A stretch of DNA of 64,000 nt from Anaerolineaceae bacterium (GTDB lineage Bacteria > Chloroflexota > Anaerolineae > Anaerolineales > Villigracilaceae), in the NCBI GenBank assembly GCA_009772985.1, contig WOUS01000011.1, positions 1-64,000 of the forward strand, given 5' to 3'. Positions 1 to 64,000 of the stretch are shown here, piece after piece. The position numbers were made by a program, and so were the translations under genes. The notes under the pieces are model-generated. The model did no database searches. It was not told the origin of the DNA and was given only the letters and a program-made list of their open reading frames with translations. Numbering within the stretch: position 1 is the stretch's first letter; the number at the start of each line of letters is the position of its first letter.

Positions 1-2123
1 ACGCCCAGCCAGCGCAGGCCGCGCGGGACCGACCCGAAGGCGCGTTCCACGCCGCCCAGCCGGCTCCAGCGCACCCAGCGCCGCAGCCAGCCCGGGACCG
101 GGAGCGAGAGCGCCGCCAGTGCGGCCTCCATGTGGACCGGCAGCGGCGTGCGGGTGAAGTCGTACCGGCGGCGGCGCGCCTTCTCGCCCACGCCGACGAA
201 AACCAGCCAGGCGATCCCGGCGATGACGGCCAGGGAAATCAGGAAGAAGGCGGTCAGCCGCTGGAAGGAATTCGGCGGCGCGTCGGACCCGCTGCCTGCT
301 TCGCCGCCCGGCAGGGCCGCGCCGCCCCCGGCGGGATTCTGCTCCCCATCGTCCTGCGGGGCCGGGCTGGCGCCGGTCCCGCCTGCGTTCTCTGTCTCGA
401 CGACCGGGCGGGCGAGCGGCAGTTCGTAGGAGGTCGGCTCGAACTCTACCCAGCCGAGGCCGGGGAAGTAGACCTCCGGCCAGGCGTGGGCGTTGCGCTG
501 GCGGACGATGTGCCGGTCGGGTTCTTGGCGTTCCCCCTCTGAAAAGCCCACCGCCAGCCGCGCCGGGATGCCGATGCTGCGCAGCATCACCACCTCGGCG
601 GAGGCGTAATAATTGCAAAATCCCTCTTTGGACGCAAACAGGAACCAGGCCAGCGGGTCCTCTCCTTCGGGGGCGGGCGAGGTGATGGAGCGGTTGTAGC
701 GGATGTTGGCGCGCAGGTAATCGGTGATGGCAACCGCCTGGTCGTACGGGGTCGGAGCGTCCGCGGTGATTTGCCGGGCGAGGCCGGCGATCTCCGGCGG
801 GAAGTTCTCCGGGAGTTGCAGGTAGCGGTCGGCGACCCAGGCCGGGTAATCGGTCCCGGCGGCGCGTAAGCGGACCTCGGACGGGTTGGCGACGGCGGCC
901 AGGATCGTGTACGTCTCGCCGGGCTGGATGGGCGGCTCCACGCTGATGAGCAGCGGATCCACGAGTTCATCCAAAATGGGGAGATACGCCAGCGTGGCCG
1001 GGCGGCTGACCCACACCGGTCGTGTTGGGGTGGCAAGGATGGAAATGCGGTTCCCGGCGGAAAAGACGAATTCGGCAGCCGGCCATTGCACGGCGTCCGA
1101 AGTGAGCGGGATCGGGCGGTATGGCAGGAGCGCGCGCTCCGGCGCGAAGGCGCTGTACCATTGGCCGTCCTGGTATTCGTCGTACGTGCGCACGAGCCAG
1201 TAATAGCGCGTGACTCCCAGCGTGGCCGGGACGCGCACGGTGAACATCACCGTGTCTCCGGACGCGCCGGTCTGGCCGAGGGTCAGGCTGTCGCCGTAAA
1301 AATCAGCGAGGGGGATGTCGGCTGCGTGTTTCAGCCCGGCCACTGCATTGCCCAGGTTCTCGCGGGCTTCTTTCCAGGGACGGGTGATATTAGTCCACAG
1401 GCTTCTGGCGGCGGCGAGCGGCCGGGCGGGGCTGGGCGTCACCCAAGCCAGCAGGATGACGGCCAGCGCGGCGGCGGTCAGGCCGATGGCCAGGTCCGTG
1501 GTGGAGGCGGAGGAGATCCAGACCCGCTGTTCGTCCCAGAAGCGGCGCTTGCCGGTGTAGTTCACCCGTCCGAGCAGGAGCAGGCTGACGAAGAGGTAGA
1601 AGGCCAGCAGGCCGATGCGCGCCCCGCTCCAGTTATCGTACAGTTGGACGAGGAACATGACGATCCCGGCCGGCAGGATACTGCCGAGGGTACTGGCCTT
1701 GCGCGTCAGGGCAAAGGAGGCGTGCAGACCGAGCATCCAGTAGATCACGGCGGCAAACGCGATGAAGAGCAGCGGATCTTCAACCGGCTGGCGGGAGAAG
1801 AACAGGCCAAACGAGACTCCCAGACGTCCGCCTAGGCTGGCGAGGCGTTCCTGCCAGGCCACGCTGGGATACTGCGCCGCGCCCAGCGCCCACGGGACCA
1901 CCGTCAGGCTGTAGCCGAGACTCAGCAGATAGACGCCGGCGCGTTTGAAGCGGCTGACGCCCAGGGCGAGGCCGAGCGCCGCGCCGAGCAGGGTCAGCGT
2001 GAGCGTGACGCCCAGGCCCTTGGTCCAGCCGGTGGCGGCGAGGCGTTCGGCGGAGGTCAGCAGGGCCAGCGTCAGGAGCAGGGTGGCGGGAAAATCCCAG
2101 CGCGGCGGGGCTGCGCGTTTCAT
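1..2123 (-). CDS. Transglutaminase-like membrane protein (TgpA type), C-terminus beyond the window edge
   Basis: I translated the minus strand from ATG at 2123; the frame stays open to base 1, so the 3' end is missing. The N-terminal ~210 residues hold several hydrophobic segments. A soluble domain follows, with a transglutaminase-like core: Cys503 in GFCNYYASAEVVMLRSIGIP, His546 in RNAHAWPEVYF, and Glu562 in GWVEFEPT where many family members have Asp. A Gly/Pro-rich linker and a further transmembrane segment (~residues 610-630) come next. This order matches the TgpA/DUF3488 family, membrane proteins with an extracytoplasmic transglutaminase fold whose substrates are mostly unknown. The start is supported by a -35/-10 promoter ending 6 nt before the ATG, which implies a leaderless mRNA. 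Family call is firm; function is open. Confidence 0.85.
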   Translation of the reverse strand, partial: MKRAAPPRWDFPATLLLTLALLTSAERLAATGWTKGLGVTLTLTLLGAALGLALGVSRFKRAGVYLLSLGYSLTVVPWALGAAQYPSVAWQERLASLGGRLGVSFGLFFSRQPVEDPLLFIAFAAVIYWMLGLHASFALTRKASTLGSILPAGIVMFLVQLYDNWSGARIGLLAFYLFVSLLLLGRVNYTGKRRFWDEQRVWISSASTTDLAIGLTAAALAVILLAWVTPSPARPLAAARSLWTNITRPWKEARENLGNAVAGLKHAADIPLADFYGDSLTLGQTGASGDTVMFTVRVPATLGVTRYYWLVRTYDEYQDGQWYSAFAPERALLPYRPIPLTSDAVQWPAAEFVFSAGNRISILATPTRPVWVSRPATLAYLPILDELVDPLLISVEPPIQPGETYTILAAVANPSEVRLRAAGTDYPAWVADRYLQLPENFPPEIAGLARQITADAPTPYDQAVAITDYLRANIRYNRSITSPAPEGEDPLAWFLFASKEGFCNYYASAEVVMLRSIGIPARLAVGFSEGERQEPDRHIVRQRNAHAWPEVYFPGLGWVEFEPTSYELPLARPVVETENAGGTGASPAPQDDGEQNPAGGGAALPGGEAGSGSDAPPNSFQRLTAFFLISLAVIAGIAWLVFVGVGEKARRRRYDFTRTPLPVHMEAALAALSLPVPGWLRRWVRWSRLGGVERAFGSVPRGLRWLG

Positions 2124-2129
2124 GCTTTG

Positions 2130-2159
2130 AGTGTACAATAAAAATCACCAAACCGTCAA
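2130..2159 (-). promoter_or_regulatory. Promoter of the transglutaminase-like gene (leaderless)
   Basis: On the minus strand TTGACG (2154-2159) is followed after 18 nt by TACACT (2130-2135). Only 6 nt separate the -10 box from the ATG, so transcription should start at or next to the A of the start codon. Confidence 0.55.
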
Positions 2160-2178
2160 TTGCAAAGGAGAATGGATT

Positions 2179-3141
2179 ATGAACAGCATTTTCGATCTCG
2201 GCATCCGGTTGATCGTCGTCATCCAGGGACTGGGGAGTTGGCTGGAAACGCCGATGGAGATCTTCTCGTTCCTCGGAACGGAGGATTTCTTTATGATCCT
2301 CCTGCCGGTGCTCTACTGGTGCGTGGATTCCAAACTGGGCATCCGCGTGGCGTTCGTGCTGCTGCTCAGCACAGGCGTGAACGACGCCCTGAAACTGGCC
2401 TTCCACTGGCCGCGCCCGTACTGGTACAGCGCGGAGGTGAACCGCTTTGCCGCCGAAACCTCCTTCGGCATCCCCTCCGGCCATTCGCAAACCGCCTTTG
2501 CTGTCTGGGGCATGATGGCGGCCTGGCTGAAGAAGTGGTGGGCCTGGCTGGCGGCGGGACTGATCGTCTTCTTCATCGGGTTCTCACGCCTCTACCTGGG
2601 CGTGCATTTCCCGCACGATGTGCTGTTCGGATGGCTGGTGGGTGGACTCCTGCTCTGGCTGACGGTGCGCTTCTGGGACCCCGTGGCCGCCCGGCTGAAG
2701 AAGATGTCCTTCGGCGGGCAGGCGCTGGCGGCCTTCCTCGCCTCGCTGGCGCTCATCCTGCTCCCGCTCATCCCGTATCTCTGGCTGACGCTCACCAGCT
2801 GGCAGCCGGACCCGGCCTGGGCATCCTTCGCCTCCGAAGCCGTGACCCTGGGCGGCGCCTTCACCTCCGCCGGGACGCTCTTCGGGCTGGGCGTGGGACT
2901 GGCCTGGCTGGAGCGGCAGGGCGGATTCAAGACCTCCGGCGCGTGGTGGAAACTGATCCTGCGCTTCCTGCTCGGCGTGGCCGGTGTGCTGATCATCCGC
3001 TACGGGCTGAAGTTCGTCTTCCCCGAGGGCGAGACCGTGCTGGCGTATTCCCTGCGCTACCTTCGTTACGCGCTGATCGGCGCGTGGGTGGCGGGCGGCG
3101 CGCCGTGGATCTTCCTGCGCCTGAAACTGGCCGAGAAGTAA
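2179..3141 (+). CDS. PAP2-family membrane phosphatase
   Basis: This is a membrane protein of 320 residues in the phosphatidic acid phosphatase type 2 superfamily, which removes phosphate from lipid phosphates such as undecaprenyl pyrophosphate or phosphatidate. The three phosphatase motifs are visible in order: a KxxFHWPRP block, then PSGHSQ, then SRLYLGVHFPHD. The C-terminal half adds hydrophobic helices of unknown role. I chose ATG 2179 because AAGGAG lies 8 nt upstream; an in-frame ATG at 2131 has no ribosome binding site and lies in the divergent promoter region. Its exact lipid substrate cannot be read from sequence. Confidence 0.85.
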   Translation: MNSIFDLGIRLIVVIQGLGSWLETPMEIFSFLGTEDFFMILLPVLYWCVDSKLGIRVAFVLLLSTGVNDALKLAFHWPRPYWYSAEVNRFAAETSFGIPSGHSQTAFAVWGMMAAWLKKWWAWLAAGLIVFFIGFSRLYLGVHFPHDVLFGWLVGGLLLWLTVRFWDPVAARLKKMSFGGQALAAFLASLALILLPLIPYLWLTLTSWQPDPAWASFASEAVTLGGAFTSAGTLFGLGVGLAWLERQGGFKTSGAWWKLILRFLLGVAGVLIIRYGLKFVFPEGETVLAYSLRYLRYALIGAWVAGGAPWIFLRLKLAEK

Positions 3142-3158
3142 ACCGCGCTTTGCGGTTT
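3140..3158 (+). terminator. Short hairpin after the PAP2 gene
   Basis: AAACCGC and GCGGTTT form a 7-bp stem overlapping the stop codon. The T-tract is weak (CATTACAGTTTT), so termination may be partial. Confidence 0.35.
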
Positions 3159-3168
3159 CATTACAGTT

Positions 3169-3199
3169 TTGTAATCGGGCGCACGGCCTTTGATATAAT
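3169..3199 (+). promoter_or_regulatory. Candidate promoter of the Ser/Thr kinase gene
   Basis: A good -10 box (TATAAT, 3194-3199) has a TTGTAA at 3169-3174. The 19-nt spacing is longer than optimal. It leaves a 5' UTR of about 28 nt. Confidence 0.4.
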
Positions 3200-3233
3200 C
3201 GGGCTGTTGTGTGAAAGGCATTGAACGCAGACC

Positions 3234-5327
3234 ATGACTCTCGAACGCGGCACTCTCCTGCATAAACGTTACCGGATCGTGGAAATCCTTGGCCAGGGCG
3301 GCATGGGGTCTGTCTACCGCGCCGTGGATGAGAACCTGGGCGTGGAGGTGGCCGTCAAGGACAACCTCTTCACCACCGAAGAATACGCCCGCCAGTTCCG
3401 CCTGGAGGCGGTCATCCTGGCCAGCCTGCGCCACACCAACCTGCCGCGCGTCACCGACCACTTCGTCATCGGCGAGCAGGGGCAGTATCTCATCATGGAT
3501 TACATCGAAGGGGAGGACCTGCGCCAGCGTATGGAGCGCCAGGGGACGATCACGGAAGAGGAAGCCATCCTCATCGGCGCGGCGATGTGCGACGCCCTCC
3601 AGTACCTGCACACGCGCAAGCCCCCCATCGTCCACCGCGACCTGAAGCCCGGCAACGTCAAGATCACGCCGGAGGGACACGTCTATCTGGTGGACTTCGG
3701 TCTCGCCAAGTTGGTGCGCGGCAACCAGGCCACCACCACCGGGGCGCGCGCCATGACCCCCGGCTATTCCCCGCCCGAGCAGTATGGCACCGCCCGCACC
3801 GACCCGCGCTCCGACATCTACTCGCTCGGCGCCACGCTCTACGCCGCCCTGACCGGCGTCATCCCCGAAGACGGCCTGGCGCGCGCCATGGACAACGTGG
3901 AACTGACGCCGCTGCGCAAACGCAACCCGAAGGCCTCGCGCCGCCTGGCGCAGGTCATCGAAAAAGCCATGTCCGTCCGCCCGGACGACCGTTACCAGAG
4001 CGCGGACGATTTCAGATGCGAGCTGCTCTCCTCGAACATCAAGACCCAGAAGATGGACGGCGAGATCATCGTCGAGCCTCCGCCGCAGGCCCCGGAACCA
4101 CAGGAAGGGGAAGACGAGAAACCGAGCGGGAAGCCCGCCAGGAGCCATCTCCTTCCGCCCTCCCAGCCCCCCGCCGCGCCGCCCCCCGCCAAACACAGCG
4201 CCGGTTTCTGGGTCTCCTTCTCCTTCTTCCTGCTGACCGTCCTGGCCGCGCTGGTGGCGCTGATCGTTTTCTGGACGCCCATCTCGACCGCCATCCTTGG
4301 CCCGGCAGACTCGCCAACCCCCAGAGCGGACCTCGGGCCTGCCGCGACCCATACATTCCTGCCCGCGCCCTCCCCCACGCTCCACCCGACCGATACGCCC
4401 CTGCCAACCCAGACGCAGGCGCCCGCCGAGACTCCCGTCCCAACCGAGACGCTCACGCCCACCGTCACGCCGCAGGGCGGCGGGGCCGGCCAGGTCGCCT
4501 TCGTCTCCGACCGGGCGGGTTCGCCGCAGATCTTCCTCATGTATGCCGACGGCAGCGGCCAGCGCCAGATCACCAACCTGCCCGACGGCGCCTGCCAGCC
4601 AGACTGGTCGCCGGGCGGGGAGCAGATCGTATTCGTCTCCCCGTGCCTGGAGCGGAAGGATGCCTACCCCGGCGCGCACATGTTCGTCATGAACGCCGAC
4701 GGCAGCGGCATCGTCCCCCTGTTGGCCTCGGAAGCCGGCGACTACGACCCGGCCTGGTCGCCTGACGGTACGCGCATCGCCTTCACCTCCGTGCGCAACG
4801 GCTATCCCCAAATCTACATCCTGAACCTTGGCGACAACTCGGCGGCGCGGGTGGAGATGGATACGGAAATCCAGGAAGCACGCCAGCCCGCCTGGTCCCC
4901 CACCGGCACGCAGATCCTGTATACCGTCCGGCGGGTGGACGTGCTGCAGATCTGGGTGATGAGCGACGCCGGCGCCGGCCAGACGCAACTGGTGCGCAGC
5001 GGCAGCGAATACTTCGACTTCCTGCCCGCCTGGTCCCCGGACGGACAGACCATCATCTTCACCCAGTCCCGGGGGCCGCTGACCATTGGCTGGCTGATGG
5101 GCCTGCGCTACGAGAATCGCGGGACGCAGGACGCCGCCCGCGTCAACAACGGCCTGTATGCCATTGATGTGGACTTTTCGCCCGACGGCCAGTGGATCAT
5201 CTTCGAGACCTCCGACAGCGGCCAGTATGATATCGTCATCATGCAGGCGGTTGGGAAGGGACGCGTCCTCCTGACCAGCGATCCCGCCAACGACTTCGAC
5301 CCGGCCTGGCGTCCCATCGGACCGTGA
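3234..5327 (+). CDS. Transmembrane Ser/Thr protein kinase with C-terminal TolB/WD40-like beta-propeller
   Basis: This 697-residue Hanks-type kinase has a cytoplasmic catalytic domain at residues ~10-265: glycine loop GQGGMGSVYRA at 20-30, Lys42 in EVAVKD, HRDLKPGN with Asp136, DFGLAK with Asp154, and a GYSPPEQYG activation segment. A Pro-rich stretch leads to one transmembrane helix (~325-347), then a Thr/Pro-rich linker. The extracytoplasmic part (~420-697) carries six PD40/TolB-type blades, each marked by variants of DPAWSPDGTRIAFTS. PknB homologues usually have PASTA domains here, so the propeller probably senses a different ligand. It stands alone between two terminators. Confidence 0.93.
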   Translation: MTLERGTLLHKRYRIVEILGQGGMGSVYRAVDENLGVEVAVKDNLFTTEEYARQFRLEAVILASLRHTNLPRVTDHFVIGEQGQYLIMDYIEGEDLRQRMERQGTITEEEAILIGAAMCDALQYLHTRKPPIVHRDLKPGNVKITPEGHVYLVDFGLAKLVRGNQATTTGARAMTPGYSPPEQYGTARTDPRSDIYSLGATLYAALTGVIPEDGLARAMDNVELTPLRKRNPKASRRLAQVIEKAMSVRPDDRYQSADDFRCELLSSNIKTQKMDGEIIVEPPPQAPEPQEGEDEKPSGKPARSHLLPPSQPPAAPPPAKHSAGFWVSFSFFLLTVLAALVALIVFWTPISTAILGPADSPTPRADLGPAATHTFLPAPSPTLHPTDTPLPTQTQAPAETPVPTETLTPTVTPQGGGAGQVAFVSDRAGSPQIFLMYADGSGQRQITNLPDGACQPDWSPGGEQIVFVSPCLERKDAYPGAHMFVMNADGSGIVPLLASEAGDYDPAWSPDGTRIAFTSVRNGYPQIYILNLGDNSAARVEMDTEIQEARQPAWSPTGTQILYTVRRVDVLQIWVMSDAGAGQTQLVRSGSEYFDFLPAWSPDGQTIIFTQSRGPLTIGWLMGLRYENRGTQDAARVNNGLYAIDVDFSPDGQWIIFETSDSGQYDIVIMQAVGKGRVLLTSDPANDFDPAWRPIGP

Positions 5328-5348
5328 GCCGGCCTGCCGTTAAACCAG

Positions 5349-5382
5349 CCTCCCGCAGAAATCCTGCGGGAGGTTTTCGTTT
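5349..5382 (+). terminator. Intrinsic terminator of the kinase gene
   Basis: CCTCCCGCAG and CTGCGGGAGG form a perfect 10-bp stem with a 5-nt loop, followed by TTTTCGTTT. The same stem sequence recurs at 63401-63427. Confidence 0.85.
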
Positions 5383-5391
5383 GGGCGGTGG

Positions 5392-5410
5392 CGCAAGATA
5401 ATATCTTGCG
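5392..5410. repeat. CGCAA-type perfect palindrome
   Basis: CGCAAGATA and TATCTTGCG pair around a single A. The palindrome directly abuts the stop codon of the PBP gene (5411-5413). A related palindrome built on GCGCAA/TTGCGC lies before tRNA-Leu at 23051-23071. Confidence 0.6.
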
Positions 5411-8400
5411 TTACGTGCCGGTCGCCACCGGCGTGACCGTGGGCGTATCGGTCGGCGGGACGGGGGTATCGGTGGGCGCAACAGGCGTGGGCGTCTCGGT
5501 CGAGGTGGGCGTCGGTGAGGGGGTCTCGGTTGGCGTGGGCGTCTCGGTCGGGGTGGGCGTCGGCGAGGGGGTCTCGGTGGGGGTCGGGGTGGGCGTCGGC
5601 AGGCGCAGGTTCAGGCGGACGCGCTTCTCGGCGTACCCGCCGTTGGTGCTCAACAGGTAGATGCGCAGGGTGACGACCGTCCCTTTGACGGCGCTCAAAT
5701 CCCACGAGTAGACGTTCGTGGCCGTGGGGTACTGCGCCGTGGTCGGGTGCAGCAGGTAGGTCCAGTTGCGCCCGTCGGTGCTGTAATCCAGCAGGAAGGA
5801 TTTGAAATTCCCGCCGCTGGCGATCACGCTGATGTCGAGCGGGTTGGCGGCGACCTCCATGTTGTCGCGCAGGCCGACCAATTCAAGACGCGGGCGCGGG
5901 TCGGCGGAGGTGCATTCGCGCACCGGGGCGAAGATGACGGTTTCAGGGAAGCCCATCGTGCGATACCAGAGTTGTCCGTCCGGTTTATTGCGGATCCAAT
6001 CCTGGGCGAAGGGATCGGCCGCGTTCAGCACCACGAAATCCTTGGTGTATTCGGAGCATTGCCCTGAGGCGCGCAGGTTGGTCCACGTGTCGAGCGTCAC
6101 CTTCTGCCAGAGGTCCTGGCTGGCGGGCAGGGGCGGCTGGCCGGAGGCGAAGTATTCGCTGCGCTGGTTCGGGCACCACTGCGACGGCTCGGCGCCCGAT
6201 TCGACGCAGATGACCCGGGTCTCGATGCCGGCCGGCGGGAGGAAGGGCGTGGGGTTGCCGCCGGTCAATTGCTGGATGGCAGCGGTCATGAAATGCGCCC
6301 AGACGGGCGCCGCGCCGCTCAGGCCGGTGGTGCGTTCCATCGAGGTGTAGTCGGCGTTCCCCACCCAGACGCCCACCGCCAGGTCCGGGGTGTAGCCGAG
6401 CGTCCAGTTGTCGTAGACGTTGTGCGTATCGGCGCCTTTGGGGTCCCCGGCCGTGCCGGTCTTGACCGCCGCCGGGAAGGGCAGGTTCAGGATCGAGTTC
6501 GAGCCGAACATGGGGGCGCGGGCGGAATTGTCCGAGAGGATGGACGAGATCAGGAAGGCGTGCTCGGCGCGCACCACCTGCTCGCCGGGCGGCGGCTCGT
6601 ACTGGTAGACCACCTTGCCGGTGTGATCCACGATCTTGAGGATCGCCACGGTCGGCACCCGCTTCCCGCCGTTGGCAAGGACGGCGAAGCCGCCGGTCAT
6701 CTCCAGCAGGCTGACCTCGCCGCCTCCCAGGGTGAGCGACATGCCGTAGTCGTCGCGCGTCAGGCTGGTGAAGCCCAGACGTTCAGTCATGGCGACCAGT
6801 CCGCCGTCGCCGTAGATGCCGGTGAATTGCAGGGTCTTGACGGCGGGGATGTTGTACGAGTTCGCCAGCGCCGTGCGGACGGTGACCGGGCCGTGGGACT
6901 TCCCGTCGTAGTTGACCGGCGCGTACGGCTCGCGCGGGTCGTTCGGGTCGCCGGAGGGCGGGAACTCCGACGGCACGTCCCAGATGAGCGTGGCGGGCGT
7001 CCAGCCTTTCTCGAAGGCGGCCAGGTAGGTGAACGGTTTGATGGACGATCCCGGTTGGCGTGTGGGGCTGACGGCCATGTTGACCTGCCCGGAGATGGCA
7101 ACGTTGTAGAAATCGGCCGAGCCAACCATTGCCAGGATCTCGCCCGTGGAGGGGCGGATGGCGACCAGCGCCCCGTCGGTGACGTGGCGGTCAGCCAGGG
7201 CGGACACCTGGTCGCTGACCATCTGCTGGGCAATATCCTGCAGGCCGGGGTCGAGCGTGGTGTAGACGGTGAAGCCGGAGCGGTAGATGGTCTGCGGGTC
7301 GTACTGCGCTTCCAGTTGGGCGCGCACGTACTGCACCCAGTGCGGGTAGCGCATGTCCACGCTCACCGGCCGGAACTGGTAGTTCTGCATCTCGCTGACC
7401 GCCTGCGCGGCCGTGGCGGCGTCCACGCAGATCGGTTCCGGGTTGTTGCTGACGTAGATGCAGTTGCGCTCCGCGCTCAACTGGACCATCAGCACCGCCA
7501 CTTCCTGGTTGCGTCTCAGCGTCTCGTCGCGGTTGGTGTGGATGTCGTACACGCCGGGGGCCTGCGGCAGGCCGGCCAGGAAGGCCGCCTCGCCAAGCGT
7601 CAACTGGTTGGCAGACTTGCCGAAATAGGTCTCGGCGGCGGCCTCGATGCCGTAGGCCAGGCTGCCGTAGTAGATCTCGTTCAGGTAGAGTTCGAGGATC
7701 TCGTCCTTGCTGTAGCGGCGGGTGATCTCGGCGGCCAGGATGATCTCACGGATCTTGCGCAGGTACGTGCGCTGGCCGCGTTCCTCCGGCGACAGGAGCA
7801 GGATGCGCGCCAACTGCTGGGTGATGGTCGAAGCCCCGCCGCCCTCCCCGCCGGTGGTCAGGTTGACCCACAGGGCGCGGGCGATGGCGATGGGATCGAA
7901 GCCGGGGTGCGAGTAGAAATCCTTATCCTCGGTGGCAATGGTTGCGGCCACCAGGTAGGGCGAGATCTCGTCGAGCGTCACGTAGGTGCGCCGCCCGGCG
8001 TTGGGGTCGAGGATCTCGTAGAGCAGGTTGCCGTTCCGGTCGAGGATGCGCGTCGTCTCGAACTGTGAGGCGCGCGCCCGCAGGTCTTCCACGCTGGGCA
8101 GGGTGGAGGCGATGGCGTAGTATTCGTAAATGCCGAAGGTCAGCAGGAGCAGTGTGAGGACGACCAGGGCGAAGATGGAGGCGATGACGCCGCGCAGGAA
8201 ACAGCCCAACGCCCGCTTCCTGCCCGTCCGTTTGCGCGCCGGCGGGCGTTTCGCGGTCGGCGTGTGTTCGTAAGCCGCGGGCGTGACGCGCGTGGCGGCC
8301 AGGTCCACCTCCTCCACGCGCTGCGGGAGCGGCTCGTCCGGCGCGGGCGGCGCGGCCGGGCGGATGACGCGCACGCGCGTCTGGCCGGTCGGCGTGACCG

Positions 8401-8485
8401 GTTCGGGAGGCGGCTCCGCCTGCGTCTCGGCTTCCGATTCGGTCAGGCGGCGGATTTTCACGCGGGGGTCTTCGGGGCTGGGCAT
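5411..8485 (-). CDS. Class A penicillin-binding protein (transglycosylase/transpeptidase)
   Basis: This bifunctional 1024-residue peptidoglycan synthase polymerises glycan strands and cross-links peptides outside the membrane. A basic, Pro-rich cytoplasmic tail precedes one transmembrane helix (~95-118). The GT51 transglycosylase follows, with ATEDKDFYSHPGFD as the catalytic Glu block and the STITQQLAR block. The transpeptidase has Ser480-x-x-Lys483 in GSSIKP, an SYN-like ANSYN, and KTGTAG. An Ig-like region and a tail of about 60 residues of near-perfect Thr/Pro repeats end the protein. The Thr/Pro tail makes the antisense strand look like a repeat array; it is coding. ATG 8485 sits 6 nt after an extended -10 box. 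Confidence 0.94.
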   Translation of the reverse strand: MPSPEDPRVKIRRLTESEAETQAEPPPEPVTPTGQTRVRVIRPAAPPAPDEPLPQRVEEVDLAATRVTPAAYEHTPTAKRPPARKRTGRKRALGCFLRGVIASIFALVVLTLLLLTFGIYEYYAIASTLPSVEDLRARASQFETTRILDRNGNLLYEILDPNAGRRTYVTLDEISPYLVAATIATEDKDFYSHPGFDPIAIARALWVNLTTGGEGGGASTITQQLARILLLSPEERGQRTYLRKIREIILAAEITRRYSKDEILELYLNEIYYGSLAYGIEAAAETYFGKSANQLTLGEAAFLAGLPQAPGVYDIHTNRDETLRRNQEVAVLMVQLSAERNCIYVSNNPEPICVDAATAAQAVSEMQNYQFRPVSVDMRYPHWVQYVRAQLEAQYDPQTIYRSGFTVYTTLDPGLQDIAQQMVSDQVSALADRHVTDGALVAIRPSTGEILAMVGSADFYNVAISGQVNMAVSPTRQPGSSIKPFTYLAAFEKGWTPATLIWDVPSEFPPSGDPNDPREPYAPVNYDGKSHGPVTVRTALANSYNIPAVKTLQFTGIYGDGGLVAMTERLGFTSLTRDDYGMSLTLGGGEVSLLEMTGGFAVLANGGKRVPTVAILKIVDHTGKVVYQYEPPPGEQVVRAEHAFLISSILSDNSARAPMFGSNSILNLPFPAAVKTGTAGDPKGADTHNVYDNWTLGYTPDLAVGVWVGNADYTSMERTTGLSGAAPVWAHFMTAAIQQLTGGNPTPFLPPAGIETRVICVESGAEPSQWCPNQRSEYFASGQPPLPASQDLWQKVTLDTWTNLRASGQCSEYTKDFVVLNAADPFAQDWIRNKPDGQLWYRTMGFPETVIFAPVRECTSADPRPRLELVGLRDNMEVAANPLDISVIASGGNFKSFLLDYSTDGRNWTYLLHPTTAQYPTATNVYSWDLSAVKGTVVTLRIYLLSTNGGYAEKRVRLNLRLPTPTPTPTETPSPTPTPTETPTPTETPSPTPTSTETPTPVAPTDTPVPPTDTPTVTPVATGT

Positions 8486-8491
8486 GGATGA

Positions 8492-8500
8492 ATTCTAGCA
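8492..8500 (-). promoter_or_regulatory. Extended -10 promoter of the PBP gene (leaderless)
   Basis: TGCTAGAAT on the minus strand fits an extended -10 (TGnTATAAT). The ATG begins 6 nt later, so the mRNA should lack a leader. No convincing -35 box is seen. Confidence 0.45.
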
Positions 8501-8508
8501 CAAAACCT

Positions 8509-8537
8509 TTGACTTCTTTTCCAACTACCTATACAAT
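8509..8537 (+). promoter_or_regulatory. Promoter of the MBOAT/SGNH cassette
   Basis: TTGACT (8509-8514), a 17-nt spacer and TACAAT (8532-8537) make a good vegetative promoter. Transcription from it would run through the structured region at 8569-8701 before reaching the first gene. Confidence 0.65.
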
Positions 8538-8568
8538 CAACGGGATGGACGAAGGGTTCGAGTCTTAC

Positions 8569-8701
8569 CGCGAAGACGCGCCCCCAAAAAGCGGGGGCAG
8601 GCAGCCGCGAAGGAAACATCAAATTCGCGAAGGAACCCTTCGCGGCCCCAAAGAATCTTAGCGCCCGCCTGCCCCCGCTCTATGGGGGTCGCCGCTTCGC
8701 G
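8569..8701 (+). other. Large nested inverted repeat in the leader of the acyltransferase cassette
   Basis: Outer arms 8569-8602 and about 8664-8701 pair imperfectly along about 35 bp; both contain CGCGAAG and GCGGGGGCAGGC or their complements. An inner pair CCGCGAAGG (8605-8613) and CCTTCGCGG (8637-8645) nests inside. In RNA this would be a long hairpin ending about 15 nt before the ribosome binding site GGAG (8716-8719). It could be a regulatory leader or a MITE-like repeat that landed in the 5' UTR; there is no U-tract, so it is not an obvious terminator. Confidence 0.6.
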
Positions 8702-8727
8702 TTGAATCTTTGTCTGGAGACCACGCC

Positions 8728-8856
8728 ATGCCCCCCCTGCTCAAGCGCATCTTCTCGCGTGAAAACCTGCTGGCCCTGCTGCTCAGCCTGATCCTGACCG
8801 CCCTGGTGATCTTCACCGCCGGGACTTCGCCAACCTGGATCTACCAGGGCTTCTGA
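8728..8856 (+). CDS. DltX-like membrane microprotein (42 aa) with C-terminal WIYQGF motif
   Basis: This small ORF starts at ATG 8728, with GGAG 8 nt upstream. Its TGA overlaps the ATG of the MBOAT gene by one base (TGATG), so the two are translationally coupled. The product has a short basic N-terminus (LLKRIFSRE), one hydrophobic helix (~residues 13-31) and a polar end reading TWIYQGF. DltX, the microprotein of the teichoic acid D-alanylation operon, has the same size, one helix, and a C-terminal FIYNEF motif whose Tyr works with the MBOAT protein DltB. The match at [F/W]-I-Y-x-x-F and the position before an MBOAT gene support a DltX-like role as acyl carrier. Homology cannot be proven by eye at this length. 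Confidence 0.7.
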   Translation: MPPLLKRIFSRENLLALLLSLILTALVIFTAGTSPTWIYQGF

Positions 8857-10277
8857 TGTCCATCCTGAACATTTTCATCCTTGCCGCCCTGGCCGCGCTG
8901 GCGGGACTGCTGCGCAAAGGCCGCGGGCTGGCGCTGCTGTTCGTCAGCGCGCTGGCGGTCTACTGGCTGGGGACGCGCTTCGACAACAGCAGTTACACCT
9001 TCTGGATTCCCACCGGGACCCTCGCCCTGGCCGCCGTCTCCTGGGCCTTGACCGCGCCGCCGGAGGCGCGCGCCTCCCGCCGCAACCTGCCGGGCTTTGT
9101 CATCCTGATGGCCGCCAGCCTGCTGGCGTCGCTCAACCGTTACTTCCAGATCGAACCATTCTTTGCCACAACGACGCCGCGTGTCCAGGTCGCGGCGGCC
9201 TTCTGGCTGGTCCTGCTGGCCGGACTGGCCGCGCTGGCGTTCCTCCTGCGCCGCGGCCGCGGACAGCGCGCCCTGCTGATCCTGGCCGTGATCGGGGGCA
9301 TCGCGCTGCTGGCGCTGGTCAAATCTCCCGCGCTGACCGGCAGGCTGTACGGCCTGGTCAATTCCCTGCGCGGAGGGGGCGCCGAGTCTGTGCCGTTTGC
9401 CTTCCAGTGGCTGGGATTTTCCTACGTGGCCTTCCGCCTGCTGCACACTTTCTTCGACCGCCTGTCGGGACGTCTGCCCGCTGTCAGCCTGGACGAGTAC
9501 GTGACCTACGTCATCTTCTTCCCGGCCTTCACTGCCGGACCGATTGACCGCATCGAACGCTTCCTGAAGGACCTGCGCGACCCGCGCCCGGTCCGGGCGG
9601 CGGACTGGCTGGAGGCCGGGCGGCGGTTCTTCACCGGCCTGTTCAAGAAGTTCGTCCTGGCCGACGCGCTGGCGCTGGTCTCCATCGGCGCGTTCGCGCC
9701 TTTCGTCCGCACACCGGGCTGGGCCTGGCTGGTGCTGTATGCCTACGCCTTCCGCCTGCTGTTCGATTTCAGCGGCTACACCGACATCGCCATCGGCATG
9801 GGCCTGCTGGCGGGCATCCGCCTGCCGGAAAACTTCGCCTCCCCGTATCTCAAGCCCAACCTGACCCAGTTCTGGAACTCCTGGCACATGAGCCTGACGC
9901 AGTGGTTCCGGGCCTACTTTTTTAATCCGTTGGTGCGCGGCTTCCGCTCGGCGCGCAAGCCGCCGCCCGCATGGATCATCATCGCCATTGCCCAGTTCGG
10001 CACGATGACGCTCATCGGCCTGTGGCACGGCATCTCCTGGAATTACGTGCTGTGGGGACTCTGGCACGCGGCGGGACTGTTCGTCCACAACCGCTGGAGC
10101 GAGTGGACGCGCGTCCGCGCCGCCGCCTGGGCCGCCACTCCCGCCCGCAAGGTGCTGCTCAACGTGACCGGCATCCTGGTTACGTTCCACTACGTGGCCC
10201 TCGGCTGGGTCTTCTTTGCCCTGACCACCCCCGCCCAGTCGTGGGTGTTCTTCCTGAAATTGTTCGGCCTGGCGTAG
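8856..10277 (+). CDS. MBOAT-family membrane O-acyltransferase (DltB/AlgI-like)
   Basis: This polytopic membrane protein of 473 residues moves an activated acyl group across the membrane towards an extracytoplasmic acceptor. MBOAT hallmarks are present: the FPAFTAGPIDR block, DFSGYTDIAIG, QFWNSWHMSLTQWFR with His344, and the catalytic His391 in LIGLWHGISWNYVLWG. Length fits DltB and AlgI. It overlaps the microprotein gene upstream by one base and is followed 15 nt later by an SGNH-fold partner, the usual MBOAT-SGNH arrangement for envelope polymer acylation. No DltA ligase or DltC carrier gene is nearby, so the acyl donor may be acetyl-CoA or another activated acyl supplied elsewhere. Confidence 0.92.
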   Translation: MSILNIFILAALAALAGLLRKGRGLALLFVSALAVYWLGTRFDNSSYTFWIPTGTLALAAVSWALTAPPEARASRRNLPGFVILMAASLLASLNRYFQIEPFFATTTPRVQVAAAFWLVLLAGLAALAFLLRRGRGQRALLILAVIGGIALLALVKSPALTGRLYGLVNSLRGGGAESVPFAFQWLGFSYVAFRLLHTFFDRLSGRLPAVSLDEYVTYVIFFPAFTAGPIDRIERFLKDLRDPRPVRAADWLEAGRRFFTGLFKKFVLADALALVSIGAFAPFVRTPGWAWLVLYAYAFRLLFDFSGYTDIAIGMGLLAGIRLPENFASPYLKPNLTQFWNSWHMSLTQWFRAYFFNPLVRGFRSARKPPPAWIIIAIAQFGTMTLIGLWHGISWNYVLWGLWHAAGLFVHNRWSEWTRVRAAAWAATPARKVLLNVTGILVTFHYVALGWVFFALTTPAQSWVFFLKLFGLA

Positions 10278-10292
10278 GCTGCCGGAGGACGC

Positions 10293-11438
10293 GTGAGCGA
10301 TTCTAATAAAAACGATACTCCTTCCATCCATCCCGCCCGCGTGGCGGTCAAGGCCCTGCTGCTGTTCCTCGCCTTCAACCTGGTTTATGCGGCGGTGCGC
10401 GCCTCGCCGGGATGGTTCATCGTCATCCGGCGCGGCGGATACGAGCGCTTCCCCGCCCTGTGGCTCCCCGACGTGCACAACGACGGCTCGGTCTCCATCG
10501 GGCGGGAAATGTTCTCGAACATGGACGTGCTCTTCGCCTCGCACATCCTCACCCGCCCCAAAGCCGCGGACGAGTTCCGCGTGTTCATCTTTGGCGACTC
10601 GTCGGTGTGGGGTACGGCTCTCTATCCCGAGCAGACCGTGGCGGGACAGATCAACCAACTCGACCTGCGCACCTGCTCCGGCCAGCGCGTCGTGGCCTAC
10701 AACCTCGGCTACCCGTCCAACTCGGCCACCAAGGACCTGCTCTTCATGCAGCGCGCCCAACAATACCAGCCCGACCTGAATGTCTGGCTGTTTTCCATGC
10801 TGGCCTTCCAGCGCATCCGGCAGGACGTGCCGTTCGTGGTGGACAATCCGCTCGCGGTGCAGGAACTGATGACGGAGTATGGACTCCCCCACGATGCCAG
10901 CAAGTTGTCGGTCCCGCCCGACCCGCTTTGGGGCGCGACCATCGCCGGCCAGCGGCGCGACCTAAACCTGCTCGTCCGCCTCCAGGCTTCCACTCTGCTA
11001 CTCGGCGCGCTCGGCATGGACGACCCGCGCATTGTTCACGAGGGCGGTATCCATTTTCAGGATACTCCCAAAGCCTCCAATGATTTTTTCGGCATCTTCC
11101 CGCCCGCCAACCTGAGCGGGTATCTGGCGTATGAGACGCTGCCCGTGGCCTCCGCCATCACCGGCGGAAAGATCATCTATGTCGGCGAGCCGATTGAAAT
11201 TTCCACCGGCGTGTTCAGCGACATTTCGTACAACTCCTTTTTCCCCCGCTGGGCGTACGACCAGTTCCGCCAGGTGGTGAGCGGCATGAGCGCGGAGGGC
11301 GGCTGGACGTATCTCGACCTGTGGAATATCATCCCGGAGCAGCAATTCTCCACCTCCATTTTCCACCTCCTGCCGGAAGGCGAAGCGGCCCTGGCGGCGC
11401 GCCTGTCTGAGACCATCCTCCTCTCCGCCTGCCCGTAG
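10293..11438 (+). CDS. Membrane-anchored SGNH-hydrolase-like protein, MBOAT partner (DltD/AlgX-like)
   Basis: This 381-residue protein has an N-terminal signal anchor (~residues 10-32) and an extracytoplasmic SGNH-like domain. Block I is IFGDSSVWG with nucleophile candidate Ser103; YNLGYPSNS fits block II; the final block has His358 in FHLLPEGE. The Asp normally three residues before that His is missing (the position is Ser in STSIFH), so the triad is altered or the Asp comes from elsewhere. DltD and AlgX/AlgJ-type SGNH proteins take acyl groups from their MBOAT partner and place them on polymers. Start is GTG 10293 with GGAGG just upstream at slightly short spacing. Confidence 0.8.
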   Translation: MSDSNKNDTPSIHPARVAVKALLLFLAFNLVYAAVRASPGWFIVIRRGGYERFPALWLPDVHNDGSVSIGREMFSNMDVLFASHILTRPKAADEFRVFIFGDSSVWGTALYPEQTVAGQINQLDLRTCSGQRVVAYNLGYPSNSATKDLLFMQRAQQYQPDLNVWLFSMLAFQRIRQDVPFVVDNPLAVQELMTEYGLPHDASKLSVPPDPLWGATIAGQRRDLNLLVRLQASTLLLGALGMDDPRIVHEGGIHFQDTPKASNDFFGIFPPANLSGYLAYETLPVASAITGGKIIYVGEPIEISTGVFSDISYNSFFPRWAYDQFRQVVSGMSAEGGWTYLDLWNIIPEQQFSTSIFHLLPEGEAALAARLSETILLSACP

Positions 11439-11456
11439 CGGCGGCGTACCTCCTGT

Positions 11457-11527
11457 TTAACCGCGGAGACCGCGAAGTACGCGGAGAGTTCAAAACTCTC
11501 TGCGTACTCTGCGAACTCTGCGGTAAA
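11457..11527. repeat. Inverted element made of 9-bp words (CGCGGAGNN)
   Basis: The left arm (11457-11490) repeats a word like CGCGGAGAC every 9 bp; the right arm (11494-11527) is its near-complement with words like CTCTGCGTA. The loop is 3 nt. It fills the gap between the SGNH gene and the glycosidase promoter and may also work as a terminator, though it has no T-tract. Confidence 0.75.
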
Positions 11528-11543
11528 TTCCTTTGAATTTCCC

Positions 11544-11573
11544 TTTGCTTTCCGCCCAAACTGACCGTACAAT
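11544..11573 (+). promoter_or_regulatory. Promoter of the glycosidase gene (leaderless)
   Basis: TTTGCT (11544-11549) and TACAAT (11568-11573) are 18 nt apart. The ATG follows the -10 box after 6 nt, so the transcript should begin at the start codon. Confidence 0.5.
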
Positions 11574-11579
11574 AGAGAC

Positions 11580-13949
11580 ATGCGCGACTGGAATCTCGGC
11601 CCCGGCGACCCGCTCGCCCTCACCATAGCGGCGGACTTCCGCCTCTCGGCCCCCGACTACGCCAACGACCACATCTGGGAACTGGAGATCGGCGGCGGCG
11701 ACCCGCCTGCCCTGGCGCTCCACACCACCTACGGCCTGCGGGCGCGCCTCATGCGCCTCTTCCCGCGCTTCCTCGTCCGCGGCCAGACGCTGGGCGACCC
11801 GGCCGCCTTTGCCGTCCCGCCGCGCCTGCGCCGCTTCGCCCCCAACTTCCTCCTGCTCGACTTCTCGCCCCTCCCCGGCCTCGACGTGACCGCCGAATAC
11901 CGGGTCCCCGATTCGCACACCGTCGCCGGGCGGCTGACCATCTCCAACCGCGGCGACGACCCGCTCACCGTCCTGCTCGAACTGTGCGGGCAACTCGTCC
12001 CGCTTGAAGGGCAGAGCCTCGCCGCCATCTCGATGCAGTCGGCGAACGTGCTGGCCGGGCGCAGCGCGGACCTCGCGCCGGTCGTCTTCCTCACGGGCGG
12101 CCCGCAGGCCGGGCCGGGGCCGTATCCCGCCCTGACCCTCGACCTGGCGCTCGCCTCCGGCGGGTCGCGCACGCTGACGTGGGTGCAGGCCGCCCTCGCC
12201 GACCCGCAGGAATCCTTCGACCTGGCGCGTCATCTCGCCGCCCAGCCGTGGGACGCCGAGCGGACGAAGATAGAGATGACCAACGCCGCCCAGGCCGTCG
12301 AAATCCAGACCGGCGACCCCGACTGGGACGCGGCCTTCGCCCTCAGCCAGAAGACCGCCTTTGGGCTGTTCTTCGGCGCGAGCGCGCACCTGCCCCACCC
12401 GTCGTTCGTCCTCGCCCGCCAGCCGGACCACGGCTTTTCGCCGCGCGGCGACGGCAGCGATCACCCGTCCCTCTGGAGCGGGCAGCCGCCGCTCGAATCC
12501 TATTATCTCGCCAGCCTGCTGCCCGGCGCGCCGGACCTGGCCGCCGGCCTGGTGCGCAACTTCCTGGCCGCGCAGGAACCGGACGGCTCGGTGGACTTCC
12601 GCCCCGGGCTGGCGGGGCAGCGCGGACGCTGGCTGGCCGCGCCGCTCCTGACCGCGCTGGCCTGGCAGGTCTACCAGCAGACCGGCGACGCCTCGCTGTT
12701 GACGGAAGCGTTCCCGAAACTGCTGGCATTCCACCGCCAGTGGTTCACGCCGGCCCACGACCGCGACGGCGACGGCTTCCCGGAATGGGACCAGCCGCTC
12801 CAGGCCGGGCTGGACGACCACCCGGCCTTTACCGCCTGGCACACGTGGGATGCGGGCGCGGATATTTCCGCCGCCGAAAGCCCGGCGCTGGCCGCGCTGT
12901 TGAGCCGCGACGCGTTCCTGCTGGCAAAAGCCGCCACCCTGCGTGGGGATGACCGCCGGTGCGAGGACCTGGAACTGGAAGCCGGCGCGCTGCGCGTGGC
13001 CGTGGAGGATTGCTGGAATTCAGACGCCGCCCTCTACCGTTACCGCGACCGCAACACCCACGCCGCGCCCAACGGGAAGCAGATCGTCCGCCAGCGCGGG
13101 GAGGGCAAAAGCGAACTTGCCCAGGAGTTCGCCGGGCCTGCCCGCCTGCTGGTGCAAATCCGCTTCAAGGGTGCCACCATTCCCCGCCCGGAGATCGTTC
13201 TAAAAGGCAAGTCGGGACGCCGCGCGCACACCGAACGGCTGGAGCGCGCCGACTTCACCTGGGGCGCGGGCCTGGCCGCCGCCACGTGCCGCGCACCGTT
13301 CACTGCGCTGACCCGGCTCGAGGTCCGGGGTGTGGCGAAGGGCGACGCGGTTGTCGTGCGCGTGATGGATTTCAGCGTGGAAGACGTCAGCCTGTTCCTG
13401 CCGCTCTGGGCCGGGATCCCGACCGAAGCCCGCGCCCGGGCGCTGGTCAACCGCTCGCTGTTTGCCGCGGACCGGTTCGGGCGTCCGTTTGGGGTGCCGC
13501 TGTGCGCGGGCGGGGCGGCGGAGGCGGAGGATGTGGTGCAGGCCGTCCACCTGCCGTGGAACCATCTGATTGGCGAGGGCCTGCTGGCGTATGGATTGCG
13601 CACCGAGGCGGCGCAGTTGACCGCCCGGCTGATGTCGGCGGTGGTGGAGAACCTCAAGCGCCGGCGTTCGTTCGCCCGCGCCCATCACTCTGAGACGGGC
13701 GCCGGGCTGGGCGAGCGCAACCCGGTCCACGGTCTCGCTCCGCTTGGCCTGTTTCTGCAAACACTGGGGGTGCGCATCCGTTCGCCGCGCGAGGTGATTT
13801 TGTCCGGAAAGAACCCATTTCCGTGGCCGGTTACGGTAAAATATAGAGGCCTGACGGTGACCCGCCAGGCTGAGCAGACGACCGTGGTTTTTTCCGACGG
13901 CCAGACGCTCACCATGAACGACCCGACCGACGCGGTTGTATCCGTATAG
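11580..13949 (+). CDS. Six-hairpin (alpha/alpha)6 glycosidase, GH63/MGH1-like
   Basis: This soluble protein has 789 residues and no signal peptide. The N-terminal ~230 residues look like the beta-rich domain of glycogen-debranching and GH63-type enzymes. The rest shows the six-hairpin toroid pattern: SLWSGQPPLESYYLASLL, GRWLAAPLLTALAWQVYQQTGD, DRDGDGFPEWDQ and DDHPAFTAWHTWDAGADIS, with acidic loops expected to hold catalytic residues. Near the C-terminus, QAVHLPWNHLIGEGLLAYGL fits another helical hairpin. The family hydrolyses alpha-glucosides, mannosylglycerate or related sugars; the substrate here is not determinable. It stands alone in front of the cyclic-di-AMP receptor-like genes. Confidence 0.75.
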   Translation: MRDWNLGPGDPLALTIAADFRLSAPDYANDHIWELEIGGGDPPALALHTTYGLRARLMRLFPRFLVRGQTLGDPAAFAVPPRLRRFAPNFLLLDFSPLPGLDVTAEYRVPDSHTVAGRLTISNRGDDPLTVLLELCGQLVPLEGQSLAAISMQSANVLAGRSADLAPVVFLTGGPQAGPGPYPALTLDLALASGGSRTLTWVQAALADPQESFDLARHLAAQPWDAERTKIEMTNAAQAVEIQTGDPDWDAAFALSQKTAFGLFFGASAHLPHPSFVLARQPDHGFSPRGDGSDHPSLWSGQPPLESYYLASLLPGAPDLAAGLVRNFLAAQEPDGSVDFRPGLAGQRGRWLAAPLLTALAWQVYQQTGDASLLTEAFPKLLAFHRQWFTPAHDRDGDGFPEWDQPLQAGLDDHPAFTAWHTWDAGADISAAESPALAALLSRDAFLLAKAATLRGDDRRCEDLELEAGALRVAVEDCWNSDAALYRYRDRNTHAAPNGKQIVRQRGEGKSELAQEFAGPARLLVQIRFKGATIPRPEIVLKGKSGRRAHTERLERADFTWGAGLAAATCRAPFTALTRLEVRGVAKGDAVVVRVMDFSVEDVSLFLPLWAGIPTEARARALVNRSLFAADRFGRPFGVPLCAGGAAEAEDVVQAVHLPWNHLIGEGLLAYGLRTEAAQLTARLMSAVVENLKRRRSFARAHHSETGAGLGERNPVHGLAPLGLFLQTLGVRIRSPREVILSGKNPFPWPVTVKYRGLTVTRQAEQTTVVFSDGQTLTMNDPTDAVVSV

Positions 13950-13989
13950 TCCCGGTTCTTGCACGGGGCGCCGACTGACAGGAGGCCCG

Positions 13990-14328
13990 ATGGACCGTTC
14001 CCCGATTCGACATTTGATGCTGGCCATTGTCCAGGAACAGGACGTGGACCTGGCAGTGCGCGGCCTGGGCGTGCTGGAGGTGCCGGTCATCCATCTCTCC
14101 AGCACGGGCGGTTTCCTGGGGCGGCGCAACGCCACCCTGCTGGTGGGGCTGCCGGCGGGGAGCGAGGAACAGGTGCTGGTGGAATTGCAGAAGTCCTGCC
14201 GCCAGCGCGTGGAATACCTGGCCGTCCCGCTGGAGGGCGCGCCGCTGCCGCTCCCCACTCCCGTCCCGGTGACGGTGGGCGGGGCGACTGCTTTTACCAT
14301 TCCGGTGGAACGATTCGAGGAGTTTTAG
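13990..14328 (+). CDS. Cyclic-di-AMP receptor-like PII-fold protein (DarA/CdaR family), copy 1
   Basis: This cytoplasmic protein has 112 residues. The pattern RHLMLAIVQEQDVDLAVRGL, then HLSSTGGFLGRRNATLLVGL, and a C-terminal TAFTIPVERFEEF matches the PII-like DUF970 (YaaQ/DarA) family. That family binds cyclic-di-AMP as a trimer through the SSTGGFL-type loop. ATG 13990 follows ACAGGAGGCCCG. The next paralogue starts 2 nt after its stop. Known members are one-domain signal receptors whose partner is often unknown. Confidence 0.85.
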   Translation: MDRSPIRHLMLAIVQEQDVDLAVRGLGVLEVPVIHLSSTGGFLGRRNATLLVGLPAGSEEQVLVELQKSCRQRVEYLAVPLEGAPLPLPTPVPVTVGGATAFTIPVERFEEF

Positions 14329-14330
14329 CC

Positions 14331-14594
14331 ATGAAACTGATCATTGCCATCCTGAGTGACCATGATGCGGATCCCGTTACCCAGGCGCTGACCGCGGGCC
14401 GCTTCCGCGTGACGCGCACCGCCAGCACTGGCGGCCTGCTGCGCCGCGGCGCCACCACCCTGCTGATCGGGGTGGACGACAATCAGGTGGAGGCGGCCAT
14501 TGCCGTCATCCGCGAGACGTGCGCCCCGGCCGCGCAGGGCGAGAAGCGCGCCACGGTGTTCGTGGTGCCGGTGGAGAGGTTCGAGCAGGTTTAA
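14331..14594 (+). CDS. Cyclic-di-AMP receptor-like PII-fold protein, copy 2
   Basis: The 87-residue paralogue of the preceding gene shows the same order: KLIIAILSDHDADPVTQAL, TRTASTGGLLRRGATTLLIG, and FVVPVERFEQV. It lacks the inserted segment of copy 1 that precedes the final strand. ATG 14331 lies 2 nt after the upstream stop, so the two are surely co-transcribed; a strong terminator follows. Tandem copies may form hetero-oligomers or divide ligands between them, but that is inference. Confidence 0.85.
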   Translation: MKLIIAILSDHDADPVTQALTAGRFRVTRTASTGGLLRRGATTLLIGVDDNQVEAAIAVIRETCAPAAQGEKRATVFVVPVERFEQV

Positions 14595-14601
14595 GAAAAC
14601 A

Positions 14602-14646
14602 CCGCCTAAAACCCCAATCGTTTGGGATTTTAGGCGGATCGTTTTT
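14602..14646 (+). terminator. Terminator after the tandem receptor genes
   Basis: CCGCCTAAAAcCCCAA and TTGGGATTTTAGGCGG form a ~16-bp stem with a 4-nt loop, followed by ATCGTTTTT. Confidence 0.85.
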
Positions 14647-14712
14647 AAGCGGTTGTACGATCCGCTCAAACGCGTGTTGGGTGCCAAGATTACAAGTCAT
14701 GGAGGTTGTGAG

Positions 14713-15330
14713 ATGTCTTTTTACGATGCTATAAATAACCCAAGAAACTTCGCGATATCGATAAACAATAATCCCAAGAACGATTTCGGCGTTTTTGCTA
14801 AAGGGTATTCTTGGGCTGCTAGAAACCTTGCACAAATTTTGCTTAGCCAAAATTCTTTCGCAAATTATGATGCTTATCCTGTAGTGTTCCTTTATCGCCA
14901 TTCCTTTGAGCTTTATCTCAAGAATATTATTTATCGAGCTATCCCTTTGGCGGCTTTTAAGCGCTTCACTGATATCGACACTCGTTTATATAATCACCAT
15001 AAACTTGATATTCTGGCCGCAATTGCAGAACGTATTCTACAAAGATTATTCCCCGTAGATAATTCATTGAAAGAATTCATTAAGAAGTGTGTTCAAATAG
15101 CAGAAGAATATCAAATTATTGACCAAGATTCCTATTCGTATCGATATCCGATTGGTATCCAAGGAAATCCGTCCACTCCGAAAAATCAAATAGTAAATTT
15201 AGATTCGCTTTACCAAACGATGAATGAAATTCTCGATGGATTGGATGCAGTAGATTTCGGCATTAGTGCAGAAACTGACATGGCACAAGATGTTTACGAA
15301 ATGCTGAATTCCGAAGGCACAAATCCATAA
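14713..15330 (+). CDS. Orphan AT-rich gene, HEPN-like helical protein
   Basis: I do not recognise this 205-residue protein with confidence. It is soluble with no signal peptide. The segment VVFLYRHSFELYLKNIIYRA recalls helix 2 of HEPN-type helical bundles, where a basic/His-containing helix precedes a hydrophobic one. HHKLDILAAIAERI and SLYQTMNEILDGLDAVDF are further amphipathic helices. ATG 14713 follows GGAGG with 6-nt spacing. It is the first gene of the AT-rich island, and base composition indicates transfer. A stress or defence role is possible but unsupported. Confidence 0.6.
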   Translation: MSFYDAINNPRNFAISINNNPKNDFGVFAKGYSWAARNLAQILLSQNSFANYDAYPVVFLYRHSFELYLKNIIYRAIPLAAFKRFTDIDTRLYNHHKLDILAAIAERILQRLFPVDNSLKEFIKKCVQIAEEYQIIDQDSYSYRYPIGIQGNPSTPKNQIVNLDSLYQTMNEILDGLDAVDFGISAETDMAQDVYEMLNSEGTNP

Positions 15331-15335
15331 TTGGC

Positions 15336-15459
15336 GCCCAACACCGGCTCCACCTGACCGCCTTCGGCGCGGGGATGCGGCGGCCACTTGGTAGAAAAAG
15401 TGATTTTCAGACAGTCTTGTCTCGCCAAAATCGGCGGCAGGTGAGCCAAACCGTTCGGC
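15336..15459 (+). repeat. attC-like imperfect palindrome downstream of an AT-rich cassette gene
   Basis: Six bases after the preceding stop, GCCCAAC (15336-15342) begins a 124-nt imperfect palindrome ending with GTTCGGC (15453-15459). The inner arms GGCTCCACCTGACCGCC and GGCGGCAGGTGAGCC pair with two bulged bases, as in integron attC sites with extrahelical bases. The 5' box fits RYYYAAC; the 3' box departs from GTTRRRY at one base. The orientation after a gene and the length fit attC. No integrase is nearby. Confidence 0.5.
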
Positions 15460-15544
15460 ACGCCTCTTCACAACGGTAGGAAATATTTTTAGCGTGTTAA
15501 TTTATCCACATGATGCAAAATCCATTGTGAGAAAAGGATAGATT

Positions 15545-16270
15545 ATGAAAAGAAAAGGTTTTGTGAATTTTCTATATTCCTTCGGAGAATTTGCCGGATG
15601 GTTAATAGGAGCGGGATTGATGATTGCAGATATTATTAAAAATAGTGCTGATATAGGAATAATAAAAGGGGATGCTATTTTCTGGATAGGTCTTGCCTTA
15701 GTTCTCCTTGCTTGTATTTGGAGAGTTTTTAAGGCTGATAAAAAAGCGAGAGATGCCGAAGATAAACTTGAAAAATACAAAAGAGAAGTTGATGCAAATG
15801 CAAGTGGAGATATGTTTGCGATTAACCAAAAAGATAATAATCTTGCGATTGGAAACATGACCGGAAATGTTGTCTTGCCAGATGTAAAAAAAAAGGAAAA
15901 TCTAAATAAGTTAGACATCTTAACTCATAAACTTGTCAACGAGATTCTCTTATATAAGGTGTATTCTGACAAAGAAATATCAGCAAAGCAATTAGCAAAT
16001 GAGTTTTTTGATTTCTCCCAAAACAATAGGGTTGAGATGTCGCCAGTTTTGGAAAAACTTGTTTTTGATAAGATGTTTCGGGAAGTGAGAAATTTAATTA
16101 GCCAAATGGTTATCATTCATGGAATGATATGGGTTAGAAATGGAGAAATAGCGGCTAAAACTCCTTTTGAAAATCTTTCTCCTCTTCCAAAGATAGATGG
16201 AATTGAAGATGAATTACTGAGTCTTCGCGACAAGATACATGAAGAAATTTACAACACATCCCATCCCTAA
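15545..16270 (+). CDS. Orphan AT-rich gene, membrane-anchored protein with coiled coil
   Basis: This 241-residue protein is not recognised. The N-terminus has two hydrophobic segments (~residues 9-31 and 43-62). A charged coiled-coil stretch (KADKKARDAEDKLEKYKREV) follows, then a spacer NNLAIGNMTGNVVLP and a soluble helical C-terminal domain (~115-241). The spacer resembles the short beta-repeat linkers of some toxin and defence effectors, but that is weak. It lies in the AT-rich island between an attC-like site and a GC-rich spacer, and shares no operon with conserved genes. Confidence 0.6.
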   Translation: MKRKGFVNFLYSFGEFAGWLIGAGLMIADIIKNSADIGIIKGDAIFWIGLALVLLACIWRVFKADKKARDAEDKLEKYKREVDANASGDMFAINQKDNNLAIGNMTGNVVLPDVKKKENLNKLDILTHKLVNEILLYKVYSDKEISAKQLANEFFDFSQNNRVEMSPVLEKLVFDKMFREVRNLISQMVIIHGMIWVRNGEIAAKTPFENLSPLPKIDGIEDELLSLRDKIHEEIYNTSHP

Positions 16271-16503
16271 AAGCGTGCCAACAAAGCGTGCAGGTGGACA
16301 GAGGGGATCGCCCCGCTAAATTGAGTTTTTTTCTACACCCAAGCAACGTCCCGTTTTGATAGCGATTCCACGCCCGCCCAACTGTCTTTCCTACGCAAGG
16401 GGGCAACACAAACCGTCTATCTGCTACTGCCTAAATTCAACAACGAATTGGATGGGAGCACAATCCGTACCCCAGAAATTTAGAAACCAAGAGGAGATAA
16501 AAC
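16271..16503. other. Intergenic spacer with possible decayed attC-like segment
   Basis: The start, AGCGTGCCAACAAAGCGTGC, resembles the 5' arm of integron-type attC repeats, but I find no matching 3' arm. A small hairpin GGGGATCGCCCC lies at 16298-16309. The rest has no convincing gene; AGGAG before 16504 serves the next gene. Confidence 0.3.
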
Positions 16504-17208
16504 ATGAATATGATCAAACTCAATTGTCCGTCTTGCAATGGGAAACTTGAACTGCCGGATAATCTTGGTGTGGCGCATTGTATGTATTGCGGAACAAAAA
16601 TCCTTTTGCAACAATCCGATAGTGATCAAGAAAAAAAAGACCTTGCACGTTACATCGAGTTAAAAAAAGTTGCTATTGATGCCAATAACTTTGAGGAAGC
16701 TTTACAATACTGTAATTCCATTCTGGAAATTGACCCAAAGAACATTGAAGCGTGGATACATAAAGCCGTTTCGACTTTTTATCTCACGACTAATAAAAAA
16801 AATCGATATGATGAAGCAATAGAATACCTAAAAAAAGCGGCGCAGATAGCACCCGATAACAGCCGAATCGAGGATGTGCGTAACGAACTAACTTACAAAC
16901 AGGGTATGTGGCTTAGCAAATTGGGAGTAGATGAATTCAACCTTGGACAAAAACTATATGACAGTATCCAAGCTCGAAGTTTTATTGACATTGCCCGTGC
17001 AGAAAGAGATGCAAGAGCCATTAGCAGAGAGCACCATATTGCAGCGATGAATTATTTCATGGCAGCTTCTACCTGCATACCAGACGATCTGCAGATTCTC
17101 AGGAACATCGCTGACGGTGCAAAAGCGATTCACTGGATAGATTGGAGTACCCAAGTTCACGCTAAAATTGAGAGATATAATTCACTTCTTGCTCAAGGTA
17201 AAAATTAG
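16504..17208 (+). CDS. Zinc-ribbon and TPR-like helical repeat protein
   Basis: This protein has 234 residues and is cytoplasmic. An N-terminal zinc ribbon uses CPSCNGKLELP and CMYCGTKIL, two CxxC pairs. Residues ~45-130 form TPR-like helices: FEEALQYCNSILEIDPKNIEAW and YDEAIEYLKKAAQIAPDN carry the usual A/Y/P positions. The last ~100 residues are helical without a recognised motif. Such zinc-ribbon/TPR proteins are common accessory genes with scaffold roles, but no function can be assigned. ATG 16504 follows AGAGGAG at 8-nt spacing. Confidence 0.7.
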   Translation: MNMIKLNCPSCNGKLELPDNLGVAHCMYCGTKILLQQSDSDQEKKDLARYIELKKVAIDANNFEEALQYCNSILEIDPKNIEAWIHKAVSTFYLTTNKKNRYDEAIEYLKKAAQIAPDNSRIEDVRNELTYKQGMWLSKLGVDEFNLGQKLYDSIQARSFIDIARAERDARAISREHHIAAMNYFMAASTCIPDDLQILRNIADGAKAIHWIDWSTQVHAKIERYNSLLAQGKN

Positions 17209-17255
17209 AATCCTTGCTCGGCGAGGGACTCCGTCCCCGCCGAGATTTGACCGGA

Positions 17256-17285
17256 GGTCTCCACGATGGAGTCCTTCGTTTTTTT
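17256..17285 (+). terminator. Terminator of the zinc-ribbon/TPR gene
   Basis: GGTCTCCA and TGGAGTCC form a stem with one mismatch and a CGA loop, then TTCGTTTTTTT. Confidence 0.7.
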
Positions 17286-17289
17286 GTGG

Positions 17290-17315
17290 TAGGGGCGACG
17301 TATACGTCGCCCCTA
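17290..17315. repeat. Perfect 26-bp palindrome (GTAGGGGCGAC type)
   Basis: TAGGGGCGACGTA is followed immediately by its exact reverse complement. Palindromes beginning GTAGGGGCGAC are familiar as dispersed REP-like elements in several phyla. It lies between the zinc-ribbon/TPR gene and the duplicated panC end. Confidence 0.7.
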
Positions 17316-17320
17316 CGGAT

Positions 17321-17421
17321 TTACCCGATCACAAAATTATCGATCAGTCTTGTCTTCCCCACGAATACTGCCATCGAGAGCAGGGACTTGCCGGTCACCT
17401 GCGTCAGTTCCTCCAGCGTAT
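17321..17421 (-). pseudogene. Duplicated 3' end of panC (remnant)
   Basis: Bases 17330-17419 match panC 17777-17866 without any gap and with about 11 mismatches by my count. The fragment still encodes TGKSLLSMAVFVGKTRLIDNF and a stop at 17321-17323, but has no start or upstream domain. It lies on the far side of the YgiT-type gene, so the two copies form direct repeats around that gene. Confidence 0.85.
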
Positions 17422-17428
17422 TCTGTCT

Positions 17429-17474
17429 GCAAATGCAAACGGAGGCCTCCATAATCATGCAGGAGACCTCCGTT
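17429..17474 (-). terminator. Terminator of the YgiT-type gene
   Basis: On the minus strand ACGGAGGTCTCC and GGAGGCCTCCGT pair with one mismatch around an 11-nt loop, followed by TTGCATTTGC. Confidence 0.6.
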
Positions 17475-17504
17475 GGTCAATTCTTCTTGCGTTTTGACGA
17501 GTAT

Positions 17505-17771
17505 CTACCCAGGCCAGGCGTAGACTGGCACGACAATCTCGCGGCTGGCGTGGCGTCGTCCGCTCAGGTTTTCTTCGATGGTTTTGAGCACGTTGGCGGA
17601 ATAGTAGCGTGTACCGCATTGTGTACATACACCGGCCGGAACATTCTCCAGCAGGACATAATTGCCTTTGACCTTGCGGTGCATGGTCACGCGCTTTTCA
17701 ACAATTTCACCGCTGCAATATTCGCAAGTTTCTCCGTGCCAGAAATTTTCGGCCATAATCTCTCGCATCAT
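17505..17771 (-). CDS. YgiT/MqsA-type zinc-finger protein
   Basis: This protein has 88 residues. A four-cysteine zinc finger, CEYCSGEIVEKRVT and later GVCTQCGTRYYS, is followed by a helix (ANVLKTIEENL). That is the YgiT-type zinc finger found in MqsA-like antitoxins and in small stand-alone proteins. Its first ATG overlaps the panC stop as ATGA; a second ATG at 17756 is possible. No toxin partner (MqsR or DUF4258) is adjacent, and it lacks the DNA-binding HTH domain of full MqsA. It is bracketed by the direct repeat of the panC 3' end, so it appears to have been inserted there. Confidence 0.8.
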   Translation of the reverse strand: MMREIMAENFWHGETCEYCSGEIVEKRVTMHRKVKGNYVLLENVPAGVCTQCGTRYYSANVLKTIEENLSGRRHASREIVVPVYAWPG

Positions 17772-18601
17772 TCCAACACAAAATTATCGATTAGCCTTGT
17801 TTTCCCCACGAATACCGCCATCGAGAGCAGGGACTTGCCGGTCACTTTCTCCAACTCTTCCAGCGTGTCGTAGTCCGCGCAGGAGGCGTATTGCAGGCGC
17901 GCCAGCGGCTCGGCGCTGATGGTCCCGGTCAGGATGCGGCGTAAAGCCTCCGCGTCCCGCTCGCCTTGTTCATGGGCGGCTTTGGCGGCGGTCAACGCGC
18001 GGAAGAGCACGGTCGCGGCTTTGCGCTCCTCGGGGTTCAGGTACGTGTTCCGGCTGGACATGGCCAGTCCGTCCGCTTCGCGCACGGTCGGGCAGACGAC
18101 GATCTCGATGGGGAAGTTCAGGTCCTTTGTCATGCGCCGGATGACCGCCGCCTGCTGGGCGTCCTTCTGACCAAAGTAGGCTTTCTGCGGCTGAACAGCA
18201 TTGAATAACTTGGCGACGACGGTCGTCACGCCGCGGAAGTGGCCGGGGCGCTGCGCGCCCTCCAGCGGGGCGGTCAGCCCCTCGACCGTGATCCAGGTCT
18301 GGAACCCGGGCGGGTACATGACCTCGGGCGTGGGCGTCCAGACCAGGTCCGCGCCGGCGGCTTCGAGCAGGGCCAGGTCGCGCGGCAGGTCGCGGGGATA
18401 TTTTGCCAGGTCCTCGTTCGGTCCGAACTGGGCCGGGTTGACGAAGATGCTGACGATCACGCCGGCACATTCCCGGCGGGCGCGTTCGACCAGCGAGATG
18501 TGCCCGGCGTGGAGGAAGCCCATGGTGGGGACCAGGCCAACCGGTCCGGGGAGGAGCGGGCGGGCGGCGTTCAGTTCCTGGATGGAGGAGACGATTTTCA
18601 T
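17768..18601 (-). CDS. panC: Pantoate-beta-alanine ligase
   Basis: This enzyme joins pantoate and beta-alanine using ATP, the last step of pantothenate (coenzyme A precursor) synthesis. The 277-residue protein shows PTMGFLHAGH (nucleotide-binding HIGH-like motif), VSIFVNPAQFGPNEDL, AYFGQKDAQQ and the SSRNTYL motif. ATG 18601 gives the family N-terminus MKIVSSIQEL; the 12 residues upstream in frame are unlike the family. The stop overlaps the YgiT-type start by four bases. The last ~30 codons are duplicated at 17330-17419. No panB or panD is nearby. Confidence 0.97.
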   Translation of the reverse strand: MKIVSSIQELNAARPLLPGPVGLVPTMGFLHAGHISLVERARRECAGVIVSIFVNPAQFGPNEDLAKYPRDLPRDLALLEAAGADLVWTPTPEVMYPPGFQTWITVEGLTAPLEGAQRPGHFRGVTTVVAKLFNAVQPQKAYFGQKDAQQAAVIRRMTKDLNFPIEIVVCPTVREADGLAMSSRNTYLNPEERKAATVLFRALTAAKAAHEQGERDAEALRRILTGTISAEPLARLQYASCADYDTLEELEKVTGKSLLSMAVFVGKTRLIDNFVLE

Positions 18602-18691
18602 ACGCAATCCCAAAGAATTCCCAGTTGACAAACCCAAAATTCAGGTTACACTACTAATAATACTCTTTCTATCCGATAAAAGGAGGATGAA

Positions 18692-18889
18692 ATGGCGTTT
18701 TCGTTCAAGAATTCCAAAGGCAAGACCTACTTTCTGCATGCCAAGAAAGTCCAGCGTGCCGGCGGCAAGGTGACAACCCTGTTCTATTTTGCCGGCGATG
18801 TGCGCCCCAACGAGGCCCTCGACAGCGTCCCGGCCGGGTACGAAGTGGTCGAAATGAAAACAGGGATGCCGGTGCTCAAGAAGAAATAA
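18692..18889 (+). CDS. Small conserved hypothetical protein (65 aa)
   Basis: The protein is basic and soluble: MAFSFKNSKGKTYFLHAKKV, a central TTLFYFAGDVRP strand pair, and a Lys-rich end. AAAGGAGG lies 8 nt before ATG 18692. Reading-frame quality and GC-rich codon use match neighbouring genes, so it is real. I do not recognise a family, although similar 60-70-residue proteins occur in Anaerolineae. It lies 44 nt before ssb and may share its transcript. Confidence 0.7.
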   Translation: MAFSFKNSKGKTYFLHAKKVQRAGGKVTTLFYFAGDVRPNEALDSVPAGYEVVEMKTGMPVLKKK

Positions 18890-18933
18890 CCCCTTTCCCG
18901 TTCCGTTCACAAATCTTTCAGGAGGAGATCAAT

Positions 18934-19320
18934 ATGCCAGCGCTCAATCGTGTTCAACTGATCGGAAACCTTGGCAAGGATCCCGAGTCTCGCTTCACGC
19001 CCACTGGCAAGAAGGTGGCGCATTTCAGCCTGGCGGTCAATAACCGCTGGAAGTCGGCCGAGGGCGAGATGAAGGAATACACCGAATGGGTCAATGTGGA
19101 GGCCTGGGGGCGGCTGGGCGAGATCTGCCAGCAGTACCTGCACAAGGGCAGCCTGGTGTACGTGGAGGGCCGCCTGAAGACCGACAAGTACGAGGACAAG
19201 GGCGGCGAAACCAAGTACTATACCAAGGTGGTCGCCCTCCAGCTCCAGATGCTGGACAAGAAGCCGAGCGAGGAGCCGGTGGCGACGGTGGAGGAGGCGG
19301 CTGCCGAGTACGAAGCGTAA
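18934..19320 (+). CDS. ssb: Single-stranded DNA-binding protein
   Basis: This 128-residue protein binds single-stranded DNA during replication and repair. The OB fold is clear: LNRVQLIGNLGKDPESRFTP, WVNVEAWGRLGEICQQYLHK, and YVEGRLKTDKYEDKGG. The C-terminal tail is short and acidic (VATVEEAAAEYEA) and lacks the DDDIPF-type end that recruits partner proteins in Proteobacteria and Firmicutes. ATG 18934 follows AGGAGGAG. It is the last gene before a convergent repeat/terminator shared with pepF. Confidence 0.95.
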   Translation: MPALNRVQLIGNLGKDPESRFTPTGKKVAHFSLAVNNRWKSAEGEMKEYTEWVNVEAWGRLGEICQQYLHKGSLVYVEGRLKTDKYEDKGGETKYYTKVVALQLQMLDKKPSEEPVATVEEAAAEYEA

Positions 19321-19323
19321 GGC

Positions 19324-19418
19324 AAGTAATAAGTAACGAGTAAGAAGTAAAAAGGCGTAAACGTGACGAATCGCGTTTACGCCTTTGCATATTACTTCTT
19401 GCTTTTTACTTATGACTT
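19324..19418. repeat. Inverted 7-bp tandem word element (AAGTAAN) with central hairpin
   Basis: Four words (AAGTAAT, AAGTAAC, GAGTAAG, AAGTAAA) run in register at 19324-19351. Four complementary words (ATTACTT, CTTGCTT, TTTACTT, ATGACTT) run at 19391-19418. Between them GGCGTAAACG and CGTTTACGCC form a stem that can terminate transcription on both strands. The stop codon and last two codons of pepF lie inside the right arm. Confidence 0.85.
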
Positions 19419-21176
19419 CATCTTCTCCAACTCATCCACCAGTTTTGCCAGCACGTCGAAGCCGCCCTGCCAGAAGGCCTCCGAGCGGATGTCGATGCCG
19501 GCCTCGGCGCAGATCTTCGCCGGGGCTTCCGATCCGCCTGCGGAGAGGATCTTGACGTAGCGCGGCTTGAAGGACTCGCCCTCCGCCTTATACTGCTGGT
19601 AGAGCGCCAGCACGAGCAGCTGCCCGAAGGCGTAGGCGTAGACGTAGAAGGGGGTGTGGTAGATGTGCGGGATGGAGATCCATTCCCACTTGAATTCGTC
19701 GCCGACTTCGACCGCGCTGCCGAACTGTTCTTTTAGGTTTTCCATGTAGGCGGCGGCCAGTTCGTCCGCCGAGGCGTTGTCCTGGATCATCTTGTGCGCC
19801 TGTTTCTCGAACATGGCGAAGAACGACTGGCGCATGATGGTGGCGTAGGCGTCGTCTATCTGGCGGAACAGGAGGTCGCGGCGGACCGACGCGTCGGTCT
19901 CGGTGGCGAGCAGTTTATCCACCAGCATCATCTCGCCGAAGGTGGAGGCGGTCTCGGCCAGCGGCAGGGACGAGTGGAAGGTGAATACGCTGTGTTTCTC
20001 GGCCAGCATGGAGTGGATGGCGTGGCCGAGTTCGTGCGCCATGGTGGCTACGTCGTCGGCGCGGCCCTGGTAGTTGAGTTTGACCCACGGCGTCATGCCG
20101 GGCACGACGCTGGCGCAGAATGCTCCGCTCTGCTTGCCCTTGCGGACTTCGCTGTCGAGGTGGTTGTCGTCGAAGACGCGCCGCGCCTGTTTGCCAAAGT
20201 CGGGATGGAACGAGGCAAAGGATTCCAGCACCATTGCGGCGGCTTTGTCGAAATCGTATTGCTTGTCCGATTTGACCACCGGGGCGTAGATGTCGCAGCG
20301 GCGGAGTTTGTCCATGCCAAGCAGGCGCGCCTTGAGCCGGAAGAAACGCTGGAAGACGGCGGTGTTCTTCTTCGCTACTTTCAGCAGGGCTTCCACGGCC
20401 TCGTCGGGGATGTCGTTGCCGAGGTTGCGCGCCGCGATGGGATTGGCGAACCGGCGCAGGGTCAGGTTTTCGTTGCGCCAGTCGCGGGACAGGGCCTGGT
20501 ACATCTGGCCGAGGATGGCGCTGTCCTGCCCGTAGACGCGGTAGAGTTCCTGGTAGGCGCGGGCGCGCAGGTCGGGGTCCGCCTGGCGGACGAGGGACAT
20601 CAGTTCGCCGCGGGTCAGTTCCTTCGTCTGCCCGTCCACTTCCACTTTGTAGACGTAGCGGTTGGTGATGGAATCGTAGAGCGTGACGATGGCGTTGTTG
20701 CCGGTCACGTTCTTCAGGTTGACGATCTTCTCTTCGGCTTCGGTGAGCGTGTGCGGCTTGAACTTGCGCATCACTTCGAGGTAGTAGCGGTAGTCGCCGG
20801 AGGCGTCCATCAGGCGGCGGGTATTGGCATCATCGAGGTCTTTCCACCACAGGCTGAAGAACAGGGTGCGGTTCTCCATCTCGGCCATGAACTGCTGGAT
20901 GCGCCCGAGCAGGCCCTGGATGCGCTGGTCCTGCGTGTCGGCGGCGAAGGCCAGCCCGGCGAAGGTGTACATTTTGTTTGCCAGGCGGGTGCCTTCCTCG
21001 AGGTCCTGCACGATCTCGAGGAAACTGCTGACCGGCATGTCCGGTTTCAACTGCGGGCGCAGTTTCTCGAAACCGGCGACGTGCCCGTCCAGTTTTTTGA
21101 AGGCAGATTCCAGTTCCGGGCTGTCGAGGCCGGGGAAGAGGTCGGTGAGCGACCAGGGGGAGAGTTGATAGGGCAT
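19410..21176 (-). CDS. pepF: M3-family oligoendopeptidase
   Basis: This cytoplasmic zinc peptidase cleaves short peptides. The 588-residue protein fits the PepF/M3B length, and the zinc site is His381-Glu382-Leu-Gly-His385 in MAHELGHAIH with the downstream Glu in ETASTFGEMM. The C-terminal IYHTPFYVYAYAFGQLL is typical of the family. Start ATG 21176 has AAAGGAG upstream. Its last residues Lys-Ser and stop are encoded by the 7-bp word repeat, suggesting that the repeat replaced the native 3' end. Upstream on the same strand lie the HEPN and MNT genes. Confidence 0.95.
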   Translation of the reverse strand: MPYQLSPWSLTDLFPGLDSPELESAFKKLDGHVAGFEKLRPQLKPDMPVSSFLEIVQDLEEGTRLANKMYTFAGLAFAADTQDQRIQGLLGRIQQFMAEMENRTLFFSLWWKDLDDANTRRLMDASGDYRYYLEVMRKFKPHTLTEAEEKIVNLKNVTGNNAIVTLYDSITNRYVYKVEVDGQTKELTRGELMSLVRQADPDLRARAYQELYRVYGQDSAILGQMYQALSRDWRNENLTLRRFANPIAARNLGNDIPDEAVEALLKVAKKNTAVFQRFFRLKARLLGMDKLRRCDIYAPVVKSDKQYDFDKAAAMVLESFASFHPDFGKQARRVFDDNHLDSEVRKGKQSGAFCASVVPGMTPWVKLNYQGRADDVATMAHELGHAIHSMLAEKHSVFTFHSSLPLAETASTFGEMMLVDKLLATETDASVRRDLLFRQIDDAYATIMRQSFFAMFEKQAHKMIQDNASADELAAAYMENLKEQFGSAVEVGDEFKWEWISIPHIYHTPFYVYAYAFGQLLVLALYQQYKAEGESFKPRYVKILSAGGSEAPAKICAEAGIDIRSEAFWQGGFDVLAKLVDELEKMKS

Positions 21177-21197
21177 GCGGCTCCTTTGATGGATGGA

Positions 21198-21581
21198 TTA
21201 CTTGTGCAATAATTTTTCGCGAACGAATTGACGAGTCTGTCTGGCCTGCTGGAAGGACCGTTCGGCAATCTCAATAGAAACATCCATGCCGGGATAACGC
21301 ACGGCCACCGAGTAACTTTCCAACTGGCGCATGTTGCCGCGCAAACCTTCGAAATCCCGATCCAGGGACACGCATAGATCGAGCAGGGGCATCAGGTTGT
21401 GGCGCGGTAAAAATTGTACGCCATGTTCTTGCAAAAAGGCTTTGAGGTACTTTTCGGCGCATTGCTGGCAATGGAAGCAAGCCGTATCGGGGATGGGAAA
21501 TTCACCCGCATGGAGCGCCAGGTCAGCCGTATAAAAGTCGTTCTCAGCCTTGGCAACCCACTCGCTAGTGAGTTCTTCCAT
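21198..21581 (-). CDS. HEPN-domain protein (toxin-side partner of MNT)
   Basis: This 127-residue all-helical protein has the HEPN pattern: EWVAKAENDFYTADLAL, ACFHCQQCAEKYLKAFLQEHG, LPRHNLMPLLDLC and SVAVRYPGM. In MNT-HEPN pairs the HEPN protein acts as an RNase or growth-arrest toxin that the nucleotidyltransferase controls by adenylylation. It overlaps the MNT gene by 17 nt on the same strand, as expected for a coupled pair. An exact Rx4-6H catalytic motif is not obvious to me, so activity is uncertain. Confidence 0.85.
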   Translation of the reverse strand: MEELTSEWVAKAENDFYTADLALHAGEFPIPDTACFHCQQCAEKYLKAFLQEHGVQFLPRHNLMPLLDLCVSLDRDFEGLRGNMRQLESYSVAVRYPGMDVSIEIAERSFQQARQTRQFVREKLLHK

Positions 21582-21933
21582 ACAACACTTTCCCTCTTTG
21601 GGTTACGTCGCGCAGGAACCAGTCCCCCAGTTTTTTTCGCCTTTCGAGTACGTCTCTTGAACGTACAATAACATCCACGCTGAAGGAGAGCAGCGGCAGG
21701 GATTCCATGATATCCAGCGCTGTTTCCATTTCCCCTTTGGGCGAGTCCATCACAATCAGCAGATCCACGTCACTCCAGCCGTCGGGCTTGCCATACGCGT
21801 GAGACCCGAAAAGGATGATCTCTTCCGGATTAAAGCGCTCCACAATGTGGGCTGCCATGGCTCGGATGGTGCGCATGGGAATACGCTTGCGCTGGTTCAC
21901 CGGGGGAACTTGAAAGGTTGTCTGTGTCGCCAT
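21565..21933 (-). CDS. Minimal nucleotidyltransferase (MNT antitoxin-like)
   Basis: This protein has 122 residues from ATG 21933. The polymerase-beta fold signature LFGSHAYGKPDGWSDVDLLIV holds the GS motif and the DxD catalytic pair, and a later acidic position (SVDVIV) completes the site. MNT proteins adenylylate or otherwise neutralise partner HEPN toxins. I chose 21933 over 21954 because a TATAAT lies 6 nt upstream and the earlier ATG overlaps the ychF stop. With the HEPN gene it forms a type VII-like toxin-antitoxin module. Confidence 0.85.
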   Translation of the reverse strand: MATQTTFQVPPVNQRKRIPMRTIRAMAAHIVERFNPEEIILFGSHAYGKPDGWSDVDLLIVMDSPKGEMETALDIMESLPLLSFSVDVIVRSRDVLERRKKLGDWFLRDVTQRGKVLYGRTH

Positions 21934-21939
21934 GGCTGC

Positions 21940-21945
21940 ATTATA
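21940..21945 (-). promoter_or_regulatory. -10 box of the MNT-HEPN pair (leaderless)
   Basis: TATAAT on the minus strand ends 6 nt before ATG 21933, placing transcription start at the start codon. Any -35 box lies in the end of ychF. Confidence 0.45.
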
Positions 21946-21950
21946 CGCCA

Positions 21951-23009
21951 TCACACATTGAACCGGATGTGGACGATGTCCCCATCCGTGACAATGTATT
22001 CCTTGCCTTCCAGCCGCAGTTTGCCTTTGGATTTGGCCTCCGCCATCCCGCCCAGTTCGAGCAGGTCCTGGCAGGCCACCACCTCGGCGCGGACGAATCC
22101 ATGCGCCAGGTCGGTGTGGATCTCGCCCGCCGCCTCGACCGCGGTGGCGCTGCGTTTCGTCGTCCAGGCGCGCACCTCGTCCTCGCCCACGGTGAAGAAC
22201 GACTGCTGGTCGAGCAGGTCGTAGGAGATCTTGATCATGCGGTTCAGCGAGAGTTCGGTGATGCCGTATTCCTGCATAAAGACGGACGCGTCGTCGGGCG
22301 GAAGTTGGGCGATTTCCATTTCCAGTTTGCCCTGCAGGGCGACGATGGGCGAGTCGGTCTGGACCTCAGGCCCGGTCTGCCCCTCGCCAAGATTCAGCAG
22401 CACGAGCAGTGGTTTGCGCGTCAGCAGGCCGAAGCCGGAGAGGTGTTTCTCTTCTTCGGCGGAAATTTCCACGCCCCGCAGGGGTTTCTCCGCCGAAAGG
22501 ATCTCGTGCAGGCGGGTGAATACCGCCGTCTGGCGTTCGTTGAGCGCCTTGTCGGTGCCGCCTTTTTTGCGCTCCTCTGCCAGCCGTTCCAGTTTGCGCT
22601 CGACGGTGATCAGGTCGTTCAGGAGCAGTTCCGCGTCCATCGAAATGATGTCACGCGCCGGGCCCACGCTCCCGGAGGGATGCGGGACGCTGTCGTCGGC
22701 GAAACAGCGGACAACGTGGATCAGCCCGTCCATCTGCGTCAACTGGTTCAGCAGCGGACCGGCGAACCCGCTTTTGGCCGCGCCCCCTTCCAGCCCGGCG
22801 ATGTCGGCGTAGGTCACCTTGGCGTAGATGGTCTTCTTCGGCTTGAACATGGCCGAGAGGCTGTCCACGCGCGGGTCGGGCACATCCACCACCGCGGTGT
22901 GGACCTCGATGCGCCCCGCCGAGGCGGTGGTCGGCGCGTGGCCGCGCGTCAGGGCGTTGAAGAGCGTGGTTTTGCCGGATTGGGGGAAGCCAATGATGCC
23001 TAGTTTCAT
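21951..23009 (-). CDS. ychF: YchF-type redox-regulated ATPase (OLA1 family)
   Basis: This universal Obg-related P-loop ATPase binds ribosomes and prefers ATP to GTP. The 352-residue protein has GFPQSGKTTLFNALT (P-loop), DVPDPRVDSLS, YADIAGLEGGAA (switch II region) and LLNLGEG. The last has the NxxE motif that replaces the GTP-specific NKxD and gives ATP preference. The C-terminal TGS-like domain ends in IVTDGDIVHIRFNV. It is followed directly by the MNT-HEPN pair and lies divergent from tRNA-Leu. Confidence 0.96.
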   Translation of the reverse strand: MKLGIIGFPQSGKTTLFNALTRGHAPTTASAGRIEVHTAVVDVPDPRVDSLSAMFKPKKTIYAKVTYADIAGLEGGAAKSGFAGPLLNQLTQMDGLIHVVRCFADDSVPHPSGSVGPARDIISMDAELLLNDLITVERKLERLAEERKKGGTDKALNERQTAVFTRLHEILSAEKPLRGVEISAEEEKHLSGFGLLTRKPLLVLLNLGEGQTGPEVQTDSPIVALQGKLEMEIAQLPPDDASVFMQEYGITELSLNRMIKISYDLLDQQSFFTVGEDEVRAWTTKRSATAVEAAGEIHTDLAHGFVRAEVVACQDLLELGGMAEAKSKGKLRLEGKEYIVTDGDIVHIRFNV

Positions 23010-23050
23010 CTTGTCCTGTAGTTGTGGTAAAATCTGGGCGCTGTGTTGTG

Positions 23051-23071
23051 GCGCAAATTGTCAATTTGCGC
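23051..23071. repeat. GCGCAA-type perfect palindrome
   Basis: GCGCAAATT and AATTTGCGC pair around GTC, ending 3 nt before the tRNA-Leu gene. It belongs with the palindrome at 5392-5410. Confidence 0.6.
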
Positions 23072-23074
23072 AAC

Positions 23075-23158
23075 GCCGGAGTGGCGGAACTGGCAGACGC
23101 GCACGACTCAAACTCGTGTACCCGCAAGGGTATGAGGGTTCAAGTCCCTCCTTCGGCA
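23075..23158 (+). tRNA. tRNA-Leu (anticodon CAA)
   Basis: An 84-nt class II tRNA with acceptor GCCGGAG/CTTCGGC, a long variable arm (TACCCGCAAGGGTA) and TTCAAGT in the T-loop. The anticodon loop CTCAAAC gives CAA. No CCA is encoded; the discriminator is A. Confidence 0.96.
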
Positions 23159-23382
23159 TTATATCATCCCTTTGTCGGGGAGTAGCGCCCGCGGTTTTTG
23201 CGGGACAGGCAGTCGTCATCACGGGGCGCAAGCCCCCGGTTGCCTGTGCGCACCAGCGTTCGCGAGACCGCCAGCCGGCGGCCTCGCTTTTCTTTTTGGC
23301 GCCCCTCGTGTTGGTTTTTTCCCCGGTTTCGACCCGGATGGGATAAAATAACCGAAATCCCGCCTGTCAGACCGGAGGCCCT
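23159..23382 (+). other. tRNA-Leu trailer with stem-loop and terminator
   Basis: A compound hairpin (ACAGGCA...TGCCTGT enclosing GGGGCGCAAGCCCC) lies near 23206-23248. A strong terminator follows at 23262-23297: GCGAG-CCGCC with GGCGGCCTCGC, then TTTTCTTTTT. The first hairpin has no known match to me and could be part of a small RNA. A -10-like TAAAAT before glgC is near 23344. Confidence 0.5.
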
Positions 23383-24639
23383 ATGCCTGCCATGAATGAC
23401 ATCCTGGCCCTCATCCTCGGCGGCGGACGCGGCTCACGCCTGCATCCGCTTACGAAAATGCGCTCCAAGCCAGCGGTCCCGATTGCCGGGAAATACCGCT
23501 TGATTGATATCCCCATCAGCAATTGCATCAACTCCGGCATCTACCGGATTGACGTGCTGACCCAGTTCAACTCGCATTCGCTTCACCGGCACATTTCCCA
23601 GACCTACAACTTCGACGCCTTCCATCTCGGCTTTGTCGAGATCCTGGCCGCCGAGCAGACGCCCGAATCGGCAGACTGGTACCAGGGTACCGCCGATGCC
23701 GTCCGCAAGCAGTTGTTCCAGTTGCGCGCCTCGCGCGCCAAACACATCCTTGTGCTGGCCGGCGACCACCTCTACCGCATGGACTATGCCCCGATGGCCG
23801 AGTTCCACTGGCAGCGCGGGGCAGACATCACCGTGGCGGTCCAGCCGGTGAGGCGTGAAGACGCCTCCCGTTTCGGCCTCCTGAAACGCGCGTCCGATGG
23901 GCGCATCACCGATTTCGCGGAAAAGCCGGAAGACGCCGCCACGCAGCAAAAATTCGCCAGCCGCCCCGACGAGGCGCGCCCCTTCCTCGGCTCGATGGGT
24001 ATCTATCTCTTCGAGACCGGGGCGCTGATTGACCTGCTGACCGCCAACCCCGATTTCGACGACTTCGGCTCGGACATCATCCCGCACGCCATCAAAAACT
24101 ACTCCGTTCACGGCTTCGACTTCGACGGCTACTGGGCCGACATCGGGACCATCCGCTCCTTCTACGAGACCAACCTGGACCTGACGGCCGCCGACCCGCC
24201 CTTCGACTTCTACGACCCCTTGCATCCCATCTACACCCATGCCCGCTTCCTGCCCGGCTCGGCAGTGGAAGACAGCCTGCTCAAGGATGTCCTGCTGGCC
24301 GAAGGCTGCCGCATCCAGAAGGCGGAGATTTCGCACTCGGTCATCGGCGTGCGCTCGGTCATCGCTGCCGGAACGGTCATCCGCGACAGCGTCTTGATGG
24401 GCGCGGACTACTACACGTCCGGCCAGCCCGACCTGCCGCCCATCGGCATCGGCCCGGGCTGCCACATCGAAGGCGCCATCATTGACAAGAATGCCCGCAT
24501 CGGTGCGCAGGTGGTCATCCGCCCCTTCCCGCGCGGGACGGAACTCGACCGGGAAAATTGGGTTGTGCAGGACGGCATTGTGGTCATCCCGAAGGATGCC
24601 ATCATCCCGTCCGGCACGCACATCGAGCCGTCCGCATGA
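23383..24639 (+). CDS. glgC: Glucose-1-phosphate adenylyltransferase
   Basis: This enzyme makes ADP-glucose from ATP and glucose-1-phosphate, the committed step of bacterial glycogen synthesis. The 418-residue protein shows LILGGGRGSRLHPLTKMRSKPAVP (nucleotide binding), FLGSMGIYLF, the substrate block YWADIGTIRSFYE, and a C-terminal left-handed beta-helix with hexapeptides such as IDKNARIGAQVVI. GGAGG precedes ATG 23383; ATG 23392 is an alternative. No other glg gene is adjacent. Confidence 0.96.
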   Translation: MPAMNDILALILGGGRGSRLHPLTKMRSKPAVPIAGKYRLIDIPISNCINSGIYRIDVLTQFNSHSLHRHISQTYNFDAFHLGFVEILAAEQTPESADWYQGTADAVRKQLFQLRASRAKHILVLAGDHLYRMDYAPMAEFHWQRGADITVAVQPVRREDASRFGLLKRASDGRITDFAEKPEDAATQQKFASRPDEARPFLGSMGIYLFETGALIDLLTANPDFDDFGSDIIPHAIKNYSVHGFDFDGYWADIGTIRSFYETNLDLTAADPPFDFYDPLHPIYTHARFLPGSAVEDSLLKDVLLAEGCRIQKAEISHSVIGVRSVIAAGTVIRDSVLMGADYYTSGQPDLPPIGIGPGCHIEGAIIDKNARIGAQVVIRPFPRGTELDRENWVVQDGIVVIPKDAIIPSGTHIEPSA

Positions 24640-24693
24640 TCGTTCGTTACCAGACTGCGCGTCTAAAAAATATTCCATTGGAGAATTAGGTTT

Positions 24694-27660
<2,967 letters not shown>

Positions 27661-27664
27661 ACTA

Positions 27665-27691
27665 CGGAGGGCGGCCGCCAGGCCGCCCTCG
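27665..27691 (+). terminator. Hairpin after the calcium pump gene
   Basis: GAGGGCGGCC and GGCCGCCCTC pair around GCCA with no T-tract. It may act as a weak terminator or an mRNA stabiliser. Confidence 0.4.
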
Positions 27692-27702
27692 CTTATCCTG
27701 CC

Positions 27703-28815
27703 ATGACCACCCTCCTTGCCTGTTTTCCCCTGCTCCTGACCGTCGGCCTGGTCCTGCTAGGGTTCGTCATCCGGCGGCCCGCCCGGCGGCTCTGGCTGAC
27801 CGTCAGCCTGGTGACGCTCGCCTGCCTGCTGGCCGACGCCGTCCTGCTGGCCGCGTTGCCGCGCCTCGGCCTCTCGTTTGGACCGGTGGCCGGTCCGCTG
27901 CTGCTGGTCAACGCCACCCGGCTGGCGATCCTGGTGGCCGGGCTGCTGCTCCTGCTGGCGCTCGGAGCGCGTCTCAAGTGGACGCGCCCGCTGGTGCTCA
28001 GCCTGGTGTTGATCCAAGCGGTCCTGCTGGTCCTCGAATTCGACGGGCTGTACATCGAACCGTTCCGCCTGACCGTGACCGAGGTCCGGCAGGAAGCGCC
28101 GGCCTTCCTCCCCGACCGCCCGCTGCGCATCCTGCAAATTTCCGACCTGCACGTCGAGCGGACGACGATCCGCGAGCGCGCCATGCTGAGGGAAGTGAAC
28201 GAACTCCAGCCCGACATCATCGTCCTGACCGGCGACTACATCAACCAGGACTACCTCCACGACCCGGCAGCCTGGGCGGATGCGCGCGGCATCATCTCCC
28301 AGTTGTACGCGCCCTACGGCGTCTACGCCGTCTCCGGCAATACCGACGTGTCCCCGATCATGGCGGAGGTCTTCGATGGGCTGGACAACGTGCGCGTGCT
28401 GGACAACGCGGTGAAGCCCATCTCGTTCCCCGGCGGCATCCTCTACCTGGTGGGCGTTTCGATCAACGGCGACATCAACATTGACCGCGCCATGCTCTCC
28501 AGCCTGGTGGCCGAATATCCGTCCGACGCCTACTTCGTGCTGCTCTACCACGTCCCCGACATGATCGGGACCGCATCGGACCTGGGCATCCCGCTGTTCC
28601 TGTCCGGACACACGCACGGCGGGCAGATCCGCCTGCCGTTCTACGGGGCGCTGATCACGTTCTCGGATTACGGCAAGCAGTACGAGATGGGACGCTACCA
28701 GGTCGGGCCGACCACGCTCTACGTCAGCCGCGGCCTCGGCATGGAGGGGCTGGACATGCCGCGCATCCGCTTCCTCTGCCCGCCGGAGATTGTGCTCTTC
28801 GAACTGGGCCAGTGA
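27703..28815 (+). CDS. Membrane-anchored metallophosphoesterase (YkuE/YaeI-like)
   Basis: This protein has 370 residues. Four hydrophobic segments fill residues 1-~125, followed by a calcineurin-like phosphoesterase domain. Metal ligands are visible in order: ISDLHVERT, LTGDYIN, SGNTD (variant of GNHE), and a C-terminal GHTHGGQIRLP. YkuE/YaeI relatives hydrolyse lipid or UDP-sugar-lipid phosphates at the membrane. The GNTD block has Thr where the family usually has His, which may change activity. It lies 42 nt after the calcium pump and ends before a terminator. Confidence 0.87.
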   Translation: MTTLLACFPLLLTVGLVLLGFVIRRPARRLWLTVSLVTLACLLADAVLLAALPRLGLSFGPVAGPLLLVNATRLAILVAGLLLLLALGARLKWTRPLVLSLVLIQAVLLVLEFDGLYIEPFRLTVTEVRQEAPAFLPDRPLRILQISDLHVERTTIRERAMLREVNELQPDIIVLTGDYINQDYLHDPAAWADARGIISQLYAPYGVYAVSGNTDVSPIMAEVFDGLDNVRVLDNAVKPISFPGGILYLVGVSINGDINIDRAMLSSLVAEYPSDAYFVLLYHVPDMIGTASDLGIPLFLSGHTHGGQIRLPFYGALITFSDYGKQYEMGRYQVGPTTLYVSRGLGMEGLDMPRIRFLCPPEIVLFELGQ

Positions 28816-28834
28816 CCCGTTCCGGGTTCAGAAA

Positions 28835-28862
28835 GGCGGCCGGCTGGCCGTCTTTTTCTTTA
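28835..28862 (+). terminator. Terminator of the phosphoesterase gene
   Basis: GGCGGCC and GGCCGTC form a 7-bp stem with one G-U pair and loop GGCT, followed by TTTTTCTTT. Confidence 0.8.
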
Positions 28863-28946
28863 ACAAACCTTCACGATTCATCCAATCGGACTTTACACAC
28901 GCCTTTTATAGTTGGGGTCAGTCAAATATAAAAAGGAGTTCGAAAA

Positions 28947-29654
28947 ATGAAAACCAAATGGATCATTCTTGTGCTGATCGGCGCCGCCCTGCTGGCCGCC
29001 TGCACGCCTGCCGCCCCTGCAGAGACCGGGACAGGCGCTGCCTCGACCCCTGAGTCTGTTGATGCGCAAGCAACCGATGCCGCAAGCGTAAACGCCGCGC
29101 CGGCCAGCGCGCCTGACCTGTTCGGCCTGACCTATGTCCGCGAGGAAGAGAAACTGGCGCGTGATGTTTACCTGTTCCTGTACGAGCGGTGGGGCGCGGA
29201 AGTGTTCAACAACATCGCCGCCAGCGAACAGGCCCATACCGATACCATCAAGAGCCTGCTGGTCGTTTACGGCCTGCCCGACCCGGCTGTGGACCTCCAG
29301 CCCGGTCAGTTCGCCGACCCCGCCTTGCAGGCGCTCTACGACCAGTTGACCGCCCAGGGCAGCCAGAGCCTGTCCGACGCGTTCAAGGTCGGCGCAGCGG
29401 TCGAAGAGATTGACATCCTCGACCTGCAAGCCCGCCTGGCCGGCGACCTGCCGGACGATATCCGCCTTGCCTACGAGAACCTGCTCTCCGGCTCGTACAA
29501 CCACCTGTCGGCGTTCACGTCTGCCCTGCTGCGGCAGACCGGGGAGACCTACGTTCCCCAGTACATGACCGCCGAAGCCTACCAGGAAGCCCTCAGCCTG
29601 GCCGTCACGGGCGGCAACGGGGGCGGGGGCGGCAGCGGGGGCGGGCGGCCATAA
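28947..29654 (+). CDS. DUF2202 ferritin-like lipoprotein
   Basis: This secreted lipoprotein has 235 residues; the signal peptide ends in LLAACTP (lipobox Cys20). After an Ala/Thr-rich linker, a DUF2202 domain fills residues ~55-205. REEEKLARDVYLFLYERWG, ASEQAHTDTIKSLL and LPDDIRLAYENLLSGSYNHLSAF place Glu and His as in ferritin-like di-metal bundles. The C-terminus is Gly-rich. It is the first gene of a three-gene set with an iron-sulfur membrane protein and a small membrane protein. A metal or redox role outside the cytoplasm is likely; the substrate is unknown. ATG follows AAGGAG. Confidence 0.88.
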   Translation: MKTKWIILVLIGAALLAACTPAAPAETGTGAASTPESVDAQATDAASVNAAPASAPDLFGLTYVREEEKLARDVYLFLYERWGAEVFNNIAASEQAHTDTIKSLLVVYGLPDPAVDLQPGQFADPALQALYDQLTAQGSQSLSDAFKVGAAVEEIDILDLQARLAGDLPDDIRLAYENLLSGSYNHLSAFTSALLRQTGETYVPQYMTAEAYQEALSLAVTGGNGGGGGSGGGRP

Positions 29655-29698
29655 ATCCATCCATCATGTGACCGTCACATTTCCGAGGAGACACCATC

Positions 29699-30547
29699 AT
29701 GAAACTACCCAGGATCCGCCTTTTTCGCAAACGCAGCCTCTGGCCGCGCACCATCCTGCAAATCTTTTTCTTTGCCCTGATTGCGCTAATCGCCGTCAAC
29801 CATACCCTGGCCGAAAGCGGCGGCGGCATCACGCTGCTCTCCGGCGTCACCCTGCACGCGGTCTGTCCATTCGGCGGGGTGGAAAGCCTGTATCAGTTCA
29901 TCGCCGTGGGCACGTTCGTCCAGAAGGTGCGCGAGTCGTCCTTCGTGCTGATGACCATCGTCTTCGTCCTTGCCATCCTGTTCGGGCCGGTCTTCTGCGG
30001 CTGGGTCTGCCCGCTGGGGACGGTCCAGGAATGGGTCGGCAAACTGGGACGCAAGATCTTCAAGACCAAACGCTACAACCACTTCGTCCCGGCCAAACTC
30101 GATAAAATCCTGCGCTACGCCCGCTACGGGGTGCTTGCCTGGGTGCTCTATATCACCATCACCAGCGGGAAACTGCTCTTCCAGGACTACGATCCTTACT
30201 ATGCCCTGTTCTCCTTCTGGACCGGCGAAGTGACCGCGGCCGCCTTCGTCATCCTCGGCCTGACCCTCGTTCTGAGCCTGTTCATCGAGCGCCCGTGGTG
30301 CAAGTACGCCTGTCCCTACGGGGCGGTGCTCGGCCTGACCAATCTGTTCCGGGTGTTCAAGATCCGCCGCGTGGCCGCCACCTGCAACAACGCCGGGGCC
30401 TGCGACATCAGGTGCCCGATGAATATCCCGGTCAGCCAAAAGAAAGTCATCCGCGACCACCAGTGCATCTCCTGCATGGAATGTACCTCCGAAGCCTGCT
30501 GCCCGGTCAAAGAGACTGTCGTCTTTTCTGTGGGAGATGTCAAATGA
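29699..30547 (+). CDS. Polytopic membrane iron-sulfur protein (NapH/CcoG-like)
   Basis: This 282-residue protein has about five membrane helices and cysteine clusters facing the cytoplasm. CGWVCPLG and CKYACPYGA are the paired CxxxCP motifs of NapH/NosR-type proteins. A C-terminal ferredoxin-like part has CNNAGACDIRCP and CISCMECTSEACCP, enough for two [4Fe-4S] clusters. Such proteins carry electrons across or along the membrane to periplasmic enzymes. It follows the DUF2202 gene by 44 nt and overlaps the next gene by four bases (ATGA), so the three probably form an electron-transfer unit. Confidence 0.88.
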   Translation: MKLPRIRLFRKRSLWPRTILQIFFFALIALIAVNHTLAESGGGITLLSGVTLHAVCPFGGVESLYQFIAVGTFVQKVRESSFVLMTIVFVLAILFGPVFCGWVCPLGTVQEWVGKLGRKIFKTKRYNHFVPAKLDKILRYARYGVLAWVLYITITSGKLLFQDYDPYYALFSFWTGEVTAAAFVILGLTLVLSLFIERPWCKYACPYGAVLGLTNLFRVFKIRRVAATCNNAGACDIRCPMNIPVSQKKVIRDHQCISCMECTSEACCPVKETVVFSVGDVK

Positions 30548-30891
30548 AACTGAACTCGAAAATCCTGGGGATCATCATCCTCGTGGTCATTTTTGGCGGC
30601 ATTGCGCTCTCGTCTGCCCTGGGATACTGGAATACCGAAACCAGCGGCGGGGGCGGCTACGGCGGGGGCGGCGAGACCGAAACCGAGGCCGAATCCATCC
30701 GCGGCCGCACCACCTTCCAGGACCTGCTCGACCTGGGCTTGGCGCAGGAAGTCATCGAACAGGCCATCGGCGGGCCCATGCCCGAACCGTCCACCCTGGT
30801 CAAGGTCTATTGCGAAGCGAACGGGTTGGATTTCGAGATCGTCAAGGAACAGTTGCAGACGGAATTGGACAACCTGGCCCCCAACGATTAA
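30544..30891 (+). CDS. Small membrane-anchored protein of the DUF2202/iron-sulfur operon
   Basis: This protein has 115 residues. One N-terminal helix (~6-26) is followed by a Gly-rich linker and an extracytoplasmic helical domain of about 65 residues beginning RGRTTFQDLLDLGL. I recognise no family. Its ATG overlaps the stop of the iron-sulfur gene, so it is translationally coupled. The domain may dock the DUF2202 lipoprotein or another redox partner, but this rests on position only. A strong terminator follows. Confidence 0.8.
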   Translation: MKLNSKILGIIILVVIFGGIALSSALGYWNTETSGGGGYGGGGETETEAESIRGRTTFQDLLDLGLAQEVIEQAIGGPMPEPSTLVKVYCEANGLDFEIVKEQLQTELDNLAPND

Positions 30892-30895
30892 ACGC

Positions 30896-30930
30896 ATCCC
30901 TCCGGCGGAATTGGCCGGAGGGATTTTTTT
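30896..30930. terminator. Bidirectional terminator between the redox operon and rnhB
   Basis: ATCCCTCCGGC and GCCGGAGGGAT form a perfect 11-bp stem, followed by TTTTTT on the + strand. The rnhB stop (30929) lies at its edge. Confidence 0.88.
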
Positions 30931-31594
30931 ACGGCGGCTGGATGGTGAACGTTTTCCGGTGGATTTCGCACCTGCCCAGTCGCATCAGCGCGGACCGGTG
31001 GGCCTGTGTGCCGTATCCTTTGTGCTGCGCGAACCCGTAGCCGGGATGGCGCGTTTCGGCCTCACGCATCCACGCGTCGCGGGCGGTCTTGGCCAGCACC
31101 GAGGCGGCGGCCACGCTGAGCGAACGCTGGTCGCCCTTGACCAGCGCGGTCTGGGGGAGGGAAATTTCAGGAAAGATCAGGTAGTCGGTGAGCAGGTAAT
31201 CAGGAAACAAGGGATTAGAGATCAGGGTATCAGGATTCGAGGACAAGGAGTCGAGGGCGCGCATGGCGGCCAGTTTGGTGGCGCGCAGGATGCCCAGCGC
31301 GTCGATTTCCTCCGCGGACGCGAATCCCACGCCCCAGGCCAGCGCCGCCTCCCGGATGCGCGGCGCCCACGCCTCGCGCTCCGGCGGCGTCATCTGCTTG
31401 GAATCGCGCACCCCGCGCAAGGTCCGCGCGAGGCGCGGAACGCGGGGCAGGATGACCGCCGCGGCCGACACCGGTCCCGCCAGCGCGCCGCGCCCGGCCT
31501 CGTCAATCCCGGCGATGCAGGCGAAGCCGTCCTTCCAGAGTCGTTTTTCGAATTCGAGAGTGGGGAGACGACTCAAGTCGTCACTACGAGTCAT
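30929..31594 (-). CDS. rnhB: Ribonuclease HII
   Basis: RNase HII cuts RNA in RNA-DNA hybrids and starts removal of misincorporated ribonucleotides. The 221-residue protein has GIDEAGRGALAGPV with the DE catalytic pair, RDSKQMTP, LVKGDQRSLSVAAASVLAKTARD and the late HKGYGTQAH. Two oddities are visible. Residues 1-12 (MTRSDDLSRLPT) are encoded by a palindromic repeat at 31563-31594. A stretch around NPDTLISNPLFPDYLLTD before YLIFPEISLPQ is encoded by degenerate 8-bp word repeats and looks longer than in relatives. The ATG 31594 overlaps the glycosyltransferase stop by 11 nt. Confidence 0.94.
   Translation of the reverse strand: MTRSDDLSRLPTLEFEKRLWKDGFACIAGIDEAGRGALAGPVSAAAVILPRVPRLARTLRGVRDSKQMTPPEREAWAPRIREAALAWGVGFASAEEIDALGILRATKLAAMRALDSLSSNPDTLISNPLFPDYLLTDYLIFPEISLPQTALVKGDQRSLSVAAASVLAKTARDAWMREAETRHPGYGFAQHKGYGTQAHRSALMRLGRCEIHRKTFTIQPP
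31190..31255. repeat. Degenerate 8-bp word repeat inside rnhB
   Basis: Words such as TAATCAGG, AAACAAGG, GATTAGAG, GTATCAGG and ATTCGAGG follow one another mostly every 8 bp (some 6). They code in frame for part of RNase HII. Confidence 0.5.
31563..31594. repeat. GACGACT palindromic repeat across a stop/start junction
   Basis: GACGACT-CA-AGTCGTC (31567-31582) with flanking CACTACGAG supplies both the last codons and TAG stop of the glycosyltransferase gene and, in another frame, the first codons of rnhB. Confidence 0.6.
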
Positions 31595-32306
31595 ACATGC
31601 CTCGCCGCGCGTTCCGGCGGATGGTGAGCAGGTCGAGGAACATGCGCCACGAATCGCGCAGTACGCTGATGCGGCTCCCGCTGCCGTAGTACCACGGGAT
31701 GCCGATCTCGCGGATGGCGTAGCCGCGCCGCCGGGCAATGAGCAGGATCTCCACGTCGAAGGCCCAGCCGGTCAGCGTTTGGAAAGGGAAAATTTCCCCG
31801 GCCACGGCGGCGCGGAAGCATTTGAAGCCGCACTGCGTATCCTGCAGGCCGGGCAGCGCCAGCGTGCGGATGAGGAAGTTGAAGACCCGCCCGGTGAAGT
31901 GACGGTAGTACGGTTCGTCGTAGCGCACCGCTCCCGGCGCTTCGCGCGAGGCGATGGCGATGTCGCAGTCGCAGGCCGGGGGCAGGAAGCGGTTGATCTC
32001 CTCCACCGGCATCGAGAAGTCGGCGTCGGCCACGAAACGGTACTCGCCGCGCGCCTCCATCATGCCGCGCCGGATGGCGCTGCCCTTGCCGGGACGCGTC
32101 TCCTGGAACACGCGCAGGGTCGGGAAATTCTCGGCGAAGCGCTGCGCCACCTGCAGGGTCCGGTCGCTGCTGGCATTCTCGATCACCAGCACCTCCGAGC
32201 GGTAGGGTTGTTTTTCCAGGAACGCAAACACCTGCCCCAGGGCGCGGGGCAGGCGGGACTCTTCATTCCGGGCGGGGATGATGATGGAGAGGAAAGGCTT
32301 TCTCAA
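31584..32306 (-). CDS. Family 2 glycosyltransferase (dolichyl-phosphate glucosyltransferase-like)
   Basis: This 240-residue GT-A enzyme lacks the C-terminal membrane domain of many relatives. LSIIIPARNEESRL is the nucleotide-sugar site; FVADADFSMP carries the DxD motif; LPGLQDTQCGFKCF is typical of the DPG/DPM-synthase-like group that loads glucose or mannose on polyprenyl phosphate. RRRGYAIREIGIPWYY is also conserved. Stop and last residues come from the GACGACT palindrome shared with rnhB. It is 12 nt downstream of a NERD-like membrane gene on the same strand. Confidence 0.9.
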   Translation of the reverse strand: MRKPFLSIIIPARNEESRLPRALGQVFAFLEKQPYRSEVLVIENASSDRTLQVAQRFAENFPTLRVFQETRPGKGSAIRRGMMEARGEYRFVADADFSMPVEEINRFLPPACDCDIAIASREAPGAVRYDEPYYRHFTGRVFNFLIRTLALPGLQDTQCGFKCFRAAVAGEIFPFQTLTGWAFDVEILLIARRRGYAIREIGIPWYYGSGSRISVLRDSWRMFLDLLTIRRNARRGMYDS

Positions 32307-32318
32307 GGCGCTGACTCG

Positions 32319-33248
32319 TCAGATGTTTTGGGAAACGAGGTAGAGGAATACGAACAGGATGATGCACTCGAACACGGCGAACACGATCAGGAATATCCAC
32401 TGCCTGGTGGAAAACCTGCGCCGTTTCCGGACCGGGGGCCGGGCCTGCCCTGGGCGAGGTTGCGGGGCTGCCCCGAAGGGAGTCTCGTCTTTCGGCGCGG
32501 CGTCCTCCTTGAAGTCGAAGCCGAAGTCTCCGGCCCGGACGGGAGGCGCGGCGGGCTGCGGCGGTTCCCCGCCCGGCAGGGCAAAGGACGGGACGTACGG
32601 CTCCTCTTCGGGCGCGGGCGCGGCCGGCGCGGCGGCCTGTTCCGCCGCTTTGGCAGGCTTCGGCGTCAGGATGCGGTTGACCACTTCGGCCACCGCTTCC
32701 GGGCTGAGCGCCGCGCGCGCCTGCGCGATCAAGACGGCGAAGCGTTCCAGCGCGTCGCTCTGCACCACGCGCACGATCGGGCGGACGCTGTCCACGTGCA
32801 GGCCGGGGTTGGCGCACAGCAGGGCGGCATCCACCACCCCCGCGCCCTCGTAGCCCTGGCGCTGCAAATATACCTGGACGGCGCGCGCCATGCGCGCCGT
32901 GCGCGTCAGCAGGTTGGCGCTGGAGGGCTTGAAGGTATTGCCGGCCAGCATCCCCCACACGTCGCCCTTGGCGCGGTACATGCCGCGCGCCGCGGTCACG
33001 TACATGGCGTAGACGCCCGTCGGCCCGACCAGGATGAGCGGGATGCTGATGTCCAGCCCCGGCAGGGTGACGTTGCGCAGGAGCGTGAACTTCCGGTCCA
33101 GGCCGCGTTCCAGGGCGGCCATGACGCCCACCTGCGCCTGAGTCTCCTGCACCCAGGCGGCCCCCAGTTTCATGGTCGCCTTGGCCTGGTTGAGCACGCT
33201 GATCTTGCCGTCGGCGCCGAAATATGGAGTGTGGTCAATCACTTTCAT
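32319..33248 (-). CDS. NERD-like domain protein with C-terminal membrane helix
   Basis: This 309-residue protein is not assigned with certainty. Residues ~25-170 contain AALERGLDRKFTLLRNVTLPG, DISIPLILVGPTGVYAMYVTAARGMY and a later RMARAVQVYLQRQG helix. The order is similar to the nuclease-related NERD domain, including an acidic residue before a hydrophobic strand. A Pro/Ala-rich linker follows, then a basic patch RKRRRF and one transmembrane helix near the C-terminus (~285-305). The membrane tail suggests the folded part is cytoplasmic. It precedes the glycosyltransferase and rnhB on the same strand. Confidence 0.65.
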   Translation of the reverse strand: MKVIDHTPYFGADGKISVLNQAKATMKLGAAWVQETQAQVGVMAALERGLDRKFTLLRNVTLPGLDISIPLILVGPTGVYAMYVTAARGMYRAKGDVWGMLAGNTFKPSSANLLTRTARMARAVQVYLQRQGYEGAGVVDAALLCANPGLHVDSVRPIVRVVQSDALERFAVLIAQARAALSPEAVAEVVNRILTPKPAKAAEQAAAPAAPAPEEEPYVPSFALPGGEPPQPAAPPVRAGDFGFDFKEDAAPKDETPFGAAPQPRPGQARPPVRKRRRFSTRQWIFLIVFAVFECIILFVFLYLVSQNI

Positions 33249-33280
33249 GGCTGTCTCCTGAGGAAGGGCCGGATGTGTTC

Positions 33281-33607
33281 CTAGAAAACCGGGACGCCGG
33301 TCAGGCTGTCCCGCCCGGCGGGCGCGCCGTCGGTGCGGATGGCTTCCCCGTCCAGCCGCACCCGGCTGCCGGTCTCGAACGTCGCGCCGCAGTACATTTT
33401 GCGCCGGCCGGTCACGAAGCGGCGGCCGCGTTCCAGGCGTGCGGCCAGCGCCTTCCGGTCCAGCGCCAGGCTGTCGGTCCAGACCGCGCCGCGGCGCTCG
33501 TACAAACGCGCCAGGGAAATCCGTCCGTCTTTTGTGTACCGGACTGCTTCTATCACTCCGTCGAATTTTGGCCGTGACAGGGTAAATCCGAATCTGAGTC
33601 GTGGCAT
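33281..33607 (-). CDS. Small conserved hypothetical protein
   Basis: This 108-residue basic soluble protein has no signal. Beta-rich segments FDGVIEAVRYTKDGRISLARLYERRG and a later GRRKMYCGATFETGSRVRL are visible. GC-rich codon use and its position before the NERD-like gene, 32 nt apart, support a real gene. No family is recognised. Confidence 0.6.
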   Translation of the reverse strand: MPRLRFGFTLSRPKFDGVIEAVRYTKDGRISLARLYERRGAVWTDSLALDRKALAARLERGRRFVTGRRKMYCGATFETGSRVRLDGEAIRTDGAPAGRDSLTGVPVF

Positions 33608-33670
33608 GGAAAATCCTCCACGGCTATTTTAACACAACATCCCCTCTCCTTTTGAGAGAGGGGATGGCTG

Positions 33671-33743
33671 TCGGGGTGGGCGGGGTCGAACCGCCGACCT
33701 CCACGTCCCAAACGTGGCGCGCTGCCAACTGCGCTACACCCCG
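33671..33743 (-). tRNA. tRNA-Pro (anticodon TGG)
   Basis: Read on the minus strand the acceptor CGGGGTG pairs with CACCCCG. The anticodon stem CCACG/CGTGG holds loop TTTGGGA, anticodon TGG. The T-loop is GGTTCGACC and the discriminator A; no CCA is encoded. Confidence 0.96.
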
Positions 33744-33755
33744 GTCGGATGTGAG

Positions 33756-33761
33756 TATAAT
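33756..33761 (+). promoter_or_regulatory. -10 box of the esterase lipoprotein (leaderless)
   Basis: TATAAT ends 7 nt before ATG 33769. The region just upstream is the 5' part of the divergent tRNA-Pro gene, and no Shine-Dalgarno sequence precedes the ATG. Confidence 0.45.
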
Positions 33762-33768
33762 GCGAACC

Positions 33769-34665
33769 ATGCAACGGCGTCAAGCGGTGATCTTCTTCCT
33801 GATTGCGGCGCTCCTAGCGGGACCGGCGGCCTGCTCGCCGCGCCCCGAGCCGTCTCCTGCGCCGGCGGCTTCCCCGCTCCCGCCCACAGAGACGTTCGTC
33901 CCGACCACCACGCCCGCGCCGCCCACGCCCACGCCGCCCACGCCCACGCCGGGATGCTCCGCGCCCGGCACGCTGGAGCCGCAGCAACTGACCAGCGCGT
34001 CCATGCCCGCGCCCCTGCGTTTCCTCGTCTACCTGCCGCCCTGTTACGCCGAGCGGACCGACCTGCGCTACCCCGTGCTGTACCTGTTCCACGGCGCGTT
34101 CGCCGACGAGTACCAGTGGGCGCGTCTCGGCGCGCCGGCCGCAGCCGACCGGCTGACCGCCTCCGGCGAGATCCCGCCTTTTATCATCGTCATGCCGTTC
34201 GACCCGTACACCTCCCAGCCCTACGAGTATGGCTTCGACGAGGCTGTCCTGCGGGACCTGCTCCCGTACGTCGACTCGCATTACCGCACCCTCCCGGACC
34301 GTACCCGCCGCGCCGTGGGCGGACTTTCGCGCGGCAGCAGTTGGGCGCTCCACTTTGGTCTCTCGCGCCCGGAACTTTTCGGGGAGATTGGGATGCACTC
34401 TCCCGTCATCTTTGCCTCCGACGGCCTGCTCGTGGAAAAGTGGCTCGACATCATTCCGCCGGAGCGGATGCCGCTGTTCTATCTCGACATCAGCGAAAAC
34501 GACCCGAATCTCCAGAAGTCCCGTTGGCTCGAAAACATTCTCACCGCCCGCGGCATCCCGCACGAATGGCATCTCAATACCGGCTTCCACGACGAAACGT
34601 ACTGGGCCGCGCACGTGGAAGAGTACCTGCGCTGGTATGCGCAAGGGTGGGCGGCCAGCCCTTGA
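33769..34665 (+). CDS. Secreted esterase lipoprotein (esterase D/Fes-like)
   Basis: This lipoprotein has 298 residues; its signal peptide ends in GPAACSP (lipobox). A Thr/Pro-rich linker leads to an alpha/beta-hydrolase of the PF00756 type. Catalytic Ser lies in GGLSRGSSW, an acid residue in LDISENDPN, and His in GFHDETYW. YPVLYLFHGAFADEYQW holds the oxyanion loop. Relatives hydrolyse feruloyl esters, S-formylglutathione or mycolyl-like esters; the substrate here is unknown. I chose ATG 33769; an earlier in-frame ATG would read through the tRNA-Pro gene. Confidence 0.85.
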   Translation: MQRRQAVIFFLIAALLAGPAACSPRPEPSPAPAASPLPPTETFVPTTTPAPPTPTPPTPTPGCSAPGTLEPQQLTSASMPAPLRFLVYLPPCYAERTDLRYPVLYLFHGAFADEYQWARLGAPAAADRLTASGEIPPFIIVMPFDPYTSQPYEYGFDEAVLRDLLPYVDSHYRTLPDRTRRAVGGLSRGSSWALHFGLSRPELFGEIGMHSPVIFASDGLLVEKWLDIIPPERMPLFYLDISENDPNLQKSRWLENILTARGIPHEWHLNTGFHDETYWAAHVEEYLRWYAQGWAASP

Positions 34666-34669
34666 ACGG

Positions 34670-34700
34670 TATAATCCTGCTTATGGAGAAAACTCAATGA
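34670..34700 (+). promoter_or_regulatory. -10 box and five-codon mini-ORF before galE
   Basis: TATAAT (34670-34675) lies 7 nt before an ATG at 34683. That ATG opens a five-codon ORF (MEKTQ) whose TGA overlaps the galE ATG as ATGA. The same bases include GGAG, which could instead serve as the galE ribosome binding site. Confidence 0.4.
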
Positions 34701-35674
34701 ATATCTTCGTCACCGGCGGCGCGGGCTACATCGGCTCGGCGGCTGCCGCCGCCCTGCTCGAGGCCGGGCATTCCGTCACCGTCTACGACTCGCTCGTTAC
34801 CGGCTACCGCCCGGCAGCGCCGGAGGCAGCGCGCTTCGTCCACGCCGACCTGGCGGACGCCGAAACGCTCGCCAGGACTCTCGCCTCCGAAAAGTACGAC
34901 GCTGTGATGCACTTCGCCGCCTTCATCGAAGCGGGCGAGAGCATGAAAGACCCCGGCAAGTTTTTCAAGAACAACCTGGCAAACTCGCTTGGACTCATCG
35001 AGGCCGCCACGCGCGCCGGGGTGAAGCGCTTCGTGCTTTCGTCCACGGCGGCGGTCTACGCCTCCAGCGACGCGCCGCTCAGCGAAGAGTCGGCCATTGA
35101 CCCGGCCAACGCCTACGGCTTCACCAAACTCGCCATCGAGCAGGCGCTGGAGTGGTATCGCCGCATCCACGGACTGCGCTACGCGGCCCTGCGGTATTTC
35201 AACGCCGCCGGGGCTGTGGGTGGGCGGGGCGAGGCGCACCAGCCCGAGTCGCACCTCATTCCGCTGGTGCTGAAGGTGGCGCTCGGCCAGCGGAAAGCCG
35301 CCCACATTTACGGCACGGATTACCCGACCCCCGACGGCACCTGCATCCGCGACTACGTCCACATCGCGGATCTGGTCTCCGCCCACTTGCTGGCGCTGGA
35401 GGCGCTGGGGGAGCGCGACCGGCTGGCGTACAACCTCGGCAACGGGAGCGGGTACTCGGTCCGGGAAGTGATCGAGACGGCGCGCCGCGTGACCGGTCAC
35501 CCGGTCCCGGCAGTCGAGTCCGCGCGCCGTCCCGGCGACGCGCCGCGGCTGGTGGCGTCGTCTGAAAAAATCCGCCGCGAACTGGGCTGGCAGCCGGAAC
35601 ATCCTGCTCTGGCAGACATCATCGCCTCGGCCTGGGACTGGCACCGTACCCACCCGGATGGGTACAAAGGGTAG
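34697..35674 (+). CDS. galE: UDP-glucose 4-epimerase
   Basis: This enzyme interconverts UDP-glucose and UDP-galactose. The 325-residue short-chain dehydrogenase-type protein shows FVTGGAGYIGS (NAD site), LSSTAAVYAS with the catalytic Ser/Thr, YGFTK (YxxxK), and the bacterial GalE C-terminal pattern HIYGTDYPTPDGTCIRDYVH. ATG 34697 has GGAG 8 nt upstream and overlaps a mini-ORF stop. galK lies 25 kb away in this window, so the Leloir genes are not clustered. The next gene starts 3 nt after its stop. Confidence 0.96.
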   Translation: MNIFVTGGAGYIGSAAAAALLEAGHSVTVYDSLVTGYRPAAPEAARFVHADLADAETLARTLASEKYDAVMHFAAFIEAGESMKDPGKFFKNNLANSLGLIEAATRAGVKRFVLSSTAAVYASSDAPLSEESAIDPANAYGFTKLAIEQALEWYRRIHGLRYAALRYFNAAGAVGGRGEAHQPESHLIPLVLKVALGQRKAAHIYGTDYPTPDGTCIRDYVHIADLVSAHLLALEALGERDRLAYNLGNGSGYSVREVIETARRVTGHPVPAVESARRPGDAPRLVASSEKIRRELGWQPEHPALADIIASAWDWHRTHPDGYKG

Positions 35675-35677
35675 CGC

Positions 35678-36334
35678 ATGGACAAACTGGTGACGTTCCT
35701 GTTTGTGCTCATCGGCTGGATTTTCTCGCTCTGCCTGCACGAGTTTTCGCACGCACTGGTGGCTTATTACGGCGGCGATACTTCGGTGCGCGAGAAAGGC
35801 TATCTGACTTTCAACCCGCTGAAATATACCCACCCGGTCTATTCGCTGCTCATGCCCCTGTTGTTCCTTGTCCTGGGCGGGATTGGCCTGCCGGGCGGGG
35901 CGGTTTACATCGAGACCTGGCGGCTGCGCGGGAAGAAGTGGGAGAGCGCGGTGGCGCTGGCAGGACCGGCGGCGAACATGGCGCTGGCGGTCGTTCTGGC
36001 GGTGGTCTTGCAATTTGCGCCGGCCAGCGGAGGCGGCGTCTGGCCGGGGCTTGGCTTCCTAGCTCTCCTGCAAATCTCGGCGGTTGTGCTGAACCTGATC
36101 CCGGTCCCACCTTTCGACGGTTATGGCGCGCTGGCGCCTTTCCTGAACATGGAGTTGCGCGTAAAAATCGCCAGGTTGAGCGCGTTCATCACGCTGGGGG
36201 TCTTTGCCTTGCTGTGGTACGTGCCGTTCGTCAACGACATATTTTGGATGGTGGTGGTGTTGATTGGCCGCATACTGCAACTGCCCCTCGACCTGGTTTT
36301 GCAGGGATACCAGCAGTTCAGTTTCTGGAATTAG
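35678..36334 (+). CDS. Site-2-protease-like M50 membrane metalloprotease
   Basis: This 218-residue membrane protein has several helices. HEFSH (HExxH zinc motif) sits in the second helix and NLIPVPPFDGYG supplies the third zinc ligand (Asp) in the NxxPxxxxDG pattern. There is no PDZ or CBS domain, so it belongs to the short group of M50/S2P-like proteases seen in many bacteria. These cut membrane-embedded substrates such as anti-sigma factors; here the substrate is unknown. It starts 3 nt after galE and ends before a terminator. Confidence 0.9.
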   Translation: MDKLVTFLFVLIGWIFSLCLHEFSHALVAYYGGDTSVREKGYLTFNPLKYTHPVYSLLMPLLFLVLGGIGLPGGAVYIETWRLRGKKWESAVALAGPAANMALAVVLAVVLQFAPASGGGVWPGLGFLALLQISAVVLNLIPVPPFDGYGALAPFLNMELRVKIARLSAFITLGVFALLWYVPFVNDIFWMVVVLIGRILQLPLDLVLQGYQQFSFWN

Positions 36335-36365
36335 TGAGAGCCTCGCGAACCATGCAATTTGTCAG

Positions 36366-36393
36366 CGGCGGCCAGATGGCCGCCGTGGTTTTT
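36366..36393 (+). terminator. Terminator after the site-2-protease-like gene
   Basis: CGGCGGCC and GGCCGCCG form a perfect stem with loop AGAT, then TGGTTTTT. Confidence 0.75.
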
Positions 36394-36408
36394 CTAACGC
36401 TTCTCTTA

Positions 36409-36437
36409 TTGACGCTCATTTTTGGGCATGGTATCAT
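36409..36437 (+). promoter_or_regulatory. Promoter of the hrcA-grpE-dnaK-dnaJ operon
   Basis: TTGACG (36409-36414), 17 nt, TATCAT (36432-36437). The start point would fall just before the CIRCE operator. Confidence 0.75.
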
Positions 36438-36450
36438 TACTCACGTCTGT

Positions 36451-36477
36451 TTAGCACTCTCGCTCTCTGAGTGCTAA
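36451..36477 (+). promoter_or_regulatory. CIRCE operator (HrcA binding site)
   Basis: TTAGCACTC, a 9-nt spacer and GAGTGCTAA match the CIRCE consensus perfectly. The HrcA repressor, encoded right behind it, binds here, so the operon is self-regulated and induced by heat. Confidence 0.97.
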
Positions 36478-36511
36478 AAATGTTTTTTTTGCGTAATTCG
36501 ATGCCGAAACC

Positions 36512-37561
36512 ATGACCGACCTCACCGAACGCCAGCGCTTTATCCTGAACCTCGTCGTGCGCGCGTACACCGAGACGGCCCAGCCGGTCGGCTCGAAGAA
36601 CCTGGTCGAGAAATACCACCTCGACCTGAGTTCCGCCACCATCCGCAACGAACTTGCCGCGCTGACCGAGAGCGGTTACCTGCGCCAGCCGCACACCTCC
36701 GCGGGGCGCGTTCCCACCGAGGAAGGCTACCGCTACTTCGTGACGCACGTCGTCTACCAGGCCGATCTGCCCAGCGCGGCGCGGGATACCATTTCGCACC
36801 AGTTCTACCAGGCGCGGCAGGACGTGGAACAGTGGATGCCGCTGGCGGCCTCCATCCTGGCGCACCAGTCGCGCGCCGCCTCGCTCATCACCGCGCCGCA
36901 CGCCGAACGGGCGCGTTACAAGCACCTCGAACTCATCTCCACGCAGGGACGCCAGGTGCTGATGGTGCTCGTCCTGACTGGCGGGGAGGTCAGCCAGCAG
37001 CTGCTGACGCTGGCCGAGCCGGTCTTGCAGCCGCAACTGAGCGCGGCCGCCGACCGTCTCAACGGGATCTGCGCGGCCAAAACCACCGAAGAGATTGCCG
37101 CCCTGGGGCCGCGTTCCGATGCCCTCGAAAAAGACATCCTGACGCTTGTTTTGCAGGAGATGAACCGCGGCGACCAGCGCGTCTCCGGCGAGATCTATCT
37201 CGACGGGCTGACCAACGTGCTCTCCGAGCCGGAGTTCCTCGAGTCGGACGATGCCCGCCGCGCCATCCGTCTCTTCGAGGAGCGCAGCCTGCTCCAGGAC
37301 CTGCTGACCCGCACGATGGGCAACTCCAGCGTCGGCGGCGTGCAAGTCGTTATCGGCGGGGAGGGCAAATGGGAAGAACTCAAGCAGTGTTCGGTTGTCC
37401 TCGCCCGCTACGGCATCCCCGGCCAGGCCACCGGCACGCTGGGTGTCTTCGGTCCCATGCGAATGCCTTACACGCGTACCATTCCCACCGTCCGCTTCAT
37501 GGCTGACTTGTTGAGCGGGCTGGTGTCTGAAACCATGGCAGGAGAAGAAAATGAGCAGTAA
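36512..37561 (+). CDS. hrcA: Heat-inducible transcription repressor HrcA
   Basis: HrcA represses heat-shock genes by binding CIRCE and is titrated by unfolded proteins. The 349-residue protein has an N-terminal winged helix (RQRFILNLVVRAYTETAQPV, SSATIRNELAALTESGYLRQ, HTSAGRVPTEEGYRYFV), a dimerisation domain, and a C-terminal block with VVLARYGIPGQATGTLGVFGP and MPYTRTIPTVRFMADLL. It is the first gene after the CIRCE operator and overlaps grpE by 11 nt. Confidence 0.97.
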   Translation: MTDLTERQRFILNLVVRAYTETAQPVGSKNLVEKYHLDLSSATIRNELAALTESGYLRQPHTSAGRVPTEEGYRYFVTHVVYQADLPSAARDTISHQFYQARQDVEQWMPLAASILAHQSRAASLITAPHAERARYKHLELISTQGRQVLMVLVLTGGEVSQQLLTLAEPVLQPQLSAAADRLNGICAAKTTEEIAALGPRSDALEKDILTLVLQEMNRGDQRVSGEIYLDGLTNVLSEPEFLESDDARRAIRLFEERSLLQDLLTRTMGNSSVGGVQVVIGGEGKWEELKQCSVVLARYGIPGQATGTLGVFGPMRMPYTRTIPTVRFMADLLSGLVSETMAGEENEQ

Positions 37562-38153
37562 GAAAGATAAAGCGCGCCGCCCGGAAGCCGAGGCGGAGAA
37601 AATGCCTGAAGCCTGCCCTGAGGGGGTTGTTCCCGAAGGGTTTTTCCCGGAACATGCAGACGGTGCCGCGCCCGAAGCGACGGCGGAACTTTCCCCCGAG
37701 GTGATTGAATTGCAAACACAACTGGCCGAGACGCAGGCGCAGGCCGCCGAATACAAGGACGGCTGGCAGCGCTCCCTGGCCGACTTCCAGAACTTCAAGC
37801 GCCGCACCGACGCTGAGAAGGCCGAGACCTACCAGAATGCGGCCGGGAACATCATCCGGCGCTACCTGCCCGTGCTGGACGACATCGAGCGCGCCCTGGC
37901 GCACCGTCCCGCCGACCTGGCCTGGGCGGATGGGATCGAACTGATTTATCGCAAGTTGCAGGCCATCCTCGACGCCGAGGGCGTGAAGCGCATCGAGGCG
38001 GAGGGACAGCCGTTCGACCCGAACTTCCACGAGGCCGTCGCGCAGGAACCGGCCGAGGGTGTGGAGAGTGGACACGTGATCGCCGTCGTCCAGAACGGGT
38101 ACATGCTCGGCGAGCGCGTCATCCGCCCGGCGCAGGTGCGCGTGGCGCAATAA
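37551..38153 (+). CDS. grpE: Nucleotide exchange factor GrpE
   Basis: GrpE releases ADP from DnaK. The 200-residue protein has a charged N-terminal arm, a coiled-coil stretch (IELQTQLAETQAQAAEYKDG), RSLADFQNFKRRTDAE and a C-terminal beta domain: GVKRIEAEGQPFDPNFHEAV, EPAEGVESGHVIAVVQNGYM and ERVIRPAQVRVA. ATG 37551 lies inside the end of hrcA. An 8-bp word repeat begins at its stop codon, separating it from dnaK by 96 nt. Confidence 0.96.
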   Translation: MSSKKDKARRPEAEAEKMPEACPEGVVPEGFFPEHADGAAPEATAELSPEVIELQTQLAETQAQAAEYKDGWQRSLADFQNFKRRTDAEKAETYQNAAGNIIRRYLPVLDDIERALAHRPADLAWADGIELIYRKLQAILDAEGVKRIEAEGQPFDPNFHEAVAQEPAEGVESGHVIAVVQNGYMLGERVIRPAQVRVAQ

Positions 38154-38226
38154 ACGTTATCACGTCACACGTTTGAACGTTGGCACGTTGAACCTGCTAA
38201 CGTGTAAACGTGTCAACGTGTAAACA
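38151..38226. repeat. 8-bp tandem word element between grpE and dnaK (CGTGTAAA)
   Basis: Words in register from 38161: CACGTCAC, ACGTTTGA, ACGTTGGC, ACGTTGAA, CCTGCTAA, CGTGTAAA, CGTGTCAA, CGTGTAAA. The first half is roughly complementary to the second. The grpE stop TAA merges with the first bases. Confidence 0.75.
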
Positions 38227-38249
38227 TATTTTGTAGGAGCATTTATCAA

Positions 38250-40127
38250 ATGTCAAAAATCATCGGAATTGATCTGGGTACAACGAATTCCGTCGGCGCG
38301 GTGATGATGGGCGCCGAGCCGGTCGTCATCCCCTCCGCGGAGGGTGAGCGGCTGGTGCCGTCGGTGGTGGCGTTCAACAAGAACCACGAGCGGCTGGTGG
38401 GACGGGTGGCGCGCAACCAGGCCATTGTCAACGCGCAGAACACCATCTTTTCGATCAAGCGTTTCATGGGCCGCAAGTACGAGGATCCCGAAGTCCAGCG
38501 CACCCTGCCGCGCGTCCCGTACACCGTCCTCCCGGCGGAGAACGGCGATATGCGCGTCAACCTGGACGGCAAGGAATATTCCCCGCCCGAAATCTCGGCC
38601 ATGATCCTGGCCAAGATCAAGCGCGACGCCGAAGCCTATCTCGGCGAAACCATCACGCAGGCGGTCATCACCGTCCCGGCCTACTTCAACGATGCCCAGC
38701 GTAACGCGACGAAAGACGCCGGCAAGATCGCCGGTCTGGACGTGCTGCGCATCATCAACGAGCCGACCGCTTCCTCGCTGGCCTACGGTCTGGATAAGAA
38801 AAAGAACGAGGTCATCGCCGTCTACGACCTGGGCGGCGGGACCTTCGACATTTCCATCCTCGACGTGGGCGAGGGCGTCTTCCAGGTGCGCTCCACCAGC
38901 GGCGACACCTTCCTGGGCGGCGACGATTTCGACCAGCGGCTGATGGATCACCTCGTTCAGGAATTCCAGAAGGAAAACAGCATTGACCTGCGCGGCGACA
39001 AGCAGGCCGTGCAGCGCCTGCGCGAGGCGGCCGAGAAGGCCAAGATCGAACTCTCGACGATGATGCAGACCGAGATCAACCTGCCCTACCTCACCGCCGA
39101 CGCCTCCGGACCGAAACACCTGGTGCTGACATTGACGCGCGCCAAACTCGAACAACTGACCTCCGACCTCGTCGAGCGGACGATCAACCCGCTCAAGCAG
39201 GCGTTGAAAGACGCCAGCCTGACCGCAGCCGACATCAACGAAGTGGTGCTGGTGGGCGGCATGACGCGCATGCCCGCCGTGCAGGAGGCCGTGCGCAAGT
39301 TCTTCGGCAAGGAGCCGCACAAAGGCGTCAATCCAGACGAGGTGGTGGCGGTCGGCGCGGCGATCCAGGCCGGGGTGCTGGGCGGCGAGGTGAAAGACAT
39401 CCTCCTGCTCGACGTGACCCCGCTCACGCTCTCGGTCGAGACCCTGGGCAGTGTGGCCACCCCGCAGATCGAGCGCAACACCACCATCCCGACGCGGCGC
39501 AGCCAGATCTTTTCCACCGCCAGCGACAGCCAGTCGCAGGTCGAGATCCACGTCCTGCAAGGCGAGCGCCCGATGGCCGTGGACAACAAATCGCTCGGCA
39601 AGTTCATCCTGGACGGCATCCCGCCCGCGCCGCGCGGCATCCCGCAGATCGAAGTGACGTTCGACATTGACGCCAACGGCATCCTGAAAGTCACCGCCGC
39701 CGACAAGGCCTCGGGCCGCAGCCAGCATATCACCATCACGGCCTCGTCCGGCCTGTCGAAGGACGAGGTCGAGAAGATGCGCCAGGAGGCCGAAGCCCAC
39801 GCCGCCGAGGACAAGAAGAAGCGCGACCTGATCGAGGCCAAAAACACCGCCGACAGTTCCATCTACGGCGCGGAGAAAGCCCTGACCGAACTCGGCGACA
39901 AAGTGTCGGACGAGTTGAAGGCCGAAGTCCGCGCGGCCGTGGACGAGGTTAAGAAAGTGAAAGACGGCGAGGATGTGGACGCCATCCGCAAGACGGTGGA
40001 GGCGCTCAGCCAGTCGGTCCAGAAGGCCGGCGCGTCCGCGTACCAGCAGGCCCCGGAACAGCCCGGACCGGAAGCCGGTCCCGCTGAACCCGGGCCGGAT
40101 GCCACGACTGAAGAGAAAAGTGAGTAG
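38250..40127 (+). CDS. dnaK: Chaperone DnaK (Hsp70)
   Basis: DnaK binds unfolded polypeptides in an ATP-driven cycle with DnaJ and GrpE. The 625-residue protein has [30 protein letters not shown], and [14 protein letters not shown] in the ATPase domain, [14 protein letters not shown] at the linker, and a helical lid. The usual acidic C-terminal EEVD-like tail is absent; the end is Pro/Glu-rich and its final TAG stop is formed by the AGTAGAG word repeat. GTAGGAGC precedes ATG 38250. Confidence 0.98.
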
Positions 40128-40178
40128 AGAGTAGAGAGTAGAGAACAGTGGGCTGCTCTCTGTTCTCTACTCTCTGGT
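40121..40178. repeat. Inverted 7-bp word element between dnaK and dnaJ (AGTAGAG)
   Basis: AGTAGAG occurs three times in register (40123-40143). The complementary words CTCTGTT, CTCTACT and CTCTGGT follow at 40158-40178. The dnaK stop TAG (40125-40127) is inside the first word. Confidence 0.85.
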
Positions 40179-40185
40179 AAAAACT

Positions 40186-41313
40186 ATGACCAATCGCGAC
40201 TATTACGAAATCCTCGGCGTTCCCAGGAACGCTTCCGCGGACGACATCAAGAGCGCCTTCCGCAAACTGGCGCGCCAGTACCACCCCGACGTGAGCAAGG
40301 AAGCGGACGCCGAGGAAAAGTTCAAGGAAATCAACGAAGCCTACGGCATCCTGTCGGACCCGCAGAAGCGCGCCCGCTACGACCAGTTCGGCCGCGCCGG
40401 CCTGGGCGAGATGAACGGCATGCCCGACTACGCCACGATGGACTTCAGCGACATCTTCGAGGAACTGCTGGGCGGGATGGGCTTCGGCTTCGGCGGGAGC
40501 GGATCGCGCTCGCGCCGTCCGCGCCGCGGACGCGACCTGCAGGTGCAGGTCGCGCTGACGTTCGAGGAGGCCGTCTTCGGCGTCGAGAAAACGGTCGAGG
40601 TGACGCGCAACGAAGTCTGCTCCACGTGCCGCGGGTCCGGGGCCGCTCCCGGGTCCAGCCCGCAGCGCTGCCAGACGTGCGGCGGGCGCGGCGAAGTCCG
40701 CCAGGTGCGGCAGACCATCTTTGGTTCGATGATGCAGTCCGGCCCTTGCCCAACCTGCAGCGGACGGGGCGAGGTCATCACCTCGCCGTGTCCGGCCTGC
40801 CGCGGCCAGGGGCTGGAGCGCAAGACGGTGCGCAAGGTGGTGTCCATCCCGGCGGGCGTGGACAGCGGCACGCAGATCCGCCTGTCCGGGGAGGGCGAGC
40901 CGGGCGTGCTGGGCGGGCCGCAGGGCAACCTGTACCTGCTGATCAGCGTTCACGCGCACAAGTTCTTCAAGCGCCGCGGGAACGATCTCCTGCTGAACCT
41001 CGACATCAACGTGTCGCAGGCCGTACTGGGCGCGGACATCGAAGTCCCCACGGTGGAGGGCAAGCCGGAGAAACTCCGCATCCCGGCCGGGACGCAGCCG
41101 GGCAAGATCTTCACCATCCGGGGGCGCGGCGTGCCGTACCTGCGCAAGTCGGGCCGCGGCGACGAACTGGTCATCATCAACGTGGACATCCCGTCCCGGC
41201 TGACGAAGGAACAGCGCGAACTCTTCGAGAAACTGGCCGCCACGCTCGGCACGACGGTCAAGCCGAAGGAGAAGGGATTTTTGGATTGGCTGAATGAGGC
41301 GTTGGGAGGGTAG
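40186..41313 (+). CDS. dnaJ: Chaperone DnaJ (Hsp40)
   Basis: DnaJ delivers clients to DnaK and stimulates its ATPase. The 375-residue protein has the J domain with HPD ([18 protein letters not shown]), a short Gly-rich region, four zinc-finger repeats ([32 protein letters not shown]) and the client-binding C-terminal domain. It ends the heat-shock operon, with a word repeat and a terminator following. No clear ribosome binding site is present; the repeat element ends 7 nt before ATG 40186. Confidence 0.97.
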
Positions 41314-41317
41314 GGAG

Positions 41318-41352
41318 CAGTAATCAGTTTTCAGTATTCAGTGTCCAGAGAT
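41318..41352. repeat. 7-bp word element after dnaJ (CAGTATT)
   Basis: CAGTAAT, CAGTTTT, CAGTATT, CAGTGTC and CAGAGAT follow in register. The element at 44324-44358 is the same family in opposite orientation. Confidence 0.8.
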
Positions 41353-41356
41353 ACGA

Positions 41357-41392
41357 AGAACCGTCTCCGCGATGAGACGGTTCTTTGCTTTC
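41357..41392 (+). terminator. Terminator of the heat-shock operon
   Basis: AGAACCGTCTC and GAGACGGTTCT form an 11-bp stem with a 6-nt loop; TTGCTTT follows. It can also serve the convergent DUF2442 gene. Confidence 0.85.
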
Positions 41393-41408
41393 GAGTGGAT
41401 CAGATATC

Positions 41409-41717
41409 CTACTTGCCGTATCTTGGTTTCTTCTCTGCAACCTGGAGAGATTCGGTCTCTACCCAGGCCGGGGTGAGATTGTAGTACAGCACATCCGGGT
41501 CAATATCTGCGCCGTTCTTCCAGGCAATTGTTCCGCCCGCGATGATCATGGCGCGAAAGGCGGACGGATTCTTGCGGATTGGCTCGAAAACGCCGCCGTG
41601 CAGGTAAGGTTCCAGGTCAATGTCGCGCTGAGTGTTGTTATCGAAGGTCACGCGGACAAGAAAGCCAGTCAAAGGTTTGACTTCACGAACGCGGACTCGG
41701 GGGCCGAGCGTATTCAT
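41409..41717 (-). CDS. DUF2442-domain protein
   Basis: This 102-residue soluble protein carries the DUF2442 pattern: RVREVKPLTGFLVRVTFDNN, RDIDLEPYLHGGVFEPI and the C-terminal GTIAWKNGADIDPDVLYY. It sits 10 nt after a DUF4160 gene on the same strand. DUF4160-DUF2442 pairs are common in bacterial genomes and have been suspected to be small two-gene modules of toxin-antitoxin type, without a settled function. Confidence 0.88.
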   Translation of the reverse strand: MNTLGPRVRVREVKPLTGFLVRVTFDNNTQRDIDLEPYLHGGVFEPIRKNPSAFRAMIIAGGTIAWKNGADIDPDVLYYNLTPAWVETESLQVAEKKPRYGK

Positions 41718-41727
41718 GCAAACTCCT

Positions 41728-41988
41728 TTAATCCAACGGCGCGATTTCTCTCAATGGCATCTGGTCACGCGCCCGTTCCCAATCAGCGCGCAACTCTGCG
41801 CGGTGAGCCAGTGCCCACTCGATGACCATGCCGTGTGCCCGGCGAGGAAGTCCGCCGCGCAGAATATCCAGTGTCTCAATGTCATAGACCGCTTCGTATT
41901 CGCCATATTCAGCGTGAAAGTGGGACGGTGCGTGGTCATTGAAGTACATGTAGATGACCACGCCGAAGAATTGGCTGATGGCTGGCAT
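41728..41988 (-). CDS. DUF4160-domain protein
   Basis: This 86-residue protein shows the DUF4160 signature: MPAISQFFGVVIYMYFNDH, HAPSHFHAEYGEYEAVYDI and GLPRRAHGMVIEWALAHRAEL. I chose ATG 41988, which gives the family N-terminus; longer open frames upstream run into the prmA promoter. A TATAAT with TGC in front (extended -10) lies 16 nt before the ATG. Partner of the DUF2442 gene that follows. Confidence 0.88.
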   Translation of the reverse strand: MPAISQFFGVVIYMYFNDHAPSHFHAEYGEYEAVYDIETLDILRGGLPRRAHGMVIEWALAHRAELRADWERARDQMPLREIAPLD

Positions 41989-42030
41989 GAGTTTCTCTGC
42001 TGAAATTATAGCACTTACCGCAGCCTGTGG

Positions 42031-42036
42031 TATCAT
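42031..42036 (+). promoter_or_regulatory. -10 box of prmA (nearly leaderless)
   Basis: TATCAT lies 9 nt before ATG 42046, so the leader would be about 2 nt; no ribosome binding site is seen. Confidence 0.35.
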
Positions 42037-42045
42037 CCTTTTGGA

Positions 42046-43002
42046 ATGAACTGGCTCGAAATCTCCCTCACCGTCTCCGGCGAACTGGCGGAAGCCGTGG
42101 CTGACGTGCTCGCCCGCTTCGCGCCCAATGGCGTGACGACCGAGCAGGCCGTCCGCTTCAAAGACGCGGAAGACGAAGGCACGCCGGCCGGACCGATCAC
42201 CGTGAGCGCCTACCTTCCGGCGGACGAAAAACTGGACGAGACGCGGCAGAAACTCGAAGAGTCGCTCTACTATCTCGGCATGATCCAGCCGCTGCCCGCG
42301 CCGACGTTTACCCCGGTCCCGGACCAGGACTGGATGGAAGCCTGGAAAGTGAACTACCGCCCCATTCCCGTCGGGAAAAAACTCATCATCGTCCCGGCCT
42401 GGCTCGAGTCGCCGGACGAGACGCGCATTCCCATCAAGATAGACCCCGGCATGGCCTTCGGGACAGGCACGCATCCGACTACGCAGTTGTGTTTGGAGTT
42501 GATTGAATCTGTGTTCACAGATGGACCAATGACGAAAGACGAAGGACGGAAGCGTTCGTCGTCGGTCGTTCGTCCATCGTCGGTCATTGACATCGGCTGC
42601 GGCTCCGGCATCCTCTCCATCGCCGCGCTCAAACTCGGCGCGGACTTTGCTCTCGGCGTGGACATTGACGAGGCGGCGATCAAGGCCTCGCGCGGGAACG
42701 CGCAGGCCAACGGCGTGCCGGACGAGGCGTTCACGCTCGGGGTCGGGTCGGTGGCCGAGGTTTTGGCGGGCAGGTTCACGGTCCAGAAAGCGCCGCTCGT
42801 GCTGGCGAACATCCTCGCGCCGATCATCGTCCGCCTGTTCGACGGCGGCCTGGCGGACCTGGTCGCCTCGGGCGGCGCGCTCGTGCTCTCCGGGATTTTG
42901 CAGGAACAGGCCGATTCGGTGATTGCCGCGGCGCGCGGAAAAGGGTTAGAATTGGTGGAACAGAAGCAAATGGGGGATTGGGTGGCCTTGCTCGTCAAGT
43001 AG
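42046..43002 (+). CDS. prmA: Ribosomal protein L11 methyltransferase
   Basis: PrmA trimethylates ribosomal protein L11. The 318-residue protein has the N-terminal substrate-recognition domain and a Rossmann methyltransferase: DPGMAFGTGTHPTTQLCLE, IDIGCGSGILSIAALKLGA, and LANILAPIIVRL. An extra stretch of about 24 residues (~159-182, from DGPMTKDE to RPSSVID) lies just before the SAM motif. Its DNA is ten 7-bp words with inverted arms, so it appears to be a repeat insertion kept in frame. The other motifs are intact, so the enzyme may still work. Confidence 0.95.
   Translation: MNWLEISLTVSGELAEAVADVLARFAPNGVTTEQAVRFKDAEDEGTPAGPITVSAYLPADEKLDETRQKLEESLYYLGMIQPLPAPTFTPVPDQDWMEAWKVNYRPIPVGKKLIIVPAWLESPDETRIPIKIDPGMAFGTGTHPTTQLCLELIESVFTDGPMTKDEGRKRSSSVVRPSSVIDIGCGSGILSIAALKLGADFALGVDIDEAAIKASRGNAQANGVPDEAFTLGVGSVAEVLAGRFTVQKAPLVLANILAPIIVRLFDGGLADLVASGGALVLSGILQEQADSVIAAARGKGLELVEQKQMGDWVALLVK
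42520..42589. repeat. 7-bp word element inserted in prmA (GAAGGAC)
   Basis: In-register words: GATGGAC, CAATGAC, GAAAGAC, GAAGGAC, GGAAGCG, then the complementary-type TTCGTCG, TCGGTCG, TTCGTCC, ATCGTCG, GTCATTG. The two halves are inverted relative to each other and both are translated. Confidence 0.8.
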
Positions 43003-43027
43003 CGTTCGGTTCGCCAAGGAGGTTTCC

Positions 43028-44311
43028 ATGAAACACCAATTTGCGTTTGCCCGGCTGGCTTTGTTGGCTTTGCTGCTCAGCGTGACCGCCTGCACCCCGC
43101 CGCCCGCCACGCCGACCGCCACTCCGGCCGCGGTCGTCCCCTCCGACACGTCCGCCCCGCCGGACTTGCCCCCGCTCACGGTCCCGCCCACGCCCGAACT
43201 GACCGGGCCGGCCATCCAGCGCCTGGCCGTCAACTCGGCGTTCGATGTGACCTTCATCCGCATGGTCAGCCAGGAGGACGGCTGGGCCATCGGCGGCGCG
43301 AACAAGGCCAGCGACCACGTCTTCCTCACCTGGGACGGCGGCCTGACCTGGCGCGACGTCACTCCGCCTGAGCCGGCTCCGGCTGCGGACGCCCCGGTGG
43401 CGGCGCTGGGCTTCTTCAAGGATGCCGCCACCGCCTGGGTGGTGTACGGCCCGGCCTTTGCCGGGACCATCCCGCCGTTCCTCTTCGTCTGGCGCACGAG
43501 CGACGGCGGCGCGACCTGGCAGTACGGCACGGTGGACACGTCCATCGCTTCCGAGGCTTTCAGCCCCTGGTATCTGGTCTTTTCGGACAGCCAGAACGGA
43601 TGGCTGATGGTCTATCTGGGCGCGGGGATGATGCACAACTACGTGGCGCTCTTCGCCACCCACGATGGCGGCGCCACCTGGACCGACATCTTGGACCCGT
43701 TTACCGACGGCGGCATCCAGTCCTTCTCGAAAACGGACTTCGTTTTCGTCGACGCGCAGACCGGCTGGCTGACGCGCGACAGCAACGGCGTGGACCCGAT
43801 CCCGCACGTCTTCCGTACGACCGACGGCGGCGTGACCTGGACCCGGCTCGACCTGCCCGCCCCGCCCCAGGCGTCGAATCTGTTCGCGGATTACTACTGC
43901 GGCACGTACACGATCAACCGCTTCTCGCCGGCCTCCGTCATCGTTGCCGTCAAGTGCGAAGACATCGCCACGCTCGAAACACAGTTGAATTTCCAGTATG
44001 CCACTACCGACGGCGGCGCCACCTGGCAGATCGTGCGCCTGCCGGAGGGGTACACGTTCAACGCCTCGAACGACGGCCTGTTCTACTTCGATCCCAACTA
44101 CGGCTTCGCGCTGGGACGGAACATTTACCAAACCACCGACGGCGGTCAGAACTGGACGCTGATCAAGCAGGTTGCCTGGGACGGCCAGTTCAGTTTCTAC
44201 AACATGAACCTGGGCTGGGCGGTGGCGCGCAGCGATGGCGCGATCGCCCTGGTCAAGACGACCAACGGCGGCGCAAAATGGGAGATCATCAACCCGCACG
44301 TCCGCCCGTGA
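43028..44311 (+). CDS. YCF48/BNR-type beta-propeller lipoprotein
   Basis: This lipoprotein has 427 residues; its signal peptide ends in SVTACTP. After a Thr/Pro linker, repeated blades carry the BNR-type Asp box variants (LTWDGGLTWRDVT, RTSDGGATWQYG, THDGGATWTDI, RTTDGGVTWTRL, TTDGGQNWTLI, TTNGGAKWEII). YCF48-like proteins share this architecture and in phototrophs help photosystem assembly; in Anaerolineae the function is unknown, probably a surface binding protein. SD AAGGAGG precedes ATG 43028. It follows prmA by 25 nt. Confidence 0.85.
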   Translation: MKHQFAFARLALLALLLSVTACTPPPATPTATPAAVVPSDTSAPPDLPPLTVPPTPELTGPAIQRLAVNSAFDVTFIRMVSQEDGWAIGGANKASDHVFLTWDGGLTWRDVTPPEPAPAADAPVAALGFFKDAATAWVVYGPAFAGTIPPFLFVWRTSDGGATWQYGTVDTSIASEAFSPWYLVFSDSQNGWLMVYLGAGMMHNYVALFATHDGGATWTDILDPFTDGGIQSFSKTDFVFVDAQTGWLTRDSNGVDPIPHVFRTTDGGVTWTRLDLPAPPQASNLFADYYCGTYTINRFSPASVIVAVKCEDIATLETQLNFQYATTDGGATWQIVRLPEGYTFNASNDGLFYFDPNYGFALGRNIYQTTDGGQNWTLIKQVAWDGQFSFYNMNLGWAVARSDGAIALVKTTNGGAKWEIINPHVRP

Positions 44312-44323
44312 GCGGGCTGTTCG

Positions 44324-44358
44324 ACTGAATACTGAACACTGTCCACTGTCCACTGGAT
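44324..44358. repeat. 7-bp word element (ACTGAAT), inverse of the one after dnaJ
   Basis: ACTGAAT, ACTGAAC, ACTGTCC, ACTGTCC, ACTGGAT in register. Read in reverse complement it matches the family at 41318-41352 (TTCAGTATTCAGT). It lies between the YCF48-like gene and the promoter of the next gene. Confidence 0.8.
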
Positions 44359-44361
44359 TTG

Positions 44362-44370
44362 TGCTATCAT
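44362..44370 (+). promoter_or_regulatory. Extended -10 promoter of the LTD-domain gene
   Basis: TGCTATCAT, 9 nt before ATG 44380. The region where a -35 box would lie is the ACTGAAT word element. Confidence 0.35.
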
Positions 44371-44379
44371 TCAGCCAGG

Positions 44380-44841
44380 ATGACTCGCCGCCGGTGGTTC
44401 TGGTTCCTGCTCCTGAATGTCCTCGTCTCCGCGACGGTGACGGGCCTCATCCTGTTCTTCTACGACCGTTCCCTCCGCGTGGACTGCCTGCCGGCCGCCC
44501 CCGTCCCGACCCCGGCGGCCTCGCCCGTGACCGCCGACCTGGACATCCTGAGCGTCGTCGGCGCGGGGACGGTCTCCAGCGAGATCGTCGTCATCCGCAA
44601 CAACGGAGCGGAATCGCTCCTACTGACCGGCTGGACGCTGCGGGACGGCGAAGGCAGCATCTTCACCTTTCCGCTGTTTTCCCTGCCCGCGGGCGCGACG
44701 GTACGGATCCACACCGCCGCCGGCACAGACTCGGCCTCGGACCTCTACTGGGGCCGCAGCGCCCCGGTCTGGCAGGCGGGCGAACCATCTGCCCTCTACG
44801 ATCCCGGCGGCACCGCCCGCGCATTCTATCGTGTTCCTTAA
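44380..44841 (+). CDS. Membrane-anchored lamin-tail-domain (LTD) protein
   Basis: This protein has 153 residues. A basic N-terminus and one signal anchor (~6-27) are followed by a Pro-rich linker. A lamin-tail beta-sandwich comes next: DLDILSVVGAGTVSSEIVVI, RNNGAESLLLTGWTLRDGEG, FPLFSLPAGATVRIHTAAG and DLYWGRSAPVW. Bacterial LTD domains are secreted or surface modules often joined to nucleases; here the domain stands alone. I chose ATG 44380 over the earlier one for the normal signal-anchor N-terminus. Its stop TAA opens the GCTAAT word repeat. Confidence 0.82.
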   Translation: MTRRRWFWFLLLNVLVSATVTGLILFFYDRSLRVDCLPAAPVPTPAASPVTADLDILSVVGAGTVSSEIVVIRNNGAESLLLTGWTLRDGEGSIFTFPLFSLPAGATVRIHTAAGTDSASDLYWGRSAPVWQAGEPSALYDPGGTARAFYRVP

Positions 44842-44871
44842 TCGCTAATTGCTAATGGCTGAAAGCTAATA
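44839..44871. repeat. 7-bp word element filling the LTD-dnaX junction (GCTAATN)
   Basis: GCTAATT, GCTAATG, GCTGAAA, GCTAATA run from the LTD stop TAA to the A of the dnaX ATG. The whole intergenic gap is repeat sequence. Confidence 0.75.
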
Positions 44872-46415
44872 TGACCCAGGCCCTCTACCGCAAATGGCGT
44901 CCCCAATCGTGGGACGAAATCGTCGGACAGCAGCACATCGTCCAGACGCTGAAGAATGCCGTCGCCGGGGACCGCGTGGCGCACGCCTACCTGTTCGCCG
45001 GTCCGCGCGGCACCGGCAAGACCACCGCCGCGCGCCTGCTGGCGAAAGCCGTCAACTGTCTTGACCCCGACCTGGCGAAGCGTCCGTGCAACCAGTGCGA
45101 TCACTGCAAGGCCGTCAACGAGAGCCGCTTCCTCGACCTCATCGAAATTGACGCCGCCTCCCAGACCGGCGTGGACGACGTGCGCGACCTGCGCGACAAG
45201 ATCAACTTCACGCCCAACCAGGGGCGCTACAAAATCTACATCATTGACGAAGTCCACATGTTTTCCAACAGCGCCTTCAACGCCTTGCTGAAGACGCTCG
45301 AGGAACCGCCCCCGCACGCCATCTTCGTCCTTGCCACCACCGAGATCCACAAGATTCCGCCCACCGTTTTGTCGCGCTGCCAGCGGCACGAGTTCCGCCG
45401 CGTCCCGGTGGATGAGATTGTCGCCCAACTGGCGCGCATCGTCAAAGCCGAAAAACTCAAAGCCGAGCCGGATGCGCTCACGCTCATCGCCCGCCAGGCT
45501 ACCGGCAGTCTGCGGGATGCGATTTCCCTGCTCGACCAACTGGCCTCCACTGGTCAGGAGATCACCCTCGGCCTGACGCAGACGGTGCTCGGCACCGCCA
45601 CCAGCCAGACTGTGCTCGACCTGGTTGGGGCGGTGCTGGACCGTGATCCGGCCGCCGGGCTGGACGCCGTCCACGCCTCGCTGGACTCCGGCACCGACCC
45701 GCGCGTCCTGGCCCGTCAGTTAGTGGATTACCTGCGGGCGCTGATGCTCATCCAGATGGGCAATGCCTCGCAACTGGACCTGGCCTCTGACACGCGCGCC
45801 CGGGCCGAAAAGCACGCCGCGGCCTTCTCCCCGGCAGACGTGCTGCGCATGGTCAAGATTTTCAACGCCGCGGCGGCCGAACAGCGCGGCAACTGGCAGC
45901 CGGCCCTCCCGCTCGAACTGGCGCTGGCGGAGAGCATCGAAATCCCGTCCGCGGCTTCGGCCCCGTCCGCTCCGGCGACTCCGGCGAAAAAAGCCCCGGC
46001 AGAGACGAAATTCGAAAAGCCCGTCCTCGCTCTAGTCAAGGCGCAGCCTCCCGCGGCCGGAGGCGGAGAGATCACTCTTGCTCTGGTGGCGAAAGCCTGG
46101 GAGCAAATTCGCGCATCCATCAAGTCAGAGCAGAACAGGAACCTGGTCGCCCTGCTCAACTCCTCCAAAGTGCTTGACGTGAAGAACGGGACGTTGCTGC
46201 TCGGTTTCTCCAGCGAAATCCTGCGTTCCAAAACAGATACCCCGGAGCAGATGGAAATTGTCCGCAAGGCCATCGCCGAGACGCTGGGCGCGGAACTGGC
46301 GGTCAAGTGCGTGGTCTCGAATGCAAAACAGCCCATCCCACCGGATGTCAAAGCGGACGGCATGGTTGCCGCGGCCCTGAGGAAGGGCGGCGAGATTGTG
46401 GATATTCAGGAATGA
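44871..46415 (+). CDS. dnaX: DNA polymerase III subunit gamma/tau
   Basis: DnaX is the clamp-loader ATPase of the replicative polymerase. The 514-residue protein has LYRKWRPQSWDEIVGQQHI, Walker A GPRGTGKTTAAR, a zinc module CNQCDHCKAVNESR, Walker B YIIDEVHMFSN, sensor region LATTEIHKIPPTVLSRCQR and GSLRDAISLLDQL. The C-terminal part (~350-514) is a short tau-like extension. The upstream gap is entirely a word repeat and no good ribosome binding site is seen. ybaB and recR follow as usual. Confidence 0.97.
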   Translation: MTQALYRKWRPQSWDEIVGQQHIVQTLKNAVAGDRVAHAYLFAGPRGTGKTTAARLLAKAVNCLDPDLAKRPCNQCDHCKAVNESRFLDLIEIDAASQTGVDDVRDLRDKINFTPNQGRYKIYIIDEVHMFSNSAFNALLKTLEEPPPHAIFVLATTEIHKIPPTVLSRCQRHEFRRVPVDEIVAQLARIVKAEKLKAEPDALTLIARQATGSLRDAISLLDQLASTGQEITLGLTQTVLGTATSQTVLDLVGAVLDRDPAAGLDAVHASLDSGTDPRVLARQLVDYLRALMLIQMGNASQLDLASDTRARAEKHAAAFSPADVLRMVKIFNAAAAEQRGNWQPALPLELALAESIEIPSAASAPSAPATPAKKAPAETKFEKPVLALVKAQPPAAGGGEITLALVAKAWEQIRASIKSEQNRNLVALLNSSKVLDVKNGTLLLGFSSEILRSKTDTPEQMEIVRKAIAETLGAELAVKCVVSNAKQPIPPDVKADGMVAAALRKGGEIVDIQE

Positions 46416-46460
46416 ACCGCAGAGATGGCTTCCATGCCATCCCGGTGAGGAGATTTATTT

Positions 46461-46787
46461 ATGGCAAAAGGATTCAATCGTCCGGCAGGCGGAGGGCAAG
46501 GCGGCATGATGCAGCAACTCCAGCGCCTCCAGCAGCAGATGGCCGAGGGGCAGGAGAAACTGGCGCAGGAAACGGTCACGGCAACGGCGGGCGGGGGCGC
46601 GGTCAAGGTGACGATGACCGGCGACCAGAAATGCCAGTCGGTCACGATTGACCCGGCTCTGCTGAAGGATGCCGACGCCGAAATGCTCCAGGACCTGGTG
46701 CTGGCCGCGGTCAACCTGGCGCTCGACCAGTCGCGCGAATTGCAGGAAAAGGTCATGGGTCCGCTGGCAGGCGGGCTTCCGTTCTAA
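46461..46787 (+). CDS. ybaB: YbaB/EbfC nucleoid-associated protein
   Basis: This 108-residue dimeric DNA-binding protein is conserved next to dnaX and recR. MMQQLQRLQQQMAEGQEKL is the helical part, followed by VTATAGGGAVKVTMTGDQKCQSVTIDPALL (shown in parts: strand and loop) and a C-terminal helix LVLAAVNLALDQSRELQEK. The dnaX-ybaB-recR order supports the call. Its stop TAA merges with an 8-bp word repeat. Confidence 0.95.
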   Translation: MAKGFNRPAGGGQGGMMQQLQRLQQQMAEGQEKLAQETVTATAGGGAVKVTMTGDQKCQSVTIDPALLKDADAEMLQDLVLAAVNLALDQSRELQEKVMGPLAGGLPF

Positions 46788-46843
46788 CGTTTACGCGTTG
46801 GTGTGTTACGTGTCAACGTGCAAACTTGCCAACTTGCAAACGA
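46785..46843. repeat. 8-bp word element between ybaB and recR (CAAACTTG)
   Basis: Right-half words CAAACTTG, CCAACTTG, CAAACG (46821-46842) are in register. The left half (AACGTTTA, CGCGTTGG) is roughly their complement. It is similar in word to the grpE-dnaK element. Confidence 0.65.
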
Positions 46844-46847
46844 AAAT

Positions 46848-47450
46848 ATGTTACCTGAACCCATTCAGAATCTCATCTTTGCCCTTGAGCGACTCCCCGG
46901 CATCGGCCCGAAGACAGCCTCCCGGCTGGCGTTCTATCTTCTGCGCGCACCGGAGGAAATCTCCGGTTCCCTGGCCGAGGCGCTGACCGACCTGAAGACG
47001 AAAATCGCTTTTTGCCAGGAGTGCTTCAATATCACTGTGGCCGGGCGCGAACGCTGTGAGATTTGCGAGAGCGGCCAGCGCGACGGGTCGGTCATTTGCG
47101 TTGTGGAAGAGCCGCTGGATATCCTGTCCATCGAGCGGATCGGCGCGTACCAGGGCAAGTATCATGTTTTGCAGGGCGTCATCAATCCCATCGAGGGCAT
47201 CGGCCCGGACGATTTGAAGATCAGGCCTCTGCTCGAACGCATCCGGCGCGGCGGGGTGCTGGAGGTGATCCTGGCGACCGATCCGACGATGGAAGGGGAC
47301 GCGACTGCCCAGTACCTGCATCCGCGGCTGAAAGCGCTCGGCGTCCACGTGACGCGGCTGGCGCGTGGTCTGCCTGTCGGCGGGGACCTGGAATATGCCG
47401 ACCAGAATACGCTCCTGCGCGCCCTCTCGGGGCGGCAGGAGATGGGGTGA
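46848..47450 (+). CDS. recR: Recombination mediator RecR
   Basis: RecR helps RecF/RecO load RecA on gapped DNA. The 200-residue protein has PIQNLIFALERLPGIGPKTA (helix-hairpin-helix), a four-Cys zinc finger (CQECFN...CEICESGQ), and a Toprim domain with ICVVEEPLDILSIE, YHVLQGVINPIEGIGPDDL and LPVGGDLEYAD. ATG 46848 gives the family N-terminus; an earlier in-frame start would translate the repeat element. It is the last gene before the rRNA promoters. Confidence 0.97.
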   Translation: MLPEPIQNLIFALERLPGIGPKTASRLAFYLLRAPEEISGSLAEALTDLKTKIAFCQECFNITVAGRERCEICESGQRDGSVICVVEEPLDILSIERIGAYQGKYHVLQGVINPIEGIGPDDLKIRPLLERIRRGGVLEVILATDPTMEGDATAQYLHPRLKALGVHVTRLARGLPVGGDLEYADQNTLLRALSGRQEMG

Positions 47451-47834
47451 CGGCGGGCAGGTTCGAGGTCCGGGCGGCGCGCATTTGTATGCCGCCAACC
47501 TTAAAATATCCAAATTGGGGGTTGAATTGCTTGACAAGTGAAGCCGTTTGCATATAATAAGCAAGCACAGTTAACCCCCACTCAGATCTCGTCCAATGGA
47601 CAGATCGTTGACAACTGAGCAGCGTCTCACGTCAGAGACCCAAAGCCGTAAGTTTTGCAGTCTGACGATCCCGATGTTGAAGGAAAGACATCGGTGATTT
47701 TGTCTCCCGGTCTTGACAGCGTGGGACGTCGCGGGTAGAATTCCGCCCGCTTTGTTTACAGGACCTTAACAACTGAAAAGTGATAGGAAGTAAGCCTGTC
47801 GTTCTGTCCGTAACTTACACTCGAAAGAGTGATT
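47451..47834 (+). promoter_or_regulatory. rRNA operon promoter and leader region
   Basis: Two near-consensus promoters are seen: P1 TTGACA (47531-47536), 16 nt, TATAAT (47553-47558), and P2 TTGACA (47713-47718), 17 nt, TAGAAT (47736-47741). Between them is a leader with hairpins such as CCGATGTTGAAGGAAAGACATCGG in parts (stem CCGATGT/ACATCGG near 47671-47694). After P2, AACTGAAAAGTGATAGGAAG (47771-47790) pairs with 49437-49456 beyond 16S, forming the precursor processing stem. Confidence 0.8.
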
Positions 47835-49344
<1,510 letters not shown>

Positions 49345-49474
49345 CTAGAGAACTGAGCAATGGTCTTGCACTCACGGCGGACCGGCGCTCGAACAAAATC
49401 TTTCATCCGCGGTGGGTGAAAGTCGACAGTGCGAATTTCCTATCACTTCTCAGTTGCTAAGGCCTGGCCTGGGC
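49345..49474 (+). other. 16S-tRNA spacer with processing stem arm
   Basis: TTTCCTATCACTTCTCAGTT (49437-49456) is complementary to the leader at 47771-47790 in 18 of 20 positions. No gene is seen. Confidence 0.75.
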
Positions 49475-49548
49475 GGGCCTGTAGCTCAGTTGGTTAGAGC
49501 ACAGTCCTGATAAGACTGGGGTCACTGGTTCGAGTCCAGTCAGGCCCA
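49475..49548 (+). tRNA. tRNA-Ile (anticodon GAT)
   Basis: Acceptor GGGCCTG/CAGGCCC; anticodon stem CAGTC/GACTG with loop CTGATAA gives GAT. T-loop GGTTCGAGTCC. Discriminator A, no CCA encoded. Confidence 0.97.
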
Positions 49549-49570
49549 CCTGACATCTCAGGCAGTGCTC

Positions 49571-49642
49571 GGGGATGTAGCTCAGCGGGAGAGCAGCGCC
49601 TTTGCAAGGCGAAGGCCACGGGTTCGAATCCCGTCATCTCCA
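49571..49642 (+). tRNA. tRNA-Ala (anticodon TGC)
   Basis: Acceptor GGGGATG/CATCTCC with one G-U pair. The anticodon loop TTTGCAA gives TGC. T-loop GGTTCGAATCC. With tRNA-Ile it forms the usual Ile-Ala pair of the 16S-23S spacer. Confidence 0.96.
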
Positions 49643-49911
49643 CTGGGCTGTGCTTGAAAGGATGTATGAAGGATTTGAAGTTGGCGACTCTGCAATCCGG
49701 TTGAAAATGTTGGCTCGAAACGCATGGGTTAGTTTGCGGCCCGGCGGTGAGCCGGGTCGCCTTGTCGAAGGAAGTTGAACGTTGAGCCGTGTTCTTGACG
49801 AAAGTGGAGGACACCGCTCGCCGGTCAACGGCGAAATAGAACCTTGACAACTGAATAGTAACTGATTTGTATGATGTAGGCCGAAAAGTATCAATTTCTC
49901 CGCATCACGTG
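49643..49911 (+). other. tRNA-Ala to 23S spacer with 23S processing arm
   Basis: CAACTGAATAGTAACTGA (from 49849) and CCGAAAAGTATCAA (49881-49894) pair with TTGATACTTTTCG (52880-52892) and CAGTTACTGTTCAGTG (52901-52916) downstream of 23S. No gene is seen. Confidence 0.75.
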
Positions 49912-52863
<2,952 letters not shown>

Positions 52864-52934
52864 GCGTGGTGCGGAGAACTTGATACTTTTCGACATCCTT
52901 CAGTTACTGTTCAGTGAAAAACTGGTGAATGAGT

Positions 52935-53054
52935 CTCTTGGTGATTTGAGCGACGAGGGTACACCCGGTCCCATCCCGAACCCGGAAGTTAAGCTCGTCA
53001 GCGCCGATGGTACTTGGCGGGTAACTGCCTGGGAGAGTAGGTCGTTGCCAAGAG
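52935..53054 (+). rRNA. 5S ribosomal RNA
   Basis: A 120-nt gene with terminal stem CTCTTGG/CCAAGAG. CCCATCCCGAACCCGGAAG and GCGGGTAACTGCCTGGGAGA are typical 5S loops. CTTTTTCTTTT follows the terminal stem and probably terminates the operon. Confidence 0.96.
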
Positions 53055-53092
53055 GCTTTTTCTTTTCTCTTCCCACCCGTTATCTTGTATAG

Positions 53093-53098
53093 TATAAT
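53093..53098 (+). promoter_or_regulatory. -10 box of rpsU-infA
   Basis: TATAAT stands about 40 nt after 5S. No good -35 box is seen. It would give a leader of about 175 nt before rpsU. Confidence 0.4.
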
Positions 53099-53221
53099 CC
53101 CGTCGTTCACAGGCCAGCCCCAGCGAGATTGCCTGATTATCTATCAGCATGGCAGTCAAGGAGTGTGTGCAGCGCTAATTCTCGATGATGTCCTCAAGGT
53201 TCATCCGGGTTTTCCGCGTCC

Positions 53222-53251
53222 TCGGCTGTGTCTGTGACAAGCCGATTTTTT
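53222..53251 (+). terminator. Attenuator-like terminator in the rpsU leader
   Basis: TCGGCT and AGCCGA pair around a 12-nt loop, followed by six T (53246-53251). The T-run ends 12 nt before the rpsU ribosome binding site. Just after it, CCTCC (53255-53259 region) can pair with the GGAGG of that site. Confidence 0.6.
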
Positions 53252-53278
53252 ATTCCTCCATGGAAGGAGGTGATTAGG

Positions 53279-53476
53279 TTGGCATCTGTAAATTTACGCA
53301 ACAATGAATCTCAAGACTCCCTGCTCAAACGTTTTCGCAAGAAGGTCGTGCGCAGCGGGGTCTTGAGCACCGTGCGCCGCAAGCGCTGGTTTGTCTCAAA
53401 GAGTGAACAGCGCCGCATGGAAAAAAAGAAGGCTATTCGCCGGATTAAGCGGCGCCAGTATAAGTACGACGAGTAA
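53279..53476 (+). CDS. rpsU: Small ribosomal subunit protein bS21
   Basis: This basic 30S protein has 65 residues: [37 protein letters not shown], and a Lys/Arg-rich tail. I chose TTG 53279 because AAGGAGGTGA (53264-53273), a near-perfect anti-SD match, lies directly upstream; an earlier in-frame start would translate the terminator. A rare TTG start behind a very strong ribosome binding site and an attenuator suggest regulated expression. infA follows 41 nt later. Confidence 0.9.
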
Positions 53477-53517
53477 ACCGGGACCGCCCCGGCGGCGTAC
53501 GGGACAGGAGGCTGTTT

Positions 53518-53766
53518 ATGTCAAACGAGGACAAGATCCAGGTCGAGGGGACGGTGATCGAAGCGCTACCCGGTACCCAGTTCCGGGTCCGGCTCGATAA
53601 CGATCACCAGATTCTTGCCTATCTTTCCGGCAAGATGCGCAAGTACTACATCCGCATCCTGCTGGGGGACCGGGTCAAGGTGGAGATGTCGCCCTACGAT
53701 CTAAGCCGCGGCCGGATCACCTATCGCCAGAAGAAATCCAGCGGCGAGCCTGAAGCCATTGAATAA
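53518..53766 (+). CDS. infA: Translation initiation factor IF-1
   Basis: IF-1 binds the 30S A site during initiation. The 82-residue protein is a single OB fold: [60 protein letters not shown]. The C-terminus ([11 protein letters not shown]) is longer than in E. coli. ATG 53518 follows AGGAGG. Its position right behind rRNA and rpsU, rather than next to secY/adk or rpmJ, is less usual. Confidence 0.95.
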
Positions 53767-53797
53767 TAGTCCCGTGACGCACTCATGGATATTCACA

Positions 53798-53823
53798 GCC
53801 CCTGTCAAATGGCAGGGGCTGAT
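53798..53823. terminator. Hairpin between convergent infA and DHOD-like genes
   Basis: CAGCCCCTG and CAGGGGCTG pair around TCAAATGG; there is no T-tract on the + strand, so strength is uncertain. Confidence 0.5.
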
Positions 53824-53831
53824 GATTCCGG

Positions 53832-54833
<1,002 letters not shown>

Positions 54834-54848
54834 GGTTTCTCCTTAATC

Positions 54849-54884
54849 AAAAAATGGGACAGGGCGTGCGCCCTGTCCCATTTT
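54849..54884 (-). terminator. Strong hairpin between nifJ and the DHOD-like gene
   Basis: AAAATGGGACAGGGCG and CGCCCTGTCCCATTTT form a 16-bp perfect stem with a 2-nt loop. It would reduce read-through from nifJ into the DHOD-like gene. Confidence 0.8.
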
Positions 54885-54891
54885 ATCGCAG

Positions 54892-58449
<3,558 letters not shown>

Positions 58450-58467
58450 GATTTTCTCCTTCTGATG

Positions 58468-58485
58468 ACAGAGCCGCGGCTCTGT
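58468..58485. promoter_or_regulatory. 18-bp perfect dyad in the nifJ leader
   Basis: ACAGAGCCG and CGGCTCTGT meet without spacer, 19 nt before the nifJ ATG. The position would suit an operator for a repressor or a small RNA hairpin masking the ribosome binding site. I recognise no regulator consensus. Confidence 0.35.
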
Positions 58486-58577
58486 GAATATCGAAGATTA
58501 ACCAACTGGCAAGTTTATTCCCCGCTTCGGGCTTTCGATAGTTATTTAACACACGAAAACCCCCCGCGACTTGTCAT

Positions 58578-58614
58578 AATAAAACACGCCCTTCCGAAGG
58601 CTCCGGGAGGGCGT
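58578..58614 (-). terminator. Terminator of the Nudix gene
   Basis: On the minus strand ACGCCCT and AGGGCGT enclose an inner CCG/CGG pair, followed by GTTTTATT. Confidence 0.7.
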
Positions 58615-58621
58615 TCGGACG

Positions 58622-59158
58622 CTATTTCAGACCATCCAGGCGCGGCCCTGCCAGGCAGAAGGCCGCCAGCGACTTGGCGTCGGGGATTTTTCCCCCGGCG
58701 GCCAGGGCCAGCGCCTCGGCCAGCGGGATGCGCTCCAGCGAAAGGAATTCATCCGCGTCGGCCTCGAGCGGGTCGGCGCGCAGGTCGGTCGCCAGGTAGA
58801 CGTGCATGTATTCGGTCGAATAGCCCGGGGCGAGGAAGAATCCACCCAGGTAGTCCATCTTTCCGGCCGCCATCCCCGTCTCCTCCCGGATCTCGCGCGC
58901 CGCGCAGGCCTCCGGCTCCTCCCCCGGCTCGAGCACCCCGGCCGGCAGCTCCAGCAGGTCCAGCCCCGCCGCGTGCCGGTACTGGCGGACGAAGAGCAGG
59001 TTCCCCTCCGCATCCAGCGGTACGATGATGACCGAACCGCCGTGTTCCACGATGTCGAACTTCGTCTCGTGGCCGTCTGGCATGCGCAAGTGGTCGCGGC
59101 GGATGGTGAAGGCGCGCCCCGGATAGATGATCTCGGATTTCAACACTTCATAAGCCAT
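58622..59158 (-). CDS. Nudix hydrolase (ADP-ribose pyrophosphatase type)
   Basis: This 178-residue enzyme hydrolyses nucleoside diphosphates linked to another moiety, probably ADP-ribose. The Nudix box GVLEPGEEPEACAAREIREETGM fits GX5EX7REUXEEXGU (given here in part: REIREETGM). The upstream strand VIIVPLDAEGNLLFVRQYRH and the downstream LGGFFLAPGYSTEYMHVYLA match the ADPRase subgroup, where a Glu/Pro pattern after the box selects ADP-ribose. ATG 59158 follows GGAGG at 9 nt. It is flanked by terminators on both sides and is a single-gene unit. Confidence 0.93.
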   Translation of the reverse strand: MAYEVLKSEIIYPGRAFTIRRDHLRMPDGHETKFDIVEHGGSVIIVPLDAEGNLLFVRQYRHAAGLDLLELPAGVLEPGEEPEACAAREIREETGMAAGKMDYLGGFFLAPGYSTEYMHVYLATDLRADPLEADADEFLSLERIPLAEALALAAGGKIPDAKSLAAFCLAGPRLDGLK

Positions 59159-59170
59159 GGCAGGCCTCCG

Positions 59171-59207
59171 AAATAAATACCCAGGCGAAGAGTCCCTCCG
59201 CCTGGGT
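59171..59207 (-). terminator. Terminator of the LysM lipoprotein gene
   Basis: On the minus strand ACCCAGGCG-type arms (CCCAGGCG and CGCCTGGG) pair and ATTTATTT follows. Confidence 0.75.
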
Positions 59208-59226
59208 GGAAAGGCGTCCGTGTGGA

Positions 59227-59928
59227 TTACGGGATGCTGATGCTCAGCCCGACCGTCAGCGTGTAGGGGGAGACCAGGCGGTTGACCGTCGCGATGTCGA
59301 GCGGGTTCACGTCCCCGAAATAGCAGCCGATCTTGTAGATAGTGTCATCTATTTTCACCACGTAGGTGGTGGGATGCGGGCGCAGGGCGCGTGGATAAGT
59401 CGAGGGCCAAGGATTGCCCGTCTGCGGAATCTTCAGTATCAGACCGGGTTGGTAGAGCAGACCATCAGTCAGCCCGTTGAGCGTAAGCAGTTCGTTCGGG
59501 TTGACGTTGAAGCGGCGGGCGATGCAGTAGGGATATTCGCCGGCTTTCAGGGTGTAAGAGGCGGGCCGCGTCGCGGTGGCCACGGGAGTCACGAACACGG
59601 GAGTGGTGGACGCGCCGGTCGGCGGGACAAGCCCGGTGGGCGTCGCGCTGGCAAGCGGAGTGACGGCCGTGCCGCCCGGAGCCGGAGAACCGGTGGGCGT
59701 GGGGGGCGCAGCCACTGTGCCGCTGGCAGCCTGGGCGGTCCAGGTGGCGAACGTGTTGGCCATCCCTTCCGGGTCCTGGGTCGCGCCTCCGCCGGTATTT
59801 TGCGGCGTGCCGACAACGCCCGTGGTCGGCGTGGCCGCAGGCGACGAGGATGCGGAACGTTCGCAGGCCGGAAGGATGACGGCAGCAATCAGCGTGAGCG
59901 CCAGGATCAAATACAACTTCTTGGACAT
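59227..59928 (-). CDS. Lipoprotein with two LysM domains
   Basis: This lipoprotein has 233 residues from ATG 59928, which follows GGAGGA; the signal peptide ends in ILPACER. A long Thr/Pro/Ala linker leads to two LysM-like units. The first is YTLKAGEYPYCIARRFNVNP with LLYQPGLILKIP; the second is TTYVVKIDDTIYKIGCYFGD with TVGLSISIP. LysM binds peptidoglycan or chitin-like glycans, so this is a cell-wall-binding surface lipoprotein. It follows galK by 55 nt on the same strand. Confidence 0.85.
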   Translation of the reverse strand: MSKKLYLILALTLIAAVILPACERSASSSPAATPTTGVVGTPQNTGGGATQDPEGMANTFATWTAQAASGTVAAPPTPTGSPAPGGTAVTPLASATPTGLVPPTGASTTPVFVTPVATATRPASYTLKAGEYPYCIARRFNVNPNELLTLNGLTDGLLYQPGLILKIPQTGNPWPSTYPRALRPHPTTYVVKIDDTIYKIGCYFGDVNPLDIATVNRLVSPYTLTVGLSISIP

Positions 59929-59983
59929 TCTTTCCTCCAGGTTCATTTCATTTGGACTTCGGGGTGATACTAGCACAACCTTT

Positions 59984-61132
59984 CTAACCCGTCAAGCGGG
60001 CGATTCCCGCTCCGGCGGCGGCCTCCGTCAGGGATATGGCTGGCTTCATCCCGGCGGCCTGTTCATATTCTTTTGCGACGGCGGCGGTGAATTCCGGACC
60101 CCTCTCCCGCTCCACCAGGGCAACCGCGCACCCGGCGAACCCGGCCCCGGTCAGGCGCGCCCCGTGGCATCCGGGCTGGCGGCGGGCGATTTCGACGACG
60201 GCATTCAGCGCCGCGCTGGAGACCTCGAAATCGTCGCGCAGGCTGGCATGACTGGCGTCCAGCAGGAGGCCGAGGGCGGCCGCGTCGCCGCCGCGCATGG
60301 CTTCGACGGCTTGCAGGACGCGCCCGTTTTCGGTGATGACGTGGCGGGCGCGGCGGCGGGTGGCCTCGTCCAGCCGGTCGGCGCGGGACCGGAAGCCTGC
60401 CTCGTCCACGTCGCGCAGGGCGCGCACCCCGAGCGCTTTCGCCGCCGCGTCGCACTGGCGGCGGCGCTCGTTGTAGGCCGAGTCCACCAGCCCGCGCCGC
60501 GTGGACGTATCCAGCACGGCCACAACCATCCCCTCCGGGAGCGGGATGTGCTGATATTCCAGCGTGCGGCAGTCGAGGAACAGGGCGTGGCCGGCGCGGG
60601 CGAGCAGGGAAACCATCTGGTCCATAATCCCGCCGTGGACGCCGACCCAGCCGTCTTCGGCCTGGTGCCCGAGCAGCGCCGCTCGGACGGGGTCCGGTTC
60701 ACGGTCCGAGGCCGCCGCGAAAGCCAGGATCGCGGCCACCGTCACCGCGGAGGACGAGGACAGTCCCGCGCCGCGCGGGATGTCGCCGGTCATCACGCCG
60801 TCCCAGCCGGAGAGAGTCCAGCCGGCCTGCTGCATGGCCCAGGCCGCGCCTTTGACGTATTCCGCCCAGCCTTTGTTTTTTTGCAGGTCATCGAGTTGGA
60901 ACTCAACGGTTTGGTTGTATTCGAGCGAGTGGACGATCATGCGCCGGTCGAGGCGCGGGCGCAGAGCGATGCGCACGGCGCGGTCAATTGCCATCGGCAG
61001 GACGTAGCCCTCGTTGTAGTCGGTGTGTTCGCCGATGAGATTCACCCGTCCCGGCGCGCGGACGAGGAAGGATGGCTTTGCGTTGAAGTGGGACTCGAAT
61101 GCTTGAGCGAGGGCGCGTTGGCGTGGTTCCAT
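59984..61132 (-). CDS. galK: Galactokinase
   Basis: Galactokinase phosphorylates galactose at C1 for the Leloir pathway; galE lies elsewhere in the window. The 382-residue GHMP kinase has FLVRAPGRVNLIGEHTDYNE, DIPRGAGLSSSSAVTVAA (ATP loop) and the C-terminal GARLTGAGFAGCAVAL; an acidic residue in MDQMVSLL is the catalytic base region. ATG 61132 is 7 nt after TATAAT on the minus strand, with no ribosome binding site, implying a leaderless mRNA. Confidence 0.96.
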   Translation of the reverse strand: MEPRQRALAQAFESHFNAKPSFLVRAPGRVNLIGEHTDYNEGYVLPMAIDRAVRIALRPRLDRRMIVHSLEYNQTVEFQLDDLQKNKGWAEYVKGAAWAMQQAGWTLSGWDGVMTGDIPRGAGLSSSSAVTVAAILAFAAASDREPDPVRAALLGHQAEDGWVGVHGGIMDQMVSLLARAGHALFLDCRTLEYQHIPLPEGMVVAVLDTSTRRGLVDSAYNERRRQCDAAAKALGVRALRDVDEAGFRSRADRLDEATRRRARHVITENGRVLQAVEAMRGGDAAALGLLLDASHASLRDDFEVSSAALNAVVEIARRQPGCHGARLTGAGFAGCAVALVERERGPEFTAAVAKEYEQAAGMKPAISLTEAAAGAGIARLTG

Positions 61133-61139
61133 GTGTTCG

Positions 61140-61145
61140 ATTATA
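61140..61145 (-). promoter_or_regulatory. -10 box of galK (leaderless)
   Basis: TATAAT on the minus strand lies 7 nt before ATG 61132. No clear -35 box. Confidence 0.5.
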
Positions 61146-61172
61146 ACTGGCCTGGGTGAGTTCCAAATTCGC

Positions 61173-61202
61173 TTGACTCGAATCCGTCATGGTGTCTATA
61201 AT
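61173..61202 (+). promoter_or_regulatory. Promoter upstream of the AT-rich membrane gene
   Basis: TTGACT (61173-61178), 18 nt, TATAAT (61197-61202). The leader would be ~105 nt and includes GTTAGGC (61243-61249) and a CTGCC/GGCAG inverted pair. Confidence 0.55.
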
Positions 61203-61315
61203 AAACGTGTTCGAGTTCTCTTTTTGCGCCGTCCATAAGCAGTTAGGCTGCCAAGCGGCGGCTCAAAATATAGCTGGGCAGCAGTACAATTACCAAACGC
61301 ATCGAAAAGGAATTC

Positions 61316-62011
61316 ATGATGGGTTACATAAAGAATCATAAATTGGCGTTAATGCTTACTGGAATAGCCATACTTACGATTCTCAGAATTGCGATACCTT
61401 TTTACAGTGGGTATTCTGGAAAATTTTCCGACTTATTTCTCTTTTTCGTAGAACCGTTTCGCTACATACTCATAGTAAGTTGCACAATCATTATCATCAC
61501 CATAAATTTAATCCGAAAGCGCAAAGTGTCAGCATTTCTTGTGGTGGTTTTCTTTATCTTTATAGGTCTAATTCCCACTGGGCATTTTACGACTTTAGGT
61601 GCTTTGCTTTCTATACATAACGCTAACCCTGAACAGTTTCGAAATGATGCCAGAGAAGTTTTAGATGAATATGGGTCAAATACAATATTTAGCGATAGCC
61701 CACAAAGAGTTCTTAATCAATATGATCAATTTCCGAGAAATAAAATACCGCCTTCAATATTGAGAGCAGATGTTGGCGATGTGTTTGTACTTGACGAGTA
61801 TATTCTTATTGAAAAATTTGGTTTAGGTGGGTCATTTCGGGGTTTTATAGTTTTTCGAGAGGGATCCGACATTTGGAAAAACGAGAAGTCATACACACTT
61901 TTGGAAGGTTGCAGTTACTGCTGGAAGATACGAATAGTTGATGGCTTATATTGGTATCATGCAGCACCAGTTGCCGAGGAAGACGCAACGGTCGATTTTC
62001 TGTCTAAATAA
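61316..62011 (+). CDS. Orphan AT-rich membrane protein
   Basis: This 231-residue protein is not recognised. Three hydrophobic segments (~residues 10-30, 38-63, 71-95) are followed by a soluble domain: GSNTIFSDSPQRVLNQYDQF, VGDVFVLDEYILIEKFG and a late CSYCWKIRIVDGLYWYHAAP. AT-rich codon use contrasts sharply with galK and the phosphoesterase on either side, so it was probably acquired. AAGGAA lies upstream; ATG 61316 and 61319 are both possible. Short inverted repeats (GGGCAGCA near 61274 and TGCTGCCC near 62025) bracket it. Confidence 0.6.
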   Translation: MMGYIKNHKLALMLTGIAILTILRIAIPFYSGYSGKFSDLFLFFVEPFRYILIVSCTIIIITINLIRKRKVSAFLVVVFFIFIGLIPTGHFTTLGALLSIHNANPEQFRNDAREVLDEYGSNTIFSDSPQRVLNQYDQFPRNKIPPSILRADVGDVFVLDEYILIEKFGLGGSFRGFIVFREGSDIWKNEKSYTLLEGCSYCWKIRIVDGLYWYHAAPVAEEDATVDFLSK

Positions 62012-62233
62012 TGTAACATTGCAAAATGCTGCCCACCGATTAACCTCGGCGTGAACCCCCAAGGGGGTGCTTCGCGAGGGAGGAAGAGAAAAATAATAGA
62101 ACACAGCCCGATGATGAGCAAACTGGCCTTGCCTCGCGGCCGGTTTTTAAGTGACGCGATATGCAAAGAGATCCCTCCGCCTCGGCGGGCGGGGAAGGAA
62201 ATTGCTATTCAACTTTTCTGGGGACGAGGGAGT
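62012..62233. other. Gap with hairpins, no gene
   Basis: ACCCCC/GGGGGT hairpin at about 62056-62069; GGCC/GGCC hairpin followed by GGTTTTT at about 62128-62147 could end the AT-rich gene. CCCTCCGCC/GCGGGCGGG at 62172-62194 with TCTCTTT on the minus strand could end the phosphoesterase-DTD gene. No open frame looks real. Confidence 0.45.
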
Positions 62234-63400
62234 TCATTTTTCCAGCCAAATTGTGACCGGCCCATCGTTCGCAATTTCCACCAGCATGTGCGCGGCGAAA
62301 ACTCCGGTCTGGGTCGGCACGCCCTGGGCGCGCAGGAAGTCGCAGAACTTCTCCACCAGCGGGGCGGCGACTTCGGGCCGCGCCGCCTCCGAAAAGGACG
62401 GACGCCGTCCCTTGCGCGCGTCGCCGTAGAGCGTGAACTGTGAGACAACCAGCGCCTCGCCTTTCACGTCCAGCAGGGACAGGTTGAACTTGCTTTCGGA
62501 GTCCTCGAAGATGCGCAGTCCGGCGGTTTTCTCGGCCAGGAAACGCGCCTGTTCCTCGGTATCCCCCTCCCCGATGCCGAGCAGGATCACCAGTCCGCGG
62601 CCGATGGCGGCGACGGGTTTGCCGTCCACGAGCAGGCGCTCGTAGGTGTGGTCGTGGCCCGACAGGACCGCGTCCGCGCCCCAGGCGGCGAACGGCCAGC
62701 GCATCCAGTCGGTGGAGCCATGATAACCGGACGAGTACGGCGGGTGGTGGAAGTAGACGACGTTCCACACGCTGGTCGAGGCGGCCAGCCCCGCTTCCAG
62801 CCACGCGGCCTGGACCGAGGACCGGCCCACCCCGTCCGGTTCGCGGTCGTCGCTGTCAATGGCAAAGAAGTGGACGGGACCCCAGACAAAGTCGTAGTAG
62901 CGTTCGTTGCCGGGCAGGGTGAAATAGTCGAGATACGGCTGCGCCCCGTCCGCGACCCAGTCGTGGTTGCCGGGGGATGGGAAGAAACGGTTCACGTCCG
63001 CGCCGGGGCCGTACGCGCCGGAGTACGGGAAAATGTAGTCGTGGTAATACTGCCCGATGTGGTCGTCAATCGTGGACGCCGAGCCGGAGGGATAGTTGTT
63101 GTCGCCCACGGTGATGACGATGTCCGGCTGCCAGCCGTGGACGAGGGCGGCCACGTCCGCTTCGGCCGCGCCGCCCCAGCCATAGTCCCCGATGACGGCA
63201 AAGCGGACCACGAGCGGGCGCGGCGTGGCGGTCGGCGCGGGGGACGGGGGAAACGTTGGAGAAACGGGAGAGGCCGAAATAACGGGATCGGGCTCAGGCG
63301 TGGAAAGCGTCGGGCCGGGAATGCAGGAGGCCAGCAACAAGGCCAGGAGCGCGAGGAGAAGCGCGGGGCAGGAGAAAGATCGCATTTTCCGATTCAGCAT
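62234..63400 (-). CDS. Chimeric gene: lipoprotein metallophosphoesterase fused to truncated D-aminoacyl-tRNA deacylase
   Basis: This is one 388-residue frame with two parts. Residues 1-~255 are a lipoprotein (LLASCIPG) with a Thr/Pro linker and a purple-acid-phosphatase-like phosphoesterase whose metal motifs [30 protein letters not shown] and GHDHTYER are all present; the ~60 residues that normally follow GHDHTYER are absent. Residues ~256-388 are D-aminoacyl-tRNA deacylase (DTD): [33 protein letters not shown] and the Gly-cisPro NDGPVTIW; the first ~15 residues of DTD (MRALIQRV-type strand) are absent. DTD works on tRNA in the cytoplasm, so secretion makes no sense. It may be a deletion fusion or an assembly chimera. 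Start 63400 or 63385. Confidence 0.85.
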
Positions 63401-63427
63401 CCTCCCGCAGGGTTCGCCTGCGGGAGG
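63401..63427 (+). terminator. Hairpin with the same stem as 5349-5373
   Basis: CCTCCCGCAG and CTGCGGGAGG with loop GGTTCGC, followed by GTTTTGG on the + strand. On the minus strand it lies between the hydrolase stop and the phosphoesterase start, and its GGGAGG abuts ATG 63400. Confidence 0.55.
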
Positions 63428-63434
63428 GTTTTGG

Positions 63435-64000
63435 TTACGGGCCGACTGTTTCGGCCAGGAAGTCGAGGATGATCTGCATGGGCAGAGGGGTGAGGTTCGG
63501 GCGGAGCAGCATGTTGCCGTGCTGGCCGGTTGGGATCAGGAAGTCACGGTAGGCCGGGTTGCCGGAAATTTCAGCCGACTCGCAAATGCCGAACTCGGTC
63601 TCATCGGCCACGCACCAGGCCGCGACCGGGGGCTGGCTCGCACCAAGTTGCTGGACCACAACGGGATAGGCGATGCCCATGTAACTGCCCGGCGAGAGCG
63701 AGAGGGCGCCCTGGCAGGCGCCGGGCGTCTGCCCGTTCAACCAGGCGCAGGCATCGGGAGCGCCGTCCGCACCAACACTGGAGCCAATGGCGACGATTTT
63801 GGCCGGGGGGTCCACGCCTTCCAGCGTGACGGCGGTCTGCATGGCGGCCTGGGCGTCGAGCAGCCAGATGTCGGGCGTCCAGCCCGCGCAGCCTGCCTTG
63901 TACGGCGCACAGCCGCGGAAGGAGAAGATGAACACTCCGTACGATTGTCCCTCCGGCACAGGCGGGAACCAGGATGGCTCCCACCAGAGTTCGTTGGGGA
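63435..64000 (-). CDS. Alpha/beta-hydrolase-like protein, N-terminus beyond the window edge
   Basis: The minus-strand frame is open to base 64000, so the N-terminal part is missing; 188 residues are visible. [25 protein letters not shown] is near the start, shown in part as [24 protein letters not shown] carries a GxSxG-like nucleophile elbow (GSSVG), and [14 protein letters not shown] and [10 protein letters not shown] could hold the acid and His. Cys pairs ([20 protein letters not shown]) suggest an exported protein with disulfides. The family is probably secreted alpha/beta hydrolase; the substrate is unknown. Confidence 0.7.

Follow-up and report, generated by a model that had tools for sequence, protein, structure and literature searches.

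A separate DltX-like microprotein, an MBOAT and an SGNH-fold protein as the probable membrane half of an acyl relay with FAAL and ACP partners in Anaerolineae

Which acyl transfer is served by a 42-codon open reading frame that ends in a tyrosine-containing hexapeptide and overlaps the start of an MBOAT gene is the question raised by a locus of the window, by which we mean the whole stretch of 64,000 nucleotides that was analysed. The acyl-shuttle motif with which such a hexapeptide has to be compared was reportedly defined in a 2023 Nature Microbiology paper. Relay through an acyl-Tyr has been established for both DltX and PatA; in PatA-type bacterial MBOATs the Tyr hexapeptide forms the C-terminus of the enzyme itself, and in Dlt it resides on DltX, while MBOAT/SGNH pathways other than Dlt are without a DltX-like microprotein and evidently acyl-CoA-fed, and the acyl donor of DltB is a carrier protein (PMC12148441). 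The features of the locus are as follows:

8509..8537, plus strand, promoter-like TTGACT-17-TACAAT, a consensus match alone (10/12 bases), ~190 bp 5' of the microprotein gene
8716..8719, plus strand, Shine-Dalgarno-like GGAG, read from the sequence, 8 nt 5' of the microprotein ATG
8728..8856, plus strand, microprotein gene, 42 aa, with a basic N-terminus, a single hydrophobic helix and the C-terminal PTWIYQGF
8836..8853, plus strand, codons of the hexapeptide WIYQGF at the C-terminal end of the microprotein
8842-8844, plus strand, codon of Tyr39, the proposed acyl acceptor within WIYQGF
8856..10277, plus strand, MBOAT acyltransferase gene, 473 aa, DltB-like
10293..11438, plus strand, SGNH/GDSL-fold protein gene, 381 aa, GTG start, N-terminal TM helix (14-35)

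The small frame at 8728-8856 of the plus strand translates as MPPLLKRIFSRENLLALLLSLILTALVIFTAGTSPTWIYQGF up to its stop codon, and this TGA (8854-8856) overlaps the ATG of the MBOAT gene (8856-8858) by one base as TGATG. The small ORF, the TGATG coupling and the C-terminal motif described in the earlier note are thus confirmed. A class A PBP gene faces this copy of the locus.

The microprotein is a real gene. An adjacent small ORF with the shuttle motif is present in 50 of 56 distinct clade MBOAT loci, counted where >600 bp of upstream sequence were available and with the relaxed motif [FWY][IVLM]Y..[FWY] before the stop codon. Among the exceptions, the C-terminus of the microprotein is masked by N at L048, the microprotein is found 2.1 kb (L114) or 1.2 kb (L046) upstream of the MBOAT, and at L043, L044 and L054 the MBOAT is present with no microprotein seen nearby. 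Relaxed-motif scans gave no alternative ending for the small ORFs immediately before the MBOATs of this clade. Across 50 sequences, pS is 0.68 and pN 0.24 in the final 32 codons, with a median omega of 0.29 for pairs with pS<0.6, which agrees with the protein-level selection that had been in question, and related loci keep both the ORF and its motif. In these 50 sequences, P, I, Y, Q, G and F do not vary, in contrast to their codons, the invariance of QGF being conditioned by the selection of the set with [FWY]IYQGF before the stop codon. Conservation peaks at the C-terminal P.WIYQGF with its invariant Tyr, the family ending being [WF]IYQGF, and conserved positions are also seen in an N-terminal REN and in the helix. 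When 400 Chloroflexota genomes were searched with a profile, the microprotein was detected in 34, which are exactly the 34 genomes with a clade MBOAT (Fisher p 4e-50, inflated by species relatedness, as are all co-occurrence p-values given here); one further weak match (G347, E 8.5e-4) was taken as chance. Selection, profile search and adjacency together rule out a chance ORF or a frame artefact, and the proposal of a class that extends beyond one genome has held. The supposition that the gene is too short for gene callers is partly true; the pair of microprotein and MBOAT is also present in Leptolinea sp. HRD-7, whose plasmid record does annotate the microprotein, as the 47-aa hypothetical protein BCY19582.1.

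Because of its basic N-terminus and single hydrophobic helix, the sequence suggests that the C-terminus of the microprotein lies outside the membrane. The hexapeptide WIYQGF fits the published FXYXXF acyl-shuttle motif save for the W in place of the first F (PMC12148441). Topology, hexapeptide and the X-B-D gene order support the analogy with DltX that had been drawn for this locus. The Pfam family PF12459 (DltX) has no match to the window microprotein, to 23 family members or to the Leptolinea copy, and none above the cut-off in the window genome; Enterococcus and Chloroflexota DltX score above it. An hhalign comparison of the microprotein with the Chloroflexota DltX family gave a probability of 93.7 and an E of 1.8e-7 over the C-terminal 27 columns, a signal driven by PxFIYQGF. 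The microprotein and DltX are therefore likely homologous, as judged from this short stretch.

The MBOAT matches PF03062 (E 3.6e-20), and its closest solved relative by sequence, and sole solved-structure match, is DltB (E 1e-40). An AlphaFold2 model (pLDDT 88), for which two rows from plasmid records were left out of the input alignment, ranked DltB first among its fold matches, followed by PORCN and HHAT. His344 (9885-9887) and His391 (10026-10028) are invariant in the clade and align with the His289/His336 pair of DltB (PMC11035591). For the NCBIfam model of DltB (TIGR04091), the window MBOAT scores 218.6 bits versus a cut-off of 375. A C-terminal shuttle motif on the window MBOAT itself was considered and is absent, as the protein ends in ...FFLKLFGLA, and the clade MBOATs have no FXYXXF end of their own. 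More distant MBOATs that we fetched end in FIYxxF or FLYxxF, and the matches outside Chloroflexota in one seed-based scan of genome contigs were such fused-motif MBOATs. In the MBOAT tree, which is unrooted and was drawn with a midpoint, fused-motif MBOATs, Dlt MBOATs and the window clade are resolved as three fully supported groups, with 100/99 for the branch that parts the fused-motif MBOATs from Dlt plus the window clade; the microprotein-dependent MBOATs therefore lie together.

The third protein is SGNH/GDSL-like by a weak Pfam match, and the SGNH fold is supported by AlphaFold2 and Foldseek, with matches to SGNH hydrolases that include DltD (7dxm). Invariant are Ser103 (10599-10601), Asp342 (11316-11318) and His358 (11364-11366). 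The Asp that in DltD precedes the His by three residues is not conserved in this protein, and Asp342 lies 16 residues before the His. A sequence search of the PDB returned chance kinase matches only, and PF04914 (DltD) has no match to the window protein, while the Enterococcus DltD control reached 419 bits. An SGNH relative just downstream of the MBOAT was not found in 10 of 52 loci.

By these family tests the window system lies outside Dlt, and it is mechanistically Dlt-like. The window genome has no DltA, DltC or DltX match above the family cut-offs, which rules out a canonical Dlt identity and bears out the reading of a non-Dlt system. The accompanying remark that Chloroflexota are not known for teichoic acids has to be corrected in one respect: canonical dltC-(dltD)-dltX-dltA-dltB operons are present in other Chloroflexota (L155-L162, L073, L076), with DltX small ORFs that end in STPxFIYQGF or similar, and canonical Dlt coexists with the FAAL-linked system introduced below in three genomes from the family to which the window belongs.

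A candidate source of the acyl donor lies outside the window. There is no ACP or FAAL gene at the window locus, and our DltA and DltC searches of the same genome pointed to a second MBOAT copy on contig C23, where the order is microprotein, MBOAT, SGNH, SGNH, SGNH-like lipoprotein, ACP and FAAL-type ligase. For DltA (TIGR01734; cut-off 559.85), the best match in the genome has 80 bits and lies elsewhere on C23, and the ligase of the C23 operon has 33.5 bits; for DltC (TIGR01688), the sole match is the C23 ACP, with 17.1 bits versus 52.35. The claim of the earlier note that DltA and DltC are missing thus stands genome-wide at the level of family cut-offs, but the absence of a ligase and a carrier holds only at the window locus, and the notion of a genome without either was dropped once these searches had led to the C23 ACP and FAAL. 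Among clade loci with >5.5 kb of downstream sequence, the ACP gene is found downstream of the MBOAT in 28/47 and together with a FAAL gene in 27/47, and the linked loci have the gene order X-B-D-C-A. The phosphopantetheine Ser is kept in all of the distinct ACPs (32/32). The assignment of the ligase is represented by this gene:

L066:11096-12790, FAAL partner gene, closest to FAALs, not FACL or DltA

The closest solved relatives of the ligase are the FAALs 3pbk (E 2e-79) and 3kxw (E 5e-72), then FadD32 and FadD28 relatives, and the closest NCBIfam model is fatty acyl-AMP ligase, with a score below the cut-off of 600. The ligase aligns to 3pbk across the stretch that follows YAMAEN, which is presumably where its FAAL-specific insertion is placed. 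A specific insertion is the hallmark of FAALs, and these enzymes load holo-ACP, not CoA (review, PMC11837247). Because of this ligase class, the acyl group is probably a fatty acid.

The partnership is also seen in the distribution. FAAL relatives (E<=1e-80) occur in 32/34 MBOAT genomes versus 3/366 others (p 2e-41, inflated as stated above), and within the class the contrast is 32/34 versus 1/21 (p 9e-12, likewise). ACP is found in 33 of the 34 MBOAT genomes, often unlinked from the MBOAT. Because MBOAT, FAAL and ACP are each on separate contigs in G283, G262, G349 and G037, the co-occurrence is more telling than the neighbourhood alone; in G349, the microprotein and the MBOAT are on different contigs as well. 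Departures from the pattern are G055, with MBOAT and microprotein and without ACP and FAAL, G176, an MBOAT genome without FAAL, G224, with FAAL and ACP and without MBOAT, and two more distant genomes, G011 and G260, which have a FAAL relative only and no MBOAT.

Taken together, we consider it probable that the three window genes encode the membrane part of an acyl relay that resembles Dlt and is fed by FAAL-made acyl-ACP. The computed basis of the relay is the selection on the microprotein, the gene order, the homology of the parts, the intact candidate catalytic residues and the co-occurrence. The FAAL would load the acyl group onto its dedicated ACP in the cytoplasm, and the window copy would be supplied in trans by the ACP and FAAL of contig C23. 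The acyl-ACP may then dock to the MBOAT from the inside, with its phosphopantetheine as the donor, and His391/His344 of the MBOAT would move the acyl group through the membrane onto the microprotein residue Tyr39, resulting in a putative acyl-Tyr. From Tyr39 the acyl group would go to Ser103 in the SGNH protein, and this membrane-anchored protein may in turn esterify an extracytoplasmic envelope molecule. Conserved polymer-synthesis neighbours were considered as a hint at this acceptor and dropped; a Pfam tally of 90 neighbours consists mainly of genes such as release factor and SRP GTPase and gave no acceptor clue. We regard it as evenly balanced whether a hitherto undescribed "fatty-acyl Dlt" envelope acylation, leading from FAAL/ACP via a DltB-sister MBOAT and a shuttle Tyr to SGNH, operates in Anaerolineae alongside or instead of D-alanylation.

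Other readings of the same genes have to be weighed. The system could functionally be Dlt, with the FAAL-like ligase loading D-alanine or another small acid and with a teichoic-acid-like polymer as the target. This would suit an MBOAT that is nearest to DltB, a hexapeptide that matches the STPxFIYQGF end of Chloroflexota DltX, and a dlt-like gene set and order, but the ligase is FAAL-like and far from the DltA cut-off (33.5 versus 559.85 bits), all DltA, DltC, DltX and DltD family matches fail their cut-offs, and such a system would be redundant in the three family genomes that also have canonical Dlt, and we consider this reading unlikely. It is similarly improbable that the MBOAT uses acyl-CoA as PatA does and that FAAL and ACP serve another step, for example in making a lipid acceptor: the presence of FAAL and ACP matches that of the MBOAT almost one for one, also where the genes are dispersed in the genome, and its closest relative DltB draws on a carrier protein, against which it can be held that other MBOAT-SGNH systems take acyl-CoA (PMC12148441) and that some MBOAT copies, including that of the window, have no adjoining ACP or FAAL. 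A third possibility, to which we also assign a low probability, concerns the window copy only, which may be a paralogue left behind after the loss of its donor genes and no longer able to use an acyl-ACP. The window locus is indeed without ACP and FAAL, and among the MBOATs closest to it in the tree are some from ACP- and FAAL-linked loci (L002/L031, L004/L091, L012/L039); however, all three genes are intact with the putative catalytic residues and the motif kept, the cognate ACP and FAAL are still in the genome, and several other genomes have them unlinked. That the microprotein is a mere scaffold that joins MBOAT and SGNH, with a Tyr that is not acylated, is very unlikely, as the conserved N-terminal REN and the helix do suggest docking, but the most conserved part is P.WIYQGF with the invariant Tyr, and the equivalent motif is acylated in PatA and DltX (PMC12148441).

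We return to the relay fed by acyl-ACP as the preferred reading. Its relay chemistry is already known (PMC12148441); what is new is that a system other than Dlt has a separate microprotein and is partnered with FAAL and ACP. In open-licence papers, we found no literature that pairs "fatty acyl-AMP ligase" with MBOAT and none that joins MBOAT, SGNH and "acyl carrier protein"; an earlier description elsewhere is possible. A second microprotein-dependent clade that groups with DltB and is tied statistically to FAAL and ACP would break both halves of the rule that, among MBOAT/SGNH pathways, a DltX-like microprotein is confined to Dlt and the others evidently use acyl-CoA (PMC12148441). It would show that a carrier protein combined with a separate shuttle is a general module, in which the acyl group can be swapped by a change of the ligase, and bacteria may use the relay beyond D-alanine. 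The five-gene set would be experimentally tractable for the question of how acyl groups cross membranes, and it offers a testable envelope chemistry for Chloroflexota.

In comparison with known systems, the likeness to Dlt of Bacillota comprises the separate one-helix microprotein with a C-terminal [FW]IYxxF, the MBOAT that lacks a C-terminal motif and has the two equivalent His, the candidate membrane-anchored transferase of SGNH fold, and a carrier protein and an adenylating ligase within the same genomes. Unlike in Dlt, the window-type microprotein and SGNH protein are missed by the Pfam DltX and DltD families, the ligase is FAAL-like and not DltA, the ACP is not DltC, and the MBOAT scores too low for the DltB cut-off and falls in a clade of its own. 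With PatA/PatB, the system shares the combination of MBOAT and SGNH and the invariant Tyr in a C-terminal hexapeptide of the FXYXXF type, but the motif that is fused to the MBOAT C-terminus in PatA/PatB is found here on a separate 42-aa protein, and the proposed donor is acyl-ACP instead of acyl-CoA. Stand-alone pairs such as JamA-JamB in lipopeptide and polyketide pathways (PMC11837247) likewise combine a ligase of the FAAL class with its own ACP, encoded close by, whereas the partner here is not a PKS/NRPS but a membrane relay of MBOAT, microprotein and SGNH protein.

Roughly half of the operons have a conserved lipoprotein-like gene ahead of the microprotein, with homologues upstream in 27 of the 55 loci, and the stretch from the SGNH gene to the ACP often holds a second SGNH protein, SG3. 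Both are seen at locus L066:

L066:5490-5876 (+), conserved lipoprotein-like gene of about 130 amino acids, preceding the microprotein
L066:9650-10603, SG3, second SGNH protein, lipoprotein-like

The protein of about 130 residues matched no Pfam family. In the C23 copy, the second operon in the genome of the window, its TGA overlaps the microprotein ATG as ATGA, and no homologue was found beside the window copy. The latter is flanked by a divergent class A penicillin-binding protein gene (window 5411-8485, minus strand); a short CTCTGCG-type repeat, exceeding the chance expectation from shuffles, lies shortly 3' of the SGNH gene (11497-11523), and an ORF at 13959-14594 (plus strand) has a cyclic-di-AMP receptor domain (PF06153) at its C-terminus.

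Two FAAL frames, G080:C8:42054-43724 and G046:C8:345865-347541, each carry one TAA, internal or terminal, inside the matched stretch, and are possibly pseudogenes or products of sequencing errors.

Canonical operons of the order dltC-(dltD)-dltX-dltA-dltB are present in several Chloroflexota families (loci L155, L156, L157, L158, L160, L161, L162, L073 and L076, some only partly visible), and three genomes of the window's own family (G028, G248 and G269) possess both a canonical dlt operon and the microprotein-MBOAT system.

Follow-up and report, generated by a model that had tools for sequence, protein, structure and literature searches.

The locus raises the question of how a single small gene came to lie between two copies of the 3′ end of panC while panC itself stayed whole, and of how far such an arrangement extends to other genes and genomes.

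A YgiT-type gene between two panC ends

In the window, by which we mean the entire 64-kb stretch of DNA analyzed, the order on the minus strand is panC (18601-17768), ygiT (17771-17505), a 76-base spacer, and a second panC end (17428-17321). The panC gene is complete, encoding a pantoate--beta-alanine ligase of 277 aa from an ATG at 18601, and its product scores 354.7 bits against PF02569 and 337.2 bits against TIGR00018 (cut-off 212.75). The near copy of its 3′ end (17777-17866, minus strand) lies within this intact gene, which terminates in ...NFVLE*; the far copy (17321-17428, minus strand, core 17330-17419) is a remnant that runs in frame to its own TAA stop at 17321-17323 and translates as TLEELTQVTGKSLLSMAVFVGKTRLIDNFVIG. 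The two cores align without gaps at 79 of 90 positions (88% identity, 11 differences), in agreement with the initial annotation, which had also read the near copy as completing panC and the far one as a remnant with its own stop. In a repeat scan, this was the sole direct repeat in the window with copies less than 3 kb apart. Just beyond the far copy, at 17289-17316, we noted a perfect palindrome, GTAGGGGCGACGTATACGTCGCCCCTAC, which recurs on further contigs of this genome.

A single gene, ygiT (17771-17505, minus strand, 88 aa), was read between the two copies, and its product is identified as a YgiT-type zinc-finger antitoxin (TIGR03831, 49.5 bits, cut-off 20.2). Its match to the MqsA-type full-length model with HTH (TIGR03830) is confined to the first half (profile positions 1-66 of 127), scoring 26.4 bits against a cut-off of 61.8, and no toxin partner was found for it in the 64-kb window (best E 2.2). 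The first ATG of ygiT overlaps the panC stop by four bases (ATGA; GAATGATG), although the ATG at 17756 may be the true start, since homologues align from about residue 6-9. The spacer (17429-17504, minus strand), which runs from the ygiT stop to the far copy, contains an imperfect hairpin at about 17441-17475 and has no match in the loci of relatives. The initial annotation had placed only a YgiT-type gene and its terminator between the copies; the gene stands, but the inverted repeat has a long loop and lacks a T run, and a terminator scan listed no terminator-like site there. A promoter straddling the panC end was considered and dropped, the lone minus-strand promoter-like match downstream of panC being weak.

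Among the 61 genomes searched, 49 contain PanC, and a second panC tail occurs in the window's genome only: it is absent from all 48 other relatives with panC, and a survey of 80 panC loci together with the genome loci found it in the window's own loci alone. Neither of the two patterns that the initial annotation had named as contrary to an insertion was therefore seen, as no relative lacking ygiT shows the tandem duplication (0 of 48 with panC, 0 among the 80 loci), and the copies, far from being unrelated in phylogeny, are both orthologous panC tails. A donor with the same panC-ygiT junction was not found either; in 152 genomes of the family and 400 of the order, with loci read, no other close ygiT lies behind panC.

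The AT-rich island that had been described as lying beside the element does exist (14600-17250, G+C 0.40 compared with 0.62-0.67 around it), but it falls outside the bracket, beyond the far copy. In relatives, panC is followed by a conserved converging gene pair, the window counterpart of which is at 13936-14594, and the gap between panC and this pair ranges from 19 bases in L018 to kilobases in other relatives. Because the pair is conserved behind panC at a variable distance, the block at 14.6-17.25 kb is a separate insertion into that gap. Plus-strand open reading frames occupy the block, including one for a TPR protein with a zinc-ribbon-like start.

Brackets around other cargos at other genes

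The proposal to look for the same cargo behind other genes proved productive. The closest homologues of ygiT are preceded by a DUF4258 gene (PF14076, 32.4 bits, cut-off 25), the toxin partner in relatives that the window's ygiT is without. Among 18 close homologues tested (14 plus 4 from a wider search, with flanks of 1500/1500, 1300/900, or 900/600), 9 were bracketed by direct repeats at E <= 1e-8, consisting of 49-118 bp of a neighboring gene. The targets are panC in the window, enolase (eno) in G075 and G080, cofC in G032, and a VWA_CoxE gene (PF05762) in G033, where the pair follows the gene and the gene's 3′ end is repeated behind ygiT with 98.4% identity over 63 bases. In G146 the repeat has three copies, which also surround a DUF433/DUF5615 pair; in G109 it also surrounds another small gene pair; and in G084 and G229 it derives from gene starts, that in G084 belonging to what by eye is a TIR-type protein. 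The nine unbracketed loci (two in G061 and one each in G171, G136, G139, G174, G056, G211, and G214) include some with short flanks, and a 16-nt repeat in G139 was excluded from the bracket count. No member of the ygiT family was matched on viral contigs, plasmids, or phages.

A protein search found the VWA_CoxE gene in 76 of the 152 family genomes, with extra matches to its tail near the gene in G026, G080, G139, G148, G174, and G033. Direct reading of 20 of these loci added a frameshifted remnant in G016, for a total of 7 genomes of the 76. In different genomes, this one gene end holds at least four kinds of cargo: DUF4258/YgiT (G033), MNT/HEPN (G026 and G139, with an MNT/HEPN remnant in G174), a pair made up of an 81-aa and a DUF6036-like product (G080), and a 566-aa open reading frame with no Pfam match (G148). 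In G026, G080, G139, and G148 the cargo begins 11-48 bases past the completed VWA_CoxE stop, on the same strand. Several gene tails stand in a row in G139, G146, G161, and G174. The pattern is thus wider than the initial annotation held, with many cargos and many targets.

For MNT/HEPN loci, 8 of 28 were bracketed at the same threshold. A ninth bracket (L339) was left out, its repeat corresponding to the 3′ portion of a tRNA-Leu gene with the other copy at the end of the locus; this 54-nt identical copy (L339 193-246, G109:C9), about 2 kb away around the MNT locus, is possibly a classical tRNA attachment site. One of the retained brackets is the 3′ end of gatB (PF02637), and two are near-identical (98.3% over 59 bases and 100% over 42 bases). 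In matched random controls, brackets appeared in 24 of 600 and 25 of 600 stretches, or about 4%, many of them from one CRISPR-like and one integron-like array; this background is raised because the G139 and G080 control stretches were chosen for holding known cases. Pooled, 17 of 46 toxin-antitoxin (TA) loci were bracketed against 49 of 1200 controls (Fisher p = 1.4e-11), and a stricter control gave 1 in 464. The lengths of the bracketing repeats fall in a narrow range of 42-131 bp.

Divergence of the near and far copies

Over nine coding gene-end pairs, near and far copies differ by 69.2 silent and 35.8 replacing changes, giving a pN/pS of 0.153, compared with 0.146 (VWA_CoxE, 52 pairs) and 0.168 (panC, 27 pairs) for native orthologous tails at similar identity. 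Left out of the pool were G174 (truncated remnant, 0.28), the second G139 tail (which counts the same near copy twice, 0.07), G016 (frameshifted remnant), and the gene-start cases L343, G084, G229, and two more. The gatB tail pair, found later, has 11 silent and 3 replacing changes, and one gene-start pair, L343, has a pN/pS of 0.47. When we simulated duplication with the near copy under selection and the far copy neutral, using uniform mutation without transition bias, the mean was 2.24 replacing changes per silent change and the minimum 1.58, whereas the observed ratio is 0.52 and was reached in 0 of 500 runs; when selection also acted on the far copy during 90% of the time, it was reached in 3 of 100 runs. 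Since pN/pS is that of orthologues and the simulations fail to reproduce it, the two copies evolved as functional genes in separate lineages before coming together. On these substitution counts, and in simulations without transition bias, their having been already diverged orthologues on meeting argues, in the gene-end cases, against a simple duplication of the target followed by decay, and under the model about 90% or more of the near/far divergence must predate the joining.

Which of the copies is native can be addressed from gene endings and junctions. In G026 the far VWA_CoxE tail is followed by a response-regulator gene, and in G068 the same gene directly follows an uninterrupted VWA gene, 31 bases on. 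Enolase genes of genus g17 without the cassette end in ALRV*, ALRM*, ALK*, and the like; near copies ending in ATK* or ATR* occur in the two cassette bearers only, and the far copy in G075 ends in ALMV*, native-like. These features point to a native far copy and a probably imported near end for VWA_CoxE in G026 and eno in G075. Counting against this assignment, the cassette-type ATR ending is present on the far eno copy in G080, and native tails resemble the near copies more, on average, than they do the far copies, although this second pattern is also expected if remnants decay, so that distance leaves the imported copy undecided. Between the two eno bearers, cassette dS (0.37, 0.55) is lower than that of the eno body (0.83). 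For G026 and G139, MNT/HEPN silent-site divergence exceeds that of the VWA gene, and recent transfer is therefore unsupported there.

At panC, the 32 residues of the far copy match the end of PanC in the same-genus G009 exactly, the near copy differs at 4 of them, and the intact gene finishes in ...NFVLE* where the same-genus native form is ...NFVIG*. On the question of which copy is closer to relatives, which the initial annotation had proposed as a check, of 104 distinct panC tails, 65 lie closer to the near copy and 30 to the far copy, with 9 ties, which again leaves the imported copy undecided by distance. The panC tail is closer to G035 of genus g26 than to the same-genus G007 (94 compared with 88 of 108 positions), an equal swing being seen in 1 of 17 windows along the gene, so this sliding-window recombination signal is suggestive only. 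Identical runs were considered as a crossover core and rejected: the longest run in panC is 29 (permutation p 0.036), yet a run of 29 also occurs in 1 of 14 native pairs with comparable identity, and p < 0.05 was obtained in 3 of 11 near/far pairs.

Origin of the brackets

The reading we prefer, with a probability of about 0.6, is that the panC locus preserves what is left of a TA cassette that moved together with the 3′ end of a host gene to which it was linked. A related species would have supplied DNA in which a panC end was followed by a DUF4258-toxin/YgiT-antitoxin pair, and this DNA would have recombined with the resident panC end, entering either as linear DNA with one illegitimate junction or as a small circle by one crossover. 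The intact panC would now end in the cassette-side tail, and the resident tail would have been pushed behind the cassette as the remnant; later loss of the toxin gene would have left the lone antitoxin with its four-base overlap with panC. Whereas the bracket, its recurrence at other targets with other cargos, and the earlier divergence of the copies as working genes are observed, we infer the direction of transfer, the homologous recombination on the gene end, and the toxin loss. Retention of such pairs between repeats may be explained by the cost of losing them, since recombination across the repeats would excise the antitoxin gene and so be lethal. Taken with the other loci, the case suggests movement of TA pairs from species to species together with a linked piece of a neighboring gene. 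That some brackets lie at gene starts counts against a carried gene end. The repeat lengths of 42-131 bp count against a random illegitimate junction, which predicts no narrow range, and are a point for a length-setting step or for an arm inherited with the cassette.

More tentatively, and on balance short of what we would expect to hold, TA modules without a recombinase could take their homology arms from a host gene, in the form of 40-130 bp of its end (or start), enter any related genome with that gene harmlessly by ordinary recombination, and be kept because loss through the repeats is lethal. This habit would be common to many TA families of the Anaerolineales, with gene ends such as that of VWA_CoxE acting as exchange docks. 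How solitary chromosomal TA pairs can be mobile without any transposase is not yet understood, and here a scar of movement is visible, with an age order that can be read from silent substitutions and is repeated over many genes and cargos. The signature, a TA pair followed by a diverged tail of the upstream gene, is simple enough to be counted in the genomes of any lineage and can be tested at the bench.

The alternative that survives best, though we consider it unlikely, is a long target duplication, in which the module inserts, about 100 bp of a single resident target is doubled, and the copies then drift apart. Restriction-modification genes have been proposed to insert with such duplications (Nobusato et al. 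2000; Furuta et al. 2010; as cited in passages of PMC3874152 and PMC1643837), and the systems described in those passages resemble ours in having a small addiction-type module, no transposase, and target-derived direct repeats of about 100 bp, which do surround the module here. Brackets with almost or entirely identical copies (98.4% over 63 bases in G033, 98.3% over 59 and 100% over 42 for MNT) favor it as well; a breakage step would fit the narrow length range, and gene-start brackets are compatible with it. It is opposed by the silent-site excess, which equals that of working orthologues and is reached in 0 of 500 simulations (without transition bias), so that the coding gene-end cases already appear to disfavor it. 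Set against what those passages describe, the cargo here is TA (YgiT finger, DUF4258, NTP_transf_2, HEPN) rather than restriction-modification, the targets are mostly gene ends that are kept intact, and the gene-end copies behave as diverged orthologues (pN/pS 0.153; 0 of 500 simulations), not as copies of one duplicated target.

Somewhat less probable still is a site-specific integrative element of the phage, ICE, or satellite type that takes the target 3′ end as its attachment site and has lost its integrase and other genes or is served in trans. Among integrative elements, e14 and phage 21 in icd and those of tRNA genes restore the 3′ end of the gene they enter; as with these, the gene end here would be replaced by a diverged working version, with a native remnant at the far side. 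The reuse of the VWA gene end (tail repeats in 7 of the 76 genomes with the gene) and the rows of tails in G139, G146, G161, and G174 would suit such an element. The present cases differ from it in that no recombinase was found between the panC copies or among the bracketed cargo proteins scanned, the targets are unrelated and not fixed (panC, eno, VWA_CoxE, cofC, gatB, and gene starts), and the habit is common to cargos of unrelated families, each only one or two small genes. The initial annotation had compared the locus to phages and integrative elements that enter a gene end and restore it; entry and restoration largely held, with the module at the 3′ end, the gene whole, and a remnant with its own stop, but integration of the site-specific kind is not supported, given the missing recombinase, the varying targets, and the gene starts among them. 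Coincidence or artefact, in the form of an unrelated tandem duplication of the panC end, dispersed repeats, or chimeric assembly of a draft genome (3.03 Mb, 26 contigs), is very improbable, as brackets recur in many separately assembled genomes while controls show 4%, and overlap-driven misassembly does not fit because the copies differ by 12% and enclose a gene.

Returning to the carried gene end, a close published parallel is in Vibrio, where T6SS effector-immunity arrays arise by homology-facilitated illegitimate recombination (passages of PMC5361080). As described there, a module with non-homologous cargo is anchored on the homology of a conserved upstream gene, the displaced resident remnant is kept downstream, and arrays form by repetition; in the TA cases, by contrast, the final 50-120 bp of housekeeping genes, unrelated to one another, serve as the anchor, and what stays behind as the remnant is the tail of the host gene itself rather than an immunity gene. 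A mycoplasma TA pair with flanking direct repeats has been read as showing recombination scars (PMC8562856), although it is one system and the passages concerned do not trace the repeats to gene ends. Open-access literature searches returned nothing on TA with homology-facilitated illegitimate recombination and nothing on DUF4258 with YgiT, and wider ones, judged by titles and the starts of abstracts, returned nothing of the carried gene-end kind.

Elsewhere in the window, a HEPN/MNT-like pair, named by eye, lies between pepF and ychF on the same strand (21198-21954); the repeat scan of the window found no repeat bracketing it, and its homologues lie directly behind panC in L021. Most of what a scan of 704 kb returned was domain repeats together with one CRISPR-like and one integron-like array; it also recovered the window case and, in G161, a triple repeat. 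The CRISPR-like array is long (L310-L311, G161:C1 28.4-40.5 kb) with the repeat GTTTCAATCCCCTCGATAGGGGC..., and a repeat array with GTTAGGC-like motifs (L300, G017:C1 at about 382-389 kb) is one that we take to be integron-like. The G161 triple repeat (L314 9952-12465; G161:C1:109952-112465) consists of three gene 3′-end copies around a Peptidase_C14 (caspase-domain) gene pair and a 129-aa open reading frame, the same bracketing habit with a likely defense cargo. In G139, a DUF3368/UPF0175 TA pair (L303 14340-15265; G139:C55:54340-55265) is bracketed by a 68-bp, 93% repeat of the neighboring gene's start, and in G080 (C20; L308 11637-12662) two small genes are bracketed by a 74-bp, 84% repeat that comprises the upstream region and start of a gene named by eye as metal-hydrolase-like.
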